A DNA stretch of 64,000 nucleotides from contig JAFIFE010000014.1 in NCBI GenBank assembly GCA_020832185.1, positions 1 through 64,000 of the forward strand, written 5' to 3'. Source of the stretch: Alkalibacterium sp. (GTDB lineage Bacteria > Bacillota > Bacilli > Lactobacillales > Carnobacteriaceae_A). The notes beneath the pieces were generated by a model. That model was not told where the DNA came from, searched no databases, and saw nothing but the letters and a program-made list of their open reading frames with translations. Shown one piece after another: positions 1-64,000 of the stretch. Every line of letters starts with the position of its first letter. Within the stretch, counting starts at the first letter, position 1. The position numbers and the translations under genes are program-made.

Positions 1-38
1 TGCACACATTTTGAGTTTTACAGGCGATAGTTACCGTG

Positions 39-242
39 TCAATCACGCGCTTTCTCTCCGCCACTTTTAATAACAATCAGGGCTGGCAAAGTTCTTAACT
101 TTTCTTTGCATTCTTCTAAGATTTTATCTTGCAAAACACAACATTCTTGTTTTTTAGTGATATTATCCAAATCTTTCTTCATTTTCTGATTTAGAATACT
201 CACACATGTCGTGGTTTGAATGATCAGATTGTAACACAACAC
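39..242 (-). CDS. Possible small hypothetical protein (67 aa)
   Basis: This is an open frame near the window edge. I recognise no family. The product is Cys- and Lys-rich in the middle, with an ECC motif and an EEC motif about 11 residues apart. No convincing ribosome binding site is visible before the first Met or the internal Met at residue 21. It lies downstream of the terminator that closes the stress operon, so it would need its own promoter. It may be spurious. Confidence 0.25.
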   Translation of the reverse strand: MLCYNLIIQTTTCVSILNQKMKKDLDNITKKQECCVLQDKILEECKEKLRTLPALIVIKSGGEKARD

Positions 243-270
243 TTACATTCATTTTGTATTTTTCAATAAA

Positions 271-305
271 AAAAGATCAGACTCTAGTGAAAAGTCTGAT
301 CTTTT
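271..305 (-). terminator. Intrinsic terminator of the stress-type operon
   Basis: A 13-bp perfect stem (AAAAGATCAGACT / AGTCTGATCTTTT) with a 9-nt loop follows the last gene of the 316-2359 operon. Both flanks are A/T tracts, so it could work in both directions. Confidence 0.85.
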
Positions 306-315
306 TCCTATCATT

Positions 316-564
316 TTATTCAGGAAGGTCAGCTGTTCCGTTTTCTTCATCCGGATTCAACGATTTCTCAATTTCATTCCCTACTGTCTCACCTTTTGCT
401 TTTTCTGCCACTTTTTCTTCGCTCAATTTATCTTTAAGTGGACGATCTTTGATATAACCTAGTGGTGCAGAAGTATCTGGTGATACAACCTGATTATATG
501 CCGGATCGGATTTCCCTTTATCACTATTAATATCTGGTCTCTTTAATTCTTTATCTTTAGACAT
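316..564 (-). CDS. Small hydrophilic hypothetical protein (82 aa)
   Basis: The last gene of a four-gene minus-strand operon, 20 bp after the SDR gene and just before the operon terminator. The product is very hydrophilic, rich in Lys, Glu, Asp and Pro, has no membrane segment and is probably disordered. Small charged proteins beside GSP17M-like and SDR genes are common in Firmicute general-stress clusters, which suggests a stress-protective or accessory role. That is inference from context; I do not recognise the family. Confidence 0.7.
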   Translation of the reverse strand: MSKDKELKRPDINSDKGKSDPAYNQVVSPDTSAPLGYIKDRPLKDKLSEEKVAEKAKGETVGNEIEKSLNPDEENGTADLPE

Positions 565-584
565 AGAACCACCCTTTGTAAGAT

Positions 585-1463
585 TTATCCGTTGACAACT
601 ACTCCGCCATTTACATGAATCGTCTGACCAGTAACGTAACTTGAATCCTCAGATGCCAGATAGACATAAGCTGGAGCTAGTTCGTAGGCTTCTCCCGGTC
701 TACCCATAGCGCCATCTTTCCCCCAGCCCTCAAGAGCATCTTCAGGGAAAGTTGATGGGATCAGAGGCGTCCAAATAGGTCCTGGCGCGACGGAGTTTAC
801 TCTGATTTTTTTGTTTACGATTTCTTCATTCTGAGAGAGTGATCTCGTAAACGATACTCGTGCTCCATTTGTACCAGAGTAATCCAATAAGTTGGGATTT
901 CCTTTGTATGCTGTGATTGAAGAGGTGTTAATGATTGAAGCCCCTTCAGTCAGATGAGGTAACGCTGCCTTGACAAAATAAAACATACTGAAGACGTTTG
1001 TCCGATACGTTCGGTCAATCTGTTCAGCTGTGATATCCAGTATACTGGACTGATAACGCTGTTCCCCGGCATGGTTAACTAACACGTCAATTTTGCCCCA
1101 GGTATCCACAACTTTATCAATCACTTCATTAGCATACGATTCATCACCGACATCTCCTTTAAACACAAGGACATCGGCTCCAATTTCTTTCAAACGGTTT
1201 TCTGTACGCTTAGCATCTTCATCTGAAGAGTGGTAAGTAAAAGCCACTTTAGCCCCTTCTTTAGCATAAAGTATAGACGTAGCAGCTCCAATACCAGAAT
1301 CTCCTCCTGTTACGATAGCCACTTTTCCTTTCAGCTTGTCAGCAGGCCGGTATGTGTCCGATTCTATTTTTGGCTTACGATCCATATTTTTGGATTCGTC
1401 ATCCATGAAATAATCTTTTTTTGGTTCCTGTGTTTTCACCTTGTCTTGTTCGCTCACATTCAT
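585..1463 (-). CDS. SDR-family oxidoreductase (YghA/YdaD-like) with altered active site
   Basis: A 292-aa classical short-chain dehydrogenase/reductase. After a charged N-terminal extension (1-43), the Rossmann cofactor motif TGGDSGIG is at 52-59, the active-site Ser region (NTSS) near 180 and the C-terminal motif RVNSVAPGPIWTPL near 225-240. The overall pattern matches the YghA/YdaD stress-associated group of NAD(P)-dependent oxidoreductases. Two key positions deviate. The usual NNAG reads NHAG (130-133). The catalytic YxxxK reads Tyr195-SGT-Asn199, with an AAT codon where Lys is expected. The frame is otherwise intact and conserved, so this looks like a functional variant or a recently inactivated enzyme. 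It sits between an acidic protein gene and a small hydrophilic gene in one operon. Confidence 0.88.
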   Translation of the reverse strand: MNVSEQDKVKTQEPKKDYFMDDESKNMDRKPKIESDTYRPADKLKGKVAIVTGGDSGIGAATSILYAKEGAKVAFTYHSSDEDAKRTENRLKEIGADVLVFKGDVGDESYANEVIDKVVDTWGKIDVLVNHAGEQRYQSSILDITAEQIDRTYRTNVFSMFYFVKAALPHLTEGASIINTSSITAYKGNPNLLDYSGTNGARVSFTRSLSQNEEIVNKKIRVNSVAPGPIWTPLIPSTFPEDALEGWGKDGAMGRPGEAYELAPAYVYLASEDSSYVTGQTIHVNGGVVVNG

Positions 1464-1481
1464 TCGCTCCTTGTTAGATAA

Positions 1482-1949
1482 TTACTCTTCTGACTTCATT
1501 CCTGATTCTTCAGACTGTTCAGGATAGTTCGCGTCCGATTCAGGTGCCTCAGACTTCTCAGAGGGGTCTTTTTCATGTTTATCATCAGTATTTAAGGGAC
1601 TTTTCGCTTCGGGTTTTACAACACCTTTAGCTATTGTATTCCCATGACCATATTCCGGTTCCTCTTTGTCGACTGTTTCTTCTTCACCAGTCAAATCAGG
1701 GTCTTCTTCTTTATCCTGTTTCAAATCTTCCCCATCAGGTTCATTTTCAGATGGTTCTTTTTCCCCTTGTGCACTGTTATCTTTACGCACGTGGTCTGCC
1801 TGACTGGGATCGATTGAGTTTCCCATATTTTCACTTTCAGTTTCAGATGTCTCTACATTTTTTGGTTCTTTATTTTCTTTAGTAATTGCGTCTTCCTCTT
1901 CTGAATTTACTTCGTCTAATGGTTGATTTTCTTTATTATTATCTGTCAT
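1482..1949 (-). CDS. Acidic, probably disordered stress-associated protein (155 aa)
   Basis: An extremely acidic product dominated by Glu, Asp, Ser, Pro, Asn and Lys, with almost no hydrophobic residues, no signal peptide and no recognisable domain. It is expected to be intrinsically disordered. Its ATG overlaps the stop of the upstream GSP17M-like gene by 4 bp (ATGA), so translation is coupled. The SDR gene follows 18 bp later. A role in osmotic or general stress is inferred from the neighbours only. Confidence 0.75.
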   Translation of the reverse strand: MTDNNKENQPLDEVNSEEEDAITKENKEPKNVETSETESENMGNSIDPSQADHVRKDNSAQGEKEPSENEPDGEDLKQDKEEDPDLTGEEETVDKEEPEYGHGNTIAKGVVKPEAKSPLNTDDKHEKDPSEKSEAPESDANYPEQSEESGMKSEE

Positions 1950-2359
1950 GTTTTTCTCTCCTCCATTACTATCTCTTCATTTACTTCTGAAAGTTCAGTA
2001 CTTCTTGGGGCATCACTGTTCGCCAGCAGAATGATTTCCCCCTCTTTTAGTGCGTCCATATAATGTTCAGCCTGATCATGGGGAACCCCATAGTCTTCTA
2101 ATAGTGAATGAGATGCCTGACTGTCATATGAACCAAAAGAAAAGGTGTCTTTAATCTTCTCCCAGACACTCTCATCCTCGACTTCGACATGCTCAACTTG
2201 TATCTCTTTTAATGTATTGAGTCTTTTATCATAATCGCTGTGTTTATCAATGACTAAAGCTAATTCATCAGAAGAATAGCCTTCTTCGTTTATTAAACGT
2301 TTGACCTCTTTCACAGTATCTTTTTCGTTCGTAAACGTTCCGAGTATGTGACGATCCAT
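1946..2359 (-). CDS. General stress protein 17M / YflT-like protein
   Basis: A 137-aa protein whose N-terminal 100 residues resemble the heat-induced stress protein YflT/GSP17M domain. It has an opening TF-x-NE-x-D hairpin, a central ELALVID strand, and a later stretch in which the GVPHDQAEHY helix leads to the GEIILLAN strand typical of the domain. It is soluble, with no membrane segment. It is the first gene of the operon, with a GGTGAGG ribosome binding site and a plausible promoter about 60-80 bp upstream. The family is induced by general stress in Bacillus; its biochemical role is unknown. Confidence 0.8.
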   Translation of the reverse strand: MDRHILGTFTNEKDTVKEVKRLINEEGYSSDELALVIDKHSDYDKRLNTLKEIQVEHVEVEDESVWEKIKDTFSFGSYDSQASHSLLEDYGVPHDQAEHYMDALKEGEIILLANSDAPRSTELSEVNEEIVMEERKT

Positions 2360-2717
2360 TCCCTCACCCTTCCATAACTATTTGTCATATTTTGTTCAAA
2401 TATCTATAGTCTTTATGTTATCACTGTATTAAAAAGTTGTAAAAGAAAACGCCCTTTCCACTGTCAGCTCTTGTTATATTTGTTAATTATGTATATTTAT
2501 TAGAATATACAAGGTTAGGTATCTTATAATCATTCCAGTAAAATAATTCATTTCTAGTAAAAAAGAGCCAAAAAAATTAATATCCTCCTGTTTCAATAAA
2601 AAAAACAGACAAAAACAAATGTTTTTTATGCATATGATGTTTTTTTTCACTCTTGTTATGGTATATTTAACATAGAAGATGTTATGGAATATAGCCCATG
2701 GGGAAGGATCATGTCTT
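2360..2717. promoter_or_regulatory. Divergent intergenic region with stress-operon promoter
   Basis: A 358-bp AT-rich gap between the divergent stress operon and the AraC-type gene. On the minus strand a -35 TTTACA (2438-2443) and a -10 TAACAT (2415-2420) are separated by 17 bp, a plausible promoter for the operon. Poly-T/poly-A tracts lie at 2575-2650. The regulator's ribosome binding site AAGGA is near 2704. I see no strong dyad operator. Confidence 0.5.
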
Positions 2718-3485
2718 ATGAAGAATCATGAGAAGAAAGAAGCGTTAAGAGAGGTACGAATCAATAAGCTTAAAGAATTAACTAGTGATTCGATGAATTA
2801 TCGTTATCTACTCCAAGATCAGTTGTCAGATGCCATTACAGCAGGTAACAGTCAGCAACTTGAAGAGACTCTTGATTTAGTCGATGTTAAAGAAGTACTA
2901 GAATACCTTAAAGAAGATAGTAACGGGGACCTCACTAGTCGTTTTAAAAATCATCTGGTGACCGTAAACACTTATGCTCGAATATCTGCCAAAAACGGGG
3001 GCGTTTTGCCACTCTATCTCCATCTAATTTTCGAACGATTTTCAATGATTATTAAAGATGCAGATTCACTGGACTACCTGGTCGATCATGTCTATTTTGA
3101 AATATTCAGAGAATACTGCCATGCGGTCATTCATTTCTCAACATCCGGTTATTCAACTGTGATGAAAGAAATCGTCAGTTATATCACTGAGAACCTGACT
3201 GGAGAATTGACTTTAACCAATATAGCCTCTATTTATGGTATGCATCCCGTTCATTTAGCCCGTAAGTTTAAACAGGAAACTGGAAATACGTTTATTGGAT
3301 ATGTCAATCAGCAGCGGGTCTATCTTGCTAAATACTATTTCCACCTAGGCGAACATCAGCTAAGCGAAGTAGCGAATTTAGCTGGCTTCAACAGCCATTC
3401 TTACTTTACTAAAGTATTTAAAAAAATTACTGGGCAGACCCCTACTAAATATTTAAAAGAGTTACCTGATCGCGAGAAGGTTTAA
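2718..3485 (+). CDS. AraC-family transcriptional regulator
   Basis: A 255-aa regulator with a helical N-terminal domain (about 1-155) and a C-terminal AraC double helix-turn-helix (about 160-250). The first HTH is the LTLTNIASIYGMHPVHLARKF region and the second the LSEVANLAGFNSHSYFTKVFKK region, followed by the family's GQTPTKY ending. I chose the Met at 2718 because AAGGA lies 9-10 bp upstream. The frame also opens at 2679, but with no ribosome binding site. The N-terminal domain is not a recognisable cupin, so the ligand is unknown. Divergent placement makes control of the stress operon plausible. Confidence 0.85.
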   Translation: MKNHEKKEALREVRINKLKELTSDSMNYRYLLQDQLSDAITAGNSQQLEETLDLVDVKEVLEYLKEDSNGDLTSRFKNHLVTVNTYARISAKNGGVLPLYLHLIFERFSMIIKDADSLDYLVDHVYFEIFREYCHAVIHFSTSGYSTVMKEIVSYITENLTGELTLTNIASIYGMHPVHLARKFKQETGNTFIGYVNQQRVYLAKYYFHLGEHQLSEVANLAGFNSHSYFTKVFKKITGQTPTKYLKELPDREKV

Positions 3486-3496
3486 ATTCAAATAAA

Positions 3497-3531
3497 GGAT
3501 GTCAGATCTAACCGATACTGACATCCTTTTT
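3497..3531 (+). terminator. Intrinsic terminator after the AraC-type gene
   Basis: A 9-bp stem (GGATGTCAG / CTGACATCC) is followed by TTTTTG. An A-rich left flank could let it also stop minus-strand transcripts from the convergent gene ending at 3562. Confidence 0.85.
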
Positions 3532-3561
3532 GTATGCTTAACCACTCTTTGTTATTAAAGG

Positions 3562-4500
3562 TCACCAGTTGACTAGTTCTGCTGCTCCGTTGTTGCTGTT
3601 AAGATAAACAGGATTTTTTCTTTTCTCTTTAAAGATTAAAGAAATCGTTGATTTGACGGTTTCTTTAATTGGGTAATCCATCGAAGCGTTCATTGGAGCA
3701 ATTAATTCTCTTCCGTTTGAAAGGCTGACAGTGGCTTCTAGACGCTTAAACGGATCAGTGAGAATGACTTTGTACGCAGTCTGGTCCTCATTGACTTCAA
3801 CATTCAAAAATGATCCTGAATAAGACGCAAAGCGATGTTCTTTTTCTCCATCATGGAAGATCGCTATCGCTCCATTTTTGCTGAGCGGCCCAAAATCCAC
3901 TTTAGCAATAGACAAGAAAAGTGATGCCTCACGGTTTTCAGCAAACCCGTTTGAGTGCGCCCAGACATATTTATCCGGGAAGGTTCTTCCCCTGTCTTTT
4001 TCTATATATCCTGACCCTTTAGTTATATTGACTGTCTCACCATTTATTACTATTTTCCCTTTAACGCTATGCTTCATACTGATTATATCGTGTGAACACG
4101 GCATATCTAAGTACTCCAGCGGGCCCATAATACTCGGAGCATATAAGGATTGCTCGATTGGTAAAAATAGCCCAAAGGTTAAATCCAGTAGAATTCTATC
4201 TGATCCATTTTCTAGACTGGCTTTGACTCCTTTTTCATTAAATACAAATTTAGGCATGACAATAGTTTGAGGATCGCCTATCACATCGAACTGTTCCCTC
4301 TCAAAATCAATTTTCCCACTGAAGGTCTGCCCTTTATAGATGATATTATACTGAACAAATGACTCATTTTTAGAGAAATGGGCCACCCCAGGGATAAGGG
4401 CAATTGAAAGATTATTTTCTTCGTCGGACGTTTTGATATACCAGCCTTCAAAGTAATTTTCAGTCTTGTTTTTTCCTTGAAAATCAAATCGATTAGTCAT
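3562..4500 (-). CDS. Tocopherol cyclase-like family protein
   Basis: A 312-aa beta-rich soluble protein matching the bacterial tocopherol cyclase-like family. Diagnostic stretches are the N-terminal YFEGWYIK motif, GSGYIEKDRGRTFP with Trp-Ala-His downstream near residue 180, and repeated beta segments. The bacterial members have no demonstrated cyclase activity, so the substrate is unknown. I chose the Met at 4500: its ATG overlaps the naxE stop by 8 bp (ATGACTAA), so the upstream extension to 4554 would lie inside naxE. The two genes form a translationally coupled pair. Confidence 0.8.
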   Translation of the reverse strand: MTNRFDFQGKNKTENYFEGWYIKTSDEENNLSIALIPGVAHFSKNESFVQYNIIYKGQTFSGKIDFEREQFDVIGDPQTIVMPKFVFNEKGVKASLENGSDRILLDLTFGLFLPIEQSLYAPSIMGPLEYLDMPCSHDIISMKHSVKGKIVINGETVNITKGSGYIEKDRGRTFPDKYVWAHSNGFAENREASLFLSIAKVDFGPLSKNGAIAIFHDGEKEHRFASYSGSFLNVEVNEDQTAYKVILTDPFKRLEATVSLSNGRELIAPMNASMDYPIKETVKSTISLIFKEKRKNPVYLNSNNGAAELVNW

Positions 4501-5164
4501 TATTTTTTTCACTCTCCAATACGTGTAAGTAGTCGCTTTCTGGTGGGTATCCAATTAAAAGGACGTCGATTTCCCCAGTAAACTGTCTGCACAGAGGATT
4601 GTCAAATCCTTTTTTCCAGAACCCGATGGTATAGGTCTTTTCAGCCTTTACTGCTTCATTATAGATCAAACCGGTATCCGCAGACAAACCAGAAGGAATA
4701 TCTACTGCAATAACGTGGTTTGATGACTCGTTTATGGTTCTGACAGCAGCTAACTGCGGCTGTTTCACATCCCGGTTCAATCCAATTCCAAAAAGAGCAT
4801 CTACAATCAGTGCATTCTTATTAGAAAAGCCCTCTTCTGGAAAAGCTTTAACTGGAATACGAAGGTGTCTGGCTATAGACAACTGTGTTTTTGTTTCTTT
4901 GCTCGCTTTATCGAAATCTCCAACTAATAAGAGCGTAACCTGTTTACCTGATTGATGAAGAAGTCTGCCTACTGCTATCCCGTCCCCACCATTGTTCCCA
5001 GTCCCACAGACAATACTGTATTCGGGGTAGTCATACTCCTTAAGAATAGCTTCTGTCACTGAAAGAGCTGCTCTTTCCATTAATACTAGTGAGGGAATCC
5101 CTACCGTATGAATAGTAAAGTGATCGATGGCTTTAATCTCTCTGGCACTTAACCCGTCTCCCAT
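4493..5164 (-). CDS. nnrE: NAD(P)H-hydrate epimerase
   Basis: A 223-aa YjeF N-terminal domain protein. It repairs damaged nicotinamide cofactors by interconverting the R and S epimers of NAD(P)H hydrate. Visible signatures are the glycine-rich GTGNNGGDG motif, the DALFGIGLNRDV segment containing a catalytic Asp, and AVDIPSGLSADTG. It is the stand-alone epimerase; the ADP-dependent dehydratase domain found in fused homologues is absent. It is coupled to the tocopherol-cyclase-like gene by an 8-bp overlap. Confidence 0.92.
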   Translation of the reverse strand: MGDGLSAREIKAIDHFTIHTVGIPSLVLMERAALSVTEAILKEYDYPEYSIVCGTGNNGGDGIAVGRLLHQSGKQVTLLLVGDFDKASKETKTQLSIARHLRIPVKAFPEEGFSNKNALIVDALFGIGLNRDVKQPQLAAVRTINESSNHVIAVDIPSGLSADTGLIYNEAVKAEKTYTIGFWKKGFDNPLCRQFTGEIDVLLIGYPPESDYLHVLESEKNND

Positions 5165-5236
5165 TATAAAACCCCTTTCATTTTTTTAAAGTATAACAAA
5201 AAGGAGTCTGCATGAACACAAACTCCTTTCGATATA

Positions 5237-6133
5237 TTAACTGTTTAAGATTTCCTCAAGCAAATCAGGATTGAATACTTGTGCCTTAAGCATTTCAATT
5301 TCATGTTTGTAAGGCGGTTTTTTATTTTTTTTATCCTCACCTACAAAGGGTGTTTCAAGAATTTTTGGCAGATGAACTAATTTAGGGTGATGTACCACAT
5401 GGTTCAGTGCCTCAAACCCTATTTCCCCGAAACCGATATTCGCATGGCGATCCTTAGCTGCTCCCTGACTATTCTTGGAGTCATTCACATGAATCACTTT
5501 CAGCATATCCAGTCCAATTATACGATCAAATGCTTCAAGGACGCCATCAAAATCATCTTTTACATTATATCCTCCGTCATGGATATGGCAAGTATCTAAG
5601 GTAACAGATAGTTTATCTTTCAGATCTACTTTATCAATGATTTGAGCGAGTTCTTCAAAGGTTCGACCGATTTCGGTCCCTTTTCCGGCCATCGTTTCTA
5701 AAGCGATTTGAAGTGTCTGATCTTTATGAAGTATTTCGTTTAATCCTTTTGCAATCTGATCAATAGCCGGTTCCACGCCAGCCCCTACATGTGCTCCGGG
5801 GTGCATTGTCATTTGAGTTGCACCAAGGGCTTCTGCACGCTTGATTTCACTTTTCATGAATTCAACAGCAAACGCATAGTTTTCTTTCTTAATGGTATTT
5901 CCCAAATTGATAATATAAGGGGCATGAACTACCGTATCCGACACATTGATATTACTTTCTGACATGAAAGACTGCCCTGCTTCAATATTCATATCTTCGA
6001 TCGCTTTTCTTCTGGTATTTTGAGGTGCACCCGTATAGATCATGAACGTGGTTGCCCCATAAGCTGCAGCCTCTTTAGCAGCACCTAATAACATATCTTT
6101 CCCTTTCATTGACACATGTGAACCTAATAGCAT
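5237..6133 (-). CDS. nfo: Deoxyribonuclease IV (AP endonuclease)
   Basis: A 298-aa endonuclease IV TIM barrel that cleaves DNA 5' of abasic sites in base excision repair. Metal-ligand motifs are in order: VVHAPY (His), TMHPGAH (His), the Glu of [17 protein letters not shown] (Asp and His), HVNDSK and a final LETP Glu. Start at 6133 (MLLGSHVS) is supported by GGAGGA 7 bp upstream. The longer frame beginning at 6154 would lie inside aspS. It follows aspS by 1 bp and is probably the last gene of the hisS-aspS-nfo operon. Confidence 0.93.
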
Positions 6134-6134
6134 T

Positions 6135-7919
6135 TTATTCCTCCGTTTTTTCAATAGTTTGAAGATTTAGTTTCAGCTCATCTAATTGAGCTTGCGAAAC
6201 TGTTGAAGGCGCATTGGTCAACGGATCTACTGCTTTCCCATTTTTAGGGAATGCAATGACCTCTCTAATGTTTTCTTCATCAGCTAAAATCATAACTAAG
6301 CGGTCAAGACCGAATGCAATCCCTCCATGTGGGGGAAATCCATAGTCAAGGGCATCCAGTAAAAATCCAAATTGGCTTTGAGCCTCTTCTTTAGTAAATC
6401 CTAATGCCCCAAACATATCTTCCTGCAGCTCTCTTTGATGGATTCTGATTGACCCTCCACCTATTTCATATCCATTCAATACGATATCATATGCATCTGC
6501 CATTGCTTTCACAGGTGCTGTTTTCAGTAAGTGGATGTCTTCTTCCACTGGTCTGGTGAACGGGTGATGCGCAGCGTTGTAACGGCCTTCTTCTTCGTCA
6601 TATTCTAATAGCGGCCATTCAACAATCCATGCGAACGCCAGCTTAGTTGTATCGATCAATCCAAGCGTTTTCCCTAAATGATTTCTTAATGCACCTAATG
6701 CATCATAAACGACCTTGTCTTTATCCGCAACGAACAGTAACAAATCGCCTGCCTCAGCACCCATCTGGCTAATTAATGCTGACTGAGCTGAGTCCTCACT
6801 AAAGAATCTAGCTATTGGTCCGGTTAACCCTTCTTCTGTTACCTTCATCCACGCCAATCCTTTAGCCCCATATATTTTGGCAATAGACTCAAGCGCATCG
6901 ATGTTTTTACGAGAGAACTGATCTGCAGCTCCTTTAACAGCTAATCCCTTAACCATTCCTCCTGATTCGACTGCTGAGGAAAAGACTTTAAATGAGGACT
7001 GTTGCGCAATGTCTTTTAAGTCAACGAGCTCCATATCAAAACGCAGATCTGGTTTGTCACTGCCAAAACGTTCCATCGCTTCTTTAAACGTCAGTCGAGG
7101 GAACGGTGCACTAACTTCTACCCCTTTCACATCTTTGACAAGCTTAACTAAAAGGTCTTCCATTACAGCTTGAATGTCTTCTTTAGTCGTAAAGCTTGTC
7201 TCAATATCAACTTGTGTAAATTCAGGCTGTCTGTCTCCCCTTAGATCTTCATCTCTGAAGCATCGGACGATCTGGTAGTATTTATCAAAACCAGAGCTCA
7301 TTAGAAGCTGCTTGAATAACTGTGGTGATTGAGGCAAAGCAAAAAACTTCCCTTGACTCATTCGTGAAGGAACTAAATAATCTCTTGCGCCTTCTGGAGT
7401 CGACTTAGTTAAATAAGGGGTCTCAATATCTAGAAATCCCTGAGCATCTAAGAAATCTCTGAATGATTTTTTTACCGCATGTCTTAGTTTCATGTTTTCC
7501 TGCATACGAGGACGTTTTAGATCCAGGTATCGGTATTTCAGACGTAAATCATCTGATACATCAACAGCGTCACTGATATCAAATACAGGCGTCTTAGACT
7601 CACTTAAAATCTCAATGGAATCTGCGACTATTTCAATGTCCCCTGTAGCTAATTCTTTGTTCACTTGGCCTTCAGCACGAGTAACGACTTTCCCTGTTAC
7701 AGAGATAATGTATTCTGATCGTATTTTTTCAGCTTTATTTAAGGCTTCTTCACTGATTTCCCCGTTAAATACAACCTGAACGATTCCTTCCCTGTCTCTT
7801 AAGTCCACGAAAATCATTCCGCCCAAGTCTCTGCGTTTCTGGACCCATCCTTTTACAGTAATCGTATCTTTCTCATGAGCTGGTCTTACTTCCCCACAAT
7901 ACATTGTTCTCTTCATCAT
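6135..7919 (-). CDS. aspS: Aspartate-tRNA ligase
   Basis: A 594-aa class IIb aminoacyl-tRNA synthetase of bacterial length. It has an N-terminal OB-fold anticodon-binding domain (about 1-110), class II motif 2 ([16 protein letters not shown]), an inserted GAD-type domain about residues 280-420, and class II motif 3 (GLDRLVM) near the C-terminus. The tRNA specificity (AspRS or AspRS/AsnRS) cannot be decided by eye. It follows hisS by 1 bp and shares its T-box leader. Ribosome binding site GGGGA, then ATG ATG. Confidence 0.96.
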
Positions 7920-7920
7920 A

Positions 7921-9225
7921 TTAATCCCCTTTTTTTAATTGACTCACTAATTTTTCGTATGTGTTATCAAATTGCGTGTACAATGCTTCAAGTGAAATTT
8001 CACTTTGAATTCCGCTGCTCAAATCTTTCACTTGCACTACCCCTTGTTCAATTTCATTTTTTCCCAGGGTAAACACAAGATTGGCATTAAGTTTATCTGC
8101 TGTCTTAAATTGCTTTCCTGCTTTTCTATCCATAAATTCACGTTCAACGGATAAGCCGTTCTGTCTTAAGGAGTAAGCTAATTTATTTGCTTCACGATTA
8201 GCTTCTTCACCCATAGTTACAATATAAGCATCGAGTGGATTCAATTGCGGGTAAGCATAATTCATATGATCGAGCAGAAGGACTAAACGTTCTAATCCAA
8301 ATCCAAATCCAAAAGCCGGTGTTTCGGGTCCCCCAACTTCTTCTACAAGGCTGTCATAACGACCTCCTGCACAAATAGTTGCATTAGCACCAAACTTTGG
8401 ATTCGTCGTAATGACTTCAAAGATCGTATCATTATAATAATCCAGCCCTCTCACCATATTCGTATCGATGACAAAAGGAATATTCAGATCCGTCAGCATG
8501 TCTTGAACAGTTTTGAAGTGGGTCAAGGAGGTTTCATCTAAGTAATCTAGAATAGAAGGCGCATCCTTAACGATTTCTTTGTCTTTCTTATCTTTACTAT
8601 CCAGTACTCTTAGCGGATTTTTGTACAGACGCTCTTGTGACTCTTTGCTTAACTGATCAAAGAACGGTTCCAGATAGGTGATCAAAGCGGTTCTATACTG
8701 TTCTCTGGATTCATTACTTCCCAGTGAATTTATAACGAGTTTCAAATCAGTAATGGCGTACTGTTTAAACAAGTCCATTGAAAGGACCATTGTTTCTACA
8801 TCCGTAGCGGGATTTCTGCTCCCGAAGACCTCTACTCCCAACTGATGGAACTGTCTCTGTCTTCCGCTTTGAGGCCGTTCGTACCTGAACATTGGGCCAA
8901 TGTAGAATAATTTTGTCGGTTTGTGATGTTCCGGACCGTATAATTTATTCTCCACAAAGGATCTTACGACGCCAGCCGTGCCTTCCGGTCTAAGAGCAAT
9001 ATGACGGTCTCCTTTATCTCTAAAGTCATACATTTCCTTCGTCACAATATCACTTGTTTCTCCAACGCCTCGAGCAAATAACTCAAGTTGTTCGAACATA
9101 GGTGTTCTGATCTCATTAAACTGATATTTTTTTAACAAAGATTTTGCTTTCTCTTCAATAACTTGCCATTTTTTTGTGTCTTCGGGCAGCAAATCAGCTG
9201 TTCCTTTTAATTTTTGATAATTCAT
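7921..9225 (-). CDS. hisS: Histidine-tRNA ligase
   Basis: A 434-aa class IIa synthetase. It opens with the typical KGTADLLP motif. Class II motif 2 is [20 protein letters not shown]. The histidine-specific segments RGLDYYN and GGRYDSL follow, then motif 3 (FGFGLERL) and a C-terminal anticodon-binding domain (about 330-430). The start has GGAGG upstream. It is the first structural gene behind a T-box leader whose specifier region contains a His codon. Confidence 0.96.
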
Positions 9226-9261
9226 CCACTAGTCCTCCGCTCTGATAGTTAATTTTTCCAT

Positions 9262-9500
9262 AAAAAAAACCCTTTCCTATTCATCATTGAATAGAAAAAG
9301 GACGTGTAAGTTTCACGTGGTGCCACCTTAATTTTGAAAGTTAATAACTTTCACTCTATAGATATAACGCTCACACGTGACAAGTCTCCTTGTCAATCCT
9401 GTAAGGTGTCATTCGAATAATGGAATAAATCTCTCTCAGCCCTGGAGATTCTCTCTTTAAAACGCATTAAACTGCAGTCCTTATTACGGATAATTATACT
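9262..9500 (-). promoter_or_regulatory. T-box leader of hisS-aspS(-nfo)
   Basis: This tRNA-sensing leader lies between a -10-like TATAAT (minus strand, 9493-9498) and hisS. The conserved T-box sequence AAGGTGGCACCACG is at about 9316-9329 on the minus strand, where the NCCA end of uncharged tRNA pairs. A 13-bp terminator stem follows (9270-9282 with 9289-9301) with a minus-strand T run at 9262-9269. The putative Stem I has ATAAGG pairing with CCUUAC, and the specifier region reads AAUGACACC. Uncharged tRNA should favour read-through into hisS and aspS. Confidence 0.88.
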
Positions 9501-9662
9501 ATTTCAGTTGTTCATTTTAGCTTACAAGAAAGGCATTTAAAAGTCAATAAGGCAACGGCATTGAAACCCTTTACATTTTAGAGTAGTAATTTTCTCAAAT
9601 AGTGAGTATAATGAACACAGTATTTCTAAATGATAAGTTCATCCTTATTTTCAAAATAAATA

Positions 9663-9716
9663 TTGCTAATATAGTCATAAACCGAGTATAATAACACTAG
9701 ATTGATTTAGGAGGGG
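9663..9716 (+). promoter_or_regulatory. Promoter and ribosome binding site of the amidase gene
   Basis: -35 TTGCTA (9663-9668), an 18-bp spacer and -10 TATAAT (9687-9692) precede AGGAGGGG (9709-9716) and the GTG start at 9723. A second TATAAT at 9607-9612 shares the GAGTATAAT context but has no clear -35. Confidence 0.65.
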
Positions 9717-9722
9717 AGTCAA

Positions 9723-11051
9723 GTGACAGATACTGCCATACATAAACATATAAGTAAACGAACATTTATTTTCATTGTCATTGCTTTGCTCGCTCTCTTG
9801 ACTGGTTCTCTGGTTGCTATAGCAAATGAAAATAAAGTGACCGTCCTGGCCACCCAATTAAATGTACGCTATGGTCCAGGTTTGTCACACGAAGTCCTTA
9901 CTCAAGTACAAGAAGATGATCAACTTCAAATCTTAGGTGAAGAAAACCAGTGGTATAAAGTCAGACTTTCAAACAATCATATCGGCTGGGTAGCCAGCTG
10001 GCTTGTTGAAAACGAAGAAGTTTCCGTTGACAATAGAGTTATGGGAAGAATAACAGGAGCCGACGTTAATATACGGCAGTTCTCTTCTACTGACTCCCCT
10101 GCCATTGGAACTGTCCACTCAGGTGAAGACTATCAGATTTTATATACTGAGAATGACTGGGTACAAATTTTATTTAATAATAGAGTCGCCTGGATCCATT
10201 CCAACTACATTGAACGAACAGACGGCACTGTCTCAGCAGAAGCCTCACAGTCAAGTAACTTCCGTATTCGACTGGGAATGGGACCTACTAATGTTAGGGA
10301 AAACCCAACGACAGACTCAGCTATCGTGACGACTATTGATGAAGTAACTGAGTTTGAAGTAAGAGAAGAAATAGACGACTGGTATGGCATTGAATTAGCT
10401 GACGGGTCTCAGGCATTTGTAGCCAGCTGGTTAACCGAAACAGTCGATGCCACCATTGATATTGTGGAAACAGCTCAAGGAAACGATACCTCATCTCATT
10501 ATGCAACTAGTTTAGCTGAAGCTACCATTGTCATAGATGCCGGGCATGGAGGATACGATCCAGGAGCAGTTGCGCGCACAGGGTTCACAGAAAAAGAGGT
10601 TGCCCTGAATACCTCCCTTATTCTTGCAGATAGTCTCAGACAAGCTGGAGCAAATGTTATCATGACTAGAGATGATGATACATTTATTTCGTTAAATGAC
10701 CGAGTATATTATGCTCATCGGGCTAAAGCTGATGCCTTTATTAGTATTCACTATGATGCAGTAGAAGTTCCTAATACAATGAGTGGGACAACAACATACT
10801 ACTATTCTGAAGCGGAAAGAGAGTTGGCTGATTCCATTAACCAATCTCTAACTGAACAGGGTCCATTGAAAAATAATGGTGTAAGACACGGTAATTTCTT
10901 TGTACTGAGAAATAACGGACAAGCCTCCGTTCTCCTTGAACTAGGATACCTGGACAATGATTATGATATAACGGTTGTTAATACGCAATCCTATCAGCGG
11001 ACAATCGCTGATGCGATCTATAATGGACTGTCAAACTACTTTTCACCCTAA
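9723..11051 (+). CDS. N-acetylmuramoyl-L-alanine amidase with three SH3b domains
   Basis: A 442-aa exported peptidoglycan amidase. Residues 10-36 form a signal anchor (charged N-terminus, then a long hydrophobic stretch). Three bacterial SH3 cell-wall-binding domains follow at about 37-98, 108-165 and 180-240. The catalytic Amidase_3 domain occupies about 266-440, with zinc/catalytic residues His275 (DAGHGG), Glu290 (FTEKEVAL), His343 (SIHYDA) and a Glu in LLELGYLDN. It hydrolyses the MurNAc-L-Ala bond, probably in cell separation or wall turnover. The start is GTG, chosen for the AGGAGGGG 6 bp upstream. It is a plus-strand gene, transcribed alone between its promoter and terminator. Confidence 0.93.
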   Translation: MTDTAIHKHISKRTFIFIVIALLALLTGSLVAIANENKVTVLATQLNVRYGPGLSHEVLTQVQEDDQLQILGEENQWYKVRLSNNHIGWVASWLVENEEVSVDNRVMGRITGADVNIRQFSSTDSPAIGTVHSGEDYQILYTENDWVQILFNNRVAWIHSNYIERTDGTVSAEASQSSNFRIRLGMGPTNVRENPTTDSAIVTTIDEVTEFEVREEIDDWYGIELADGSQAFVASWLTETVDATIDIVETAQGNDTSSHYATSLAEATIVIDAGHGGYDPGAVARTGFTEKEVALNTSLILADSLRQAGANVIMTRDDDTFISLNDRVYYAHRAKADAFISIHYDAVEVPNTMSGTTTYYYSEAERELADSINQSLTEQGPLKNNGVRHGNFFVLRNNGQASVLLELGYLDNDYDITVVNTQSYQRTIADAIYNGLSNYFSP

Positions 11052-11060
11052 TACACGCAA

Positions 11061-11101
11061 AAAAGAAGAAGAGAGCCTTACTCAGGCTCTCTTCTTCTTT
11101 T
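11061..11101 (+). terminator. Intrinsic terminator after the amidase gene
   Basis: A 17-bp stem (AAAAGAAGAAGAGAGCC with its complement) and a 7-nt loop, followed by T residues, 9 bp after the amidase stop. Confidence 0.9.
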
Positions 11102-11116
11102 TAAACTATAATAAAA

Positions 11117-11156
11117 CAGACTTCGGGAGAAATCTAGCTCGACTACCCGAAGTCTG
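11117..11156 (-). terminator. Intrinsic terminator of the rel-dtd operon
   Basis: An 11-bp perfect stem (CAGACTTCGGG / CCCGAAGTCTG) lies just past the dtd stop. The minus-strand exit is T-rich (TTTTATTATAG). Confidence 0.85.
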
Positions 11157-11178
11157 GGGGTTTACATACAGGTCTTCT

Positions 11179-11625
11179 TTATTTATTCTTGGTGTCCATA
11201 GTAATGGTTACCGGCCCATCGTTGATCAGGCTGACGACCATATGAGCCCCGAAAATCCCCTCAGAAACAGGGAGTCCCGTTTCTTTGAGTTTAAGGTTGA
11301 ACAGGTTATAAAGGGCTTCAGCTTTTTCGGGTCCAGCAGCACCTGTAAAACTCGGGCGGTTCCCTTTTTTAGTGTCCGCATGAAGTGTAAATTGAGAAAT
11401 TGATAGAACTTCTCCATTTACATCTTTCAGCGACCGATTCATCTTCCCGTCCTCATCTTCAAAAATACGCATATTGGCTATTTTACGAGCCAGGTAGTCG
11501 ACATCCTCTTCAGTGTCCGCCTCTTCTACACCTAGCAGAACAACAAATCCTTCAGCAATTTCGCCTGTTATTTCCTCATTTACACTTACACTTGCTTTTG
11601 TAGTCCTTTGAATAACTGCTCTCAC
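11179..11625 (-). CDS. dtd: D-aminoacyl-tRNA deacylase
   Basis: A 148-aa homodimeric editing enzyme that hydrolyses D-aminoacyl-tRNA and mischarged glycyl-tRNA(Ala). Both active-site motifs are present: SQFTL near residue 78 and NDGPVT with the Gly-cis-Pro near 135-140. The N-terminus MRAVIQR is typical. The start is GTG with AGGAGG 7 bp upstream. It lies 31 bp after rel, the usual rel-dtd arrangement in Firmicutes, and is followed by a terminator. Confidence 0.95.
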   Translation of the reverse strand: MRAVIQRTTKASVSVNEEITGEIAEGFVVLLGVEEADTEEDVDYLARKIANMRIFEDEDGKMNRSLKDVNGEVLSISQFTLHADTKKGNRPSFTGAAGPEKAEALYNLFNLKLKETGLPVSEGIFGAHMVVSLINDGPVTITMDTKNK

Positions 11626-11656
11626 TTAAATCCTCCTGAAACTGAATCAATCCATT

Positions 11657-13870
11657 TTATGATGTGATGCGTTTTACTGAATAGACGTCGGGAACTGTTT
11701 TTACTTTATCAACGATCTGCTCAAGCTCTTTCAAGTTCTGAATAGCTAGTGTCACTTTGACAATAGCTGTTCCGCTTTTATCCAGCTTACCATTCACATT
11801 GCTGAGTTTATTCGTTTGAGAGTTGATAACCTGAAGGATTTCATTTAGGAATCCTGAACGATCATACCCTTCGATCTGCAGCTCAGCATTGTATTCTTTT
11901 TTAGAATCAGTCGACTCCCATTCGACATCAATCAGTCGATTTGCCTGGTCATCAGTCCCCTGAATATTAGGACAATCTATTCGGTGAATAGACACACCTC
12001 GGCCTCGCGTAATATATCCTACAATCGTGTCACCTGGCACTGGGTTACAACATTTGCTCAATCTTATCAGTAAATTGTCAGCACCTTGGATCACTACGCC
12101 ACCTTCATGACGTATTTTCATTTTCTCTGGTTCTTTTTTACTTTTCAGTTCTATCGTATTGCTAGTTTCATCAATTTGAATAAGGTCTTTTTCTCGGTCT
12201 CTCCGTTCTTTCTCTGTTAAACGATTGGCCACCGTCGTACTTTTGACCTCGCCATACCCAATAGCCGCATAAAAATCATCTTCATTATTAAAATTAAAAC
12301 GCTTGGCTGTCTTCAACACATTCTCTTTTTTCAGAATCTGCTTAGGATTAAACTCCATATCGTGTAATAATTTTTCAAGAATTTCTTTTCCTCGTTCAAT
12401 ATTCTGTTCTTTTTCCTGAGTTTTGAAAAAGCGTTTGATTTTGTTTTTTGCCTTGGAGGTGTTGACATAATTCAACCAGTCTCGGCTTGGGCCAAAGGAG
12501 TTAGGCGAAGTGAGCATTTCAACTATGTCACCATTTTTCAGTTTGTAGTTTAATGGCACGATTTTTCCATTAACTTTAGCTCCCATTGACTTATTCCCTA
12601 CTTCTGTATGCACATGGAATGCAAAATCAAGAGTACTTGAACCTGAGGGAAGTTCCATTACGTCACCTTTTGGACTGAACACATACACTTTATCTTTAAA
12701 GATGTCCTGTTTAATTGAATCCATAAAGTCACTTGCATTACGGGATTCATCTTGAAGCTCCAGGATATCTCTAAACCAGGATATATGCTGGCTCAGTTCA
12801 TTGTTATCCAGCTTTGTTGAAATGCCTTCCTTATACGCCCAGTGAGCAGCAACCCCGTACTCTGCAATTTCATGCATTTCACGTGTACGGATTTGAACCT
12901 CGAGTGGAGTGGCATTAGGACCAAGCACAGTCGTGTGAAGCGACTGATACATATTGGCCTTAGGCATAGCAATATAATCCTTGAAACGGCCCGGCATGGG
13001 TTTCCATCTAGTATGGATCGCTCCAAGGACAGCATAACAGTCTTTGATAGAATCTACGATGATTCGTATCGCAAGCAAATCATAAATCTCATTGAACTGT
13101 TTTTTCTGACTTTTCATTTTCTTATAAATCGAGTAAATATGTTTAGGGCGACCAGTGATTTGGGCTTCGATACCCAACTCTTCAACAGATGCAAGGATAG
13201 CTCCTTTTGCATCATCGATGTAATTCTCACGGTCTTCTCTTCTGGAGTTCATTAAATGAACGATCCGGTAATACTGCTGTGGATTCATATAACGAAGAGA
13301 GGTGTCTTCCAGTTCCCACTTCATGCGGTTAATCCCTAATCGGTCAGCCAATGGCGCATAAATATCCAGCGTTTCTTTCGCTATTTCTCTCTGCTTTTCC
13401 GGCTTGTGATGCTTTAAGGTTCGCATATTGTGAAGTCTGTCTGCAAGTTTAACCAGCACAACTCGAACATCCTGAGCCATTGCTAAAAGCATCTTTCGAT
13501 GATTTTCTGCCTGATGTTCTTTTTTTGATTTAAATTTTAATTTACCTAATTTAGTGACCCCATCAACCAGGTCGGCCACTTCCGGTGAGAAGATGTCTGC
13601 AAGCTGTTGATAAGTGTAGTCAGTATCTTCAACAACATCATGTAAAAACCCTGTAGCTACAGTAACAGGATCCATTTTCAGTTCAGCTAAAATCCCTGCA
13701 ACCTGAACGGGATGCATAATGTATTCTTCTCCAGATTTTCTCATCTGTCCTTCATGGGCTTTATTCGCAAGGTCAAAAGCCTTTTTTACGAAAGCAACAT
13801 GCTCGCTGTTCATATAGGTCAAGCATAAGGCAATGACTTCCTGTGGAGTATAATCTTTATTTTGTGGCAT
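11657..13870 (-). CDS. rel: Bifunctional (p)ppGpp synthetase/hydrolase
   Basis: A 737-aa long RSH protein that makes and degrades (p)ppGpp in the stringent response. Domains in order: HD hydrolase (HDVVEDTDYT around 80), RelA/SpoT synthetase (YDLLAIRIIV, GRFKDYIAMPKANMYQSLHT around 260-330), TGS (VFSPKGDVMELPSGSSTLDFAF around 395), a Cys-containing conserved region (CCNPVPGD around 565) and a C-terminal ACT domain. Both catalytic halves look intact. I chose the ATG at 13870 (MPQNKDYTP) because AAGGTG lies 9 bp upstream; the frame's earlier ATG at 13885 has no ribosome binding site. Confidence 0.95.
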   Translation of the reverse strand: MPQNKDYTPQEVIALCLTYMNSEHVAFVKKAFDLANKAHEGQMRKSGEEYIMHPVQVAGILAELKMDPVTVATGFLHDVVEDTDYTYQQLADIFSPEVADLVDGVTKLGKLKFKSKKEHQAENHRKMLLAMAQDVRVVLVKLADRLHNMRTLKHHKPEKQREIAKETLDIYAPLADRLGINRMKWELEDTSLRYMNPQQYYRIVHLMNSRREDRENYIDDAKGAILASVEELGIEAQITGRPKHIYSIYKKMKSQKKQFNEIYDLLAIRIIVDSIKDCYAVLGAIHTRWKPMPGRFKDYIAMPKANMYQSLHTTVLGPNATPLEVQIRTREMHEIAEYGVAAHWAYKEGISTKLDNNELSQHISWFRDILELQDESRNASDFMDSIKQDIFKDKVYVFSPKGDVMELPSGSSTLDFAFHVHTEVGNKSMGAKVNGKIVPLNYKLKNGDIVEMLTSPNSFGPSRDWLNYVNTSKAKNKIKRFFKTQEKEQNIERGKEILEKLLHDMEFNPKQILKKENVLKTAKRFNFNNEDDFYAAIGYGEVKSTTVANRLTEKERRDREKDLIQIDETSNTIELKSKKEPEKMKIRHEGGVVIQGADNLLIRLSKCCNPVPGDTIVGYITRGRGVSIHRIDCPNIQGTDDQANRLIDVEWESTDSKKEYNAELQIEGYDRSGFLNEILQVINSQTNKLSNVNGKLDKSGTAIVKVTLAIQNLKELEQIVDKVKTVPDVYSVKRITS

Positions 13871-13933
13871 GACTTTCACCTTCATTCTATAAGGGTTTGT
13901 TATGTGGTTATAATTTAAAAAATGATAATAAAA

Positions 13934-13955
13934 CCAGCACTGCTGTAAGTGCTGG
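13934..13955 (-). terminator. Intrinsic terminator downstream of deoC
   Basis: An 8-bp stem (CCAGCACT / AGTGCTGG) with minus-strand T-rich exit, about 65 bp after deoC and before rel. Confidence 0.75.
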
Positions 13956-14018
13956 CTGCTTCTTATATAAGTATATCGCTTTTTTTAAAAGACTGCAAGA
14001 CAGCTGTCAACCCTTAAC

Positions 14019-14687
14019 TTAGTAGGATTCAGTCGCTTCATTTCCTTCAACAAGAGCAATACCATTTGAGGTTCCAATACGAGTTGCTCCAGCATCGATC
14101 ATTGCCTGTGCGTCCTCGATCGTGCGTACGCCACCTGAAGCTTTCACACCCATTTTATCTCCGACTGTTTTTCGCATTAATTTGATATCTTCAACTGTAG
14201 CGCCTCCGGTAGAGAAACCAGTAGATGTTTTGACAAAATCCGCGCCGGCACGTTTAGAAATTTCGCAGGCTCTTACTTTTTCGTTGTCAGTCAACAGACA
14301 TGTTTCGATGATGACTTTAACGATGGCTTTCCCTTTTACTGCTTCAACGACTGCTTTGATATCATCATGAACGACTGAAAAGTCTTCACTTTTAAGTGCG
14401 CCGATATTAATGACCATATCTACTTCAGTTGCGCCGTCTTTTACTGCCTGCTGAGCTTCGAACGCTTTCACTTTAGATGTATTTGCACCTAACGGGAAAC
14501 CTATAACTGTACACGTATTGACCCCAGAGTTCTTTAACAGGTCTGCTGTATATTTGACCCATACCGGCTGAATACATACTGCTTTAAACTTATATTTTTT
14601 TGCATCCAGACAAGCTTGTTGAATAGCCAGATCTGTTGATTCCGGTTTTAATAAAGTGTGATCGATATATTTTTCAATGTTTTCCAT
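14019..14687 (-). CDS. deoC: Deoxyribose-phosphate aldolase
   Basis: A 222-aa class I aldolase that splits 2-deoxyribose 5-phosphate into glyceraldehyde 3-phosphate and acetaldehyde in deoxynucleoside catabolism. The Schiff-base Lys is in [16 protein letters not shown] near the N-terminus, [11 protein letters not shown] and KASGGVRT are family motifs. The start at 14687 (MENIEKYID) lies 1 bp after the prmA stop; the longer open frame to 14720 would lie inside prmA. Linkage to prmA rather than to other deo genes is unusual but may only reflect co-transcription. Confidence 0.93.
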
Positions 14688-14688
14688 T

Positions 14689-15645
14689 TTATGACACGTC
14701 CTTATCTTCTTTTTTTGCAATAATTGCTACCCAGTCTTTCATTTGATTGACTTGGATAATTTCAAAATTATGCTTGATACATTCTTCGATGATCTGATCT
14801 TTTTTATCAGCTATAATACCAGAGGTAATAAATAGTCCACCATCATTCAGTTTAACATATGCATCTTCCACAAGCAGTAAAATTATTTCGGCCAGAATAT
14901 TGGCCACTATAATATCTGCTTTCTGATCAATGCCCTGAAGCAGGTTATTGGCCTGCACTTCGATACGGTCTTCTAGATTATTGAGTTTGATATTATCTCT
15001 AGCTGATTTCACAGCAATTTCATCCAGATCATAAGCCTTGATCGTGCCGGCTCCATAGAGCGCGCTGGCTATTGACAATACGCCAGACCCTGTACCGACA
15101 TCAAATACAGTATCTCCTTTACGTACAGTCGTTTCCAAAGCTTGTATACACAATTGAGTCGTTGGATGAGTGCCTGTTCCAAATGCCAGCCCTGGATCAA
15201 GGTAACATACGCGCTCGTCAATAAACTGAGGCGTGTACTCTTCCCACTGTGGGACAACTGTCATGAACCGGGTAATAGACACAGGATAGTAGTATTTCTT
15301 CCAGGCATTTGCCCATTCTTCCTCCACTACGTTCTTAACCTCAAGAGCGTAATTTTCAATCGATATCCCGTAATCTTTCAGCTTTAAGATGCGCGTGTTC
15401 AGTTCAGATTCGATTTTTTCAAGATCGTCGAATTCTGTGAAATACCCTTTGATTACCACACCATCTGAGGGAAACTTGGCTTCATCCAGCTCCCATAATG
15501 AATCTGTCCCTTTTAGAGGGAGGTTAAGAAAATCATTTCGGTCTGTTATAGATACCCCTGAGGACCCTAATGCATCAAATATTGCTGACACAGGTTCCGA
15601 GGCTTCGTTATTGATTGAAACGCTAAACTCTTTCCACTCCGTCAT
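14689..15645 (-). CDS. prmA: Ribosomal protein L11 methyltransferase
   Basis: A 318-aa SAM-dependent enzyme that trimethylates ribosomal protein L11. An N-terminal substrate-recognition region (about 1-110) precedes a Rossmann methyltransferase domain with the SAM motif [14 protein letters not shown] and the catalytic-region motif IVANILAE. Start at 15645 (MTEWKEF) fits AGAGG 9 bp upstream; the ATG at 15654 has no spacing. The start overlaps the end of the DUF3013 gene by 23 bp, implying translational coupling. Confidence 0.93.
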
Positions 15646-16174
15646 TGCCTTCATCCTCTTTTAATTTTTCGAAAAATGAGTGTTCATCATCTAAAACCAT
15701 TTTAAGTCTTTCATCTTCATACCGGTTCGTATCTTTCATTGTCTTGATTAGGCTGTTTAAATTGTTTTCGTTCCAGTTCAATTTAAATTCTCCAGCAAAA
15801 TCATCACTTAAAAACTCTCTAAGCTCTACCATTCCTTGTTTGGTAGTCAGATTGATTTGTCTCAGGATTGCATCTAAATATCCTTTTTCTATGCCGATGT
15901 TACTATCAAATGCAATAGCTGCCAGATAGTTCTGCGGACTGACATGCGAATATGCTGGATCATAAAGGCAGATAACGTCTTCAAATTGTACATTTCCCGG
16001 TTCGTTATTCTGACCCAGGGTGTCTTGCACTTGAATGTCTTCACCTGTCTCCACATTGAAAGAAATATAGAGTTCGATCAATTTTTTCTTGCTGTTTTTT
16101 ATCAGACGCCATTTGAAATTGGGTAAGACTTCTTTCAACTCACTATCGATATAATTAGAAATGCTATCCGTCAT
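15623..16174 (-). CDS. DUF3013 family protein
   Basis: A 183-aa acidic soluble protein resembling DUF3013, a Lactobacillales family commonly located just upstream of prmA. There are no catalytic motifs or membrane segments. It is the first gene of the DUF3013-prmA-deoC unit. Function unknown; the genomic link to prmA suggests a translation-related role, which is inference. Confidence 0.75.
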   Translation of the reverse strand: MTDSISNYIDSELKEVLPNFKWRLIKNSKKKLIELYISFNVETGEDIQVQDTLGQNNEPGNVQFEDVICLYDPAYSHVSPQNYLAAIAFDSNIGIEKGYLDAILRQINLTTKQGMVELREFLSDDFAGEFKLNWNENNLNSLIKTMKDTNRYEDERLKMVLDDEHSFFEKLKEDEGNDGVERV

Positions 16175-16187
16175 AAAAATTCCTCCT

Positions 16188-16814
16188 CTAATGTATCATA
16201 GCTTCCCAGCCGTGATCATTCATGGGTTTTCCTTTTCTACGTGATACGTATGGATTGCCCTCTACACTATATCTTAACAAAGCATCGGTCCAATGTCCTT
16301 TATTAGGTATTCCGATGCGTTTAGATTTCTGTATTAGATTCGGTACTCGTTTTTTCTGACTGGCGATATACAAAGGATACTTATCTGATTCAGTCCCGTT
16401 ATCTTCCATGGTAATGCCCATCGCCTTTGTGAGTTTACCGGGGCCATTTGTCAGTTCGATCCCTTTCCGCTTTCTGTGCTCCTCAAAAATAGAGACGCCT
16501 TCATAAGGTTCGATAGCTCTGATCAGCACAGCTTGAGGTTCATCCGAAGTACGAGTAACGATATTTACCATGTGATGGGTGTGCATCTGATACACATATA
16601 AGGTTCCCGCCTTCTTATACATGGATTCCAGTCTCGGAGTTCGTTTTCCATTATAGCTGTGACAGGCTTCATCCTGGACACCCACGTAGGCTTCCGTTTC
16701 TACGATCCATCCGGAAGTAATCCCTATTTCATCTTCTTTTACAAGCAGGCAGCCTAATAATTCTTTAGCCACCTGTTCAGTCGTTAACGTTGGATCTTTT
16801 AAAAAAGACAGCAC
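16188..16814 (-). CDS. DNA-3-methyladenine (alkyladenine) glycosylase
   Basis: A 208-aa AAG/MPG-family glycosylase that excises alkylated purines in base excision repair. Family motifs: GCLLV near 20, the catalytic Glu in IVETEAYVG, the aromatic stretch GTLYVY-MHTHHMVNIV that lines the base pocket, AVLIRAIEP and NGPGKLTKAMGI. The start is GTG at 16814 with GGAG 12 bp upstream, so spacing is wide and the start is less certain. Confidence 0.9.
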   Translation of the reverse strand: MLSFLKDPTLTTEQVAKELLGCLLVKEDEIGITSGWIVETEAYVGVQDEACHSYNGKRTPRLESMYKKAGTLYVYQMHTHHMVNIVTRTSDEPQAVLIRAIEPYEGVSIFEEHRKRKGIELTNGPGKLTKAMGITMEDNGTESDKYPLYIASQKKRVPNLIQKSKRIGIPNKGHWTDALLRYSVEGNPYVSRRKGKPMNDHGWEAMIH

Positions 16815-16832
16815 CCTTACATAACACTCCTA

Positions 16833-18140
16833 TTAATCTTTCTCTTCTTTTTCTTCCTGCGGGATATAATCGATTTGAATTTCAAGTACACGTCTATTGC
16901 GAACCATTGTGACGGTAATTTTCATATTGTGATAATCAAACTGGTCCCCATCCTCTGGAAAATGCCCCAGTTCCTCAATAACAAAACCACTTACTGTATT
17001 GGAAACGTATTGATTGGCTTCAGTGATTCCAAACAGCTCGAAAATTTTGTCTAAATTCGCCGTCCCTTTTACTTTATACTTGGTCCCTTTACTGATTTCT
17101 TCCACTTCTTCTTCGATAACATCGTATTCGTCCCAAATCTCACCTACAAGTTCCTCCAGGACATCTTCCATAGTCGCAATGCCGATCGTACCGCCATGTT
17201 CATCTGTTACTATGGCCATATGTGTTTTTTTCTTCTGCATTGTTCGTAACAACCTTGATAAGTTCATGACCGGAGGAACAAACAGCACTTCTTTGACAAC
17301 AGTCAGCAGCGACGGATTTCTTCCAGGCTGTTGTTTGGCTTTCAGGTAACGATTAAAGTCTTTTTCATGAAGGACACCAATAACATTGTCTATCGTATCA
17401 TCGTATATGATCAAACGTGAAAAATTATGTGTCATAAAGAGCTCTTCGATTTCATCGTCAGGTGTATCGTGTTCACATCCGACCACATCTACGCGCGGCA
17501 TTAATATAGAAGATACTTCCAGGTCATCAAACTCTATGGCGGATCTAACCAGCTGGTGCTCATGGTCTTCAATGCTTCCACCACTTTCGGCTTCATCCAC
17601 AATCGATAAAAGCTCATCCTCACTGATGACTTCACTGCCCTCGAAGTTAAACACTTTATCCAGCATAACTTTCCATTTCTGAAGGATCCAGAGAACAGGT
17701 TTAAATACACCCATTAAGAAACGGATAACAGGAGTGGCACTTCTGGCAATTTCCTCACTTTTTTCTTTGGCAATTGTTTTTGGAGTGATTTCTCCGAACA
17801 GCAAAATAATGACTGTCATGACAACTGTGGCAATTGTTGCGCCGTAAACGGGAAACCAGCCGACGAACAGTAAAGTTGCTATGGCAGACATTGCAATATT
17901 GACGATGTTATTCCCTATCAATATGGTAGATAAGACCCCATCAAAATTCTCTGCTAATTTCAGCGTCTTTCTGGACCGTTCATCTCCATTCTCTGCCTCA
18001 TTTTTTAATCTAATGCGGTTAGCTGAGGTAAATGCAGTCTCAGATGAAGAGAAATAGGCTGAAAACAATACCAATAAAACTAATAAAACGATACTCCTGA
18101 AGCTATCATTGTCCATTAAATCTTCTTCCCCTACTTTCAT
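16833..18140 (-). CDS. CorC/HlyC-type (CNNM-CBS) membrane protein
   Basis: A 435-aa membrane protein. A CNNM (DUF21) domain with three to four helices spans about 10-190, two CBS domains about 205-335 (LMPRVDVVGC, GVLHEKDF, MAIVTDEHGG), and a CorC_HlyC C-terminal domain about 350-430 (GFVIEELGHFPEDGD). The family has been linked to magnesium and other divalent cation transport and to haemolysin-like phenotypes. The first ATG is supported by GAGGA 6-7 bp upstream. It is the last host gene before the prophage. Confidence 0.9.
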   Translation of the reverse strand: MKVGEEDLMDNDSFRSIVLLVLLVLFSAYFSSSETAFTSANRIRLKNEAENGDERSRKTLKLAENFDGVLSTILIGNNIVNIAMSAIATLLFVGWFPVYGATIATVVMTVIILLFGEITPKTIAKEKSEEIARSATPVIRFLMGVFKPVLWILQKWKVMLDKVFNFEGSEVISEDELLSIVDEAESGGSIEDHEHQLVRSAIEFDDLEVSSILMPRVDVVGCEHDTPDDEIEELFMTHNFSRLIIYDDTIDNVIGVLHEKDFNRYLKAKQQPGRNPSLLTVVKEVLFVPPVMNLSRLLRTMQKKKTHMAIVTDEHGGTIGIATMEDVLEELVGEIWDEYDVIEEEVEEISKGTKYKVKGTANLDKIFELFGITEANQYVSNTVSGFVIEELGHFPEDGDQFDYHNMKITVTMVRNRRVLEIQIDYIPQEEKEEKD

Positions 18141-18402
18141 ATATTGTCCTCATTAGTATAGCATATTTGATGGTTGATTGAGACTATTTTAGCTGAATAA
18201 GTATTAAGGATATGTATTGGTCATACTCCCTCATTGTTTGTCATAGTCTGATAACTTAGGATTTATTAACTCTGAAATGTACTCTATTCAACCAACTGAG
18301 AATAGTGCCTTATCCATTTAAGGCACTTATAAACCAGTCTTATAAAAAGGTACCGTTCTTGTCATTACTCCTCTGCATATTTGTCTGAATTAATAAAACA
18401 AA
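18141..18402. other. Host intergenic remainder between CorC-type gene and stranded lepA terminator
   Basis: An AT-rich stretch of about 260 bp. I see no coding frame with a ribosome binding site and no strong repeat. Before phage insertion it would have lain between lepA's terminator and the CorC-type gene. Confidence 0.5.
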
Positions 18403-18446
18403 AAAGTGCTGACCACTCATTAATGACAATGAGCAGTCAGCACTTT
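18403..18446 (-). terminator. Stranded original lepA terminator (candidate)
   Basis: An 11-bp stem (AAAGTGCTGAC / GTCAGCACTTT) with an inner ACTCATT/AATGAG pairing. Minus-strand exit is T-rich (TTTTTTGTTTTATT). It lies about 30 bp past the attL copy of the lepA 3' end, where a terminator for lepA should be, but no minus-strand gene now ends just upstream of it. Confidence 0.75.
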
Positions 18447-18477
18447 AGCAAGCACTATAAAATCATTTTGATAAATA

Positions 18478-18517
18478 TTTATTCGTCATCCAAGTTCAAT
18501 ACTGCCATGAAGGCTTC
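18478..18517. repeat. attL: copy of the lepA 3' end
   Basis: The first 22 bp are identical to 56875-56896. Two mismatches follow within 4 bp, then a 14-bp identical block (GCCATGAAGGCTTC). On the minus strand the frame reads [12 protein letters not shown] and stop, as in LepA, with only synonymous differences (GCA GTA versus GCC GTT). This marks the left prophage junction. Confidence 0.93.
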
Positions 18518-18700
18518 TTATGCTACCGATACTTTATATTGTATCATATTATCTCGTATAGTCTCTATAAACATTGTAAGTAAACTGTTTTATGGGAAGT
18601 GATTTATTATATCTTCTCGTACTGTCTTGTACAATATCATAGTTAAATTTGCTCAGTGATGGCAAAATGCAGACAAATAGATTATTTAAGCTTGTTCGCC

Positions 18701-18753
18701 TTGCCAAATGTTCTGAATGATTCTATCATAGAAATATAAGGAACGTACATTTG
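18701..18753 (+). promoter_or_regulatory. Promoter with LexA-like box for the YolD-like gene
   Basis: -35 TTGCCA (18701-18706), a 17-bp spacer and -10 TATCAT (18724-18729). Just downstream, GAACGTACATTTG (18741-18753) resembles a Gram-positive SOS box (GAAC-N4-GTTC) with mismatches in the right half. The rest of 18518-18700 is AT-rich with no gene I can support. Confidence 0.5.
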
Positions 18754-18769
18754 GTTTAAGGAGGCGGTA

Positions 18770-19183
18770 TTGTTGAAGGAAGAAACTGTAGTACTGAGTC
18801 CCGATCGACTCGGGTACAAAGATAGAGGTTTGATGAAGTGGCAAGGATTGATGTTGTCTGATCATAATGAAGCTCTGAAGAAAGCTAAACAAGAACAGAA
18901 AGTGCTGGAAGTAGCATTTAAACCCGAAATGACAATTGAGGAAGTATCTGAAGTCTTATATAAAGCGTATGTAATGAAAAAGCCCGTTTTGATTCAATCA
19001 AATATTTTAAGAGAAGGCATTCTCTACCCTGACGTAAAGTGTATGGTCAAGGGATATAAAGACCAGACTATCTATCTGCAGCTACTTAATAAACGAGAGA
19101 CCACTTGCCAGATTGATCAGATACGGAATATCGAGTTTATGAATACTGCTGAATGGTACAATAAGCGACAAAAGAAAGCGTAG
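18770..19183 (+). CDS. YolD-like family protein
   Basis: A 137-aa protein resembling the YolD-like family: an N-terminal DRGLMKWQGLMLSDH motif, then a domain of about 70 residues with an ILYPDVKCMVKGY strand pair. YolD proteins are usually encoded beside a Y-family polymerase (UvrX/YqjW type) and are SOS-induced. No polymerase is encoded here, so this is an orphan. The start is TTG at 18770 with AAGGAGG 6 bp upstream. It is on the plus strand at the attL end, with its own promoter, typical of an accessory prophage gene. Confidence 0.75.
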   Translation: MLKEETVVLSPDRLGYKDRGLMKWQGLMLSDHNEALKKAKQEQKVLEVAFKPEMTIEEVSEVLYKAYVMKKPVLIQSNILREGILYPDVKCMVKGYKDQTIYLQLLNKRETTCQIDQIRNIEFMNTAEWYNKRQKKA

Positions 19184-19264
19184 AGAAATCTGCGCTCTTT
19201 TATTAAAGAAATTTAAGGGAAATTAACATCATGAACAAGTATACTCTACTTAAGGAGGTGTTCG

Positions 19265-19462
19265 ATGGAGGAATGGATTCAGCTTTATAGCAATGGATTA
19301 ATTTTATCTAGGATTACCATACATATTAAAGATAGAACTGTTATTGTAAGACACGTAAAGGATTTGAAGATGATCGTCTACGAAACTAAGGATGAGGCTA
19401 TTATTTCTGCTACTGCTTTAGCATTGCAATATAGAGCTATTGACGAGTCTTTTGACAAATAA
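19265..19462 (+). CDS. Small phage hypothetical protein (65 aa)
   Basis: It starts at an ATG preceded by AAGGAGG with 6-bp spacing, a very strong ribosome binding site. The product is a small alpha/beta protein with no membrane segment and no family I recognise. It is co-oriented with the YolD-like gene 80 bp upstream, probably in the same transcript. Its stop is next to the terminator of the convergent structured RNA. Confidence 0.7.
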   Translation: MEEWIQLYSNGLILSRITIHIKDRTVIVRHVKDLKMIVYETKDEAIISATALALQYRAIDESFDK

Positions 19463-19639
19463 AAAAGCCCTCCAATTAAGGAAGGCTTAAGACTATGTAG
19501 GTACGGGGTAAAACTTTCCAAACCCCCGCAACCTCTCCTGTATCCGGCAATCGTCATTGCTTTCAACAGTCAGAAGCTTTTACTCAGCAGCTTTCGCTCT
19601 GAGACCTACAGTACACCTGTTACAGTGAGTGTAGATTTG
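19458..19639 (-). ncRNA. Candidate structured non-coding RNA of the prophage
   Basis: The minus strand shows a complete small-RNA unit. An extended -10 TGGTATACT (19645-19653) is followed by about 175 nt with nested helices and an intrinsic terminator (9-bp stem 19465-19473 / 19480-19488, T run at 19461-19466). P1 pairs 19604-19612 with 19492-19502, with a 2-nt bulge. It encloses P2 (19583-19603, GAAA tetraloop), P3 (19566-19576 with 19532-19541) capped by P3a (19547-19560, GCAAU/AUUGC), and P4 (19503-19508 with 19524-19529, GCGGGG/CCCCGU). No ORF with a ribosome binding site explains it. I cannot match it to a known RNA family. Confidence 0.6.
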
Positions 19640-19692
19640 TTTATAGTATACCATATAAGAAAGATTTTTTAACCTGGTCGATTTCGACTAGT

Positions 19693-20928
19693 TTAAAATC
19701 TATTTTGATTTAATCTGTGCTGCAATTCTTTGACTACTGCACTTCCGGTTCTGCTGATAGCACCTGTTTGAGGCGTACCCATACTCTTCTGTAGGGCAGT
19801 CAGAGTAAGTGGTCCTAGCAATCCACCTTGTTGATTTTGTGGCAATCCTAGTCTTTTCTGCATTTCTCGAACCACTAGCGATCCCCCAGTACCGAATTGA
19901 ACAGACGGGATATTAAGAGTTATAGCAGTTCTTGCTTGTCCTCCCATCAATCCAGTTGGCTGCGTTCCTAATACTTGCTGCAATCGTCTAGTCGTCGCCT
20001 GTCCCCATGATCCATCTACTTCCAGACGAGCGACGTTGTTATTTGTAGGTTTCTGACCGTCTCTCAGTATAGAAAGAAGCTCGATATTCTGATCAGCAGT
20101 ACCGGTATAATTACGGATCCCTAACTGTTCAGAACGTCTTTTACGAGCAGCAAACGAGCTATCCTCTCCGATGCTTTCCAGGTATCGAGTAATAGAGTTC
20201 CCTGCATAGGCCGGACTCTTTTTCTCTTCTACTGTAGCTTTATCGGTGGACTTAGTCGGAATGTTGATTGCTTGTCCGATACGTAGTGTAGTTGGATCCA
20301 CGTTAGGATTAGCATGCTGCAGGTCTATCACTTCAAATTCTCTTCCTTTAGCAATGCTCCAGAAGGTATCTCCCTGTTGGACTGTGTATTTATTCCCTAT
20401 TTGTTTCGGTTCATCTTTTTCTACTTTAGCGTTTAGAACAGTATTGTAGTCGAATATACAGCACCCTTTCCAAGAGTATCCAGGATATTCGTGGTGTGAT
20501 CTAATGCGTTTGATTTGAGAATACTCTTTCTTCAAACGATCGACTAAGCGGTTTAAGCTTCGTTTTTGTGCATCTGTTGGTTCTTCAGTTCTGAAATCGC
20601 CTGTCAGACAAATGCCAATGGAGAAGTTGTTTGAATTTCCAACATGGTATGTTCTCCAGTTGACCGGATTACAGAATAGAATGTCTCCATTAGGCTCGAT
20701 TACATAAGAGTATCCAATCCCTGGCCAATCATGCGTATGCACGTGGAACCGAGCATATCCGGCTGCGTTTGCACCTGCTAATCCCATTCTTACTAAAGCA
20801 TGATGAATTGCAATCTCCGTTTTACTGTTAATATCTAAGACTGGAAAACGTTTCGTTGCATGTCTTGGTATTGAGTTTCTTACATCCTTAAATTGTGGTA
20901 AATCAGTAAACAATCCGTGTACAGTCAT
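19693..20928 (-). CDS. Phage endolysin: Amidase_2 with LysM and C-terminal binding repeats
   Basis: A 411-aa lysin. Residues 20-165 form an Amidase_2/PGRP zinc amidase with candidate ligands His42 or His43, His145 or His146 and Cys156. A LysM domain is at 180-225 (YTVQQGDTFWSIA ... IGQAINIP). Residues 238-290 hold a phage-lysin segment (SSFAARKRRSEQLGIRNYTG). The C-terminal 120 residues carry repeats beginning VDGSWGQATTRRLQ that look like peptidoglycan-binding modules. It cleaves MurNAc-L-Ala bonds at the end of the lytic cycle. It directly abuts the holin gene and has no signal peptide, as expected for holin-dependent release. Confidence 0.93.
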   Translation of the reverse strand: MTVHGLFTDLPQFKDVRNSIPRHATKRFPVLDINSKTEIAIHHALVRMGLAGANAAGYARFHVHTHDWPGIGYSYVIEPNGDILFCNPVNWRTYHVGNSNNFSIGICLTGDFRTEEPTDAQKRSLNRLVDRLKKEYSQIKRIRSHHEYPGYSWKGCCIFDYNTVLNAKVEKDEPKQIGNKYTVQQGDTFWSIAKGREFEVIDLQHANPNVDPTTLRIGQAINIPTKSTDKATVEEKKSPAYAGNSITRYLESIGEDSSFAARKRRSEQLGIRNYTGTADQNIELLSILRDGQKPTNNNVARLEVDGSWGQATTRRLQQVLGTQPTGLMGGQARTAITLNIPSVQFGTGGSLVVREMQKRLGLPQNQQGGLLGPLTLTALQKSMGTPQTGAISRTGSAVVKELQHRLNQNRF

Positions 20929-21192
20929 TTATTCTCCACCTTTCGTAATTGAGTGAACCCCATCGTATAAGCCACTAGCTGCTGCCCCGCTAAAGAACCC
21001 GGCTAATCCGTAAAGGAATAGGCCTTCCCCTAGAGCTACTGCGAAAATAAGCCCGATTCCTATTCCAATACCTACACTGACGTAAGGCAACCATCTAGTA
21101 TTGATGTCCGACTTAATCAGTTGTACAAAAAAAGCGATGACCGGGGCCATCACTGCTGCTAATACCATTGCTTCATTTAGTAATATTTCCAT
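20929..21192 (-). CDS. Phage holin
   Basis: An 87-aa membrane protein with two to three hydrophobic segments (about 6-26, 36-57 and 60-75) and a charged C-terminus. It lies immediately upstream of the endolysin with adjacent stop and start. Size, Gly-rich last segment and position match small siphovirus holins (r1t/phiLC3-like). It forms the membrane lesion that releases the lysin. Confidence 0.87.
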   Translation of the reverse strand: MEILLNEAMVLAAVMAPVIAFFVQLIKSDINTRWLPYVSVGIGIGIGLIFAVALGEGLFLYGLAGFFSGAAASGLYDGVHSITKGGE

Positions 21193-21511
21193 TCTCTTCC
21201 TCCTTGTATCTTGCTAGTTCCGTAATCAATTCTTTCACTTTCAGTGTCAATTCTTTATTCTTTAATTTCATTCGAACAATACCGTTTCTAAGCTTCTGGA
21301 TCTTGCTTTGTAGCCCGATGTTCTCTTTAGTCTTCAAGTCCAATTCTGCTTTCAACTCAACAATCTCATCTCTTAAATGCTCATTGTCTTTTATTGCTCG
21401 ATCGTACCATTCAATCCTGGATCCATTGTGATTAGAGAAAAGGGTCAGTATACCTACTATGCCTCCAATCAATCCACCACCACCAAGAAATAACATAAGC
21501 CATTCATTCAA
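21173..21511 (-). CDS. Membrane-anchored coiled-coil phage protein (lysis-associated)
   Basis: A 112-aa protein with one N-terminal transmembrane segment (Gly/Ile/Leu-rich, about 5-25) and a long coiled coil (about 45-105). The frame is open to 21544, but TTG at 21511 is the best start: GGGGAG is 6 bp upstream and TTGA overlaps the upstream stop. It overlaps the holin start by 20 bp. Architecture and position suggest an XhlA-like lysis helper or spanin-like factor; this is inference. Confidence 0.6.
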   Translation of the reverse strand: MNEWLMLFLGGGGLIGGIVGILTLFSNHNGSRIEWYDRAIKDNEHLRDEIVELKAELDLKTKENIGLQSKIQKLRNGIVRMKLKNKELTLKVKELITELARYKEEENGNITK

Positions 21512-21915
21512 TCGTAACTCCCCTTCGTCGCTAATATTATGCAATCGATAATTATTTTACCCATAAATAACCAAATGGGATTAGGATAGCCGTCACCGAA
21601 TGCATAGGCGAAATTTACTACGAAGAGACCACCCCATATAAAGGCTAGTCCAATGACTGAAAGCCTCCTGGCTATGTCACAATTAAACAACATTCCAAAT
21701 AGCTGAATTAATCCAAATATGATTAGCGGGACCCCCAAAAGTTCTGGAGGTAGTCCAATCAATCTAGGTTGGAGTAATCCAACAAAATAAGCTTGATAGT
21801 GGAGGATGAACCATCCATATACCAAACTTATAAATACGATAGAGGCGCTTGTGGGGCGGTACTGTCGTTCTGATTCTCTTAGTTCTTTTAAGTGTTTTAT
21901 GTCATTTCTTGTCAT
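21508..21915 (-). CDS. Phage multi-pass membrane protein (135 aa)
   Basis: A protein with three to four predicted transmembrane segments after a charged N-terminus. The start at 21915 (MTRNDIKHL) is supported by AAGGAGG 7 bp upstream; the earlier Met at 21957 is not. It is the first gene of the lysis cluster on this strand, directly before the coiled-coil and holin genes. I do not recognise the family. It might be a second holin-like or antiholin protein. Confidence 0.6.
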   Translation of the reverse strand: MTRNDIKHLKELRESERQYRPTSASIVFISLVYGWFILHYQAYFVGLLQPRLIGLPPELLGVPLIIFGLIQLFGMLFNCDIARRLSVIGLAFIWGGLFVVNFAYAFGDGYPNPIWLFMGKIIIDCIILATKGSYD

Positions 21916-22005
21916 TAGTGTCCTCCTTTCCTGGGACAAAATAAAAGAGCCACTCAATGAGCAGCTCTAACTTGTATAATTTAAACATCTGTTCTGTGAT
22001 TCGTT

Positions 22006-22014
22006 TGGTATACT
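22006..22014 (+). promoter_or_regulatory. Extended -10 promoter of the Abi-alpha gene
   Basis: TGGTATACT lies about 23 bp before the start of 22038, with AGGAAGGAGG between. The same 9-mer forms the extended -10 of the structured RNA on the other strand at 19645-19653. The -35 is weak. Its own promoter implies expression from the silent prophage. Confidence 0.55.
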
Positions 22015-22037
22015 CCTTGTAGGAAGGAGGTGATTAT

Positions 22038-22832
22038 ATGATTGACAAAATACCAATCAAGCCCGATTTGACCCCTGATTTCCCTATATCAACTAAAGAG
22101 AAAGTGATGAATCCAGCAGCTGATTTAGTTGGTCAGGCCTTAAGAGGTATAGGTTTAAAGGTCTTAGGACCACTATTACGTTACCAAATATATAAAGAGG
22201 AAGAGATGAACGACTATACTAAAAAAATTAAGGAAAAAACCGGGAATATTCCCTTGGCAAATAGAGATTCTTCTAAAATAGGCTTAACCTTAAAAGCAGT
22301 TGAAGATTCTGCTTACCAATTAAGCACTGAAGAATTACGTAACATGTTTTCCAATTTGATATCTGCTTCAGTAGATAGTCGTAAAAACCCAATCCTATTA
22401 CCATCATTTTCTACCATACTTAAGGATTTTTCAGCAGATGATGCTCGTCTATTTAAAACACTTTACAAAATAAACGCAGTGGCAAAAGTTGATATTCAGT
22501 TAGTAAGTTATGACAGATCAGCGGTATTACCATGCCTAGATAACTTAATGGTATTTGATGATTACTATATAAAGCATGACCCGATATCAATAAACACTTT
22601 ACATCGACTAGGATTAATTAAAATTGAAAATGCTAGTTTAATTCAACCTAATTTCAAAAGTAGTTATGACCATTTTAGAAAAACAGATAATCAGTATACC
22701 AAATTCGCTAGAGAACAATTAACTAGATTTAAAGATGAAACACCTTCTTATGACGAAATCAAGATTATAGAAGGTTATATCACTATGACTAAACTAGGAC
22801 AAAACTTAGGTAAATTAGTAGTCAGCCAATAA
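22038..22832 (+). CDS. DUF4393 / Abi-alpha family protein (candidate superinfection defence)
   Basis: A 264-aa protein resembling DUF4393 (Abi-alpha): a proline-rich N-terminal tail, a GIGLKVLGPLLRYQIY helix, and the conserved core LKAVEDSAYQLSTEELRNMFSNLISASVD near 90-120 followed by FSTILKDFSADDARLF. Family members are annotated as abortive-infection proteins. It is on the plus strand inside a minus-strand late region, has its own promoter and a strong ribosome binding site, and is visibly AT-richer than its neighbours. These are marks of a lysogenically expressed accessory gene. The defence role is inferred from the family name and context. Confidence 0.75.
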   Translation: MIDKIPIKPDLTPDFPISTKEKVMNPAADLVGQALRGIGLKVLGPLLRYQIYKEEEMNDYTKKIKEKTGNIPLANRDSSKIGLTLKAVEDSAYQLSTEELRNMFSNLISASVDSRKNPILLPSFSTILKDFSADDARLFKTLYKINAVAKVDIQLVSYDRSAVLPCLDNLMVFDDYYIKHDPISINTLHRLGLIKIENASLIQPNFKSSYDHFRKTDNQYTKFAREQLTRFKDETPSYDEIKIIEGYITMTKLGQNLGKLVVSQ

Positions 22833-22983
22833 TTCTTTCAATTGTTTTCATCCATCTCTTTTCTGATTTTTCTAATTCCAAAACAGCCATCTCGACAACC
22901 TTTCTCATAATCACAACATTTATGATTGTAGATAAGGTTATTGAGATGGCTATTATTATGATTGTATATAAAGTTAAATTCAT
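22822..22983 (-). CDS. Small single-pass membrane protein (53 aa)
   Basis: A short frame preceded by AAAGGA. Residues 3-26 form one hydrophobic segment rich in Ile and Thr, followed by a charged amphipathic tail ending KRWMKTIERIIG. It overlaps the 3' end of the convergent Abi-alpha gene by 11 bp on the opposite strand. It lies between the M14 baseplate gene and the lysis cluster, so it may be a small late or lysis protein. No family recognised. Confidence 0.6.
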   Translation of the reverse strand: MNLTLYTIIIIAISITLSTIINVVIMRKVVEMAVLELEKSEKRWMKTIERIIG

Positions 22984-23024
22984 TTTGTCATTCCTTTCAT
23001 TTAACGCACAGTTTGGTTCCTCTA

Positions 23025-24875
23025 TTAAATATTAGATGAACGTCCATCGCCGGGTAATATCCTTTGCATAGCGCCTATACCTTGTCCGAATCTTCCTGTT
23101 GCATCGAAGATAGTCACCGTCTGCCCTCGGTCGGAGGGTATAAACGTTGCGCTTACTCTGTAACGGTAAACTGTAATAGATCCAGATACAGTTCTAGCAA
23201 ATAAACCTACCACAGCTTTTCCAATATCTCTGCTTGTGGGATAAACCGGTATTTCTGCGCTGAATGGTATTGTTTGCCTACGCATCCCTTCGCAGTATAC
23301 TTCCCAGAACAAATTCCGCTTATTGTCTATGGAAAACTCTGTAGGCGTTTGTGCGACTATCGGAGTAATGAAGCTTTGAGTATTTTCTGCTAAAGTATTC
23401 CCAGCTATAGTTATTTCACCTTTTACCATAACGATGCCATTACTAGGAACATCAAATTCCATTCGCAAATCTTGTAATTCTTGATACGTATCAACGTTAT
23501 TAGCACCTGCCGGGAACACTATCCCAGGCGCAGCTGTATGATTATATATCGCTCTGTTGACGAATGGTTGAATAAGCTTTTCTGACTTTGCTTGTGTGGT
23601 TAATGCCGCGTGTTGCATTATGACATTTCCATACCATTCAACATACTTAGTCATTTCTGAACTGTCATACTTATCTCCCCAAATACCGTCCCCGAATTCA
23701 GGGTTAGAGGCGTGCATTCCGAATCGTTCAGCCGCATAAATAAAGCCTGCAGGATTATCTACTTCTCCCCATTTAATATTTTGCGTAGGTGTCCTAAAGT
23801 GCTCAATTAACTGCCTATACATTGCTTTAGGAGCATTTTGCAATTTAGGAGTATAGAGAACATAGTTAGCCGAATCTGCCCCAATGTTATGAAAGTCAAG
23901 GTAAGCTATTGCGTCTCTGTACTGTTCTAATGTATCAACGATATATCTAGTTTCGATCTCGCTAATAGCACCTGTCCCTTTATATTCGTGATCGAAGGGA
24001 TTTTGAGTCGGGAAAGCTGACCACTTGTAATCGAAGTTTCGATTTAAGTCTACTCCTCTAGAGTTTTGTCTCGTTTTAGGGTCTTGTGACATGCCCCATG
24101 GATTCTGAACAGGTATTACAATTAATCTCACTTTATTTCGTAAATAAGAGAGTTGAGAACTTGTTTCCCAATTATCAACTAATTCTTTTAGAAATAGATA
24201 CAACCCTAAAGTGCTGCCTGTTTCCCCGCCATGCAATCCTGCGCCTAAAATGAGTGTCTTTTCATATTGCGGCGGCGTGAATTCGTACCTCCACCAGTCA
24301 TATTCTCCTGACTCATCTTTTCCTTTATTCAAGCGTGTGATGTAATTCGGATTCTGATTACGCATGGGTTCAAAAAGGTTATTTATAACTTGGTTAGCCG
24401 TAATGCTAAATCCACTAGCAAAAGCTCCTTGGTCTCCGAATCTAGCGCTCGGTTGTGTAGGTGCTTCCCAATACGCAGAAACTACTGATGGAGATACTGG
24501 GTATTTTTCATTGAATTCTTGCTCCGTTTGTGCCAACTGTGCGGTAACTTCCTGATTCTCTTTATCTAATCTAGTCTTCAAATTAGCTTCATTATTACGT
24601 GCAGCAATGATCTCGGGGGCTGAAATAACATCTTTACCCGTCGTTTCATCGATGACCTCTTGAAATTGATCGCCTAACTCTTTACTTCGGTCATTAGCTT
24701 CCTTAGATATTAGGCCGGCAATTTCTGCGCTTCTAGCCATAGCTTCCCTTGTAGCCAGACCATCCTTCTTAGTACGTGTGAAGTCTGCATACCTTTTTAT
24801 CTCTGATGGAACTTTCGACACATCATAATCTGGTTCTATTGGTGTTATTGGTGTAGGGTCTCTGTAATCTGCCAC
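23025..24875 (-). CDS. Phage baseplate/tail protein with M14 zinc carboxypeptidase domain
   Basis: A 616-aa structural protein. Residues 20-125 are helical and probably coiled coil. Residues about 155-425 form a peptidase M14 domain: zinc ligands His215 and Glu218 in HGGETG, the substrate-binding stretch SRGVDLNRNF around 272-281, His329 in LDFHN and a candidate catalytic Glu in PEFGDG. The C-terminal 180 residues are beta-rich, as in upper baseplate proteins. The enzyme may trim peptidoglycan stem peptides or surface protein during DNA entry. The start is GTG, overlapping the stop of the 35-aa gene upstream (TAGTG), with AGGAG 10 bp before. Confidence 0.8.
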   Translation of the reverse strand: MADYRDPTPITPIEPDYDVSKVPSEIKRYADFTRTKKDGLATREAMARSAEIAGLISKEANDRSKELGDQFQEVIDETTGKDVISAPEIIAARNNEANLKTRLDKENQEVTAQLAQTEQEFNEKYPVSPSVVSAYWEAPTQPSARFGDQGAFASGFSITANQVINNLFEPMRNQNPNYITRLNKGKDESGEYDWWRYEFTPPQYEKTLILGAGLHGGETGSTLGLYLFLKELVDNWETSSQLSYLRNKVRLIVIPVQNPWGMSQDPKTRQNSRGVDLNRNFDYKWSAFPTQNPFDHEYKGTGAISEIETRYIVDTLEQYRDAIAYLDFHNIGADSANYVLYTPKLQNAPKAMYRQLIEHFRTPTQNIKWGEVDNPAGFIYAAERFGMHASNPEFGDGIWGDKYDSSEMTKYVEWYGNVIMQHAALTTQAKSEKLIQPFVNRAIYNHTAAPGIVFPAGANNVDTYQELQDLRMEFDVPSNGIVMVKGEITIAGNTLAENTQSFITPIVAQTPTEFSIDNKRNLFWEVYCEGMRRQTIPFSAEIPVYPTSRDIGKAVVGLFARTVSGSITVYRYRVSATFIPSDRGQTVTIFDATGRFGQGIGAMQRILPGDGRSSNI

Positions 24876-24982
24876 TAATCATCACTCCTCATTCTCTTTT
24901 TCATTTCTTCGATTTTCGCTTGCAACTCTTCAGTCTTTCGAGCTATTCGTTCAGTACGTGACTCTTCTTTACTCTTCGACAT
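24875..24982 (-). CDS. Tiny phage protein between Tal and baseplate genes (35 aa)
   Basis: A short frame with GGAGG before its ATG. Its first codons overlap the tail-protein gene by 14 bp and its stop overlaps the next GTG by 1 bp, so it is translationally coupled on both sides. The product is almost entirely charged (Lys, Arg, Glu) and predicted to be one amphipathic helix. No family recognised. Confidence 0.6.
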   Translation of the reverse strand: MSKSKEESRTERIARKTEELQAKIEEMKKRMRSDD

Positions 24983-26510
24983 TTTTTAACTCCTCCACAT
25001 CTAAGTAGAGCTGATCTAAATCAATCTCTTGAGTGACTGTTATAAGTTCTAGCTTAGTTCTTAGGTCATCAAGGTTGGTTGAAACTTCTAAGGTTAACCT
25101 GTTTAGCTTGCGTTTATCTGCAGATGACATAAGCCCTGCATCTATTTCAGTAGCCAGTCCCGGAATCTCAATCGAATCCACTAAATCAGCTAAATCACTC
25201 ACAGAATCAAGGAGGTTTTCAATCGCTTCCTGCAATTCAGGTATTTCAGAAGTATCTATGTTTTCAAGAGCCGTCTGAAGGTTACCTATTTGAGAGTTCA
25301 GCTCTCTTTTTGTTTCCTGCAGCGCTCGTTGCTGAGCGATGATGTTATTCTCAATTTCTGACAGTTTCTGAGTCTTTCTATTCATTTCTGATTGGTACTG
25401 AGACAAGCTCCTGAACTGCTCTCCTATGGTCATATCTGGGAGCTGAGGGTTTTCTGAATTAATCTTCATTCCAATTATTTCTAGGTCTTCTTCAATATTA
25501 AACGCTGGGTAGGTACTGATTGGATAGCGATAACCTACTTCTAACTCATCAACATCTTTATCTATCAAATAAGTCTGTAAAACAGATAATTGATAGGACA
25601 CCTTAGCTGCTTTTTGACTTTGGAAAAACTGGTCAGCTCTTAAAGGAAGGAATTGAGGTTCGTTGATATCATCAAATTCTATCGTTCCTTCGATGATTCC
25701 AAATTCTTCGATTAATTCAAGGTTATCAAAATAATCCTTTCCATCATTAACAGAACTAGCATCGATACGAGGCATGCTAACATAACTTTCTTCATCCTCT
25801 GCGGCCTCAATTCTAGCTCCTAATGGAATCACTCGAGTAACAATCTCAGTAGGGTCTAATTCTCTTCTGAACTGCTTTAAATTCCCTCTAATTCGTATAG
25901 GCGTATCCTTTAGTTCTGGTTCATCAGCCAGATAATCTAAATAGGTGCCGTCTTCCTCTTCTCTTATGGATAGATAGCCCCCTAAACGTTCAACGAAATT
26001 GTCGTAGATTTCGTCGAGTGTCTTGCCATAACCTACAAACCTGTAGAGGTTGTCTGTATTATTCGTTACGGTTACATTGCCTAGAATGAATCGTTTATGC
26101 GGCTCAACCTGTTGATTGTGAACATCAAGGACCTGTCCTAAGCCATCTCGAATAGATATATCTTGCAAAAGTCTCCAGCGTTGATTAGAGTCATTGAAAT
26201 ACGCTTTTTTATCCTCGCAGTCATACGTTAAATAAGTTAAACCGGAAGCATCATAATTTTGGCGCGGTCTTAGAAAACGCCCTCTAAACACGACTTTAAA
26301 TGTCCGGATATTAGTGATTTCAACCAGTGTCTTAAGCGGTCTGATTGATTGCCACTTAGGGTTATTTCTTGGAATTTGAATAGTGACGTTTGAAATGCCG
26401 TGTTTCAGCAAATTCATGCTGTATTTCACTTTCAATTCGTTAATATAAGGAGATGATAGCAATGCACCTTCTGTATCGTCTGGTCCGTCGAAAATACGAA
26501 TGCTGTACAT
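24969..26510 (-). CDS. Tail-associated protein (Tal / prophage endopeptidase tail family)
   Basis: A 513-aa protein. Residues 1-350 match the Tal-type tail hub: an early TIQIPRNNPKW segment, RGRFLRPRQNYD, and a GKTLDEIYDNFVERLGGYLSIREE region. Residues 365-510 are long coiled coils with the DAGLMSSADKRKLNRL motif seen in phage tail fibres and baseplate proteins. No peptidase domain is evident here; the enzymatic activity may lie in the M14 protein downstream. It follows Dit, the standard order TMP-Dit-Tal. Confidence 0.85.
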   Translation of the reverse strand: MYSIRIFDGPDDTEGALLSSPYINELKVKYSMNLLKHGISNVTIQIPRNNPKWQSIRPLKTLVEITNIRTFKVVFRGRFLRPRQNYDASGLTYLTYDCEDKKAYFNDSNQRWRLLQDISIRDGLGQVLDVHNQQVEPHKRFILGNVTVTNNTDNLYRFVGYGKTLDEIYDNFVERLGGYLSIREEEDGTYLDYLADEPELKDTPIRIRGNLKQFRRELDPTEIVTRVIPLGARIEAAEDEESYVSMPRIDASSVNDGKDYFDNLELIEEFGIIEGTIEFDDINEPQFLPLRADQFFQSQKAAKVSYQLSVLQTYLIDKDVDELEVGYRYPISTYPAFNIEEDLEIIGMKINSENPQLPDMTIGEQFRSLSQYQSEMNRKTQKLSEIENNIIAQQRALQETKRELNSQIGNLQTALENIDTSEIPELQEAIENLLDSVSDLADLVDSIEIPGLATEIDAGLMSSADKRKLNRLTLEVSTNLDDLRTKLELITVTQEIDLDQLYLDVEELKNVEE

Positions 26511-27199
26511 TAAATCAGCTCCTTATAGTACTCAAACTTAATATTCCCTGTTCCGGTTATTGTCAGCTTGTTCTCGCCTTTCATTAACCTAAAATCATCG
26601 TTCTTGTTCTCTCCAGGCGTCACATTGAGCACCTGGTTATCTTTAGTGACTGAAAAGTTAGAATCAGCAACGATTCTTGGAACCACACTCGTTGAACCGA
26701 TATTCATTAATGTGATCTCCTGTGATCCGTTTACATCAAATTCAATGTCTTGTGAGTAGTCCAAGTAAAAATTGAACTCATCCCATACATCATTGCCTTC
26801 GTATAGCTCTGCTTTTTTAAATGGATAGCACTCAAAGGTAAGCACATATGAGGCCTCTCCTTTAGCACTGTCATCGCCTAGCTCTACACTTAAGCATTTA
26901 CCCTTGTAATAGTAAGAGCCTTCATAATCGTCTTCTATTTCATCGATTCGCCCATCTATAAGCCAATTCTCAACTCTTGTTTTAAGTAGCCTGAACCACT
27001 CCGGATCTTCAACGTAGGTTTTGACTCCATATCTAATGACTCTGTTATTAAAGACTGGCTCCCCTAACATCAGAGAAAAGTCCAAATCTCCTTGAACCCC
27101 GAATAAAGGTTCTTTAATTTCTTTCTGTTCAGGCGGTGGGGCATCTCGCCAAACTAGTTTCAATCCAAAATCTTTTAAGTGTTTCCCTTTAGTTCTCAT
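26510..27199 (-). CDS. Distal tail protein (Dit)
   Basis: A 229-aa siphovirus tail component. The N-terminal half carries the Dit-like strand pattern with VKTYVEDPEWFRLLKTRVENWL. The C-terminal half is a beta galectin-like domain (GSQEITLMNIGSTSVVPRI). It forms the hexameric ring linking tail tube and Tal. I chose the ATG at 27199, whose ATGA overlaps the tape measure stop. A GTG at 27211 is possible but poorly spaced from any ribosome binding site. Confidence 0.85.
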   Translation of the reverse strand: MRTKGKHLKDFGLKLVWRDAPPPEQKEIKEPLFGVQGDLDFSLMLGEPVFNNRVIRYGVKTYVEDPEWFRLLKTRVENWLIDGRIDEIEDDYEGSYYYKGKCLSVELGDDSAKGEASYVLTFECYPFKKAELYEGNDVWDEFNFYLDYSQDIEFDVNGSQEITLMNIGSTSVVPRIVADSNFSVTKDNQVLNVTPGENKNDDFRLMKGENKLTITGTGNIKFEYYKELI

Positions 27200-30100
27200 C
27201 TTTGACGCCACCGCCCTTTGTTCAAGTTAGTATTATCAGCCAGACTATTATCAATCCGGTCCATATTCTTTGAAATGATCGTTCCATCATCCAGAACCAT
27301 CATGTTATCTTTAGCCGCTATGATTTTGAGGTACTCAAGCATCTGATCAAATGCGGATGAATCGTTACTTGAATCAGATTGCCCTTGTGCGATTGGAATA
27401 CTACCGACTGCTCTAGCGCCCACATCAGGCATCTTGACCCTCTGCAGCGCTTTAGCTGCTGATCCAATCGTTCCTTTAAAACTGTCTTCAATTTTGCGTT
27501 CAGTTGCTGCTTCTTCCGCTTCAACACCGACGACCATTCCTTTCGGAAGCATTTCTCCAATTTCGTCTCTAAATACTCGAGAAGGAGAGCGTACTCCGAA
27601 TACGCCTTTGACTTTGTCGGTTATTCCTCCGAAGAACCCACCGACTTTCTCACCGATCCAACCACCCATGGAAGTAATCCCGTTCCATAATCCGCGAACA
27701 ATGTCTTTACCAGCACTCATTAAATCTACATTCATTGCTTCTTGAATGATGGCGGCTCCTATTTCATTTATTGCTCCTACTGCTTCATTAGCAAGCGAAG
27801 CAATCCCTTTTATCAGTTCCCAGATAAGCTCTATACCCGCAACTAGTAATCTAGGACCGTACTCCAGTATTTTCGCCAGAAGTTTAACCATCAATTCAAC
27901 ACCGCCCTGAATCAATGTAGGCAACATGGCGATTAGTCCATCCTTAAGAGCATGAATTAATTGTTTTCCTCGTTCTATAAAATCAGGTAAATGATTTCTG
28001 AAAGTCTGAATTAAAGACAGTAAAATATTCACTCCTGAAGATAACAGTTCCGGGAGAATGGCGATCAGTCCTGAGATAACGCTACTTAGAAATTGCTGAC
28101 CGACAGATATAAGCGTTGGTAAAAATCCTAAGAAGGCATCAATCAATGAACCTAATATCGTTATACCTACTTCAACAAGATAAGGTAGGACAGCACTTAG
28201 TCCATTTGCTAAGGACCGTATAGTTTCCATACCAAATTCAATAATTCCAGGAAGTTTTGATACAAATCCTTGAAGGAGTTGATTAATTATTTCCCCTGCT
28301 TTTTCTATAATGACTGGTCCGTTTTGCATAATACCGTCTAGAAAACCACCGATCATATCAATGCCTGTCCGAATCATATGAGGCACTAAAGCGGCCAAAC
28401 TAAGGACGAACTCTTCAAGTACCAATGCAGCGATATCCAGGACATCTGACAGTGAACTTGTCCCGTCCATCAGCCCTTTAAATGCTGTAATCAGTTCACC
28501 GACTATATCGTTGAAATAAGCACAGTTATTATAGAGATAGACGAACGCTCCGGCTAATAACCCTATGACACCTAAAACTAAGCCTATCGGGCTGAATAGA
28601 GCGCCTATGATACCTTTGAACAACCCCATGACACCACCGGCTTGAGAAATGGCAGAAGCCACACCGGTCACTGCTCCTTTAATGACTAAAAACTTATCAA
28701 TCATGAAGGCTCCGGCTAAAAGTAGAGGTCCAATGGCTCCGGCAATCAATGCGATTGTTCCAATTAACTTCTGTTGTTCTTCTGTCAAGTCGCCTACCCA
28801 TGCGATCATGTCTCTGAATAGATCGATGGCTCCGTTTATTGCGGGCAAGAAGGCCGTTCCTAATTCTGCTGCCACATCGATGATTTCAGCTTTTAATAAG
28901 CCCATCTTTGTCTTAGCATCCAGATTTTCTTCTGTATAGGCATCTAAGGCATCGCCTGACTGGTTATAAACCTCTGCAAGTAGTACCTGAGTCCGGATCT
29001 GGTTGTTCATTTCATCGTCTGCACCCATCAGACCCATTTCAACAGCCTTGTTTTTAACTGTTGTTGCATCTAACTGAATACCGAGACCTTGTAAACTCTT
29101 ATATTGACCAGTGATTGCTGAGCTCATAGCGTTAGTTACATCCTCAGCGCTGTGTGTGCCTGAGTTAAAGTTGGCCAGTGCTCCAGCAACGTGCATGAAT
29201 TCACCCGTCATTCCAGTCGCTTCTTCACGAGCAAATCCCATTGGTACTAGTAACGTTTATTCTCATGCTTTCCCATCGCATAAGACAGACTATATCATCA
29301 ACTCATAAAGTTGTTTACCGCTTCGAGTGGTAGCTTATCCTCCACCCTACTCCATTACTGGATAGTCGTTTGAGTTTCCTTGAAAGACCAATAGTGTTCA
29401 TATGCTTTATTCCATCTGCCTTTACATACATTAGATATAGGAGTAGCTCCGGCTTTAGGATACCCACTTGATCGCAAGTATCTAACAGCTTCAGATACAC
29501 TTTCAAAAACATGTAGTTCTTCTCTTGTTTCTAAATTGTGCATTGCTACTCTTTTTTTGTTCTTTTTGGCTTTAGCTATAGCTTTTTTCTTCTCATCGGA
29601 ACAAGGTACAGAGCTTATTTTAATCATTTTATCTCTGTATTCCTTATCGTTCGCCCACCGTTCTTTCAGTTTTTCGCTCCGGTTTCTAGACGCTTCGTCT
29701 GTGAAGTAGGCCTTCTTGTAACTTGAACGAGCAAATTCGTTATTCATCGGGTTTTCTCCCGGAGGAACAACGTTATATTCAGGGTTTATTAATTTAAAAT
29801 AAAACAATTCCCTCTCGTCCAACATTTCAGGCTCACATTCTTCGATGATAGAAAAAGCGAAGTTATGAATACCAAATGATCTAATGTCTTCGTACAATGG
29901 TAATCTTCTGAATTTAGCATCTTCTCTATGCCTTCCCCAACGTTTGTAGACATTTTTGCTTCTACCCACATACGTTCTACCATTGATAGTGTTTGTAATT
30001 TTGTAAATAGCAGATATTTTCTCCATTATTAGCAACTCCTGTATATAAGACTTGCTAATGGTGTAGCATATTACATTGATCTAAACTAGGCTTACCACTG

Positions 30101-30587
30101 GATTGCCCCGTGTTATGGAGGGTTTCCCAGTTAGCACTTTCATTAGCCGTCATTTCCTACGGTTACTGACGCCGAAAGCACACCCTTAAGCAATAAGGTT
30201 CAATAAATTTGCTTATGCTATCGCTAACATAAGGGACTTATTTTCAAAATCCTGTATACCACTGGCCATGGACCGCGCTTCTGCTTTAGTTGCTGGTGTC
30301 AGTTTCTGAAACTCTTTTATAAATTCATCTGACTGATCGGACATATTGCCAAACACCGTATAGTATTTTGCTTCTGTCGCTTCCAGGTCCATAGCCGCCT
30401 TACCCATTCCTGTAGCCATGGCCACAAGTGGAAGCGTGACATACTTGGTCATGTTCTTTCCGGCATCTTTCATTACACCGGATATGCTCTTTGCCATGCT
30501 TCCGACTTCTTTGTTAATGTCACTAATGCCGCCCATCGCTTTCGCCTTGTCCAGGTCAACATCAATGACGACTCTGCCATCTGACAT
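27196..30587 (-). CDS. Tape measure protein, interrupted by a group I intron (two exons)
   Basis: Exon 1 runs 30587-30249 (113 codons) and exon 2 runs 29253-27196. Joined they give about 798 aa. Across the junction the protein reads MASGIQD then LLVPMGFAREEATG, the continuous conserved segment of siphovirus tape measure proteins. The C-terminal part has many Gly/Leu/Ile-rich helices and a VRSPSRVFRDEIGEMLPKGM motif typical of tape measure ends. It sets tail length and chaperones genome entry. AAGGAGG precedes the start. Without splicing the frame ends 11 codons into the intron. Confidence 0.88.
29254..30248 (-). mobile_element. Group I intron in the tape measure gene
   Basis: A 995-nt insertion. 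The last exon-1 base is U (GAU) and the last intron base is G, as group I splicing requires. A P1 helix can form between exon AGGAU and intron GUCC (U-G at the splice site). The 5' core (30087-30130, minus strand) contains the P4-P6-like GGGAAACCC ... GGGGCAAUCCAGUGG. The 3' core contains GAUGAUAUAGUC (29288-29299), typical of P3/P7. A GIY-YIG endonuclease is encoded in a loop. Confidence 0.88.
29355..30026 (-). CDS. Intron-encoded GIY-YIG homing endonuclease
   Basis: A 223-aa homing endonuclease. The GIY-YIG domain spans about 5-95: IYKITNTINGRTYVG, catalytic Arg in VYKRWGRH, and a Glu within the LDERELFYF region. A middle basic linker and a NUMOD-type DNA-binding domain follow (VFESVSEAVRYLRS near 165-185). 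It cuts intronless tape measure alleles so that repair copies the intron in. ATG at 30026 follows AGGAG by 10 bp; an in-frame TTG lies 9 bp earlier. Confidence 0.88.
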   Translation of the reverse strand: MEKISAIYKITNTINGRTYVGRSKNVYKRWGRHREDAKFRRLPLYEDIRSFGIHNFAFSIIEECEPEMLDERELFYFKLINPEYNVVPPGENPMNNEFARSSYKKAYFTDEASRNRSEKLKERWANDKEYRDKMIKISSVPCSDEKKKAIAKAKKNKKRVAMHNLETREELHVFESVSEAVRYLRSSGYPKAGATPISNVCKGRWNKAYEHYWSFKETQTTIQ

Positions 30588-30590
30588 ACA

Positions 30591-31184
30591 TTACCTCCTT
30601 CCTTTTCGTCTGAGATTCTCTAGTGCTTTCAATGACTGTTTCTGACGCGCTTCTACCATTGCCGGCAGTTCGTAATACGCTTTTAACTTCAACAAGCGCT
30701 GCCGTTCTTTCTTTCCAACCTCTTTTTCTGTAGGTATGGACATGACCCGATATCCGATTGCTTTCATAATGGGAGAGTCTTCAGGTAAGTTATTAAAGAT
30801 GGCCATGAATTTATCCCAGTCCATCTTTCCCATTTCTTCCTGCAAGTCGATTCCGACCAATAAAAAAGAAGCGTATATACGCTCCCCGTCAATTAAATAA
30901 TCGATAACTGGCACTTGTTCTTGGTCGTTCGACTTATATTCCATGTAAGTGTCGAATATCTGTTTGACCACTGCATTCCTATCCGCTAGGTTAAACTTTG
31001 AATACTGTTTGTAGTCTTTGACTAATACCCTGAACATAACAATGACTTTCTCGTATTCTTGAAAGACGTCATTGTTATTAATATCGAAACACTTTAGAAG
31101 CGCATCAAACGTAAAGTTAATAGGTATTGTCAACCCTTCGTATTCAACTGTTTTTTCTTTTGGTCTCTGTAGTAGAGTAAACAT
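30591..31184 (-). CDS. Bacteriophage Gp15-family tail assembly protein
   Basis: A 197-aa protein with the Gp15 family pattern: an N-terminal TFDALLKCFDINND segment, and a later SFLLVGIDLQE and MDWDKFMAIFNNLPEDSPIMKAIGYR region. It sits between the smaller tail chaperone and the tape measure gene, where tail assembly chaperones always lie. Its start is in the same frame as the preceding gene, four codons after that gene's UAG stop, and has only a weak ribosome binding site (GAGTGG). Confidence 0.82.
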   Translation of the reverse strand: MFTLLQRPKEKTVEYEGLTIPINFTFDALLKCFDINNNDVFQEYEKVIVMFRVLVKDYKQYSKFNLADRNAVVKQIFDTYMEYKSNDQEQVPVIDYLIDGERIYASFLLVGIDLQEEMGKMDWDKFMAIFNNLPEDSPIMKAIGYRVMSIPTEKEVGKKERQRLLKLKAYYELPAMVEARQKQSLKALENLRRKGRR

Positions 31185-31193
31185 CGCACCACT

Positions 31194-31544
31194 CTATTCT
31201 GTATATTTTTTGACCTCTAGATCTTTCATATCATCAATCTTTGCATGTACTACTGGTATGATCTGTCGGAAGACGTCCATGATGACGTAGGTTGAGTTTC
31301 CGCATAATTCATATATTTCTTCTCCCGTTTTTTCTCCAAACAGCAAATTGAACAATTCTTTCGCTAATCCGCTTGCCTGTTCTATTGACTCCTTATCTTT
31401 CTCGACTGAAAGAGCGACCTTGCTTAAGTCTTCAAAGCCTTTCATAAAGTCCTTTATTTTCTGATCGGATAAATACATACGGTAAACTTTGTCGCCTATT
31501 TCAAACTCTTCGAATTCCTGTTTTAGTTTAATTTTATGTGCCAT
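31194..31544 (-). CDS. Phage tail assembly chaperone (116 aa)
   Basis: A small acidic protein: an N-terminal strand motif FEIGDKVYRMYLSD, then helices through FNLLFGEKTGEEIYELCGNST. Size, position (after the major tail protein, before Gp15 and the tape measure) and composition match gpG-type chaperones that coat the tape measure protein. It ends in UAG in frame with the following gene. Confidence 0.78.
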   Translation of the reverse strand: MAHKIKLKQEFEEFEIGDKVYRMYLSDQKIKDFMKGFEDLSKVALSVEKDKESIEQASGLAKELFNLLFGEKTGEEIYELCGNSTYVIMDVFRQIIPVVHAKIDDMKDLEVKKYTE

Positions 31545-31574
31545 GATTAGTTAGCCTCCTAATATAAGTAAAAA

Positions 31575-31596
31575 AGAGAACCTCGAAAGGTTCTCT
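31575..31596 (-). terminator. Intrinsic terminator after the major tail protein
   Basis: A 9-bp stem (AGAGAACCT / AGGTTCTCT) with a CGAA loop, followed on the minus strand by TTTTTTACTT. It partly stops transcription after an abundant structural gene and so lowers chaperone and tape measure expression. Confidence 0.85.
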
Positions 31597-31597
31597 C

Positions 31598-32056
31598 TTA
31601 GTCTTGTTCTGGTGTTGGTTCAGTTACAGCCGGTTTGCCGTTGATATGAATCTCAAAAGAGATATCTCCTTTTGTATTCGCATCTCCGCCAGGACCTTCA
31701 ATATTCGCAACTGTGCAGTTTCCAATAAGTTCAGCACCGTCAGGATAGATAATATGAAGCGTCCCTTTACGTCCGTTTCCTTTAGTGTGTTTAATTTTGT
31801 TATAGACTTTATTCTGGAAAGCATCATCATAATCGCGGTGTCCCCCAAAACTGAACGTCTCCTGTCCACCAGTTACGTCAGAAGACAAATCTCCTCCGTT
31901 ATTGTAATAAGCCGTCTGATCGACTTCATCGTTACCTGCTGGCTCCATAGATGAAATACCAGATCCAATCGCTAACCATTCACCAGTATCTTTTGCTGCA
32001 CCTTGTTCTTCGCTGAAGTTCATTTGATACCCAGCTTGAATTAAAAAGTTATCCAA
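31598..32056 (-). CDS. Major tail tube protein
   Basis: A 152-aa beta-rich protein with motifs of Firmicute tail tube proteins: GEWLAIGSGISSMEPAGNDE near the start, SFGGHRDYDDAFQNKVY in the middle, and a C-terminal NIEGPGGDANTKGDISFEIHINGKP. It follows the tail-completion genes and is followed by a terminator, as expected for a highly expressed tail tube gene. Confidence 0.87.
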   Translation of the reverse strand: MDNFLIQAGYQMNFSEEQGAAKDTGEWLAIGSGISSMEPAGNDEVDQTAYYNNGGDLSSDVTGGQETFSFGGHRDYDDAFQNKVYNKIKHTKGNGRKGTLHIIYPDGAELIGNCTVANIEGPGGDANTKGDISFEIHINGKPAVTEPTPEQD

Positions 32057-32063
32057 TTAGTCT

Positions 32064-32441
32064 TCACTCCTTTGTATAAGTCACTGCAAGCGCAGCGCTG
32101 TAAGTCCAACCGCCTTGTCTATCGCCATCGATATAATGCGGTTCGGTATATATTTCAATGTTTGATATGTTGTAACCATTCATAGTTATTGCGTTTTTTT
32201 CAAGATACTCAGCTATTTTCTGGACAGTCTCAGCTACTAACGGCTGATTTTTGTTCTTAGCCAACACTTGAAAGAGTCCATTCACTTCTCTGTTACCTTT
32301 GTAGTAGGTTGCTCCTCTACTCGACGGCATTGAAACCAGTGCAATAGATGAGTCTGGAAGTAACTGACTACTGACAATGTGAGTAAAGAGGTCCAATTCA
32401 CCTTCTAATACATCTGCTAATTGATCTAAAAATTCAAACAT
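32064..32441 (-). CDS. Minor capsid / tail terminator protein
   Basis: A 125-aa protein resembling the phage minor-capsid-3/tail-completion family: a long N-terminal helix, then alternating strands with NISNIEIYTEPHYIDGD and a terminal SAALAVTYTKE strand. It is the fourth of four connector genes between capsid and tail tube, the usual place of the tail terminator that caps the tube. Confidence 0.75.
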   Translation of the reverse strand: MFEFLDQLADVLEGELDLFTHIVSSQLLPDSSIALVSMPSSRGATYYKGNREVNGLFQVLAKNKNQPLVAETVQKIAEYLEKNAITMNGYNISNIEIYTEPHYIDGDRQGGWTYSAALAVTYTKE

Positions 32442-32445
32442 TTAC

Positions 32446-32784
32446 TCACATCCTATTTAGTAGTTTGATCCAGTCTCTTAAATACATCGCTTTCGCTTCT
32501 TCTGCCCACTTACCACGAGCGTTCGGGTTACGGTCCGTACTAAAATTGTATTGCGGGTTCCAGTACAGCTTTCGAGCATATGGAACATCCCAGATAATCT
32601 TTCCTTCGCCTATCCGACTTGATATAATCCCTGACTCTTCCAAATTGCCTGTATCTTTCGGTACAAAGCGATTAGAGTCTTTCAGGATCTGTTCATCTAG
32701 AATGTATTGCTTTCTTTTAGTGATGGCTTCAACCTTTCGAGAAACACCACTGAGATCAGATGTAACATTAACTTTAAAGCTCAT
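32446..32784 (-). CDS. Minor capsid protein (HK97 gp10-like connector)
   Basis: A 112-aa protein resembling the minor capsid protein 2 family. The motif RFVPKDTGNLEESG is diagnostic for the gp10-like head-tail connector fold, and YARKLYW continues the family pattern. Its ATG overlaps the preceding stop (ATGA). Confidence 0.82.
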   Translation of the reverse strand: MSFKVNVTSDLSGVSRKVEAITKRKQYILDEQILKDSNRFVPKDTGNLEESGIISSRIGEGKIIWDVPYARKLYWNPQYNFSTDRNPNARGKWAEEAKAMYLRDWIKLLNRM

Positions 32785-33104
32785 TCTAAACTCACTTCCA
32801 GATGATGGAGCTTGCTTTCATCGTGGAATAAATGGACTTCCTTTACGTGCATTTGAGATCCGTTGAAAGTTACTCGACCATTCTTATGGAACCGGCATTC
32901 ATCAGAATTGACCGCATCCCAGAAGAGGGTTGTCTGAGCGATTATGTCCTGTCCGTTCGCTGTCTTAATGCGCTTAGATTTCGATTCAAGTCGAACATGC
33001 TTCACATCAATCGGATCATGATAAATGTCTCCATGCCGTCCGCTCTCGTAATCCTCATAGGTTATCTCATGTATCAGTAAGCTTTTTGGAATGGGCGCTA
33101 CCAT
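32781..33104 (-). CDS. Minor capsid protein (head completion)
   Basis: A 107-aa protein matching the minor-capsid-1 family: the early strand LIHEITYEDYESG, an ITEAN-type variant KTANGQDIIAQTTLFWDA, and CRFHKNGRVTFNG. It acts between the connector and the tail terminator as a head-closure component. It overlaps its neighbours by a few bases on each side. Confidence 0.78.
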   Translation of the reverse strand: MVAPIPKSLLIHEITYEDYESGRHGDIYHDPIDVKHVRLESKSKRIKTANGQDIIAQTTLFWDAVNSDECRFHKNGRVTFNGSQMHVKEVHLFHDESKLHHLEVSLE

Positions 33105-33469
33105 ACACCAACACCTCTGTATAACAAGCCCGTAGGGAACAACACCATCTTCAAGTCCGGATGGTATTGTGAATCAGAGGATTTGTTTTCAGTACCTTGA
33201 CTCTTTGAAAAAGCCCCAATACTAAAGCCTCCACCAGAAGAGTTCAGTCTGTGGTTCACACCATGAACGTCTAAATACTCAGCTTGCATACAGATAGCTT
33301 TTTTAACGTATTTCAAGCGTCTTTCGTCCAGTGTCGATAAATCATCCACCTTGTACTCTATGAAGCTGTAAACGTCTTTTTCAGCCTGTTTAGAAAGGGA
33401 GTCAAACCCAGAAGATTCTAGGCTGACTCCCTCATAAACATCCTTGTAGTAATTGTAATCAACTAACAT
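33098..33469 (-). CDS. Head-tail connector adaptor protein
   Basis: A 123-aa helical protein in the position of the gp6-like adaptor that binds under the portal. The stretch LSKQAEKDVYSFIEYKVDDL and the helix LKYVKKAICMQAEYL match the small adaptor pattern. The Gly-rich C-terminus (SSGGGFSIGAFSKSQG) is typical of Firmicute phage homologues. Confidence 0.72.
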   Translation of the reverse strand: MLVDYNYYKDVYEGVSLESSGFDSLSKQAEKDVYSFIEYKVDDLSTLDERRLKYVKKAICMQAEYLDVHGVNHRLNSSGGGFSIGAFSKSQGTENKSSDSQYHPDLKMVLFPTGLLYRGVGVW

Positions 33470-33476
33470 TAAGCAC

Positions 33477-33749
33477 CTACTTTCTAAGCAGGTCTAGTAA
33501 CTCTGCTTTCTTAATGGTTGCTTTATAATCCACTTCCAGCAGATCAGCAATGTGCTTCAACTCATCGACCGTCATGTTATCCGTCACAGCGATTAATGGT
33601 TCCTTGTGCTTGTTTGAATCGGTCATCAAGTACACGATTCGATCATCTTTTAAGTCGTATTCACTTTCAGCATGAGGAAAAGACTTGCCATTACGACAAA
33701 CCTTTCCGTCCACGCTGTCAGTGAAGTCTTTAATCGTTTTGAATTGCAT
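33477..33749 (-). CDS. Small phage structural-module protein with HeH/LEM-like C-terminus
   Basis: A 90-aa protein. The N-terminal half is beta-rich. The C-terminal 35 residues (MTVDELKHIADLLEVDYKATIKKAELLDLL) resemble a helix-extended-helix or Rho-N/LEM-like nucleic-acid-binding motif. It lies directly downstream of the capsid gene. It may be a capsid accessory protein; not certain. Confidence 0.65.
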   Translation of the reverse strand: MQFKTIKDFTDSVDGKVCRNGKSFPHAESEYDLKDDRIVYLMTDSNKHKEPLIAVTDNMTVDELKHIADLLEVDYKATIKKAELLDLLRK

Positions 33750-33766
33750 TTAAAGACCTCCTAGGT

Positions 33767-34720
33767 TTAGTCTGGTGCAGGCGCATCTGCTGGTCTAACC
33801 ACTGCAAATGATTCTTCGTTGGCAACCATAAATCCAATCATCATAGTAGCCTTAATTGCAGCCATGTCACGTTCAGCAAGGTTCAATGGGTTCCCGAATT
33901 CATCTTCAACAGTAGTTAAAGTAGATTCTGTTAGGATCTCGTACTCAATCCCTTGCAGTACTCCGTAGTGAGCAGCATCCCATTCACCAACAAACTCAGA
34001 TACGCTTGCTCCGTTAAATACATTCTTAGGAACATATGCAACAGGTAAACCAAGGATGTTGTCCACATCACCAGAAGTAGCAGAGTTGAAGATTGGTAAT
34101 CCGTTGTCATCTTTTGTTGCACGGTAAGCTCTGCGACGAGACCGAGTTGTTGCAATTCCGTTAGCATCTTTATCTTCGTCTTCCAGGAATCCCATAGCAT
34201 CGTTGATATCATCGTAAGCATTACCAGTTGCATTAACCACGTGTTCAGCACTTTCAGCAGCACTTAACAGAGAGAACGCCCACGGAGAATCTCCACCAGT
34301 AAACCCAGCTTCATCAATCTTTTTGTAGAATGCTTCAGTGATTTCCGGTCTCATTAACTCGAAGAAGTTTGTCACGCTGTAACGAAGGTTCTCTTTAGTC
34401 GTAGGGATGATAACAGCCAACTTGTGAGCACGCATTTCAGCTTTCACGAAACGAGGCTTGCTAGTGCGGATACGTTCCGCTTCATTTACCCAGTAGGCAC
34501 CTACACCAGTCATATAAGTGTATTCTTCAATCGGTTTAGTCATTGGAACAGCTTTAGCTAATTGCATCAAAGCAGAGCCTTGTTTCACTTCTGTATTGAT
34601 TTCTTCAGAGATGTTAGCTGGAATAGATCCTGTCTTAGCGTCCATCATAGTGACGTTATCTGGATCAAACTCCGGTGTAGCAAAAGTTTGCAAGTTCATT
34701 TTCATTAATCGTTTTGTCAT
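33767..34720 (-). CDS. Major capsid protein (HK97 fold)
   Basis: A 317-aa protein with the HK97-type pattern: a short N-terminal arm without a long delta domain, SALMQLAKAVPM followed by YWVNEAERIRTSKPRF (spine and E-loop region), KLAVIIPTTKENLRYS, and a C-terminal strand QGIEYEILTESTL. A separate scaffolding gene precedes it, which explains the short N-terminus. It forms the icosahedral shell. Confidence 0.92.
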   Translation of the reverse strand: MTKRLMKMNLQTFATPEFDPDNVTMMDAKTGSIPANISEEINTEVKQGSALMQLAKAVPMTKPIEEYTYMTGVGAYWVNEAERIRTSKPRFVKAEMRAHKLAVIIPTTKENLRYSVTNFFELMRPEITEAFYKKIDEAGFTGGDSPWAFSLLSAAESAEHVVNATGNAYDDINDAMGFLEDEDKDANGIATTRSRRRAYRATKDDNGLPIFNSATSGDVDNILGLPVAYVPKNVFNGASVSEFVGEWDAAHYGVLQGIEYEILTESTLTTVEDEFGNPLNLAERDMAAIKATMMIGFMVANEESFAVVRPADAPAPD

Positions 34721-34733
34721 TTATCATTCACTC

Positions 34734-35300
34734 CTATTTTTTAATTATTCTATGTGCGTTTAAATCTTTATTTGCAGCTGGTTTAGATTCATTTGTTCCC
34801 ACACCAGGATTACCCGTTTGTCCGAATCTAGGTTTGGTGGTTTTTTCTTCCGATGCAGCCGCTTCTTTGAATAGATACGGGTTTTCTTCTTTAACAGAAG
34901 TCAACTGATCGTCTAGCCCTTTAATTCCATCGTCTGACACTTCAACTTTTTCGAGATCGATTAAGGCCTTAGTTGCCTTATTGTTTAACGCCCCGTACTT
35001 AGTTAAAGCCAATTCCACTGCTGCATGCTTCCGGTCATTAGTACGTTGTACCTCAGAGTCTGCTAACTTCGTCTTATAGTCATCAATTTGTTTCTTTAAG
35101 TCTTCGTTAGAATTGTTAGACTTCTTGAGGTCATCCACTAATTCATTCGCTTTCTTTAAATCATCAACTTTGCTGTTATACACTTCTTTTGGTATCACAT
35201 TCTTCGGAGCTTCAGTGTTAAGTTCAGACTCTGCAGCTTCTAAATCTAAAACACCTGCATCATTCGTATGTTTTGCCAAAATATCTTTTATCCATTTCAT
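34734..35300 (-). CDS. Phage scaffolding protein
   Basis: A 188-aa acidic protein. The central 50-120 region is predicted coiled coil (KKANELVDDLKKSN, DYKTKLADSEVQRT). The conserved ALTKYGALNNKATKALIDLEKV segment and the basic C-terminus (NAHRIIKK) match the gp20-type scaffolding family. It lies 13 bp upstream of the capsid gene and directs procapsid assembly before removal. Confidence 0.88.
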   Translation of the reverse strand: MKWIKDILAKHTNDAGVLDLEAAESELNTEAPKNVIPKEVYNSKVDDLKKANELVDDLKKSNNSNEDLKKQIDDYKTKLADSEVQRTNDRKHAAVELALTKYGALNNKATKALIDLEKVEVSDDGIKGLDDQLTSVKEENPYLFKEAAASEEKTTKPRFGQTGNPGVGTNESKPAANKDLNAHRIIKK

Positions 35301-35443
35301 TACGTTATCCTCCTATAGCATTTATATAGCGGTAGCTTCCGCTGGTGGATTTGCCATATATAGTGACTGGCACACTGTTGAGACTTTTAAACTGTCGTTC
35401 TCCAGGACAATAAAAAGAGCCACAAGCTAGGCTTATGACTTAG

Positions 35444-35644
35444 TTACCATCGTTCGTTTGCTGTTGTTTCTTCAATATCTGCGTCTTCATACTCTAAATA
35501 AGTGCTTCCATCTGTCCGCTTGCTTTCACTTTTAATACATTCTTCCTTCAGTCGTTCTGCATCTTCTTTGGTTGTAGCAACTGCGTATAAATCTACAGGA
35601 GTATAGTAATCTCCTGTCTCACCCCAAATTAAGTACAATTTCAT
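35444..35644 (-). CDS. Small phage hypothetical protein (66 aa)
   Basis: It begins MKLYLIWGETGDYY. The start at 35644 is chosen for AAGGAG 8-9 bp upstream; the ATG at 35653 is too close to it. The fold appears alpha/beta, with strand IWGETGDYYTPVDLYAVATT then an acidic helix, similar to small proteins found beside phage head genes. Function unknown. A weak GGCTC stem with a T run follows at about 35405-35436. Confidence 0.6.
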   Translation of the reverse strand: MKLYLIWGETGDYYTPVDLYAVATTKEDAERLKEECIKSESKRTDGSTYLEYEDADIEETTANERW

Positions 35645-35767
35645 TCCATTCACTCCTTAATTGATAACACTCAATACAAGCGAGATACGGCATCTTTCAG
35701 CATGGGATCACTCTCCTATTCTTCGGTTAGTATGTTGTCCGAATAGTCCACTGTCTCACCTCCATAA

Positions 35768-36052
35768 CTATCTAATAAAACTGAAGTCGTTTTCTTTCAA
35801 CAGTTGGTACAACACTAATCCTACTCGATTCGCCATATCTTCTTCGTGGTCGTTATATCCAGCTTCTACGAACAAGGCATGAGTCAACTCATGAATAAAT
35901 GTTTTATTGTGCATCTGTTCTTCTAAGTTGCTGTCTAACTGGATCAAAGATTTTTTATACTGGATAGCCCCGAAACAATCATCAGAGCCGGCTAAATCGT
36001 CCACTATCTCGACTGTGTATGTCGTTCCGCCAACTTTTACCTCATTCTTCAT
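35768..36052 (-). CDS. Small HExxH metallopeptidase-like protein (94 aa)
   Basis: A compact protein with the zinc motif HELTHALF at about residues 54-61, preceded by the strand KKSLIQLD and followed by a helix containing DMANRVG that could supply the third ligand. The pattern resembles ImmA/IrrE-like minimal metallopeptidases, but it lies in the head gene cluster, not beside the repressor. It has no HTH or signal peptide. It could cleave a structural or host protein. This is distinct from the ImmA-like protein at 54328-54762. Confidence 0.72.
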   Translation of the reverse strand: MKNEVKVGGTTYTVEIVDDLAGSDDCFGAIQYKKSLIQLDSNLEEQMHNKTFIHELTHALFVEAGYNDHEEDMANRVGLVLYQLLKENDFSFIR

Positions 36053-36066
36053 ATCTATACTCCTCT

Positions 36067-36249
36067 TTACTCATTACTTTCATCTGGAGGCTTACATTCT
36101 TTAATGCGGAAATACCGTTTTGGATGTGCTTTAACATCATTCAAAAAGTTAAACGCCCATTGTTCATTTTGAAAGAAATTAATGAGACTCATTTTTAATT
36201 TAAAGTAAAAAGTGTGTTTAATTTCAACGTATGCTTTCTCATTTTCCAT
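36067..36249 (-). CDS. Small phage hypothetical protein (60 aa)
   Basis: A short basic/aromatic protein with AAGGAG 8 bp before the ATG. It lies between the minor head protein and the metallopeptidase gene. No family recognised and no membrane segment. Confidence 0.55.
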   Translation of the reverse strand: MENEKAYVEIKHTFYFKLKMSLINFFQNEQWAFNFLNDVKAHPKRYFRIKECKPPDESNE

Positions 36250-36262
36250 CTAAACCACTCCT

Positions 36263-37333
36263 TCACACTATTTGTTCAGCTGTCCGTCTTCGAGTACGTC
36301 CGGTATCATCAATAAAGTCACGCATATTCGCTTGTCTATCTCTGATCTTCTGATTCGCTTTCGCTATATCTTCAGGCTTAGCGTTCATCGCTTCCAGCAT
36401 CTGTTTCTCTTTCTTAGCGCTCCGGATATTGCGTTCAAGCTTCCGTTGTTGCTGAGACTGTGCATATACCTCTTCTGATTCACGCTTTTTATAAGGCTCG
36501 TAGCGTTTTTTACTAGCGCCTAATATATAAGCGTACATCTGATGTCCGCAGTTAATACCGGTCACAATTCCGTCTATTGCACCGTATGAAGTACTGTCGA
36601 GAGGAGGAAACCGTTTAGATGTGCCGCTCCGACTGTATATCTTCCCTTGATAATCCATGTGAGACGGTCGACTACCAGCATGACTGGATATTTCTACCAA
36701 ATCGATCTCGTATTCATCAAACCGCGCTTCCTGAACGGCTGCAACTGTATTCTTGCGAGTTGCACGGATAACCATAGAGACATAAGCCTCAGCGCTCCAT
36801 TCAGCGCCATTCTTAGCAACGAATCCGGTCAACCCTTTACTACCAGCCGCATTAATAGAACGAACCATGCTTTGATAGGGAGTTAGACTGCCTGTGATCG
36901 TATCAGCGACCGCCTTGTTCAATATGTCCTGGTATAATTCATTCGACTTATCCAACATGGTTGAATTAGTTAAATCTAACGAGGACTTAGCTTGCATTCC
37001 TACAGCTTTTATTCTTTCTTTTACTAAGTTAGTCGGTTCAATGTAAGTTAAATCGCTGAGTTCTGTATGAATCCGGTCAAATCGTTCAACCTGTTCAAGT
37101 CCGTTCTCTTCAATGAATGCTTCTAATTCACTCATCGTAAGCCCGCTGTACTTTCTAAGCACTTCTAATTGTTTATTAGTCAGCTCTCCAATATGAGACA
37201 AACGCTCGACTTGCCAGTTCACAACGTTATCCTGGGTGATGCCTTCTCCATTGCCTAATATTCTAGCAACGTTCGTCAGCATTTCCATTTCTATTTCTTT
37301 GTATAGCTTCTCAATCAATACTGTTGACGCCAT
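36263..37333 (-). CDS. Phage minor head protein (minor capsid protein 2 family)
   Basis: A 356-aa protein directly after the portal gene. Signatures: N-terminal helices with EMLTNVARIL, the LTGFVAKNGAEWSAEAYVSMVIRAT segment, and the C-terminal conserved block SSHAGSRPSHMDYQGKIYS with GINCGHQMYAYI. It is the SPP1 gp7-like minor head protein that enters the capsid with the portal. The C-terminal 60 residues are highly charged and probably helical. Confidence 0.87.
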   Translation of the reverse strand: MASTVLIEKLYKEIEMEMLTNVARILGNGEGITQDNVVNWQVERLSHIGELTNKQLEVLRKYSGLTMSELEAFIEENGLEQVERFDRIHTELSDLTYIEPTNLVKERIKAVGMQAKSSLDLTNSTMLDKSNELYQDILNKAVADTITGSLTPYQSMVRSINAAGSKGLTGFVAKNGAEWSAEAYVSMVIRATRKNTVAAVQEARFDEYEIDLVEISSHAGSRPSHMDYQGKIYSRSGTSKRFPPLDSTSYGAIDGIVTGINCGHQMYAYILGASKKRYEPYKKRESEEVYAQSQQQRKLERNIRSAKKEKQMLEAMNAKPEDIAKANQKIRDRQANMRDFIDDTGRTRRRTAEQIV

Positions 37334-37335
37334 TC

Positions 37336-38856
37336 TTACTCACCTACATTTACTGAGCCTATGCCAAACCCATCAGCATCTTCAGGACTTACTGACCGTC
37401 CTTTTTCTTTAGCGATCTGTTCCATCCAGTCAAGAGCCTCTTCCTTAGTGACGTTAAACACCCGTTGGATAGCTTCTAAATTAGGAATCATATTACTACT
37501 AACTGCTGTAGCATAGAAAGCCAGGTTTTGCGTTCTGTCCTGTGCGATTGAGTCGTCGAAGTCTATGGAGACGTCAATGTTGTCAATAGGCCCATTATAT
37601 AATTCATATAAAGCGGCTATGTCCATAATCGATGTTATCAGCTCTTTAATGCCCTCTTCTACCAGTGTTTCATGAGAGTTTTTAGTCTGATATGTTAAAC
37701 TGTTCTCTGATATGACCTCAGTCGCTGTTTTAACTGAATTCCCATCAAAAGTAAATGTGCCTGTACTCAGACCCACTTGCATGGATAGAATGTCCAACAA
37801 AGCATTGATTGACTCAATAATTTCTCTTGACCGAATCTCAACGCTTAAGTCTTTAACTGGCTGGTCTTCCATGTTGAGCGCTGTATATACCGTCTCTTCA
37901 GGATCGAATGCCATACGCTGGGTTCCGTTTAAATCTATAAATGGTCTAATCATACTATGATCTACAGCTATACGACGTTTCCCTAACTTAAATTCATTGA
38001 TCCAGAAGTCATATAAGTAGTCCAACATGTAAAGTGTGTCATATGAGTTCTCGAATAAGCTGATTCCCAGAGGTGATTGAAGATTTTTGTTGTTGGCTTC
38101 GTTCAGCTTGAAATAGACGAATAACGGTCGTCTCAAGCCCTCTATTTCAACTCGTGGATCTAATCCGTCATAGATTTTATCTAGAGTAGTCTTTGTTCCA
38201 AGTTGACCCTTTTCAGAGCTTTCAAACAACTCATTAGTAATGACATATATATCGCCTTCCCACTCGTTCCACTCAAGCAATGTGTAATATTTGCCGTCTT
38301 TGTACTCCTCTGTAACGAATAGTGCTTCATCAATAGTATTCGAATCATTTCCTAATGGATAAAAGGCATCTGCAGCAGCGTAAGCCAGTTTAACTTGCCC
38401 GTCATACTCATAGACTTTGATAGCCATTCCGCTCAATGCATAGCCATACTCCAAATACCGTTGAAAATGCTTATAGAACCCGTTGTCCTTTAAAGTTTCA
38501 ATGACGAATGCTGCAGCTTTGCTGTCCTGAGTGTTTTCTGAATCATCTTTGCCGCGTTCGCTTATAGATAGCTTAGCTTTCTCGTTAAAAATGAGACTAG
38601 CCATCTTACGAGGGAGAACTTTACCCATTCCCATCGACAAAGCCGTTCTAGTGGCTTGAGTGCCATCTGATTTTGTTTCGTGAACATTATGCCATCCTTC
38701 AACATAACCGGCATAAATGCCTTTGTTTTTAGCGATACGTTTATATGCTGCTTCATCTATTTCTATTTTCTTATGGTCGCTCAATGATTGTAGCTGATCT
38801 ATGATACCCAACCGTACACCTACTTTCTTCATGAAATCTTTTACTTTCTCGAACAC
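37336..38856 (-). CDS. Phage portal protein (SPP1 gp6-like)
   Basis: A 506-aa portal of the gp6 family, forming the dodecameric channel through which DNA enters and leaves the capsid. Recognisable segments: GKVLPRKMASLIFNEKAKL near 80, MAIKVYEYDGQVKLAYAAADAFYPL, the stem-region DYLYDFWINEF, and TGTFTFDGNSVKTATEVISENSLTYQT. The start is GTG with an AGGTGAGGTGAT ribosome binding region. Gene order TerS-TerL-portal-minor head is standard. Confidence 0.9.
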   Translation of the reverse strand: MFEKVKDFMKKVGVRLGIIDQLQSLSDHKKIEIDEAAYKRIAKNKGIYAGYVEGWHNVHETKSDGTQATRTALSMGMGKVLPRKMASLIFNEKAKLSISERGKDDSENTQDSKAAAFVIETLKDNGFYKHFQRYLEYGYALSGMAIKVYEYDGQVKLAYAAADAFYPLGNDSNTIDEALFVTEEYKDGKYYTLLEWNEWEGDIYVITNELFESSEKGQLGTKTTLDKIYDGLDPRVEIEGLRRPLFVYFKLNEANNKNLQSPLGISLFENSYDTLYMLDYLYDFWINEFKLGKRRIAVDHSMIRPFIDLNGTQRMAFDPEETVYTALNMEDQPVKDLSVEIRSREIIESINALLDILSMQVGLSTGTFTFDGNSVKTATEVISENSLTYQTKNSHETLVEEGIKELITSIMDIAALYELYNGPIDNIDVSIDFDDSIAQDRTQNLAFYATAVSSNMIPNLEAIQRVFNVTKEEALDWMEQIAKEKGRSVSPEDADGFGIGSVNVGE

Positions 38857-38872
38857 ATCACCTCACCTGCCT

Positions 38873-40180
38873 TTATGCTTTTAATTGCAATGTGCGTAAA
38901 TTATCTTTAACGAAGTACTGGAAGCAGTCACATGTGTGATCGTCCTCTTTCAACACTTCCGGTTTATCTGATTTAACGGTTCGTTCATCCCACTGATACT
39001 TCTTATGCTCTTCAATGAATATCTTGTTAGCTTCAATATTGAGATAATAAAAACGCCCCTGAGCCAAAAGGTCCTGGACGTAATCGACCATATCTACTTT
39101 CTTTCCTTTCGCTACCGGATGAAGGCGTTCATTAAAGTCTTTAAAATACTGATTACGAATACCGCCTTCAGCAGAATCGATTGTCTTTTGATAGATTGGA
39201 ATATTGTATTTCTTTCTAACCTTTTCATAAAAGGCATGTAATTCTTCTGTCAAATCACTAGGCGCTTTCTTCTTAACTACACCAGCCGGTGAATAGTAGT
39301 ACGTATCAAGCAATATAACGTTCCTCTTGAGCGTTAAGCCAAATGCCAAGGTAGATGTAGCTGACACCTGGTGACCTGTGTCAGTAGCGAAATATAAGCC
39401 TACGATTCTATCATTTGTAGGCAACTCACTAAGCGGCTTAAACAAATCCATGTTATAGACGTTTGTTCCAAGTCCGACTGGTTCACCTAAATACAGGTAA
39501 CGGTAATAATCATAATCGTTTTCCTTTATCCGGTTGATCTCATCCAACATCTGAGGCGTTACGAATCCTAAGACGTCATCTAAATAGCTGGAGTTGTGAA
39601 CGTTGTATCCTTTATCGTGCTTAATGGCTTCTGTCCATTCGTTTATCCACGAATACGGATTACGAGGTGGATTGTAAGACCAAAAAAAACGAACCATATC
39701 AGCTAGAGGATGTTTCTGCCTCATAAACGTGATGTTCGTCTGATCAAATTCTTCTGAATTCCTGAACTCTGCAGCTTCTTCATACCAGACGCCTATAATA
39801 TCGCCTATATCATTTGATTTAAGCTTCTGGAAGTCATCTTGACCATAGAAGTATATGGTAGAGCCTGTTCGCTTGTGCATGATTTTAAACGGGGCAACGG
39901 TCATGTGAAACTGATCTAAAATACCGAACTTGTTTAACGCCCATTGCATCTTCAGAAAGACTGAATCCCGGATCGTACTGGCTACTTTCCGGATGATAAC
40001 GATGTTCGCTTTCTCGCCTTTGTTTAAGAAAGGGATCAGCATATAGATTAGCAGCAGAGCGATGACTGACGATTTGAACGAGTTACGTCCGCCCCTCAGT
40101 ACGTTGTAAGGTGTTTTAGTCTTCCATACAGACTTGAAATGCGGATTGACTTCTTTCTGGATCTCGATAACTTTATTCAT
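38873..40180 (-). CDS. Terminase large subunit (PBSX/SPP1-type)
   Basis: A 435-aa packaging motor ATPase-nuclease. Walker A-like RGGRNSFKSS is near 25, Walker B IGVWYEEAAEF near 130, and a coupling motif SYNPPRNPYSW follows. The RNase H-like nuclease has Asp in YFATDTGH, TIDSAEGG and a C-terminal DDHTCDCFQYF. The start at 40180 (MNKVIEIQ) has an 8-bp overlap with the small-subunit stop (ATGAATAA); the frame's earlier ATG would lie deeper in terS. Confidence 0.93.
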   Translation of the reverse strand: MNKVIEIQKEVNPHFKSVWKTKTPYNVLRGGRNSFKSSVIALLLIYMLIPFLNKGEKANIVIIRKVASTIRDSVFLKMQWALNKFGILDQFHMTVAPFKIMHKRTGSTIYFYGQDDFQKLKSNDIGDIIGVWYEEAAEFRNSEEFDQTNITFMRQKHPLADMVRFFWSYNPPRNPYSWINEWTEAIKHDKGYNVHNSSYLDDVLGFVTPQMLDEINRIKENDYDYYRYLYLGEPVGLGTNVYNMDLFKPLSELPTNDRIVGLYFATDTGHQVSATSTLAFGLTLKRNVILLDTYYYSPAGVVKKKAPSDLTEELHAFYEKVRKKYNIPIYQKTIDSAEGGIRNQYFKDFNERLHPVAKGKKVDMVDYVQDLLAQGRFYYLNIEANKIFIEEHKKYQWDERTVKSDKPEVLKEDDHTCDCFQYFVKDNLRTLQLKA

Positions 40181-40916
40181 CAGCGTCACCACTCCAGGAG
40201 TCAACAATGGTCACTTGTACGCCGTCGCCTTTATTCTCCATGAGCTTGGCTAATTCTTGCAAGGCTTTCTGTTTGTCATAGAGTTTTACTGAGACGCCAT
40301 CTCTTCCTTGCTTAACCTCTTGTACCAGCGTTCCATCAACTTCTACATCTTTTTTTAAGCGTACATAGGAATAGGTGTACTTTTCTACTTTGCCCGTTTC
40401 TTCGTTGAATGCCTCTTTTTCTTCCTGACCGTACTCGACAAAATCATTCAAATCAGCAAATGCTTGTTTTAACCAAGCTTGTTTTATGTCCAGCGAATCA
40501 ATGTATAACTCCTGATACTGCGCTTCTTTAAGCCGTGCCAATTCTTTTTTTATGCCATCATTTGCCATCATTCTATAAGAGTTAGCGTGAGCCGTTTTGT
40601 AATCAACTTCATAAACCTCTTTATAAGCCTTAGTAGCATTAAAGTATTGTAAATACAATAAGCAGAACTGTTTTTGCTTTTCGGTCAAGTCGCTATTGTT
40701 TAATTCCTCGACCGCTTTATGCGTTGCAACATCTTTCTTTTTGTTGCGTCGTGTTGCAACACTCTTTTTTTCTTTTGCCGGAGAACCTCTTGCCCATCCT
40801 TCTCTGTTCTTTCTACTTCGAAGAGTGGAAGGTTTGACCTTATGTTTTTCAGCTAGATCTTTCATTGTTATATCAGATGATTCGAAATCTTTTCTGATAG
40901 TCTCCCAGTTAATCAA
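40173..40916 (-). CDS. Terminase small subunit
   Basis: A 247-aa protein with an N-terminal HTH (TMKDLAEKHKVKPSTLRSRKNREGW), a basic linker rich in KK and R, and the Terminase_2 domain (LTEKQKQFCLLYLQYFNATKAYKEVY ... AHANSYRMM). It recognises the packaging site and loads the large subunit. It is the first gene of the late operon, downstream of a terminator and a candidate regulated promoter. Confidence 0.9.
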   Translation of the reverse strand: MINWETIRKDFESSDITMKDLAEKHKVKPSTLRSRKNREGWARGSPAKEKKSVATRRNKKKDVATHKAVEELNNSDLTEKQKQFCLLYLQYFNATKAYKEVYEVDYKTAHANSYRMMANDGIKKELARLKEAQYQELYIDSLDIKQAWLKQAFADLNDFVEYGQEEKEAFNEETGKVEKYTYSYVRLKKDVEVDGTLVQEVKQGRDGVSVKLYDKQKALQELAKLMENKGDGVQVTIVDSWSGDADE

Positions 40917-40965
40917 CTCACGCCACCCACCTCACTCACTTTATTTTATTTGCTATGTAAAAAAA

Positions 40966-40987
40966 GAGCCGCCCAATTGGACAGCCC
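40966..40987 (-). terminator. Terminator between arpU and the terminase genes
   Basis: A 9-bp stem with G-U pairs (GAGCCGCCC / GGACAGCCC on the plus strand) and an AATT loop. The minus-strand exit is TTTTTTT. It lies within the leader of the late promoter at 41080, so late transcripts must pass it to reach terS. Confidence 0.78.
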
Positions 40988-41039
40988 TTCTTTAGGTGTG
41001 TATAGAAGCATCGAGAGTAATAATCTAAGGAGGCAATCT

Positions 41040-41145
41040 ATGATCGAGTTCTTCGTGTTCTACACTTTACCATAATACAATTATATATCAGCTACCTGCC
41101 TATAGTCTGCCAGATGTCAGTCAAAACTCTGCCAGAAGTCTGCCA
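41040..41145 (-). promoter_or_regulatory. Candidate late promoter with 11-bp-phased repeats
   Basis: On the minus strand an AT-rich TGATATATAAT at 41080-41090 provides a -10. Upstream, GGCAG (CTGCC on plus) recurs with starts at 41096, 41107, 41129 and 41140: spacings 11, 22 and 11 bp, so on one face of the helix. No good -35 is present; a repeat sits there instead. On the plus strand AAGGAGG and an 11-codon ATG frame occupy 41030-41075; I do not count this as a gene. Confidence 0.5.
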
Positions 41146-41534
41146 TTATCATAACCCTCAGCGAACTCTACCTGTGCTTTCCCCAGTTCTCTGTAAAAGG
41201 TCCGCTCACTCATGTTCAAATCATAATAGATCATCGTGTCGGTCATCTCACGACTATCTATGTACCTGTAATGGAGCAGCTGCCGTTGATAAGCGTTTAA
41301 CTGGTTCATGGCCCGACCTATCTTCCACAACTCCTGTTCAGCAGTCACTTTTCGTGCAACTGAATTACCAACGGTATCACTAGGTTGACCTCCTGAGCCT
41401 TTGAGTTCTAATGAGAAGGTAGCGGTTATTCTGGGAGTGTATTCTTCATCCGCTAACCTTGCCATTGAACGGTAATAGGACAATAAACGATGGACATTCT
41501 TCTTCGTCTGCTCTTTGTCTATTTCTGGAAACAT
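41121..41534 (-). CDS. ArpU-family late transcription regulator
   Basis: A 137-aa protein with the ArpU pattern: an N-terminal helix EQTKKNVHRLLSYYRSMARLA, a middle variable part, and the C-terminal sigma-like HTH (YQRQLLHYRYID ... DLNMSERTFYRELGKAQVEFAEGY). Family members act at the end of the early region and control late or packaging genes. Its place directly before the terminase operon fits. The start at 41534 (MFPEIDKEQ) has AAGGAG 7 bp upstream; a longer open frame to 41573 would run through the leader hairpin. Confidence 0.85.
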   Translation of the reverse strand: MFPEIDKEQTKKNVHRLLSYYRSMARLADEEYTPRITATFSLELKGSGGQPSDTVGNSVARKVTAEQELWKIGRAMNQLNAYQRQLLHYRYIDSREMTDTMIYYDLNMSERTFYRELGKAQVEFAEGYDNGRLLAEF

Positions 41535-41589
41535 CACGTCACTCCTTGTGTTATAATTTACTTGGGTGGACACGTTCGAGTGACGTGTC
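41535..41589 (-). promoter_or_regulatory. arpU leader with mutually exclusive hairpins
   Basis: In the minus-strand leader, GACACGT (41583-41589) pairs with ACGTGTC (41569-41575). The overlapping segment CACGTCACTC (41578-41587) is a perfect 10-nt complement of GAGTGACGTG (41535-41544), which contains part of the ribosome binding site and ends at the arpU ATG. Only one of the two helices can form at a time. Confidence 0.5.
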
Positions 41590-41601
41590 TTTTTTTATTG
41601 C

Positions 41602-41739
41602 CTAAAACATAAACCTTAATACAGATAGGACCCCTAACCACACGAGTGATCCTATTAGAAATAACAGTCCGAACACAATCCCGTACACTAGTACATACGC
41701 CAATACCTTAACTAGTCCTCTTGTCGCTTTAAACATCAT
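41602..41739 (-). CDS. Small phage membrane protein (45 aa)
   Basis: A short frame with AGGAGG 9 bp before ATG ATG. Residues 9-42 are strongly hydrophobic, enough for one long or two short transmembrane segments, after a basic N-terminus (KATRG). It lies between arpU and a hypothetical gene. No family recognised. Confidence 0.6.
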   Translation of the reverse strand: MMFKATRGLVKVLAYVLVYGIVFGLLFLIGSLVWLGVLSVLRFMF

Positions 41740-41752
41740 CTTCCGGTTCCTC

Positions 41753-42316
41753 CTAACATCCTGGTTTAAATGTATTATTTCTCATCGGCTTGAGAATTTC
41801 ATCTAATTTGATATTGTTCATATCGATATTAAGCCCTGGACTCATAGCATCCATCATTACGCTCTTCCCGTTTCTTTGTCCTTGGTTAAGATACACTGTG
41901 TTCATCCAATGAGAGTTGTCTATCATACTTCTGGCTGCCTTCCTTACATTTCCCTCCGGAACATAATTAAATCCATATACCATGAAAAATAAATCGTTCG
42001 ACATCTGAAAGAAGTCTAATGCCAGCTGCAGTTTTGGATAACCTTTATACGTGCTGTACTTATTCTTCGCTTCGTTCACTTCTTTTTGAGTCGAGAGCCT
42101 TACATACCCTTTCTGTTGGAAGTGGGCCTCTTTTAATATATTCTCTGTAGTGAGATCATCTCTTACCTTTATGTTTTCGGTCTCTACATGGAGATAATCG
42201 TACTGACCTGTGATAACGCTAATTATTGTTCTAAATATTAAGTCTTTTGTTTCAGGTTCTTCAGCTAAGGTTCCTTTCGCTGCTAACTCGTAAATAACTA
42301 TATCTTTATTCTTCAT
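41753..42316 (-). CDS. Phage hypothetical protein (187 aa)
   Basis: A soluble alpha/beta protein in the early region. No catalytic motif is evident. A central aromatic stretch (LDFFQMSNDLFFMVYGFNYVPEG) resembles a buried core. Its ATG overlaps the stop of the upstream 65-aa gene (ATGA), so it is translated from the early polycistronic mRNA. I do not recognise the family. Confidence 0.6.
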   Translation of the reverse strand: MKNKDIVIYELAAKGTLAEEPETKDLIFRTIISVITGQYDYLHVETENIKVRDDLTTENILKEAHFQQKGYVRLSTQKEVNEAKNKYSTYKGYPKLQLALDFFQMSNDLFFMVYGFNYVPEGNVRKAARSMIDNSHWMNTVYLNQGQRNGKSVMMDAMSPGLNIDMNNIKLDEILKPMRNNTFKPGC

Positions 42317-42510
42317 TTTCCCGCCTCCATTATCTGATTTACTGTGTTTAAAACACTCTCAAATATACATCCAGTTAAATTCAATACAGATTCATAATAC
42401 TCCCTACTAATCGCACCTTCGAAGGTCATCTGATTGCGTAATACTCCTGAGTCAGATAACTGGTTTTCTAATACGATTAGTTCATCATTCTTTTTATAAA
42501 GGTAAACCAT
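42313..42510 (-). CDS. Phage hypothetical protein (65 aa)
   Basis: A small protein downstream of ssb and coupled to the next gene by ATGA. A strand-rich N-terminus (MVYLYKKNDELIVLENQ) is followed by an amphipathic helix. No family recognised. Confidence 0.55.
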   Translation of the reverse strand: MVYLYKKNDELIVLENQLSDSGVLRNQMTFEGAISREYYESVLNLTGCIFESVLNTVNQIMEAGK

Positions 42511-42523
42511 ATTCTTTCACTCC

Positions 42524-43003
42524 TTAAAACGGCAAATCATCATCTGAGATATCAATACTGCCGTCATTCTTCTCAAACGGATCCTCATCCTGTTTCTGAT
42601 ACTCGTTTTTTGCTCCCTGTGAGCTGTTTGATTTACTCTGCGATTGATTACCTTCTGAACTATCAGACCGTTCCTCATTCGCCTTCTTTGGCTCTAAATA
42701 CTGTATGTTCTCAGCGACGACTTCAGTCACATATATTTTTTTGCCATCATTCCCGTCATAGTTCCTGGTCTGAATACGCCCTGTTAGTCCTATTAAGGAT
42801 CCTTTACGTGTGAAGTTAGCTAAATTCTCTGCTGGCTTCCTCCATACGACACAATTGATAAAATCAGTTTCTCTTTCACCTTGTGCATTACTAAATGGTC
42901 GTTCTACCGCTACCGTGAAGCTTCCCACTGCAATTCCAGAGCCGGTAAACCTAAGCTCTGGATCCTTTGTTAATCTACCTACTAGCGTGACATTATTAAT
43001 CAT
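42524..43003 (-). CDS. ssb: Phage single-stranded DNA-binding protein
   Basis: A 159-aa SSB. The OB fold spans 1-105, with typical [57 protein letters not shown] and [16 protein letters not shown] Ser/Gln/Asn-rich linker (110-145) leads to the acidic tip DDDLPF, which recruits partner proteins. It protects single-stranded DNA in phage replication and recombination. Confidence 0.94.
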
Positions 43004-43193
43004 TTGACACCTCTTCTAGTATAATGGCGGGACCTAAAGCAACTGCGTTATTAAATCTATCTATTTCACCTTTAACTTCTTGGGCGTGTATCGTCTTGAT
43101 ACTTTGACCTAACTTATAATTACTTTCATTCCAATTATTAAAAGAGTCCATCCAGCCTTGTTGTCCTTCATCAGTAGTAATAATGTATTTCAT
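42996..43193 (-). CDS. Phage hypothetical protein (65 aa)
   Basis: A small soluble protein beginning [15 protein letters not shown] chose the ATG at 43193 because its ATGA overlaps the preceding stop and GGGAG lies 9 bp upstream. Its end overlaps the ssb start by 8 bp. Function unknown. Confidence 0.6.
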
Positions 43194-43462
43194 CCCCACA
43201 TCTCCCTTTCATCCGCATCCTTAATCATTGCTGCGATTCTATCTGCTGACTTATGAAACTCCTGAACGTTCATAGCATCTGTATTCCTAACGCGTTCCTG
43301 AATATCAGTAAAGCGAACCTCTTCCTGTTCGTCCGGCTTCAACTCTTTCTCCAGTTCTTTCCTAATTGCTTGTATCCGTCTGTGTGATGATCCAAATCGC
43401 TTAAACTCTGCTGCTTTTTTATCGAATATATCCAGTACAACCTCGACATCTACTTTACTCAT
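43190..43462 (-). CDS. Phage hypothetical protein (90 aa)
   Basis: A charged, all-helical small protein (basic first half, acidic later) in the early operon. It could be a nucleic-acid-binding or recombination accessory protein, but I see no diagnostic motif. Coupled to the next gene by ATGA. Confidence 0.55.
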   Translation of the reverse strand: MSKVDVEVVLDIFDKKAAEFKRFGSSHRRIQAIRKELEKELKPDEQEEVRFTDIQERVRNTDAMNVQEFHKSADRIAAMIKDADEREMWG

Positions 43463-43472
43463 TGTTTACCTC

Positions 43473-44027
43473 CTATTCGTCTGCTAAAGCATCATAGAGA
43501 ATATGTCCGTTCATCGCTGTTAATAGTGTATGCCCTGGATTTGCTGGGTTAGCTAACCACAACGTGAGTGCAGCATCTCCAGAAGCCTCTGATAAGGTGA
43601 CAGATAAAGTCTTAAACGTCTCTGTTAATGAAATCCAATCATCTTTAGGCGCTAACCCATTAACAATCAGTGTTAATTCTGCTTCAAACTCTGAACTCGT
43701 GGGCGTGACGACAAATCCGTTAAGGTCATCATCGAAATGAACGGTTCCCACATCTTCAAACGACTCCTGCATATCAGCCAACAATACATCCATGATCTGT
43801 TCTGTCGGTTCTTCTGGCTCCTCGATAACTTCTTCTTCCGGTTCCGGCTCTTCCTCAATCTCTTCTGGTTCCTCAATTACTTCGATCACTTCTGCTTCTA
43901 CGACTTCCTGCGCCTGCATTTCTTCTGTTACTTCTTCATCATCATTAAACGCTCCAGCGACCATAACGACTGCTAAAGCGATGACCCACCACTTTTTATA
44001 GAATGGTTTCTTTTGGTTGTTTGTCAT
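43473..44027 (-). CDS. Membrane-anchored phage protein with Glu/Pro-rich stalk
   Basis: A 184-aa protein. A short basic N-terminus (NNQKKPFYKK) is followed by one hydrophobic segment (WWVIALAVVMVAGAF, about 12-26). An extremely acidic, Pro-punctuated stalk occupies about 28-80 (repeats of EEPEE and EVIE). A compact C-terminal domain of about 100 residues follows (MDVLLADMQESFEDVGTVHFDDDLNGFVVTP). The architecture places the C-terminal domain outside the membrane. A role in superinfection exclusion or envelope modification is possible but unproven. Confidence 0.62.
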   Translation of the reverse strand: MTNNQKKPFYKKWWVIALAVVMVAGAFNDDEEVTEEMQAQEVVEAEVIEVIEEPEEIEEEPEPEEEVIEEPEEPTEQIMDVLLADMQESFEDVGTVHFDDDLNGFVVTPTSSEFEAELTLIVNGLAPKDDWISLTETFKTLSVTLSEASGDAALTLWLANPANPGHTLLTAMNGHILYDALADE

Positions 44028-44311
44028 ACTTTTGCTCCTTCCTCAATCCCTACATTTTCAAGTGGTACACGGAAAACTGTTTTAGAATTGTAATCCATTC
44101 CCAGCTCTTTATGTCTGCTTTCAAGCATCGGTATAGTGTGTTTGTGAAAGAGTTTTGCTGACTCCAGTAGGATTGATTCAGCTTTAACAGAACGCTCATA
44201 TCTGTCAATGGCTTCTTCGTCAAGGTGTGACATTGTTCTCCACATTTGCAAATCTGCTTTTAACACATCAAGTTCTCTTTCTTTTATCTCTATCGCTTCC
44301 TGTGCGTTCAT
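44024..44311 (-). CDS. Phage hypothetical protein (95 aa)
   Basis: A helical, charged protein with likely coiled-coil N-terminal half (EAIEIKERELDVLKADLQMW). Its start lies in a CATTCG/CGAATG hairpin and overlaps the stop of the DUF1642-like gene (ATGA), so initiation probably depends on ribosomes ending the upstream gene. No family recognised. Confidence 0.58.
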   Translation of the reverse strand: MNAQEAIEIKERELDVLKADLQMWRTMSHLDEEAIDRYERSVKAESILLESAKLFHKHTIPMLESRHKELGMDYNSKTVFRVPLENVGIEEGAKV

Positions 44312-45141
44312 TCGGACACCTCTACTGCGAATGCCATGTAAGACTCATGTATTGCTTTTATTTCTTTTTCGGTATATCTCAAACCGTGTCTTTTTACAAA
44401 ATTAACATCACTAGTTGAGTCGTACTCTTCTCCATCTCTTAAAAGAAACGTGTATTTCCAATCTTTATCCAAACAAGGTATAGGCAATACATACTTCTTC
44501 TCTTCCACCGTGTAGCCGTCTAACCAGGCACGAGCGAATAGATTGACTTTTCCGTTCCTGCCTCCTCCATGATAAAGCCACTTAATAATATTCAAATTTT
44601 CATCATTTAAGTCACTGTAAGCTTGACTTAGAGTCCTGTTTCTCTCCTTACACTTCTCTATCCACTCAGCAACAAAACTAGGGATAGCGGGTTTGCCAAC
44701 AATTACCTCTGTGTCGTTTTTATACCTAAAGTCCATTTCTCCATCGAGTCTGCCTTGTTCATAACCGATACTGTACTTTGCTTGACCAAAATCATCACCA
44801 AACTCAGAAAATATATTGTTTATCCAAGAGTTTCTCGAATCCTCCGGCAACTCTTTTAATCTAGAAATAACCTTTTTTCTGCTTATTTTTTCTAACTGTT
44901 TATTTTTCAACTCATTCAATTCCTCTTCAGCCTTATCCCGTTGCACTTGCACTTCTAACAATTTCTGACCCCTTTCAAGTGCAATCTCAGAGTAGTTCTC
45001 CGGTTCGTCTAGTTGGTCGATTAAATCAAAAATTTTATCAAAGTTTGATTTATGAATATATGAATGGTCGTGACCTCCATATGATCTATAGTCAGTGATT
45101 AATTTTGAAAATTCTTTTTTCAACTCTCGTTTATCCATCAT
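44308..45141 (-). CDS. DUF1642-like phage protein
   Basis: A 277-aa protein whose C-terminal half has the DUF1642 pattern: PAIPSFVAEWIEKCKERNRTL, then a Trp-containing region and FARAWLDGYTVEEKKYVLPIP, the last being diagnostic. The N-terminal half is helical (coiled coil about 55-95). The family occurs almost only in Lactobacillales and Listeria phages; its function is unknown. It is coupled by ATGA to the genes on both sides. Confidence 0.75.
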   Translation of the reverse strand: MMDKRELKKEFSKLITDYRSYGGHDHSYIHKSNFDKIFDLIDQLDEPENYSEIALERGQKLLEVQVQRDKAEEELNELKNKQLEKISRKKVISRLKELPEDSRNSWINNIFSEFGDDFGQAKYSIGYEQGRLDGEMDFRYKNDTEVIVGKPAIPSFVAEWIEKCKERNRTLSQAYSDLNDENLNIIKWLYHGGGRNGKVNLFARAWLDGYTVEEKKYVLPIPCLDKDWKYTFLLRDGEEYDSTSDVNFVKRHGLRYTEKEIKAIHESYMAFAVEVSE

Positions 45142-45536
45142 TCTTCCCCCTTAATCAATTCCCCTTCTTCTAAAAAGAAGAGGTCCTCTAATTCGCGGAT
45201 TTCATCTTTAGTAAACCGTATATAACCCTCCATTTTACGGCTGAAACTATGTTCTGATACATTTAGGACCTCTCCTAATTCTTTAAGAGTGTACCCACGC
45301 TCTTCTTTTTTTTGCTTCAACTTGGCTAGATTCGCTGTATTAATGCGTTTGTGTCCGTCACTTATATCAACTACTCTGATTCCTCTTTTAGTACGGTTAC
45401 GATAGACCTGTGATGTGTAGAAATGAACGGTACTCGGTTTGACCCCTAACTCGTAGCCTATCTCTTCTAAGGTCCCTGTCATGACCAGTTCATCATGTTT
45501 GTTATAGTATGCAAACTCTCTATCCTCTAAAGCCAT
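45138..45536 (-). CDS. Phage HTH protein (132 aa)
   Basis: Two HTH-like segments are visible: MTGTLEEIGYELGVKPSTVHFYTS (about 20-43) and YTLKELGEVLNVSEHSFSRKMEG (about 82-104). The tail is acidic. It is probably a DNA-binding regulator of phage genes. It lies next to another XRE-like gene in the early operon. Confidence 0.65.
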   Translation of the reverse strand: MALEDREFAYYNKHDELVMTGTLEEIGYELGVKPSTVHFYTSQVYRNRTKRGIRVVDISDGHKRINTANLAKLKQKKEERGYTLKELGEVLNVSEHSFSRKMEGYIRFTKDEIRELEDLFFLEEGELIKGEE

Positions 45537-45540
45537 TGAC

Positions 45541-45960
45541 CTACGCCTGCCTTTCTCTTCGGTTCAGCAACAGATCGTCTTTCTTAACGTTAAATATCCG
45601 AACCAGTAGTTCAAATTGTGAGTTTTTCATTTGTACCAGGTTCTTTTCAATCCGATTGTATTGAGAGGTACTCATCTTAAGTAATTCAGCCATCTGATAA
45701 AGCGGGATGTTCTTCTCTTTTCTCAGCTGATAGATGGCGTCTGTATCAATGAACCGCCAAGGCAGTAACCGGTCACCAGGTACTGGATCTGCTTTGCGTT
45801 TGTACAACTCTGTTTCCGGTTCAGGTTCCATTTCTGCTTTACCCGTTGCCAGCAGTCTAAGTTCCTTAATTTCATCACTGTCTTTCGAGTAATTTTTCAA
45901 GCTGCCTTCAGCATTCTCTAGTGATCTTAGTTTGCTGTAAAACTCTTTAGTTAATGTCAT
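45541..45960 (-). CDS. Phage XRE-type HTH protein (139 aa)
   Basis: The C-terminal part carries an XRE-like HTH (IYQLRKEKNIPLYQMAELLKMSTSQYNRIEKN), with a helical N-terminal half. The function is probably transcriptional control in the early region. Overlaps the recU start region by ATGA. Confidence 0.65.
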   Translation of the reverse strand: MTLTKEFYSKLRSLENAEGSLKNYSKDSDEIKELRLLATGKAEMEPEPETELYKRKADPVPGDRLLPWRFIDTDAIYQLRKEKNIPLYQMAELLKMSTSQYNRIEKNLVQMKNSQFELLVRIFNVKKDDLLLNRRERQA

Positions 45961-46472
45961 CTGTTTACTCCCTCCAAAAAGTCTACTAGCCCTTTTTCAG
46001 TTGATAATGTGAAATCAACCAAATCTTGTTCATTTACCGATTTCTTCTTGTCGCTGTCTTTTCGTTTCTTCCACTCTTTCCAGGGAACCGCATAGAAGCG
46101 TTTCATGTTGAAGCTGATAATGATTAATGAGATGGCTCCTAGATGATCGTGATAGGCTAAATCTTTCTCCTGTGCCGGACTGAGACGGTCAAACGCTATA
46201 TTCGTTGAATCAGTGTTCTTTGCTTCAAATACTATTGATTGACCGTTCTTCAGCGTTCCTGTGTAGTCCGGCTGTGCTTTCTTCGTGAATATCGCCTTGT
46301 ACTGTCCTTTCGTTCTGCTGATTGGCGCAATGACTCTCATCGGTTCCGGTGTCTTCTGGATGTATGCCACTCCTCTTAATTGATAGTGAGCGCAGGTCAC
46401 ATCCAGTAGGTGTTCAAATCGATCACCGTTTCGTTTTGCTTTCAGTCCTCTGTAGTTATTCGCTTTCTGCAT
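45957..46472 (-). CDS. recU: RecU-family Holliday junction resolvase
   Basis: A 171-aa nuclease of the RecU fold. It begins MQKANNYRGLKAKRNGDRFE. The catalytic cluster includes QPDYTG (Asp) and VFEAKNT (Glu and Lys), matching the PD-(D/E)xK pattern. It resolves branched DNA made by phage recombination before packaging. Start at 46472 is supported by AAGGAG 7 bp upstream; the frame is open further but runs into the MazG-like gene. Confidence 0.85.
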   Translation of the reverse strand: MQKANNYRGLKAKRNGDRFEHLLDVTCAHYQLRGVAYIQKTPEPMRVIAPISRTKGQYKAIFTKKAQPDYTGTLKNGQSIVFEAKNTDSTNIAFDRLSPAQEKDLAYHDHLGAISLIIISFNMKRFYAVPWKEWKKRKDSDKKKSVNEQDLVDFTLSTEKGLVDFLEGVNR

Positions 46473-47019
46473 TGGTTGCTCCTTCCTCATACTCTTTACG
46501 ATTCTTAGACTTTTCGGTATCAAAACCATCAGGATAGCGTTCTTTTAATTTATCCACATTACGTTGGGCCACTTCTTCCAACGTCACATTTAAGCAAGTA
46601 GCAATGTTTGCCACATACCACATAACATCTCCTAACTCTTTAATCGTTTCGTCTCTATCTAACTCATGGTCGTGAAATACATACTTTTTAACCATGTCTG
46701 CAACTTCTCCAGCTTCTCCCGTTATACCTAAAGCGTAATTGGTCAATGCTTCTTTTTGAGTAACTTGGTTATTCGCTGTTCTGTCCGCCTCGTTTTGATA
46801 TTGTTTTAAAGTTAATTCATTCAAATTCGTTTCCTCCTCAACTTTCGTAATTTCATTGACTCCAAAACCAAATTGAAATCCATCGTCAAATTTCACTATT
46901 ACTGGGTTTACTCTTTCTTTATCTATAAAAGTTACACGTCCTGTTTTCCCTACTTCAAATGGAGGATATGCTATAGATTTAACTAGTTTAACTCTGTCTC
47001 CAACCTTTAACTCATTCAT
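46456..47019 (-). CDS. KOW/SH3-like domain fused to MazG-like NTP pyrophosphohydrolase
   Basis: A 187-aa two-domain protein. Residues 1-60 are a small beta barrel (VGDRVKLVKSIAYPPFEVGKTGRVTFID). Residues 70-165 form a MazG-type all-helical pyrophosphohydrolase with metal motifs EAGEVADMVKK and KELGDVMWYVANIA. MazG enzymes hydrolyse non-canonical or alarmone-related NTPs. The N-terminal module is not usual for phage MazG proteins and may bind nucleic acid. It overlaps the recU start and the DnaD-like stop. Confidence 0.8.
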   Translation of the reverse strand: MNELKVGDRVKLVKSIAYPPFEVGKTGRVTFIDKERVNPVIVKFDDGFQFGFGVNEITKVEEETNLNELTLKQYQNEADRTANNQVTQKEALTNYALGITGEAGEVADMVKKYVFHDHELDRDETIKELGDVMWYVANIATCLNVTLEEVAQRNVDKLKERYPDGFDTEKSKNRKEYEEGATNAESE

Positions 47020-48005
47020 TCAACCGCTCCTTTCTTAGCTCGAATCCGCGCCATGCGATCTTTAAAAGCTTGCTCCTCTTCTGGAGATACCTTTTCATCT
47101 GTTTCATCTGGATTCTCTGCCCAGTCTGGTAGGGACTCCGATTTATTGTTGCTTTTGTTACTCTTCCAGTTGTTCTGTTTAGGTTTAAACTGCTTATTTC
47201 GGTTCTTCTGATACTCTCTAGCCTGATCAACGGTCTTCACGTTATTGTCGGCCCATTCTCTTAATGCTGATTCGATAAACGATAACGCTTGACCTTTCTT
47301 GACATCCTTACTGCCTGCTAATTTAACTGCAGCAGTTACGAGGTCATCATCATACTGATCGATTAAATGGTTCAGGTCTTCGTTTTGAACGAAATTTGGG
47401 AATGCCCACAGTTGTTCAAAAGAAGAAAGAGCGTTAAACTTTTCAGGTAAATTGTCGCCGCCGTCTGTAGTAGCTACTTTACTTTCCTGTCCTGTACTAT
47501 CCTGTACTATACTTTGTGTACTTCTGCCATCATTAACCGGGGTTTCTTCCTCCGATAACCTAGTTTCTTCCACCTTTACTACTTCATTAACTAAGTTAAT
47601 GTGACTAGAAATGTTTTTTTCGGTCACAATACAGTATGTTTTTTCTATTTCTACATTCTTTCTTTTCTCAGTAGCTTTCATATATCTCTTCTGTATTCCA
47701 GAGGAGGTTAATATATTGTAGGTGTCGAACATTTTCTTATTGAATAACTCTACCTCGACGCCTTTTTTAATTACTTTTGAGACCTGGTCCTCTGTAATAC
47801 CGAGCTCATCTGCTATAAAAAAGTAAAAGTCGTCATCAACTAGGATAAAGTACCCTTCATCTCTGTAAATGTTGGATAAAACACTGATTAATATCCCTAC
47901 TGCACCTTCACCACAACCTCTTAATATCTTCCTGATCTTAATATCAGATAAAAAATCAACATCGAAAGGAAAATAATCAATACCTGTTTTTCTTGGTCTT
48001 GCCAT
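47016..48005 (-). CDS. Phage replication protein (DUF4373-DnaD-like)
   Basis: A 329-aa initiator-type protein. The N-terminal Lin1244/Lin1753-like domain (about 1-115) has FPFDVDFLSDIKIRKILRGCGEGAVGILISVL and IADELGITEDQVSKVI. The C-terminal DnaD-like domain (about 195-260) includes FEQLWAFPNFVQNEDLNHLIDQY and VKKGQALSFIESALREWADN. It probably binds the phage origin and recruits the host helicase. No phage helicase loader is seen downstream. Confidence 0.82.
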   Translation of the reverse strand: MARPRKTGIDYFPFDVDFLSDIKIRKILRGCGEGAVGILISVLSNIYRDEGYFILVDDDFYFFIADELGITEDQVSKVIKKGVEVELFNKKMFDTYNILTSSGIQKRYMKATEKRKNVEIEKTYCIVTEKNISSHINLVNEVVKVEETRLSEEETPVNDGRSTQSIVQDSTGQESKVATTDGGDNLPEKFNALSSFEQLWAFPNFVQNEDLNHLIDQYDDDLVTAAVKLAGSKDVKKGQALSFIESALREWADNNVKTVDQAREYQKNRNKQFKPKQNNWKSNKSNNKSESLPDWAENPDETDEKVSPEEEQAFKDRMARIRAKKGAVE

Positions 48006-48016
48006 GCCTTCACCTC

Positions 48017-48709
48017 CTACCCTATATATACTGGCGTTCCGGTTATCTCTTGGATCTCTTTCTTAAATCGTTTCTCATCAGAATTGTTGTTCGATAAATG
48101 TAAGAGCCACACTTCTTCCAGCTGGCTCATATCGTTCGATTGAATGAAGCTCTTGACGTTCCCTAGTTCGAAGTGACTCTTGATAACCCGACGTTTTAAA
48201 AATGCGCCTACACGCTTATTTGCGACATTGTCATTTAAGATGTCGATAGCGTAATTACACTCCAGCATCAAATGAGTAATACCTGGAAACTTATACTTGA
48301 TGTAATAAGTGTCTGTTGCGAATAATATCTTGTGTCCAGATGGTGTCTGAATGAAAAAGCCTAATGGCTCTGGGACATCGTGTTGAATATCAAATGGCAA
48401 TATCGTCCAGTCGCCTACCTTGTGTTGAACTAATGCTATAAGGTCATGTGTCCGGTGGTTAGGTAGTTCTAACTCCTCTCTCGTACCTTTACTGGTAAAA
48501 ATGTCCACGCCTGTTTGCGAGAGGAGCTTGTGAGCGTGTTTTGAGTGATCGCCATGGCAATGTGATACAAGGCAGCCTTTCACTGACTGCCAGTTCACAT
48601 CACGCATCTTCCTTAAGTCGATTCCTGCTTCTATCATCAGTGATTCGTTGCCATCAGTTATGATGTAGCTGTTACCTGCGCTACTTGATCCGTATACTTG
48701 TATCTCCAT
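48017..48709 (-). CDS. MBL-fold metallohydrolase
   Basis: A 230-aa metallo-beta-lactamase fold protein. The metal-binding motif is SHCHGDHSKH at about residues 49-58, with later Asp in LFATDTYYIKYKF and candidate His in KSHFELGNV. It lies directly after recT. This order (ATPase, RecT, MBL, DnaD) recurs in Gram-positive phages, so it may be the nuclease partner of the recombination set, but that is inference. Confidence 0.82.
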   Translation of the reverse strand: MEIQVYGSSSAGNSYIITDGNESLMIEAGIDLRKMRDVNWQSVKGCLVSHCHGDHSKHAHKLLSQTGVDIFTSKGTREELELPNHRTHDLIALVQHKVGDWTILPFDIQHDVPEPLGFFIQTPSGHKILFATDTYYIKYKFPGITHLMLECNYAIDILNDNVANKRVGAFLKRRVIKSHFELGNVKSFIQSNDMSQLEEVWLLHLSNNNSDEKRFKKEIQEITGTPVYIG

Positions 48710-48711
48710 GA

Positions 48712-49458
48712 TTAAAAGTCCGGATCGCCAAATACTGTTCCTTGTTCCGGTTCAGAGTCTTCTTTGACAGGTTCAGCTGTTTTACGTGGTTTGTTTTCTT
48801 TTGGTTCAGTCGATTGTTCAAAGTCCACTACTTTTTGATTAGCGTTCTGAGTGACCTCTTCTTCTAGTTCAGCTTCGATATTTCGTGGCTGAGGGGAGGC
48901 CGGAGCTTCTTCTTCGGTGTACATAGCCCCGACATTATCTGGAAACGCCTCTCTCATCGCGTTAACAATGGCCGTTTTACGAATCATGTTCAGTGGCATT
49001 GCTTTCCAAGTTGCTTGCCCTTTACCAAACTCTTCAAGGGAGATTTTAACGACAATCGGTTTGTCTCTGTCTTTTCGGTAAACTTTAGCCCATCCACCAA
49101 TTAATTTATCTTTGCTTAACTTAACAGCGCCTTCGATTTCGACCAGGTCGTTTTCTCGTTCAACAATGATCCCTGCATCAAAGCCGTCATACAATTTATG
49201 TGATTCAGCGCGTTTCATGAAGGCTTCTTTAGAGACAATAATTTGAGCCGGTTGACTACCAAATTTCACCAGGTACGCTTCATTTAAGAACGGGTTCAGT
49301 TTTTGGTACTTGCAAAGGTTTATGAACATCACTAGTTCCTGATCTGATACTTCTCCGTTTCCACTTACCAGGTAATTCTTGACTGTAGCACCTGTTAACT
49401 TGACTGATTCCCCGTTAACCTCGAATGTTACTTCTTTTTCCATTAATTGATTAGACAT
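48712..49458 (-). CDS. RecT/Bet-family recombinase
   Basis: A 248-aa single-strand annealing protein. The core motifs are MFINLCKYQKLNPFLNEAYLVKFG, IIVSKEAFMKRAESHKLYDGFDAGI and WKAMPLNMIRKTAIVNAMREAFPD. The acidic C-terminal tail (200-248) is disordered. It anneals ssDNA in phage recombination, with SSB and the adjoining ATPase. The MBL-fold gene follows within 3 bp. Confidence 0.9.
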   Translation of the reverse strand: MSNQLMEKEVTFEVNGESVKLTGATVKNYLVSGNGEVSDQELVMFINLCKYQKLNPFLNEAYLVKFGSQPAQIIVSKEAFMKRAESHKLYDGFDAGIIVERENDLVEIEGAVKLSKDKLIGGWAKVYRKDRDKPIVVKISLEEFGKGQATWKAMPLNMIRKTAIVNAMREAFPDNVGAMYTEEEAPASPQPRNIEAELEEEVTQNANQKVVDFEQSTEPKENKPRKTAEPVKEDSEPEQGTVFGDPDF

Positions 49459-49459
49459 A

Positions 49460-51493
49460 TTAAGCCACTCCTTCTAGTGTTTTAGTTTCGATTTTAAGTT
49501 CTTGTTGCCCTTCAGTAACAATTAATTGAATCGTCTGTGCTTCTGTTTCAATCAGTTTCGTAATGCTCTCACTGTTATCAATGAAAATAGGAGCGCTGAC
49601 GCCTTCTAAACGGCTGAGCGTATTGATAATATCAAGCCCTGCGTTAATTCGTGCAGCAGTGTTCAATCCACTGGAGAACGGTACGCCCTCGACTAACGGC
49701 TCACAGACTTCTTTCAGCCCGCCATTGATCTGTTCTTCAAAGAGTTTAAACTCGACCAGGTCAAACTGATTATTAATTCTGTCTGTCAGCAGCGAAACCT
49801 TCGTTCTGACAAATTCATCCAGCAGATAGAGTTGATTCTCTAGTTCGCCGTAACGTGCGGATAATCGTTTCTCTTCAGCAATCAGTTCTTGCTTGCGTGC
49901 TTCCTGCTTCTCTACCTGCTTGAATTGATATAGGTCATCTTGAATTGATTCTTTAGCAGTTCTTAATTTAGCCAGCTCTTCTTCTTTCTCCTGCAGCTGT
50001 TCATCTGCTGACTCCTGTAGTGCTTTAATATCAGTCTTAAGTTTGTCGATTGCCATTTTGAGTGAGTTATATTTAATTGAGCTTTCAAACGGCTCTGCTT
50101 CACTTTTAATGGATTCGATATTTTCCTTAATCTCTTCGTAATCTCTCTTCAGGTCATCGCGTACTTTGACAAGCTTGTGCATGTCACTCTTAACCGTTAA
50201 TACCTTTTCTTTCTCCTGTATCTCCTCGTCTAAGCTATCTTTCGTAGCCTTTAGTTCTTTACCCTCTGCATTGATTGCTTCTAGCTTAGCGGCTTTATTT
50301 GAATTGAATTCAGCCTTCTCTTTCTCGTAGTTCTCTTTCATTTCAGCCTGTTTGTCTTCTGGATAATCCTGTCCACATAACGAGCACGTTGCTTTATGTT
50401 CATCGAATTCTGGATAGGTTTCGCCTTTGACTTGTTTAAACGAATCTCTTAATTCAGCGAGCTTAACTGTAATTGATTCACTTTCTTTTTTAGCGGACTC
50501 GATTTCCTTCATAATGGCTTGTTCTTCGCTTTCTTTATCCTTAACTGCGTTATTCGCATCCATCGCTTGATCAAACAGGACTTGCTTTTGTTCCTGGAGT
50601 TTTCCGACTGATTCATTCTGCTTGAGCTGATACTCACTTCTTGCTGTCTGCAGCTCTGCTGTTTTTGTTTGCAGCGCCGTTCTTAAATTAGTGACTCGAC
50701 CACCATTAGAGAAAGAAGCAATCTCTTTTTCCTTCGCCTGGATCTTATCTGCAAGTTCTTTCAGCTCTTTATTCAATGCGTCCTGGTCCAGTCCGCTTAA
50801 GTCTGGTAACGAACGGTCTACTTCATCAATACGGTCCGGCGTGCGGTCTAAATCTTTCTTCACGCTGCGTTTCTCTTCTGTAATGAGCTGACGTTTATCA
50901 TCGACTGAACGCCCGTCCAGAATCGCTTCTAATGGCTTTAATTCTTTCTTGCTGTCGATGACTTCCTGGTCTGTTAATTCTTCAACTAGAGAAAAGAGTA
51001 AGTCTCTGCGGTCCTTTGATTTCATTGTTTCAGCTACATATGAGACATTTGTTAACTGCTTAAATGTGTCCTCAGAGATCACTTCTTCAATCTTCTTCAT
51101 GTACTTCGCCTTAGTCGTTTTGATTCCATCAAGTCGGTATTCTGTCTGGTGTCCTTCAAATGATTCAGAATCTGAGCCACGCTTACGGGTCCACTTCTCA
51201 GTGACTGTTCTGGCCAGTTTTAAATCTGTTCCGTCAATATTTAGGACAAGTTCAACTTCTGTTTCTAAGTGATTGACCTCTTTATTATTCTTGTCTAATG
51301 GCTTCCAGGAGAAGTTTGCTGAATCGTGACTGTCTTTCCCGAACAAGGCCCATGAGAAAGCATCGAATATGGTAGACTTCCCTGTCGCATTGTCTCCGTA
51401 TACTTTCAGGTCATTCCCTGCTGCATCAAGCTTGAATTCCTTAAATCCTTTAAAGTTCCGTACTTCCATGCTTAGTAATTTGATTTGTTTCAT
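49460..51493 (-). CDS. Rad50/SbcC-like AAA ATPase
   Basis: A 677-aa SMC-like ATPase. Walker A GDNATGKST is near residue 34. Long coiled coils flank a zinc-hook motif CSLCGQDYPEDK near 380. The C-terminal lobe has the signature region VPFSSGLNTAARINAG and a Walker B-like APIFIDNSE, in which the usual catalytic Glu after Asp is Asn. No SbcD/Mre11-type nuclease is encoded nearby. It probably works with RecT in phage recombination-dependent replication. Confidence 0.87.
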   Translation of the reverse strand: MKQIKLLSMEVRNFKGFKEFKLDAAGNDLKVYGDNATGKSTIFDAFSWALFGKDSHDSANFSWKPLDKNNKEVNHLETEVELVLNIDGTDLKLARTVTEKWTRKRGSDSESFEGHQTEYRLDGIKTTKAKYMKKIEEVISEDTFKQLTNVSYVAETMKSKDRRDLLFSLVEELTDQEVIDSKKELKPLEAILDGRSVDDKRQLITEEKRSVKKDLDRTPDRIDEVDRSLPDLSGLDQDALNKELKELADKIQAKEKEIASFSNGGRVTNLRTALQTKTAELQTARSEYQLKQNESVGKLQEQKQVLFDQAMDANNAVKDKESEEQAIMKEIESAKKESESITVKLAELRDSFKQVKGETYPEFDEHKATCSLCGQDYPEDKQAEMKENYEKEKAEFNSNKAAKLEAINAEGKELKATKDSLDEEIQEKEKVLTVKSDMHKLVKVRDDLKRDYEEIKENIESIKSEAEPFESSIKYNSLKMAIDKLKTDIKALQESADEQLQEKEEELAKLRTAKESIQDDLYQFKQVEKQEARKQELIAEEKRLSARYGELENQLYLLDEFVRTKVSLLTDRINNQFDLVEFKLFEEQINGGLKEVCEPLVEGVPFSSGLNTAARINAGLDIINTLSRLEGVSAPIFIDNSESITKLIETEAQTIQLIVTEGQQELKIETKTLEGVA

Positions 51494-51520
51494 GATTAAT
51501 TGCCTCCTAATGTGATATAA

Positions 51521-51569
51521 TTAACTCAAGTATTTTTTCTCTGACACCTCTGGCAAGGTGTCTTTTTTA
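51521..51569 (+). promoter_or_regulatory. Candidate tiny plus-strand transcription module
   Basis: An extended -10 (TGATATAAT) near 51521-51529 is followed by a 7-bp stem (GACACCT / AGGTGTC) and TTTTTTA. It is antisense to the leader of the Rad50-like gene. A sequence-related module (TGTTATAAT, GACACGT/ACGTGTC, T7) lies at about 41549-41597 before arpU. Confidence 0.4.
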
Positions 51570-51764
51570 TTGCACACGTTCCTCTAATTCCCCCAGCATC
51601 ATTTCATGTAAAATGTGTTTCTCTCTGTCCATCAGTTCATAATCGCGTTCAATATCTGATCTAGCTTCTTTAGCCGTCAATCCGTTGGACATGATTCGTT
51701 TATAATCCTCAAACGCATGATTGACTAGCATGTACCGTACTTCGCCTCTTACAATCCCCTTCAT
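51567..51764 (-). CDS. Phage hypothetical protein (65 aa)
   Basis: A small helical, charged protein beginning MKGIVRGEVRYML. The ATG at 51764 overlaps the upstream stop (TAATG) and has GGAG 9-10 bp before it. No family recognised. Confidence 0.55.
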   Translation of the reverse strand: MKGIVRGEVRYMLVNHAFEDYKRIMSNGLTAKEARSDIERDYELMDREKHILHEMMLGELEERVQ

Positions 51765-51955
51765 TAATCGACACTCCAATCTGCTTTATAGGTTGCATAA
51801 GCTATAGCCATTAGCGGTAATATTAAGAATTCTCCTCCCCATGACGGGCTTAGATTTAATGCTGCACGATAGTTAACAGCGTGCTCTCTAGCTATAACTG
51901 TCAACGCTATTCCCAAGATGAGTAATATTGCTTCTTTTCTGTACTTTTTTATCAT
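51764..51955 (-). CDS. Small two-helix membrane protein (63 aa)
   Basis: A basic N-terminus is followed by two hydrophobic segments (about 8-23 and 41-57) separated by a polar loop. GAGGTG lies 8 bp before the ATG. The gene overlaps the 3' part of the HTH gene upstream by 68 bp in another frame, so confidence is moderate. Function unknown. Confidence 0.5.
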   Translation of the reverse strand: MIKKYRKEAILLILGIALTVIAREHAVNYRAALNLSPSWGGEFLILPLMAIAYATYKADWSVD

Positions 51956-52187
51956 CTGTCTTCACCTCTTTCTTTAATATGTCGCTGTAATCCACTTCAT
52001 TCTCATATACCCAGTGCTTAAAGCGCTCGATCTCAAAATCAGGTACTCTATGACCAGGGAGCTTAAGACTTCTTAAATCACCTTTTTTAATGAGTTCGTA
52101 AACGACGTTGATACTGACACTTAATATGGCGGCTGTTTCCTTCACTGTGAACAGCTGCTTTTTGATTGGTTCTGTTTCGACTGCCAT
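51888..52187 (-). CDS. Excisionase-like helix-turn-helix protein
   Basis: A 99-aa MerR/excisionase-type DNA-binding protein: LFTVKETAAILSVSINVVYELIKKGDLRSLKLPGHRVPDFEIERF is the winged HTH_17 pattern (about 11-57). The C-terminal 40 residues are polar. It lies in the early lytic operon after the antirepressor. It could be the Xis for this prophage, or a regulator. Confidence 0.7.
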   Translation of the reverse strand: MAVETEPIKKQLFTVKETAAILSVSINVVYELIKKGDLRSLKLPGHRVPDFEIERFKHWVYENEVDYSDILKKEVKTDDKKVQKRSNITHLGNSVDSYS

Positions 52188-52963
52188 TAATATGCCTCCT
52201 GTTCAATCTTGATAAATTTGTTTACAAAGTAGACTTGGCCCTTTCCGGTAACTAGTGGAGTGTAATTTGTTTCAGGTGTTCCATTGTTATGGAAGTAGGT
52301 ATTTGCTTTAAGTTCGAACAATCCCATATCCATCGCTTTTTGAGTGGGCATATTCCACGTTTTACCTTGTCTTGATGAAATGTACTTATTGTCCCTTAAC
52401 CACTGGAACAGTCTGTTTTGTCCGACATCTACACCGTTCTGTTTAAGAATCGTTGCTAATACTTTTACTGAAACAGAGTTCTGAGACACTTCTACCGTTC
52501 TGGCAAATACCACTTGCGGCTCTTGTTCTTTCAACTGGTTCTGAGCTCTTTCTTTTTCAAAGCGTTCGTTTTTCAATTGAGTAGCTAGTTGGATCAGTGT
52601 GTCTGGATTCATTAAAGCTTCTTCGATTTTAGTATCTGTTAGATATCCGCCATGTTTTCTGATTGCTGGTAAAACTTCACTTGTAACCCAGCGCTTGAAT
52701 TTCCTTGCACTCGGTAACTTTGATTTCAGGATCAAACTGTATAGGCCTGATTCGTTTATAATTGGTGTATTTTGACTTCTTCCAATGGAGTCGCGAATTG
52801 CGATTGCATCTTTGTCTTCATCATCAATATGTTTCTGTAATGCATCATTAGGGTTTTTATATCCCAAAACTTCAGCAACATCTTTCCCAACAAACCAGGG
52901 TTCATTTTTATGATCAATCATTCTCACTTCTTGTTGCTCAAATACATATGTCTTTAAATCCAT
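52187..52963 (-). CDS. Phage antirepressor (BRO-N and KilAC domains)
   Basis: A 258-aa protein. The N-terminal BRO/Bro-N domain (about 1-110) has PWFVGKDVAEVLGYKNPNDAL and FKRWVTSEVLPAIRKHGGY. A central coiled part leads to a C-terminal KilAC/ANT domain (VSVKVLATILKQNGVDVGQNRLFQWLRD). Antirepressors inactivate the repressor or compete at operators and drive lytic growth. I chose MDLKTYV at 52963 because AGGGGA has a 6-bp spacing there. Confidence 0.88.
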   Translation of the reverse strand: MDLKTYVFEQQEVRMIDHKNEPWFVGKDVAEVLGYKNPNDALQKHIDDEDKDAIAIRDSIGRSQNTPIINESGLYSLILKSKLPSARKFKRWVTSEVLPAIRKHGGYLTDTKIEEALMNPDTLIQLATQLKNERFEKERAQNQLKEQEPQVVFARTVEVSQNSVSVKVLATILKQNGVDVGQNRLFQWLRDNKYISSRQGKTWNMPTQKAMDMGLFELKANTYFHNNGTPETNYTPLVTGKGQVYFVNKFIKIEQEAY

Positions 52964-52965
52964 TG

Positions 52966-53490
52966 TCATTCCCCTCTCAAATAGTTCTGCGCCTTCCAGT
53001 AAGGAGTTCTTTGTGCGACTGCATCCATAATCGATAAGTTAACTCTTGTCAGAATAGATTCAATGCAACGCGTCTCTACTAATACTTCATCTAAATAATT
53101 TAGTGCGTAATCAACGACTGCTTCTCTATCATCATCTGTCATGGACATTTCGTTCTTGGCTAATGCCATCATGGCTTTGTTTTTTCTGATTCGTCTTTCC
53201 TCTGACTCGTAAAGCTCAATCATGTCCAGTGTGTGCGGGCTGTCCTGGTATACGTCTGACTGCATTGGTGGAAGTAACTTGAATATTCTATGAGACATTT
53301 CCTGGCTGAATAATGTATCGTTCATATAATTAGCGATATCTTTAATCGCGTCTACTGGTGCAGGTTCTCCTCTGAAATACCCGTTTAGTGTCGTTTTTGC
53401 TCTGAACGTTCCTCTGGCTAGTTTGACTTGGTTGATTCCTTTGCGTTGCACCGCTTGTCTTAACTCTGCGTTTATGACTCGTGAACTCAT
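52966..53490 (-). CDS. Phage HTH-containing early protein (174 aa)
   Basis: The N-terminal 50 residues look like a degenerate XRE-type HTH (QAVQRKGINQVKLARGTFRAKTTLNGYFRG). The rest is mainly helical, with an acidic middle and no catalytic motif. It is the second gene of the rightmost early lytic operon, between the Cro-like gene and the antirepressor. Possibly a regulator. Confidence 0.6.
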   Translation of the reverse strand: MSSRVINAELRQAVQRKGINQVKLARGTFRAKTTLNGYFRGEPAPVDAIKDIANYMNDTLFSQEMSHRIFKLLPPMQSDVYQDSPHTLDMIELYESEERRIRKNKAMMALAKNEMSMTDDDREAVVDYALNYLDEVLVETRCIESILTRVNLSIMDAVAQRTPYWKAQNYLRGE

Positions 53491-53571
53491 GTGATCGCCT
53501 CCTGTTTTCCGTATTTGATTTGTAGATAGTCCGTTTTGATTAGATATAAAATTAACTTAGTAATAAATGAA

Positions 53572-53898
53572 TGTAATTTTTTGATTACACTTTGATTGAA
53601 AAAATATCCTCGACTGTGCATCCTAAAGCCTTTGCTAGTTCGATAGCAACGGGCGTACTAGGAGTAGCCTTCCCATTTTCTATCTTATTAAGGTACTGTC
53701 TTGATATAGCCGCTCTTTCGCTTAACTCTTTCTGAGTTAACCTTTTATCGATACGACGTTCTTTTAATTGAGATGTCATGTTGATCCTCCTTTCAAAGTG
53801 TAATTAATTGATTACATGATTATAGTAACCCATTGATTACACTATGTCAACCATTAAGTACACTTTTTTTATAGTTTTTTTGTAATCAAAAGAATACA
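53572..53898. promoter_or_regulatory. Lysogeny switch with five 18-bp operators
   Basis: Dyads of the form TGTAAT-N6-ATTACA: perfect at 53572-53589 and 53799-53816, imperfect at 53824-53841 (AGTAAC..ATTACA), 53845-53862 (TGTCAA..AGTACA) and 53881-53898 (TGTAAT..AATACA). A minus-strand early promoter has -35 TTGACA (53845-53850) and -10 TATAAT (53819-53824; or TACTAT at 17-bp spacing). Three operators overlap it or flank its -10. The last site overlaps the likely repressor promoter. The first overlaps the cro-like 3' end. Confidence 0.82.
53585..53779 (-). CDS. Cro-like XRE repressor (64 aa)
   Basis: A minimal XRE protein: LKERRIDKRLTQKELSERAAISRQYLNKIENGKATPSTPVAIELAKALGCTVEDIF covers nearly the full HTH_3 domain, with a five-helix pattern. 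It is the first gene of the lytic (minus-strand) operon, diverging from the CI-type repressor. AAGGAGG lies 7 bp before its start. It is expected to bind the TGTAAT-N6-ATTACA operators and favour lysis. Confidence 0.85.
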   Translation of the reverse strand: MTSQLKERRIDKRLTQKELSERAAISRQYLNKIENGKATPSTPVAIELAKALGCTVEDIFSIKV

Positions 53899-53918
53899 AT
53901 GACTTTGAGGTGGGATAA

Positions 53919-54335
53919 ATGCCAAATGAACTAGGTAACTATTTAAGAGAATTAAGAGGCACGAAATCATTAAGAGAAGTCGCTGAACGATCAGGTGGTA
54001 AATTAAGCCATAACGTGATCAGTACTGCTGAAAAAGGCGTAGGAACTCATGGTAACGCTTATGTTCCATCACCTGAAAAGTTAAAAGCCTTTGCTGATGT
54101 TTACGGGGTATCTTATTCTAAACTCATGAATCTTGCTGGCTATTCTGAGGAAACTCCGGACTGGGCCTCTCAAGATGATGTCATTGAATTACAGACACTA
54201 CTCGAAAATAACGTCAACATGGCTTATGGAGGAGAATCTTTGACTGAAGCTGAAAAGCAACGGGTAAAAGATATATTAACTACCCTCTTCTGGGACAAGC
54301 TGCAAAAGAAAAAAGAAGGTGGGAAACGTGAGTGA
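53919..54335 (+). CDS. CI-type phage repressor (XRE HTH)
   Basis: A 138-aa repressor with an N-terminal XRE domain (NYLRELRGTKSLREVAERSGGKLSHNVISTAEKG ... PSPEKLKAFADVYGVSYSKLMNLAGY, about 5-75) and a helical C-terminus that may dimerise. It lacks a LexA-like autoprotease domain. The ImmA-like peptidase encoded by the overlapping next gene is therefore the likely trigger for induction, as in ICEBs1-type switches. It diverges from the cro-like gene across the operator region. Confidence 0.87.
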   Translation: MPNELGNYLRELRGTKSLREVAERSGGKLSHNVISTAEKGVGTHGNAYVPSPEKLKAFADVYGVSYSKLMNLAGYSEETPDWASQDDVIELQTLLENNVNMAYGGESLTEAEKQRVKDILTTLFWDKLQKKKEGGKRE

Positions 54336-54762
54336 TCGCATCGATGAACTGGTTGAGGAACTTTATGATCAATACGGAACTCTAGATCCTTTCGCATTAA
54401 TAGAACATAACGGCATTGATCTGCACTACGTCCCGTTTATGAACAACCCCATGGGGCAGTACATCAAATTGACGGACACACCTACCATTCTTTTGAGCGA
54501 TCGATTGGAAAACTCTCCCGAACGGTATTTTGTCCTTACTCATGAATTGCATCATGCATTAGAACACGAAGAATTATCTGGCTATTATGTATTTAATTAT
54601 AGATCCCGGTCAAAGCTTGAAACGGAAGCTAACGCTTTTGCGACTACTTTGTTGTTTCATTACTATTTGGAAGAACACCAATTGGCTCCTGACACGTCTC
54701 AAATACTTGAGTTTACATACGGTGTACCTTCTGAATTTTCAGAATTGTATTTAAAATTATAA
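54328..54762 (+). CDS. ImmA/IrrE-family metallopeptidase
   Basis: A 144-aa zinc peptidase. The catalytic motif is HELHHALEHE near residue 70, with ETEANAFATTLL as the third-ligand helix. ImmA-type enzymes cleave their cognate repressor to induce the element. I chose GTG at 54328: AAGGTGG is 7 bp upstream and the start overlaps the repressor stop by 8 bp. An in-frame GTG at 54319 is less well placed. Confidence 0.88.
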   Translation: MSDRIDELVEELYDQYGTLDPFALIEHNGIDLHYVPFMNNPMGQYIKLTDTPTILLSDRLENSPERYFVLTHELHHALEHEELSGYYVFNYRSRSKLETEANAFATTLLFHYYLEEHQLAPDTSQILEFTYGVPSEFSELYLKL

Positions 54763-54781
54763 AAAGAGAGAAGGAAATGTA

Positions 54782-55225
54782 ATGGATAACGTAACAATCA
54801 CATTTAAAGAAAGCATGCTTCACTTTTGGTTGGAAAGTAAGTTAACAATCGACAATCGTTTCGTCATAATCGAAAGACCAAAGACATCGTTTTTCGGATT
54901 GATACCAATGGGTAAAGAGGAAAAATCTATCCCTCTTAACGAACTGTCAAACCTGGAAACTGATCAGAGCTATAAAATGGGAGACATAGTTATTGGCGCG
55001 ATTACAATAGCAACAATGGGCTTCGGTGTTCTTTTACCTTTACCATGGGGAGTTAAGAAATTAGATAACGGCCTTCGCCATTCTGTTACATATAGAAGAC
55101 ATGGAGAGAAACAATCAATATCAGTTCCATTTTTCGAAAAAGAGAAAATCAAACCATTAAGAGAAGCGTTATATGCTGGAATGGCTAATGAAATCGATCA
55201 AACATCTCAGCACAAATTCTTATAA
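54782..55225 (+). CDS. Lysogeny-region protein with hydrophobic hairpin (147 aa)
   Basis: An ATG with GAAGGAAA upstream, 19 bp after immA. The N-terminal half is beta-rich (TFKESMLHFWLESKLTIDNRFVIIERPKTSFFG). A hydrophobic, Gly-rich segment occupies about 66-90 (MGDIVIGAITIATMGFGVLLPLPWG). The remainder is polar. This resembles PH-like/YcxB-type small membrane-associated proteins. Its position in the lysogeny cluster suggests a role expressed from the silent prophage, such as immunity or exclusion; unproven. Confidence 0.55.
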   Translation: MDNVTITFKESMLHFWLESKLTIDNRFVIIERPKTSFFGLIPMGKEEKSIPLNELSNLETDQSYKMGDIVIGAITIATMGFGVLLPLPWGVKKLDNGLRHSVTYRRHGEKQSISVPFFEKEKIKPLREALYAGMANEIDQTSQHKFL

Positions 55226-55230
55226 TAATC

Positions 55231-55255
55231 GAAGAGGCTCCGGCCTTTTCTTTTT
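55231..55255 (+). terminator. Terminator of the repressor operon
   Basis: An 8-bp stem (GAAGAGGC / GCCTTTTC, one G-U) with a TCCG loop followed by TTTTT, 6 bp after the 147-aa gene. Confidence 0.78.
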
Positions 55256-55265
55256 ACCACTAAAA

Positions 55266-55300
55266 GAACATAAGTTCGTACTTTGACCTATTAAAGTACG
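55266..55300 (+). promoter_or_regulatory. LexA-type SOS box and dyad upstream of the int operon
   Basis: GAACATAAGTTC (55266-55277) is a perfect GAAC-N4-GTTC site, the Gram-positive LexA/DinR pattern. Immediately beside it, CGTACTTT / AAAGTACG (55277-55284 with 55293-55300) forms a perfect 8-bp inverted repeat. Both precede the 107-aa gene and integrase. A clear -35/-10 pair was not identified. Confidence 0.6.
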
Positions 55301-55318
55301 GAGAATGGAGTGAAATAG

Positions 55319-55642
55319 ATGTTTATAGTAGACATGACATTATACGAATCGGATTTTATAAGAAAAAGTACGGTAAATAATAAGGCTCTAGATATGAGGA
55401 CCTATGACATCGATCATACCCTCTCTTTATTCGCTTATTATTATGAACAGTACGTCCATTTAAAGCTGAGACGTTACAAAGATGAAGAAACTTCCTTATC
55501 CGACTGGAATAAATTAAAAGCAATCGGGACTATCTACCCGGACATTCATTTGAATGATACTGAAGAAATCTATTTGGATATGAACAGCAATCAACTGCAT
55601 GTAAAGATCCCCTTCTCTATTTATAAAAGGAGTGATTATTAA
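55319..55642 (+). CDS. Unknown protein upstream of integrase (107 aa)
   Basis: An ATG preceded by GGAG. A soluble alpha/beta protein with aromatic-rich stretches (HTLSLFAYYYEQYVHLKL) and an acidic mid-part; no known motif. Its stop overlaps the integrase ATG (TAATG), so the two are translationally coupled. Being between the SOS-like box and int, it may modulate integration or excision. No family recognised. Confidence 0.6.
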   Translation: MFIVDMTLYESDFIRKSTVNNKALDMRTYDIDHTLSLFAYYYEQYVHLKLRRYKDEETSLSDWNKLKAIGTIYPDIHLNDTEEIYLDMNSNQLHVKIPFSIYKRSDY

Positions 55643-56778
55643 TGGACGGATCTGTAAGAAGACGTGGAAAGAAATGGTATTATTCTTTCGAAGGTGCCCG
55701 AATAAATGGAAAACGCATGCGATATGAACGTGTTGGAGGAAATACAAAAGCTGAAGCGACAGAAGCATTGCGTAAAGCTTTAAATTACTACGAAGAAGCT
55801 GGGGCAATTGAAGAATTGAGCAACTTTTCTGTCCAGGATTACTTTGACTATTGGTATGAGGATTACGTTATGCGCAATTTAAAGTATAATACTCAGCAAA
55901 ACTATAGAGGAACCATAGATAATCATATTGTCCCTTATATAGGACACTACAAGTTAAAAGCCATGCAACCTTCGGTAGTTCAAAAAGTAATCGACAAAAA
56001 CTTTGAAAAAGGACTGGCTAAGCAAACGCTGGCTATTATCTATACCGTCATGGCCGGAGCTTTCAAGCGTGCCGTCTACCCTTACCAATTAACGAATAAC
56101 GATCCGACCCGTTATATTCAAATGCCCAAGTATGATCAGCGCAATAAAAAGACTAAAGAGGATCTAAAAGTTATTACTATGGATCAGTTCAGAACGCTTC
56201 AGGAGTATGTACATCAGTCGAATCCTTTTTATATCCCAATGATGATTGCTTTTCACACAGGATTAAGACGTGGTGAAGTTTTAGGTCTTACCTGGGACAA
56301 TATAAGCTTTGAGCACCAGACATTAACAGTCGAGAAAATAATTGTTATGAAAGGAAAAGAATGGACTATAGGCACGCCTAAAACGCAAGCCTCTTATCGA
56401 ACGATCAATATTGGGAAACAACTGATTGATGTGCTAAAGAAACATCGCAAACGACAACTTGAGAACAAATTATTCTACGGACAACACTATACAGAAAATA
56501 ATTTTATCTGTACAAAAGAGAATGGGAAGCTAACGACACCGCATAGCATTAAACATTACGGAGATAAAGCTAGAAGAGAATCCGGTATAGACTTCTCATT
56601 CCATTCATTCAGACATACACACGCTACCCTCTTATTAGAAAATGGTGCAATCGATAAAGCGATCCAGGAACGACTTGGCCATGCACGAATCGGTACAACT
56701 ATGGATACTTACTCTCATCTCACAAATAAGACTAAGAAGGAAACTGTCGACATTTTCGAGAATATCTTCCAAAAATAG
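55642..56778 (+). CDS. int: Tyrosine integrase
   Basis: A 378-aa phage integrase. The N-terminal arm-binding domain (about 1-50, RRRGKKWYYSFEGARINGKR) is followed by the SAM-like core-binding domain (about 62-155) and the catalytic domain (about 175-375). Catalytic residues are Arg209 (TGLRRGE), Lys247, His321-x-x-Arg324 (HSFRHTHAT), His347 (LGHARIGTT) and Tyr357. It recombines attP with the lepA 3' end. It lies about 100 bp from the right att core, the usual arrangement. Confidence 0.95.
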   Translation: MDGSVRRRGKKWYYSFEGARINGKRMRYERVGGNTKAEATEALRKALNYYEEAGAIEELSNFSVQDYFDYWYEDYVMRNLKYNTQQNYRGTIDNHIVPYIGHYKLKAMQPSVVQKVIDKNFEKGLAKQTLAIIYTVMAGAFKRAVYPYQLTNNDPTRYIQMPKYDQRNKKTKEDLKVITMDQFRTLQEYVHQSNPFYIPMMIAFHTGLRRGEVLGLTWDNISFEHQTLTVEKIIVMKGKEWTIGTPKTQASYRTINIGKQLIDVLKKHRKRQLENKLFYGQHYTENNFICTKENGKLTTPHSIKHYGDKARRESGIDFSFHSFRHTHATLLLENGAIDKAIQERLGHARIGTTMDTYSHLTNKTKKETVDIFENIFQK

Positions 56779-56779
56779 C

Positions 56780-56825
56780 AAAAATTGCCTACCACCCAAC
56801 TTCAATGTTGGCAAATGGTAGGCAA
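56780..56825 (-). terminator. Phage-supplied terminator after lepA (possibly bidirectional)
   Basis: TTGCCTACCA (56785-56794) pairs perfectly with TGGTAGGCAA (56816-56825), and CCAAC/GTTGG pair inside. On the minus strand it is followed by TTTTTGCTATTTTT, a good terminator exit. It lies about 50 bp beyond the lepA stop. On the plus strand it follows int. Confidence 0.75.
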
Positions 56826-56874
56826 AATCAATATTTTAAACTATTTTTAAAAAATAAAGACTGTCATATCAACG

Positions 56875-56914
56875 TTTATTCGTCATCCAAGTTCAAAACG
56901 GCCATGAAGGCTTC
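56875..56914. repeat. attR: lepA 3' end at the right prophage junction
   Basis: The 22-bp core at 56875-56896 equals 18478-18499. It encodes the last LepA residues and stop on the minus strand. After two differing bases, a further 14-bp block (56901-56914) also matches attL. Confidence 0.93.
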
Positions 56915-58699
56915 CTGAGGAATTTCCACGTTTCCGACATTCTTCATTCGTTTCTTCCCTGCTTTTTGTTTCTTCAAGAGTTTCTGGCGACGTGTGACGT
57001 CTCCACCGTAAAGCTTGGCCGTTACATCTTTTCTGTAGGCTTTTACTGTTGAACGTGAGACAATATTCTGCCCAATTGCTGCTTGAATTGGAATTTCAAA
57101 CTGCTGTCTTGGAATCGTCTTTTTCAACTGTTCAACCACTGAACGTCCGCGTCCATAAGAGAAGTCTTTGTGCACGATGAAGCTCAGTGCATCGACTTTG
57201 TCTCCATGAATCAGAATGTCCATTTTAACCAGTTCACTGACACGGTATCCAGCTTCCTGATAATCAAGTGAGGCATAGCCTTTCGTACTTGATTTCAAGC
57301 GATCAAAGAAGTCATATACAATTTCAGATAAAGGAATAAAGTAAACGACATTCACTCGCACGTCATCTAAATATTCCATCGTAACGAACTCGCCACGTTT
57401 TTTCTGAGTAATATCCATTACAGCTCCAACATAATCATTGGGTACAGTAACTGTTGCTTTGACGTAAGGCTCTTCAACCGATTCGATTTCTGAGGGATCA
57501 GGCATATCAGCCGGGTTTGAGACTCTGATCATTTCGCCATCAGTCTTGTTGATTTGATAAATAACTGATGGTGCAGTCGTAATCAAGTCAAGATTGAATT
57601 CGCGTTCCAGTCTTTCCTGTATAACGTCCATATGAAGCATGCCAAGGAAGCCACAACGGAACCCAAAGCCTAAAGCCTGAGACGTTTCTGCTTCATACTG
57701 CAACGCCGCATCATTTAACTGAAGACGCTCCAGTGCCTCGCGTAAGTCTTCATAACGTGCTGAATCAGTTGGATACATTCCGCAGAAGACCATCGGGTTC
57801 ATCTTACGGTAACCAGGTAATGCTTTTTCAGTAGGATTATTTGCTAAAGTCAGCGTATCCCCCACTTGTGTATCTTTTACTGTTTTAATGTTGGCCGTGA
57901 CGTACCCTACATCCCCAACCATTAAAGCTTCTCTTGAAATTGGTTTAGGAGAAAAGACTCCAACATCAGTGACTTCAAATGTTTTCCCATTACTCATCAG
58001 CTGAATAGTGTCCCCTTTTCTTAAGGTTCCATCCATTACTCTAATATTCAAAACAACTCCTCGATAGGAATCATATGCTGAATCAAAAATCAAAGCTTTC
58101 AGCGGATTATCTATATCGCCTTCAGGTGCCGGAACTTTTTGAACAATCTGTTCTAGAATATCCTCGATACCAATTCCTGTTTTGGCACTTGATAAGACGG
58201 CTTCACTCGCATCCAGTCCAATAATGTCTTCGATTTCTTTACGAACACGTTCTGGATCAGCTGCAGGCAAATCAATTTTATTAATGATTGGAAGAATTTC
58301 CAGCTCATTGTCTAAAGCTAAATACACATTAGCTAAGGTTTGGGCTTCAACACCTTGAGCTGCATCGACAACAAGTACTGCTCCTTCACAGGCAGCTAAA
58401 CTACGTGAGACTTCATAAGTGAAATCGACGTGTCCCGGAGTATCGATCAAGTGTAAAATGTACTCTTCACCATCTCTGGCCTTGTATAATACTTCAACTG
58501 TATTTAATTTAATCGTAATGCCGCGTTCTCTTTCTAAGTCCATAGAGTCAAGAAGCTGTTCCTGCATTTCACGATCGGCTACTGTATGTGTTAATTGTAA
58601 AATTCTGTCGGCCAGGGTCGATTTCCCGTGGTCGATATGAGCAATAATCGAAAAGTTTCGAATCTGCTTCTGACGATCTCTTGCGTGTTTTTTATCCAT
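56876..58699 (-). CDS. lepA: Elongation factor 4 (back-translocase)
   Basis: A 607-aa translational GTPase that remodels ribosomes. G-domain motifs: G1 [10 protein letters not shown]2 RGITIK, G3 DTPGHVDF, G4 NKID, G5 region SSAKTG. Domains II-V follow, ending in the LepA-specific C-terminal domain ([22 protein letters not shown] ... [28 protein letters not shown]). The Met at 58699 with GAGGA upstream is preferred to the Met at 58729. The final codons lie in the phage att core, so insertion kept the protein intact. Confidence 0.96.
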
Positions 58700-58737
58700 T
58701 GCTATACTTTCCTCATTCCTATAGAACATTCTTTCTT

Positions 58738-58766
58738 ATTATACCAACGATTAGATTAGAGTACAA
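58738..58766 (-). promoter_or_regulatory. lepA promoter
   Basis: On the minus strand: -35 TTGTAC (58761-58766), a 17-bp spacer and -10 TATAAT (58738-58743) with an extended TGG. It lies about 39 bp before the lepA start. Confidence 0.75.
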
Positions 58767-59316
58767 TCACATCCTGATATTATGAAAACCAAATGAAAAC
58801 AAAATAGTCACATAGATACTCAAAGGACACTTTTTAACTTGAATATGATTTTCTAAGTGTGTCCTAACCAAAAGATATCTATTTCGTTGGATTATGTTCA
58901 AGTCACAGGTTGATGGTTACTCCAGTCCTACACATTCTTCTCTTTAAGTCGTTCTCATCCAGTCGTTTTTTTTGAGTCATACTCAAACACACACATACGG
59001 TAGGGCTCATATTTAATAAAGGGATCAGTACTACTCAATCGAAGTTATTATGCCTGCTCAAACGGTTATCCTATTTGACTGACCCCTTATCCTATCCATT
59101 GTGTATGACTCGCCTATGCTCTTAATTGTGACTGCTACACAATACTCATTTAGTGTAGCACTCATTGATACAAATCCGTATGAGTGACCTTTAAGTGGGG
59201 TAAACCCTTTAATGATTACCTTATTAATAGAAAATACAATCAAACAGCTCACGAAAGCTGAAATCATGTGGAAAATCCAACGATTTTCTAACCCTTATAA
59301 AAATAAACATAAAAAA
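58767..59316. other. Intergenic region between dnaJ and lepA
   Basis: About 550 bp without a supported gene. An open frame on the minus strand (about 59058-59267) has no ribosome binding site. A near-perfect 11-bp inverted repeat (59019-59029 AAGGGATCAGT with 59078-59088 ACTGACCCCTT) has a 48-nt loop. I see no insertion-sequence ends or RNA gene. Confidence 0.5.
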
Positions 59317-59341
59317 GGGAATCAACAACGTGTTGAATCCC
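59317..59341 (-). terminator. Terminator of the hrcA-grpE-dnaK-dnaJ cluster
   Basis: An 11-bp perfect stem (GGGAATCAACA / TGTTGAATCCC) with an ACG loop and minus-strand exit CCCTTTTTT, just past dnaJ. Confidence 0.9.
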
Positions 59342-59348
59342 TATAAAA

Positions 59349-60515
59349 CTATTTGTTTTTATCTTTAAATGCGTCTTTTACTTTCGAAAAAAACGAACTG
59401 TCACCTTGTTCAACAATATCATCGTATTCACTTGCGTGCGCAAAGTTTCTTAGATGTTTAGCTTGTTCTTCAGTCAGCTTATCAGGAACGACTACTCTTA
59501 CCTTGATGTGCTGATCACCGTTTCCGGTTCCTCTAAGCCTTGGAGCTCCTTTTCCGCGTAATCGGAAAGTCGTCCCTGGCTGGGTTCCAGCAGGAATCTT
59601 GAATTTCACTTTCCCATGAACGGTAGGGACTTCAAGCTCGTCTCCTAAAGTCGCCTGAACAACGTTGATCGGTAATTCGAAGTAAATCTCTGATCCTCTG
59701 CGGTCGAACAACTCAGAAGGTTTCACTCTAAAGACGACATACAAATCACCATAAGGTCCGCTATTAGCTCCAGCATCCCCCTGATTCTGTACGCGCATCT
59801 GATTGCCATCTTCAACACCAGCAGGAACTGTCACTTTAACAGAATGCTGTTTCTTAGTATGACCCGCACCATGACAGACTGAACATTTCTCTTTGATCTC
59901 CTGTCCAGATCCTCCACATGTCGGACATGCCTGTTGTGTCATGACTCGCCCAAATGGCGTATTACGTTCAACGTTTACTGCACCTGCTCCGTGACACTGA
60001 GAACATGTTTTAGGGCTAGTACCTGGCTTCGCGCCAGATCCATTACAGTTGCTGCACTCTTCTTCTCTGTTGTATCGAATCGTCGTTTCTTTTCCAAAAA
60101 TGGCTTCTTCAAAAGTCAGATCCATCACGTACTGCAGATCCTCACCTTGACGAGGCGCATTAGGGTTGCGTCTTCTCGATCCTCCACCACCAAAGAACTG
60201 GTCAAAGATATCTTCAAAGCCACTGCCACCGAATCCGCCTTGGCCTCCGCCAAATCCACCACCGAAGCCACCGCCTGCACCAAAGTTAGGATCAGTAGAC
60301 GCGTGTCCGTATTGATCATACGCTGCACGTTTCTGTTCATCACTCAGTACTTCATAGGCTTCAGAAATTTCTTTAAATCTAGCATCAGCATTAGGATCAT
60401 CACTTATATCCGGGTGATGTTTTTTTGAAAGCTTACGGTAAGCTTTTTTTATTTCTTCCTTGGAAGCATCTTTAGACACACCAAGTAAATCATAAAAATC
60501 TTGTTTTTGAGCCAT
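59349..60515 (-). CDS. dnaJ: Chaperone protein DnaJ
   Basis: A 388-aa type I J-protein. J domain 1-70 with KHHPD; Gly/Phe-rich region about 76-115; zinc-binding domain with four CxxCxGxG repeats ([32 protein letters not shown]) about 155-225; and C-terminal substrate-binding domains. It stimulates DnaK ATPase and delivers substrates. It is separated from dnaK by a terminator-like hairpin, so dnaJ may be expressed at a lower level. Confidence 0.96.
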
Positions 60516-60623
60516 ATTATTCCTCCATTGCTACTCTAACTCTTCTCTGTAGGATAGATATTTCTTACACGGTGAAGAAATTCTGTAGCTACAGGGGTTT
60601 TGTTTACATTAGTTCAAAAAGAA

Positions 60624-60661
60624 AGAAAGCACTTGTGGAGTTAAATGCATAAGTGCTTTCT
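60624..60661 (-). terminator. Hairpin between dnaK and dnaJ
   Basis: An 11-bp stem (AGAAAGCACTT / AAGTGCTTTCT) with minus-strand exit TTTCTTTTTG. Probably a partial terminator that reduces dnaJ expression relative to dnaK. Confidence 0.75.
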
Positions 60662-60680
60662 TCTTCATATCTTACTTCAA

Positions 60681-62519
60681 TTATTCTTCGTCGTCTACTT
60701 CTTCAAAATCTGCATCGACTACATCATCAGCAGGATCAGTGTCTGTTCCAGCTTCTCCTTGTGCACCTTCAGCTTCTGCTTGCTGAGCAGCAGCCTGTTC
60801 GTACAATTTAACTGACATTTCCTGAACGATTTCACTTAAAGCGTCACGTTTAGTTTTGATTTCTTCAGTATCATCATTTTCTAAAGCAGCTTTCAACTCG
60901 TCACGAGCGGCTTCAGCTTTTTTGATTTCTTCTTCATCGACTTTACCTTCCAGGTCTTTAAGTGTTTTGTCGATTTGGAAGACTAACTGGTCAGCTTCAT
61001 TACGTAATTCAACTTCTTCTTTACGTTTTTTGTCTGCTTCAGCGTTTTCTTCTGCTTCTTTAACCATACGCTCGATTTCTTCTTCAGATAAACCAGATGA
61101 TGATTTAATTGTAATTTTTTGTTCTTTGCTTGTTCCTAAATCTTTAGCTGATACATTAACGATTCCGTTTTTATCAATATCAAACGTTACTTCGATTTGA
61201 GGCACGCCGCGTGGTGCTGGTGGAATATCCGTTAACTGGAAACGTCCAAGAGTTTTGTTATCTTTAGCCATTGGGCGCTCACCTTGAAGCACGTGTACAT
61301 CTACAGCTGGCTGATTATCTGCAGCAGTTGAGAAGACTTGTGATTTACTTGTAGGAATCGTTGTGTTTCTGTCGATCAGTTTAGTAAATACAGCACCCAT
61401 TGTTTCAATACCTAGTGACAATGGTGTAACGTCAAGCAAGACGATATCTTTCACTTCACCTGAAATAACTCCACCTTGAATCGCTGCTCCCATAGCTACA
61501 ACTTCGTCAGGGTTAACAGAACGGTTTGGCTCTTTACCAGTTTCAGCTTTAACTGCTTCAACAACAGCAGGAATACGTGTAGAACCACCAACTAAGATCA
61601 CTTCGTCGATATCAGATTTTGATACGCCAGCATCTTTCAGTGCCTGACGCACTGGATTTTTAGTACGAGTAACCAGATCATCTGTAATCTCGTCAAATTT
61701 TGCACGAGTCATAGTGATTTCCAAGTGTAAAGGTCCTGATTCGCCAGCACTGATGAATGGCAGGCTGATTTGTGTTGAAGATACACCAGATAAGTCTTTT
61801 TTAGCTTTTTCAGCAGCATCTTTCAAACGTTGCAATGCCATTTTATCTTTAGCTAAATCTACGCCATTTTCTTTCTTGAATTCTGCTACAAGGTAATCAA
61901 TGATTTTTTCATCAAAGTCATCTCCACCTAAGTGGTTGTCTCCTGAAGTAGCCATAACTTCAAATACTCCGTCTCCTAATTCAAGGATAGACACGTCGAA
62001 CGTTCCGCCACCTAAGTCAAAGACTAGAATTTTTTCGTCTCTATCAACTTTATCTAACCCATAAGCTAGTGAAGCTGCAGTTGGTTCGTTAACAATACGG
62101 TCAACTTCAAGTCCGGCAATTTTACCGGCATCTTTAGTTGCTTGACGCTGTGAGTCATTGAAATAAGCTGGAACTGTAATAACTGCGTTAGTTACAGGTT
62201 CACCTAAATAGTCTTCTGCATAGTCTTTCAAGTGCTGTAAAATGAAAGCTGAGATTTCTTGTGGAGAATATGATTTTCCTTCAGCTTCAACTTTAAAATC
62301 TTCACCCATGTGTCGTTTAACAGAAATCACAGTGTTAGGGTTAGTGATCGCTTGACGTTTAGCAACTTCCCCTACTTGTGTTTCTCCATTTTTAAATGAT
62401 ACGACTGAAGGTGTTGTACGGTTACCTTCTTTGTTAGGAATAATTTTTGCTTCTCCGCCTTCAAGTACTGCGACTGCTGAGTTAGTTGTACCTAAGTCGA
62501 TTCCAATTGTTTTACCCAT
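60681..62519 (-). CDS. dnaK: Chaperone protein DnaK (Hsp70)
   Basis: A 612-aa Hsp70. The nucleotide-binding domain (about 1-365) has [49 protein letters not shown] and [10 protein letters not shown]. The conserved linker [10 protein letters not shown] region, beta-sandwich substrate domain and helical lid follow. The tail ends in the acidic [11 protein letters not shown]. The N-terminus lacks the approximately 24-residue insertion of Gram-negative DnaK, as in Firmicutes. Confidence 0.97.
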
Positions 62520-62549
62520 TATAAATCACCTTTATCTTTCTGAATTTTT

Positions 62550-63128
62550 TTATAGTGTTACTGAAACTTTTGCTGCGCGTAATACGCGGTCGTGCAGTTT
62601 AAATCCTTTTTCAAAAACTTGAGCAACTTCATTACTTTCCTGTCCTTCATTGGCGGGCACTTGTGTGTATGCTTCATGAAAGTTAGGATCAAACGGTTTT
62701 CCTAATGGATCTATGATTTCAATGCCTTCTTTTTCAAACGCTTGAAGTAAAGAGTTCATAACCATTTCGATCCCCTTTTTAAGGTTCTCGCCAGCTTCTG
62801 TATCCACTTCAATCGTTAATGCCCGTTCAATATTGTCAAATGCCGGAAGAAGTTCTTTTGCTAAAGACTGAGAGCTGTAACGCTGCAAGTCTTCTCTATC
62901 CCTTTGATTTCGTTTGCGGATATTAGCTAGTTCTGCCTGAAGACGATAATAGCGATCCGTCATTTCATTCAGTTCGTTCTGCTTCTCGTCAAGTTCAGAG
63001 GTCTCAGAGACTTCTTCGCTTGTGGATTCCAGTGTTTCTGTGTCTTTAGAATCATCAGCTGATTCGTTTTCAGAATGTCTGACATCCTGAGAATCATCTT
63101 TTAATTCCTTTTCATCTTTTTCATCCAC
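62550..63128 (-). CDS. grpE: Nucleotide exchange factor GrpE
   Basis: A 192-aa DnaK nucleotide-exchange factor. An acidic disordered N-terminus (1-50) precedes the long coiled coil (YYRLQAELANIRKRNQRDREDLQRY) and the C-terminal beta-wing domain (DPLGKPFDPNFHEAYTQVP, VAQVFEKGFKLHDRVLRAAKVSV). The start is GTG at 63128 with GAGGAAG upstream. Confidence 0.95.
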   Translation of the reverse strand: MDEKDEKELKDDSQDVRHSENESADDSKDTETLESTSEEVSETSELDEKQNELNEMTDRYYRLQAELANIRKRNQRDREDLQRYSSQSLAKELLPAFDNIERALTIEVDTEAGENLKKGIEMVMNSLLQAFEKEGIEIIDPLGKPFDPNFHEAYTQVPANEGQESNEVAQVFEKGFKLHDRVLRAAKVSVTL

Positions 63129-63149
63129 TTTATCTTCCTCATTTCCTTG

Positions 63150-64000
63150 TTATTCTAAATAGTAGTTCAACAATGTGTGAGTCAGTTGTTTTCTAAATAC
63201 ATCCAGTACGCCAAATGTCTCATCATAAGACATACTTGTCGGACCTAAAACAGCCAGAATACCAGTTCCATGCCCGCTTACTTTATAAGTCGCTGTCACT
63301 AAACTGAAATTAGTAAATAAATCATTATTCATTTCCTCACCGATTTTCACTTCGAAATCCTGATGCATATGGTCGATCAGCAAATCCAAATTCCCTTTAT
63401 TTTCAAGTAGCGTATAAAGTGACTTTAACTTTTGCTTATCCATATTGTCACTGAAATCCAGCAAGTTCATTTTACCAGAGATATGATACCGGTCCTCACT
63501 GGAGGAATTCAAAGCGGATTCTAGGGTTAAAAACATGTCCATTGCATTCGAGACATACTTTCTGATCAATAGCGGGATATCCCTCTGAAGTTTTCGTGCA
63601 ACTTCATTTAATGGAAGCCCCACTAAGTGATGATTGAAAATATTGGCCACTTTAGTCAAGTCGGATTCGTTGATCGACTTGGGCAGTCGGAACACTTTAT
63701 TTTCAATCGTCCCTCTGTCTGTCTGAATAATGGCCATCACATGATTATCATTCAAAGCCAGCAATCTAAAACCAGTTAATCGACTGGACTCTGCTTTGGG
63801 TCCCAATACTATTGCAGTATAGTTCGTCAAATCAGATAGAAGCTGAGCTGACTGATGCATGATATCGTCCATCTGCTTGACATGATTCCCTAGGACGTCA
63901 TTGATGACTTGCATCTTATCCTGAGCTACTTGCTGAGGTTTGACTAAATGATCGATATAAAAGCGGTAGCCTTTTAATGACGGCACACGTCCGGAAGATG
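63150..64000 (-). CDS. hrcA: Heat-inducible transcription repressor HrcA (partial, 5' end outside window)
   Basis: The frame is open to the window end, and the first visible residues SSGRVPSLKGYRFYIDHLV correspond to the segment after the N-terminal winged HTH of HrcA. The remaining part contains GAF-like and inserted dimerisation domains, ending in the conserved GPTSMSYDETFGVLDVFRKQL. HrcA represses the cluster through CIRCE elements; the promoter and any CIRCE lie beyond 64000. Confidence 0.93.
   Translation of the reverse strand, partial: SSGRVPSLKGYRFYIDHLVKPQQVAQDKMQVINDVLGNHVKQMDDIMHQSAQLLSDLTNYTAIVLGPKAESSRLTGFRLLALNDNHVMAIIQTDRGTIENKVFRLPKSINESDLTKVANIFNHHLVGLPLNEVARKLQRDIPLLIRKYVSNAMDMFLTLESALNSSSEDRYHISGKMNLLDFSDNMDKQKLKSLYTLLENKGNLDLLIDHMHQDFEVKIGEEMNNDLFTNFSLVTATYKVSGHGTGILAVLGPTSMSYDETFGVLDVFRKQLTHTLLNYYLE

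Follow-up and report, generated by a model that had tools for sequence, protein, structure and literature searches.

In the 64,000-nucleotide stretch of Alkalibacterium sp. DNA analysed here (the window), a gene for a structured RNA is predicted immediately after the endolysin gene of a prophage. We read it, with a probability of about 0.4, as a stand-alone non-coding RNA gene carried as cargo, a distant and protein-less relative of the RNAs associated with DUF3800 proteins that possibly acts as an antidote or decoy, and a distant kinship of this kind is more likely than any single rival explanation. What was computed is the fold, the insertion point, the presence of a DUF3800 gene together with a DUF3800-I RNA at the matching interval of a related prophage (in genome G010), the skeleton common to the RNAs, and the result that no DUF3800 gene was found in the assembly. 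An earlier note on this DNA had proposed that the prophage carries a gene for a structured RNA, equipped with promoter and terminator, which proved to be a sound reading of the sequence; that the RNA is cargo of the prophage is a new finding.

Results

Structure of the predicted RNA

The positions of the RNA, its signals and its neighbours are collected in Table 1. The multibranched fold in which P1 closes P2 to P4, described previously, was recovered by computation, and so were P2 with its GAAA loop, P3 with its apical hairpin and P4 with its 15-nt loop; by contrast, P1, formerly drawn as 9 bp with a bulge, is a continuous helix in the computed fold. The 196-nt interval has a minimum free energy of -65.7 kcal/mol and a z-score of -4.31, with none of 200 shuffled sequences as low, and the 117-nt core without the terminator reaches -44.9 kcal/mol, with a z-score of -4.21 over 200 shuffles and -4.5 over 500. 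As a background, windows of 117 nt were taken every 150 nt on both strands, with z-scores from 25 shuffles each, which makes them noisy; the z-score of the core was reached by 1 of these 852 windows, and values of -4 or below by 6. Inclusion of the leader (core plus leader, 149 nt) gave a weaker value of -2.86, with 1 of 200 shuffles as low. Further 117-nt windows with z-scores of -4.35 or below (25 shuffles each) lie at 60601 (+), 59251 (both strands) and 3451 (+).

The UAAA linker and its neighbours could form 6 bp with the 3' part of the P4 loop (P = 0.014 with the loop shuffled, a post hoc figure), the end pair using bases that are already paired in P2 and P4. We regard it as a speculative candidate for a pseudoknot.

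Table 1. Positions of the predicted RNA, its parts and the neighbouring genes in the window.
Feature	Position	Strand	Basis
Structured RNA core, P1 closing P2, P3 and P4; 117 nt	19495..19611	-	computed fold
Extended -10 element TGGTATACT	19645..19653	-	motif search
-35 TTAAAA, poor	19667-19672	-	promoter search
Candidate transcript start	near 19638	-	inferred
Intrinsic terminator hairpin, 9 pairs, then T tract	19465..19488	-	terminator search
P1, 7 continuous pairs	19610-19604 with 19502-19496	-	fold
P2 hairpin CTCAG-AGC-GAAA-GCT-g-CTGAG, 8 bp, GAAA loop, 1-nt purine 3' bulge	19583..19603	-	fold
Linker UAAA, 4 nt, between P2 and P3	19579..19582	-	fold
P3: 7 bp, 2x1 internal loop, 4 bp, 5-bp apical hairpin AA-GCAAU-GACG-AUUGC-C	19530..19578	-	fold
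P4 GCGGGG/CCCCGU, 6 bp, 15-nt loop; abuts P3 without linker	19503..19529	-	fold
Endolysin-end block	19699-19666	-	comparison with related prophages
Terminator block	19489-19454	-	comparison with related prophages
Inter-block interval, 176 nt, RNA and -10 element	19490..19665	-	comparison with G042 (L075)
Endolysin (Amidase_2, LysM), one slot boundary	19693..20928	-	ORF list and domain search
65-aa convergent gene, marks other side of slot	19265..19462	+	ORF list, relatives
Abi-alpha gene (PF14337; PADLOC PDC-S47)	22038..22832	+	domain search, PADLOC

Promoter, terminator and coding potential

The element TGGTATACT was found in three copies, against a mean of 0.39 in 100 shuffles. The second copy, 22006-22014 (+), precedes the Abi-alpha gene; the third, at 22693-22701 (-), is antisense within that gene. 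Promoter-like sites in 17000-23000 occur at chance frequency (22 found, 19.7 expected), and seven terminator-type sites were found in the region, where 3.4 were expected. Of the proposal that the RNA has its own promoter and terminator, the extended -10 and the terminator themselves hold, but the -35 is poor and the terminator is probably older than the RNA, as argued below.

Among the listed ORFs of 50 aa or more, just one extends into the core; it lies at 19378-19566 (-), begins in P3 and runs through the terminator, and no ribosome-binding site was seen for it by eye, in agreement with the previous statement that no ORF explains the RNA. A small protein gene was rejected on the ORF list.

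The RNA occupies a variable accessory slot

Related prophages were found through the endolysin, its holin, the 65-aa gene and a neighbour that we take to be YolD-like. The gene contents were taken from six slots (L074 to L078 and L080), and L079 and L081 to L087 were scanned with Rfam and with R1, a covariance model made from the window RNA alone with its sequence entered twice. The interval after the endolysin is a variable accessory slot among these prophages: it holds a DUF3800 gene and a DUF3800-I RNA in L074 (G010) and a 268-aa convergent protein in L075 (G042); L076 and L077 have two proteins each there, one of which is a DUF6941 protein in L076 and a SocA/Panacea-domain protein in L077; L078 has three unnamed proteins and L080 an NB-ARC protein. 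In the G010 slot the DUF3800 gene (PF12686, 6.4e-13) comes before the DUF3800-I RNA, which scores 72.1 bits. The window RNA is thus prophage cargo.

The terminator resembles the sequence at the corresponding place in L074, where it lies beyond the DUF3800 gene and the RNA, and in L075. In the latter the endolysin-end and terminator blocks are 5 nt apart, so that the RNA and its -10 element amount to an extra 176 nt using a terminator that was already there. The terminator was probably part of the endolysin operon until the RNA was acquired.

Two side observations were made elsewhere. L077 has strong non-coding folds at 2430-3035, on both strands and beside an ORF that looks by eye like mnmE (z-scores from -2.56 to -4.81), with no Rfam match there at gathering score. 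In the window, a gene resembling a tail tape measure is interrupted: its two ORFs, 30213-30587 and 27196-29241 (-), flank a GIY-YIG-like ORF, 29355-30035 (-), the names being given by eye. An intron or the insertion of a homing endonuclease could account for this, and no intron was found at 27196-30587 (-) in Rfam at gathering score.

Searches for relatives

The scan against Rfam, which had been proposed as a check, gave no match at gathering score over the RNA. Below threshold, the two best matches (E 0.09 and 0.24) coincide with the terminator, and the core alone had a single match, of its apical hairpin to the mcrA RNA (9.9 bits, E 1.7). The previous statement that the RNA could not be matched to a known family is therefore right at Rfam thresholds, but it misses the skeleton and key nucleotides that the RNA has in common with DUF3800-associated RNAs, as well as the DUF3800 gene and DUF3800-I RNA at the matching interval in G010. 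A tRNA or tmRNA was considered and rejected, and a known riboswitch or leader was rejected on the Rfam results.

With blastn, the RNA matched in 1 of 41 genomes, which was itself, and no place in phages and plasmids covered 80% of the query at E up to 10; among the matches listed there (20 of 60 and 20 of 21 records), none falls in the core, all lying over the terminator or upstream of the RNA. The model R1, run with a first-look filter over overlapping sets of 27 family, 345 order and 398 class genomes, found the RNA itself and two matches with E around 0.08, which lie inside or antisense to ORFs and were taken as chance; it was also run unfiltered over the syntenic loci and the DUF3800 loci. 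In viral contigs, the pattern of the P4 loop gave 26 stretches and no full match, the single P2 match fell within an ORF of a GC-rich contig and was rejected, and of 64 candidates for the combined pattern the one that passed a loose pairing check was GC-rich and unlike the RNA. The intergenic stretches of the six related slots contain several stable folds, none of which was recognised as the window RNA. In the searches made (blastn, covariance model and viral-contig patterns), the window RNA is without a relative.

Likeness to DUF3800-I RNA

No alignment of the window RNA with DUF3800-I RNAs (RF02969) was obtained with MAFFT, so the comparison was made by structure and by hand. According to their folds, the window RNA, the L074 RNA and an RNA at the locus L127 have a common skeleton. 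DUF3800-I RNAs and the window RNA both contain a hairpin that has a CAG/CUG base and, in its 3' strand, a single bulged purine; both also have a short linker that includes an invariant A, and an apical AAGC...GCC hairpin, and in both the next hairpin abuts P3. A P3 in which a 2-nt 5' bulge separates 6-7 bp from 4 bp was found in the folds of the window and L074 RNAs and in the Rfam consensus line, and in the L074 RNA, as in the window RNA, P3 has a 2x1 internal loop followed by 4 bp. The conserved UAAGCGUA of DUF3800-I is kept only in part: of the apical UAAGCGUA...UACGCC the window RNA retains AAGC...GCC and not U57, and the inner pairs are changed on both sides.

The differences are also clear. 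In the window P2 the outer A-U pair of the DUF3800-I hairpin is replaced by U-A, and the hairpin does not stand at the 5' end, an extra leader and P1 lying ahead of it; P4 is internal and followed by a separate terminator, whereas in DUF3800-I the terminator hairpin comes directly after P3; and the window RNA has no mini-hairpin inside P3 and no DUF3800 gene alongside. An outer P1 in L160 was considered as a bridge to the P1 of the window and rejected, its 5' strand overlapping a -10-like TATTAT (by eye) and being probably untranscribed.

At the positions that are invariant among nine DUF3800-I RNAs the window RNA matches 11 of 16, counted on the columns of alignment A4 with column T1, at the 5' end, left out; in a simulation the probability of at least 11 matches given the structure was 0.0026. 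Four of the five mismatches fall in three base pairs that differ on either side and still pair; the fifth is the unpaired U before AAG. A descriptor of two motifs 10-65 nt apart was run on both strands of 1,665,514 nt, redundant loci included. It gave 18 matches, 7 of them copies of the window RNA and 11 copies of DUF3800-I RNA, against a total of 2 in ten shuffled versions of the entire set. The descriptor was drawn up once the likeness had been seen and recovers 5 of the 9 distinct DUF3800-I RNAs, so these figures serve as guides and are not clean tests. The P2 motif by itself is common (99 found, 54-76 per shuffle). Its search in 13 of the 25 DUF3800 loci gave one match, in L127, where about 0.3 are expected by chance in that much sequence (from 666 matches in ten shuffled passes over 1.67 Mb), and the motif alone therefore proves nothing.

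The covariance models were less favourable. Over 12 loci (80 kb), the top match of R1 was the DUF3800-I RNA of L151 (11.7 bits, E 0.76), with a lead of 0.6 bit, and full-length matches on the RNA and on the right strand were obtained at 2 of 9 DUF3800-I loci, L151 and, weakly, L150 (6.2 bits); over the 25 DUF3800 loci, the lone match with E of at most 2 covers a terminator-like hairpin behind the gene of G009 and is not DUF3800-I. The Rfam DUF3800-I model (gathering score 44.2 bits) did not match the window RNA, sub-threshold matches included, and R2, a model of nine DUF3800-I cores, gave 9 matches up to E 10 in the window, none on the RNA. No DUF3800 gene was found near the RNA or in the assembly of the window (G000, 95% complete). 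Because both models miss it and no such gene was found in the assembly, the window RNA is not a DUF3800-I member by test.

Occurrence of DUF3800-I RNAs

DUF3800 was present in 25 of the 315 order genomes searched, and a DUF3800-I RNA was found at 6 of these 25 loci, that of G010 included. Additional ones turned up in three Streptococcus phage records and among 398 class genomes, of which 4 had such an RNA, one of these being known already. In L157, L158 and L160 a DUF3800-like ORF adjoins the RNA and a holin- or endolysin-like ORF lies beyond (by eye), but in Javan110 and Javan73 the DUF3800-I module is near an integrase, and in L159 an integrase-like ORF adjoins the RNA. A tie of DUF3800-I RNA to the lysis region is thus not a rule, and the occurrence of these RNAs away from lysis genes slightly lowers the confidence in the main reading of the window RNA.

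At L127 (G128:C22), a fold of the same skeleton lies about 90 nt downstream of the DUF3800 gene 1483-2202 (+), with a z-score of -2.69. It is formed by an ACAG-AGC...GCU-A-CUGU hairpin, a 4-nt linker, P3 and an abutting terminator, and is not listed by Rfam.

Discussion

RNAs associated with DUF3800 were reportedly described in a paper of 2017, and in the literature searched we found no paper testing what they do. DUF3800 itself is presented in PMC10910872 as having a predicted RNase H fold and as linked to putative non-coding RNAs.

Two systems offer analogies for a function. In the AbiF system of a C. difficile prophage, as described in PMC12373285, RCd22 is the RNA that binds the toxic protein and neutralises it, and such type III-like toxin-antitoxin modules are situated within the lysis modules of prophages or downstream of them. 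The window RNA is likewise a structured RNA gene near a prophage holin-endolysin region, and neutralisation of a protein in trans is for it a proposal by analogy. It differs from the AbiF RNA in that the Abi_2 gene had no match in its assembly (G000, 95% complete) and that no Rfam match was obtained at gathering score. It also differs from type III antitoxin RNAs, since no tandem motif repeat was found in 19400-19720 at score 30, on which a tandem-repeat antitoxin was rejected. In phage PhiTE, a pseudo-ToxI RNA is described as mimicking the antitoxin and allowing escape from ToxIN (PMC3475682), and the window RNA may similarly be a phage-borne antidote without a toxin partner, although ToxI-type antitoxins are, in the same source, made of repeats and the window RNA is a single multi-helix fold. 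On these analogies, the predicted RNA would be transcribed in the lysogen and would bind a DUF3800-type protein in trans, most likely from another phage or prophage, and as an antidote or decoy it could shield the lysogen or the phage from DUF3800-type proteins.

The same locus could hold an independent prophage sRNA that base-pairs with host or phage mRNAs, for example through the P4 loop or the leader, its DUF3800 likeness being chance. The promoter-like element and terminator of its own, the lack of homologues in the searches made, the failure of the Rfam and R2 models and the long single-stranded P4 loop all suit such an RNA; we nevertheless consider it rather unlikely, the two-motif descriptor being rare (2 matches in ten whole-set shuffles), the slot coinciding with that of the DUF3800 module in G010, and a compact multi-helix fold looking more like that of a protein-binding RNA. 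The coincidence of slots would also fit a functionless remnant, left by a DUF3800-like module that has lost its protein gene, as would the lack of a protein gene between the endolysin and the RNA. The intact and unusually stable helices, and the absence of any coding trace in the 176 nt between the conserved blocks, make this improbable.

Further down the scale, it is very improbable that there is no gene at all and the region is a stable intergenic inverted repeat without its own transcript. The poor -35, the chance frequency of promoter-like sites, the 6 of 852 sampled windows at z of -4 or below and the z-score of only -2.86 with the leader are in its favour, but the core, with a z-score of -4.2 or below, is a discrete unit between two conserved blocks and has a terminator. 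Hardly credible, finally, is a two-part abortive infection system formed by the RNA and Abi-alpha, 2.4 kb apart. The earlier note had pointed to a -10 common to both, and the 9-mer upstream of each is indeed identical, the one link seen between them; they are found at separate places and on opposite strands, and PADLOC puts Abi-alpha under PDC-S47, presumably a single-gene candidate. One viral-contig scan gave no relative of Abi-alpha.

The distant kinship with DUF3800-associated RNAs remains our preferred reading. A bolder form of it, which as a whole is unlikely, takes the window RNA as an RNA-only derivative of a DUF3800 module in an accessory slot, a lone antidote or decoy against the DUF3800 systems of competing phages, with the RNA-only version and the version of protein plus RNA at the corresponding place in two related prophages. 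The results suggest that family models miss some DUF3800-type RNAs, possibly including the L127 RNA, and prophages with RNA alone and with RNA plus protein would be a natural pair to test what the RNA does to the protein, be it to neutralise, guide or regulate it.
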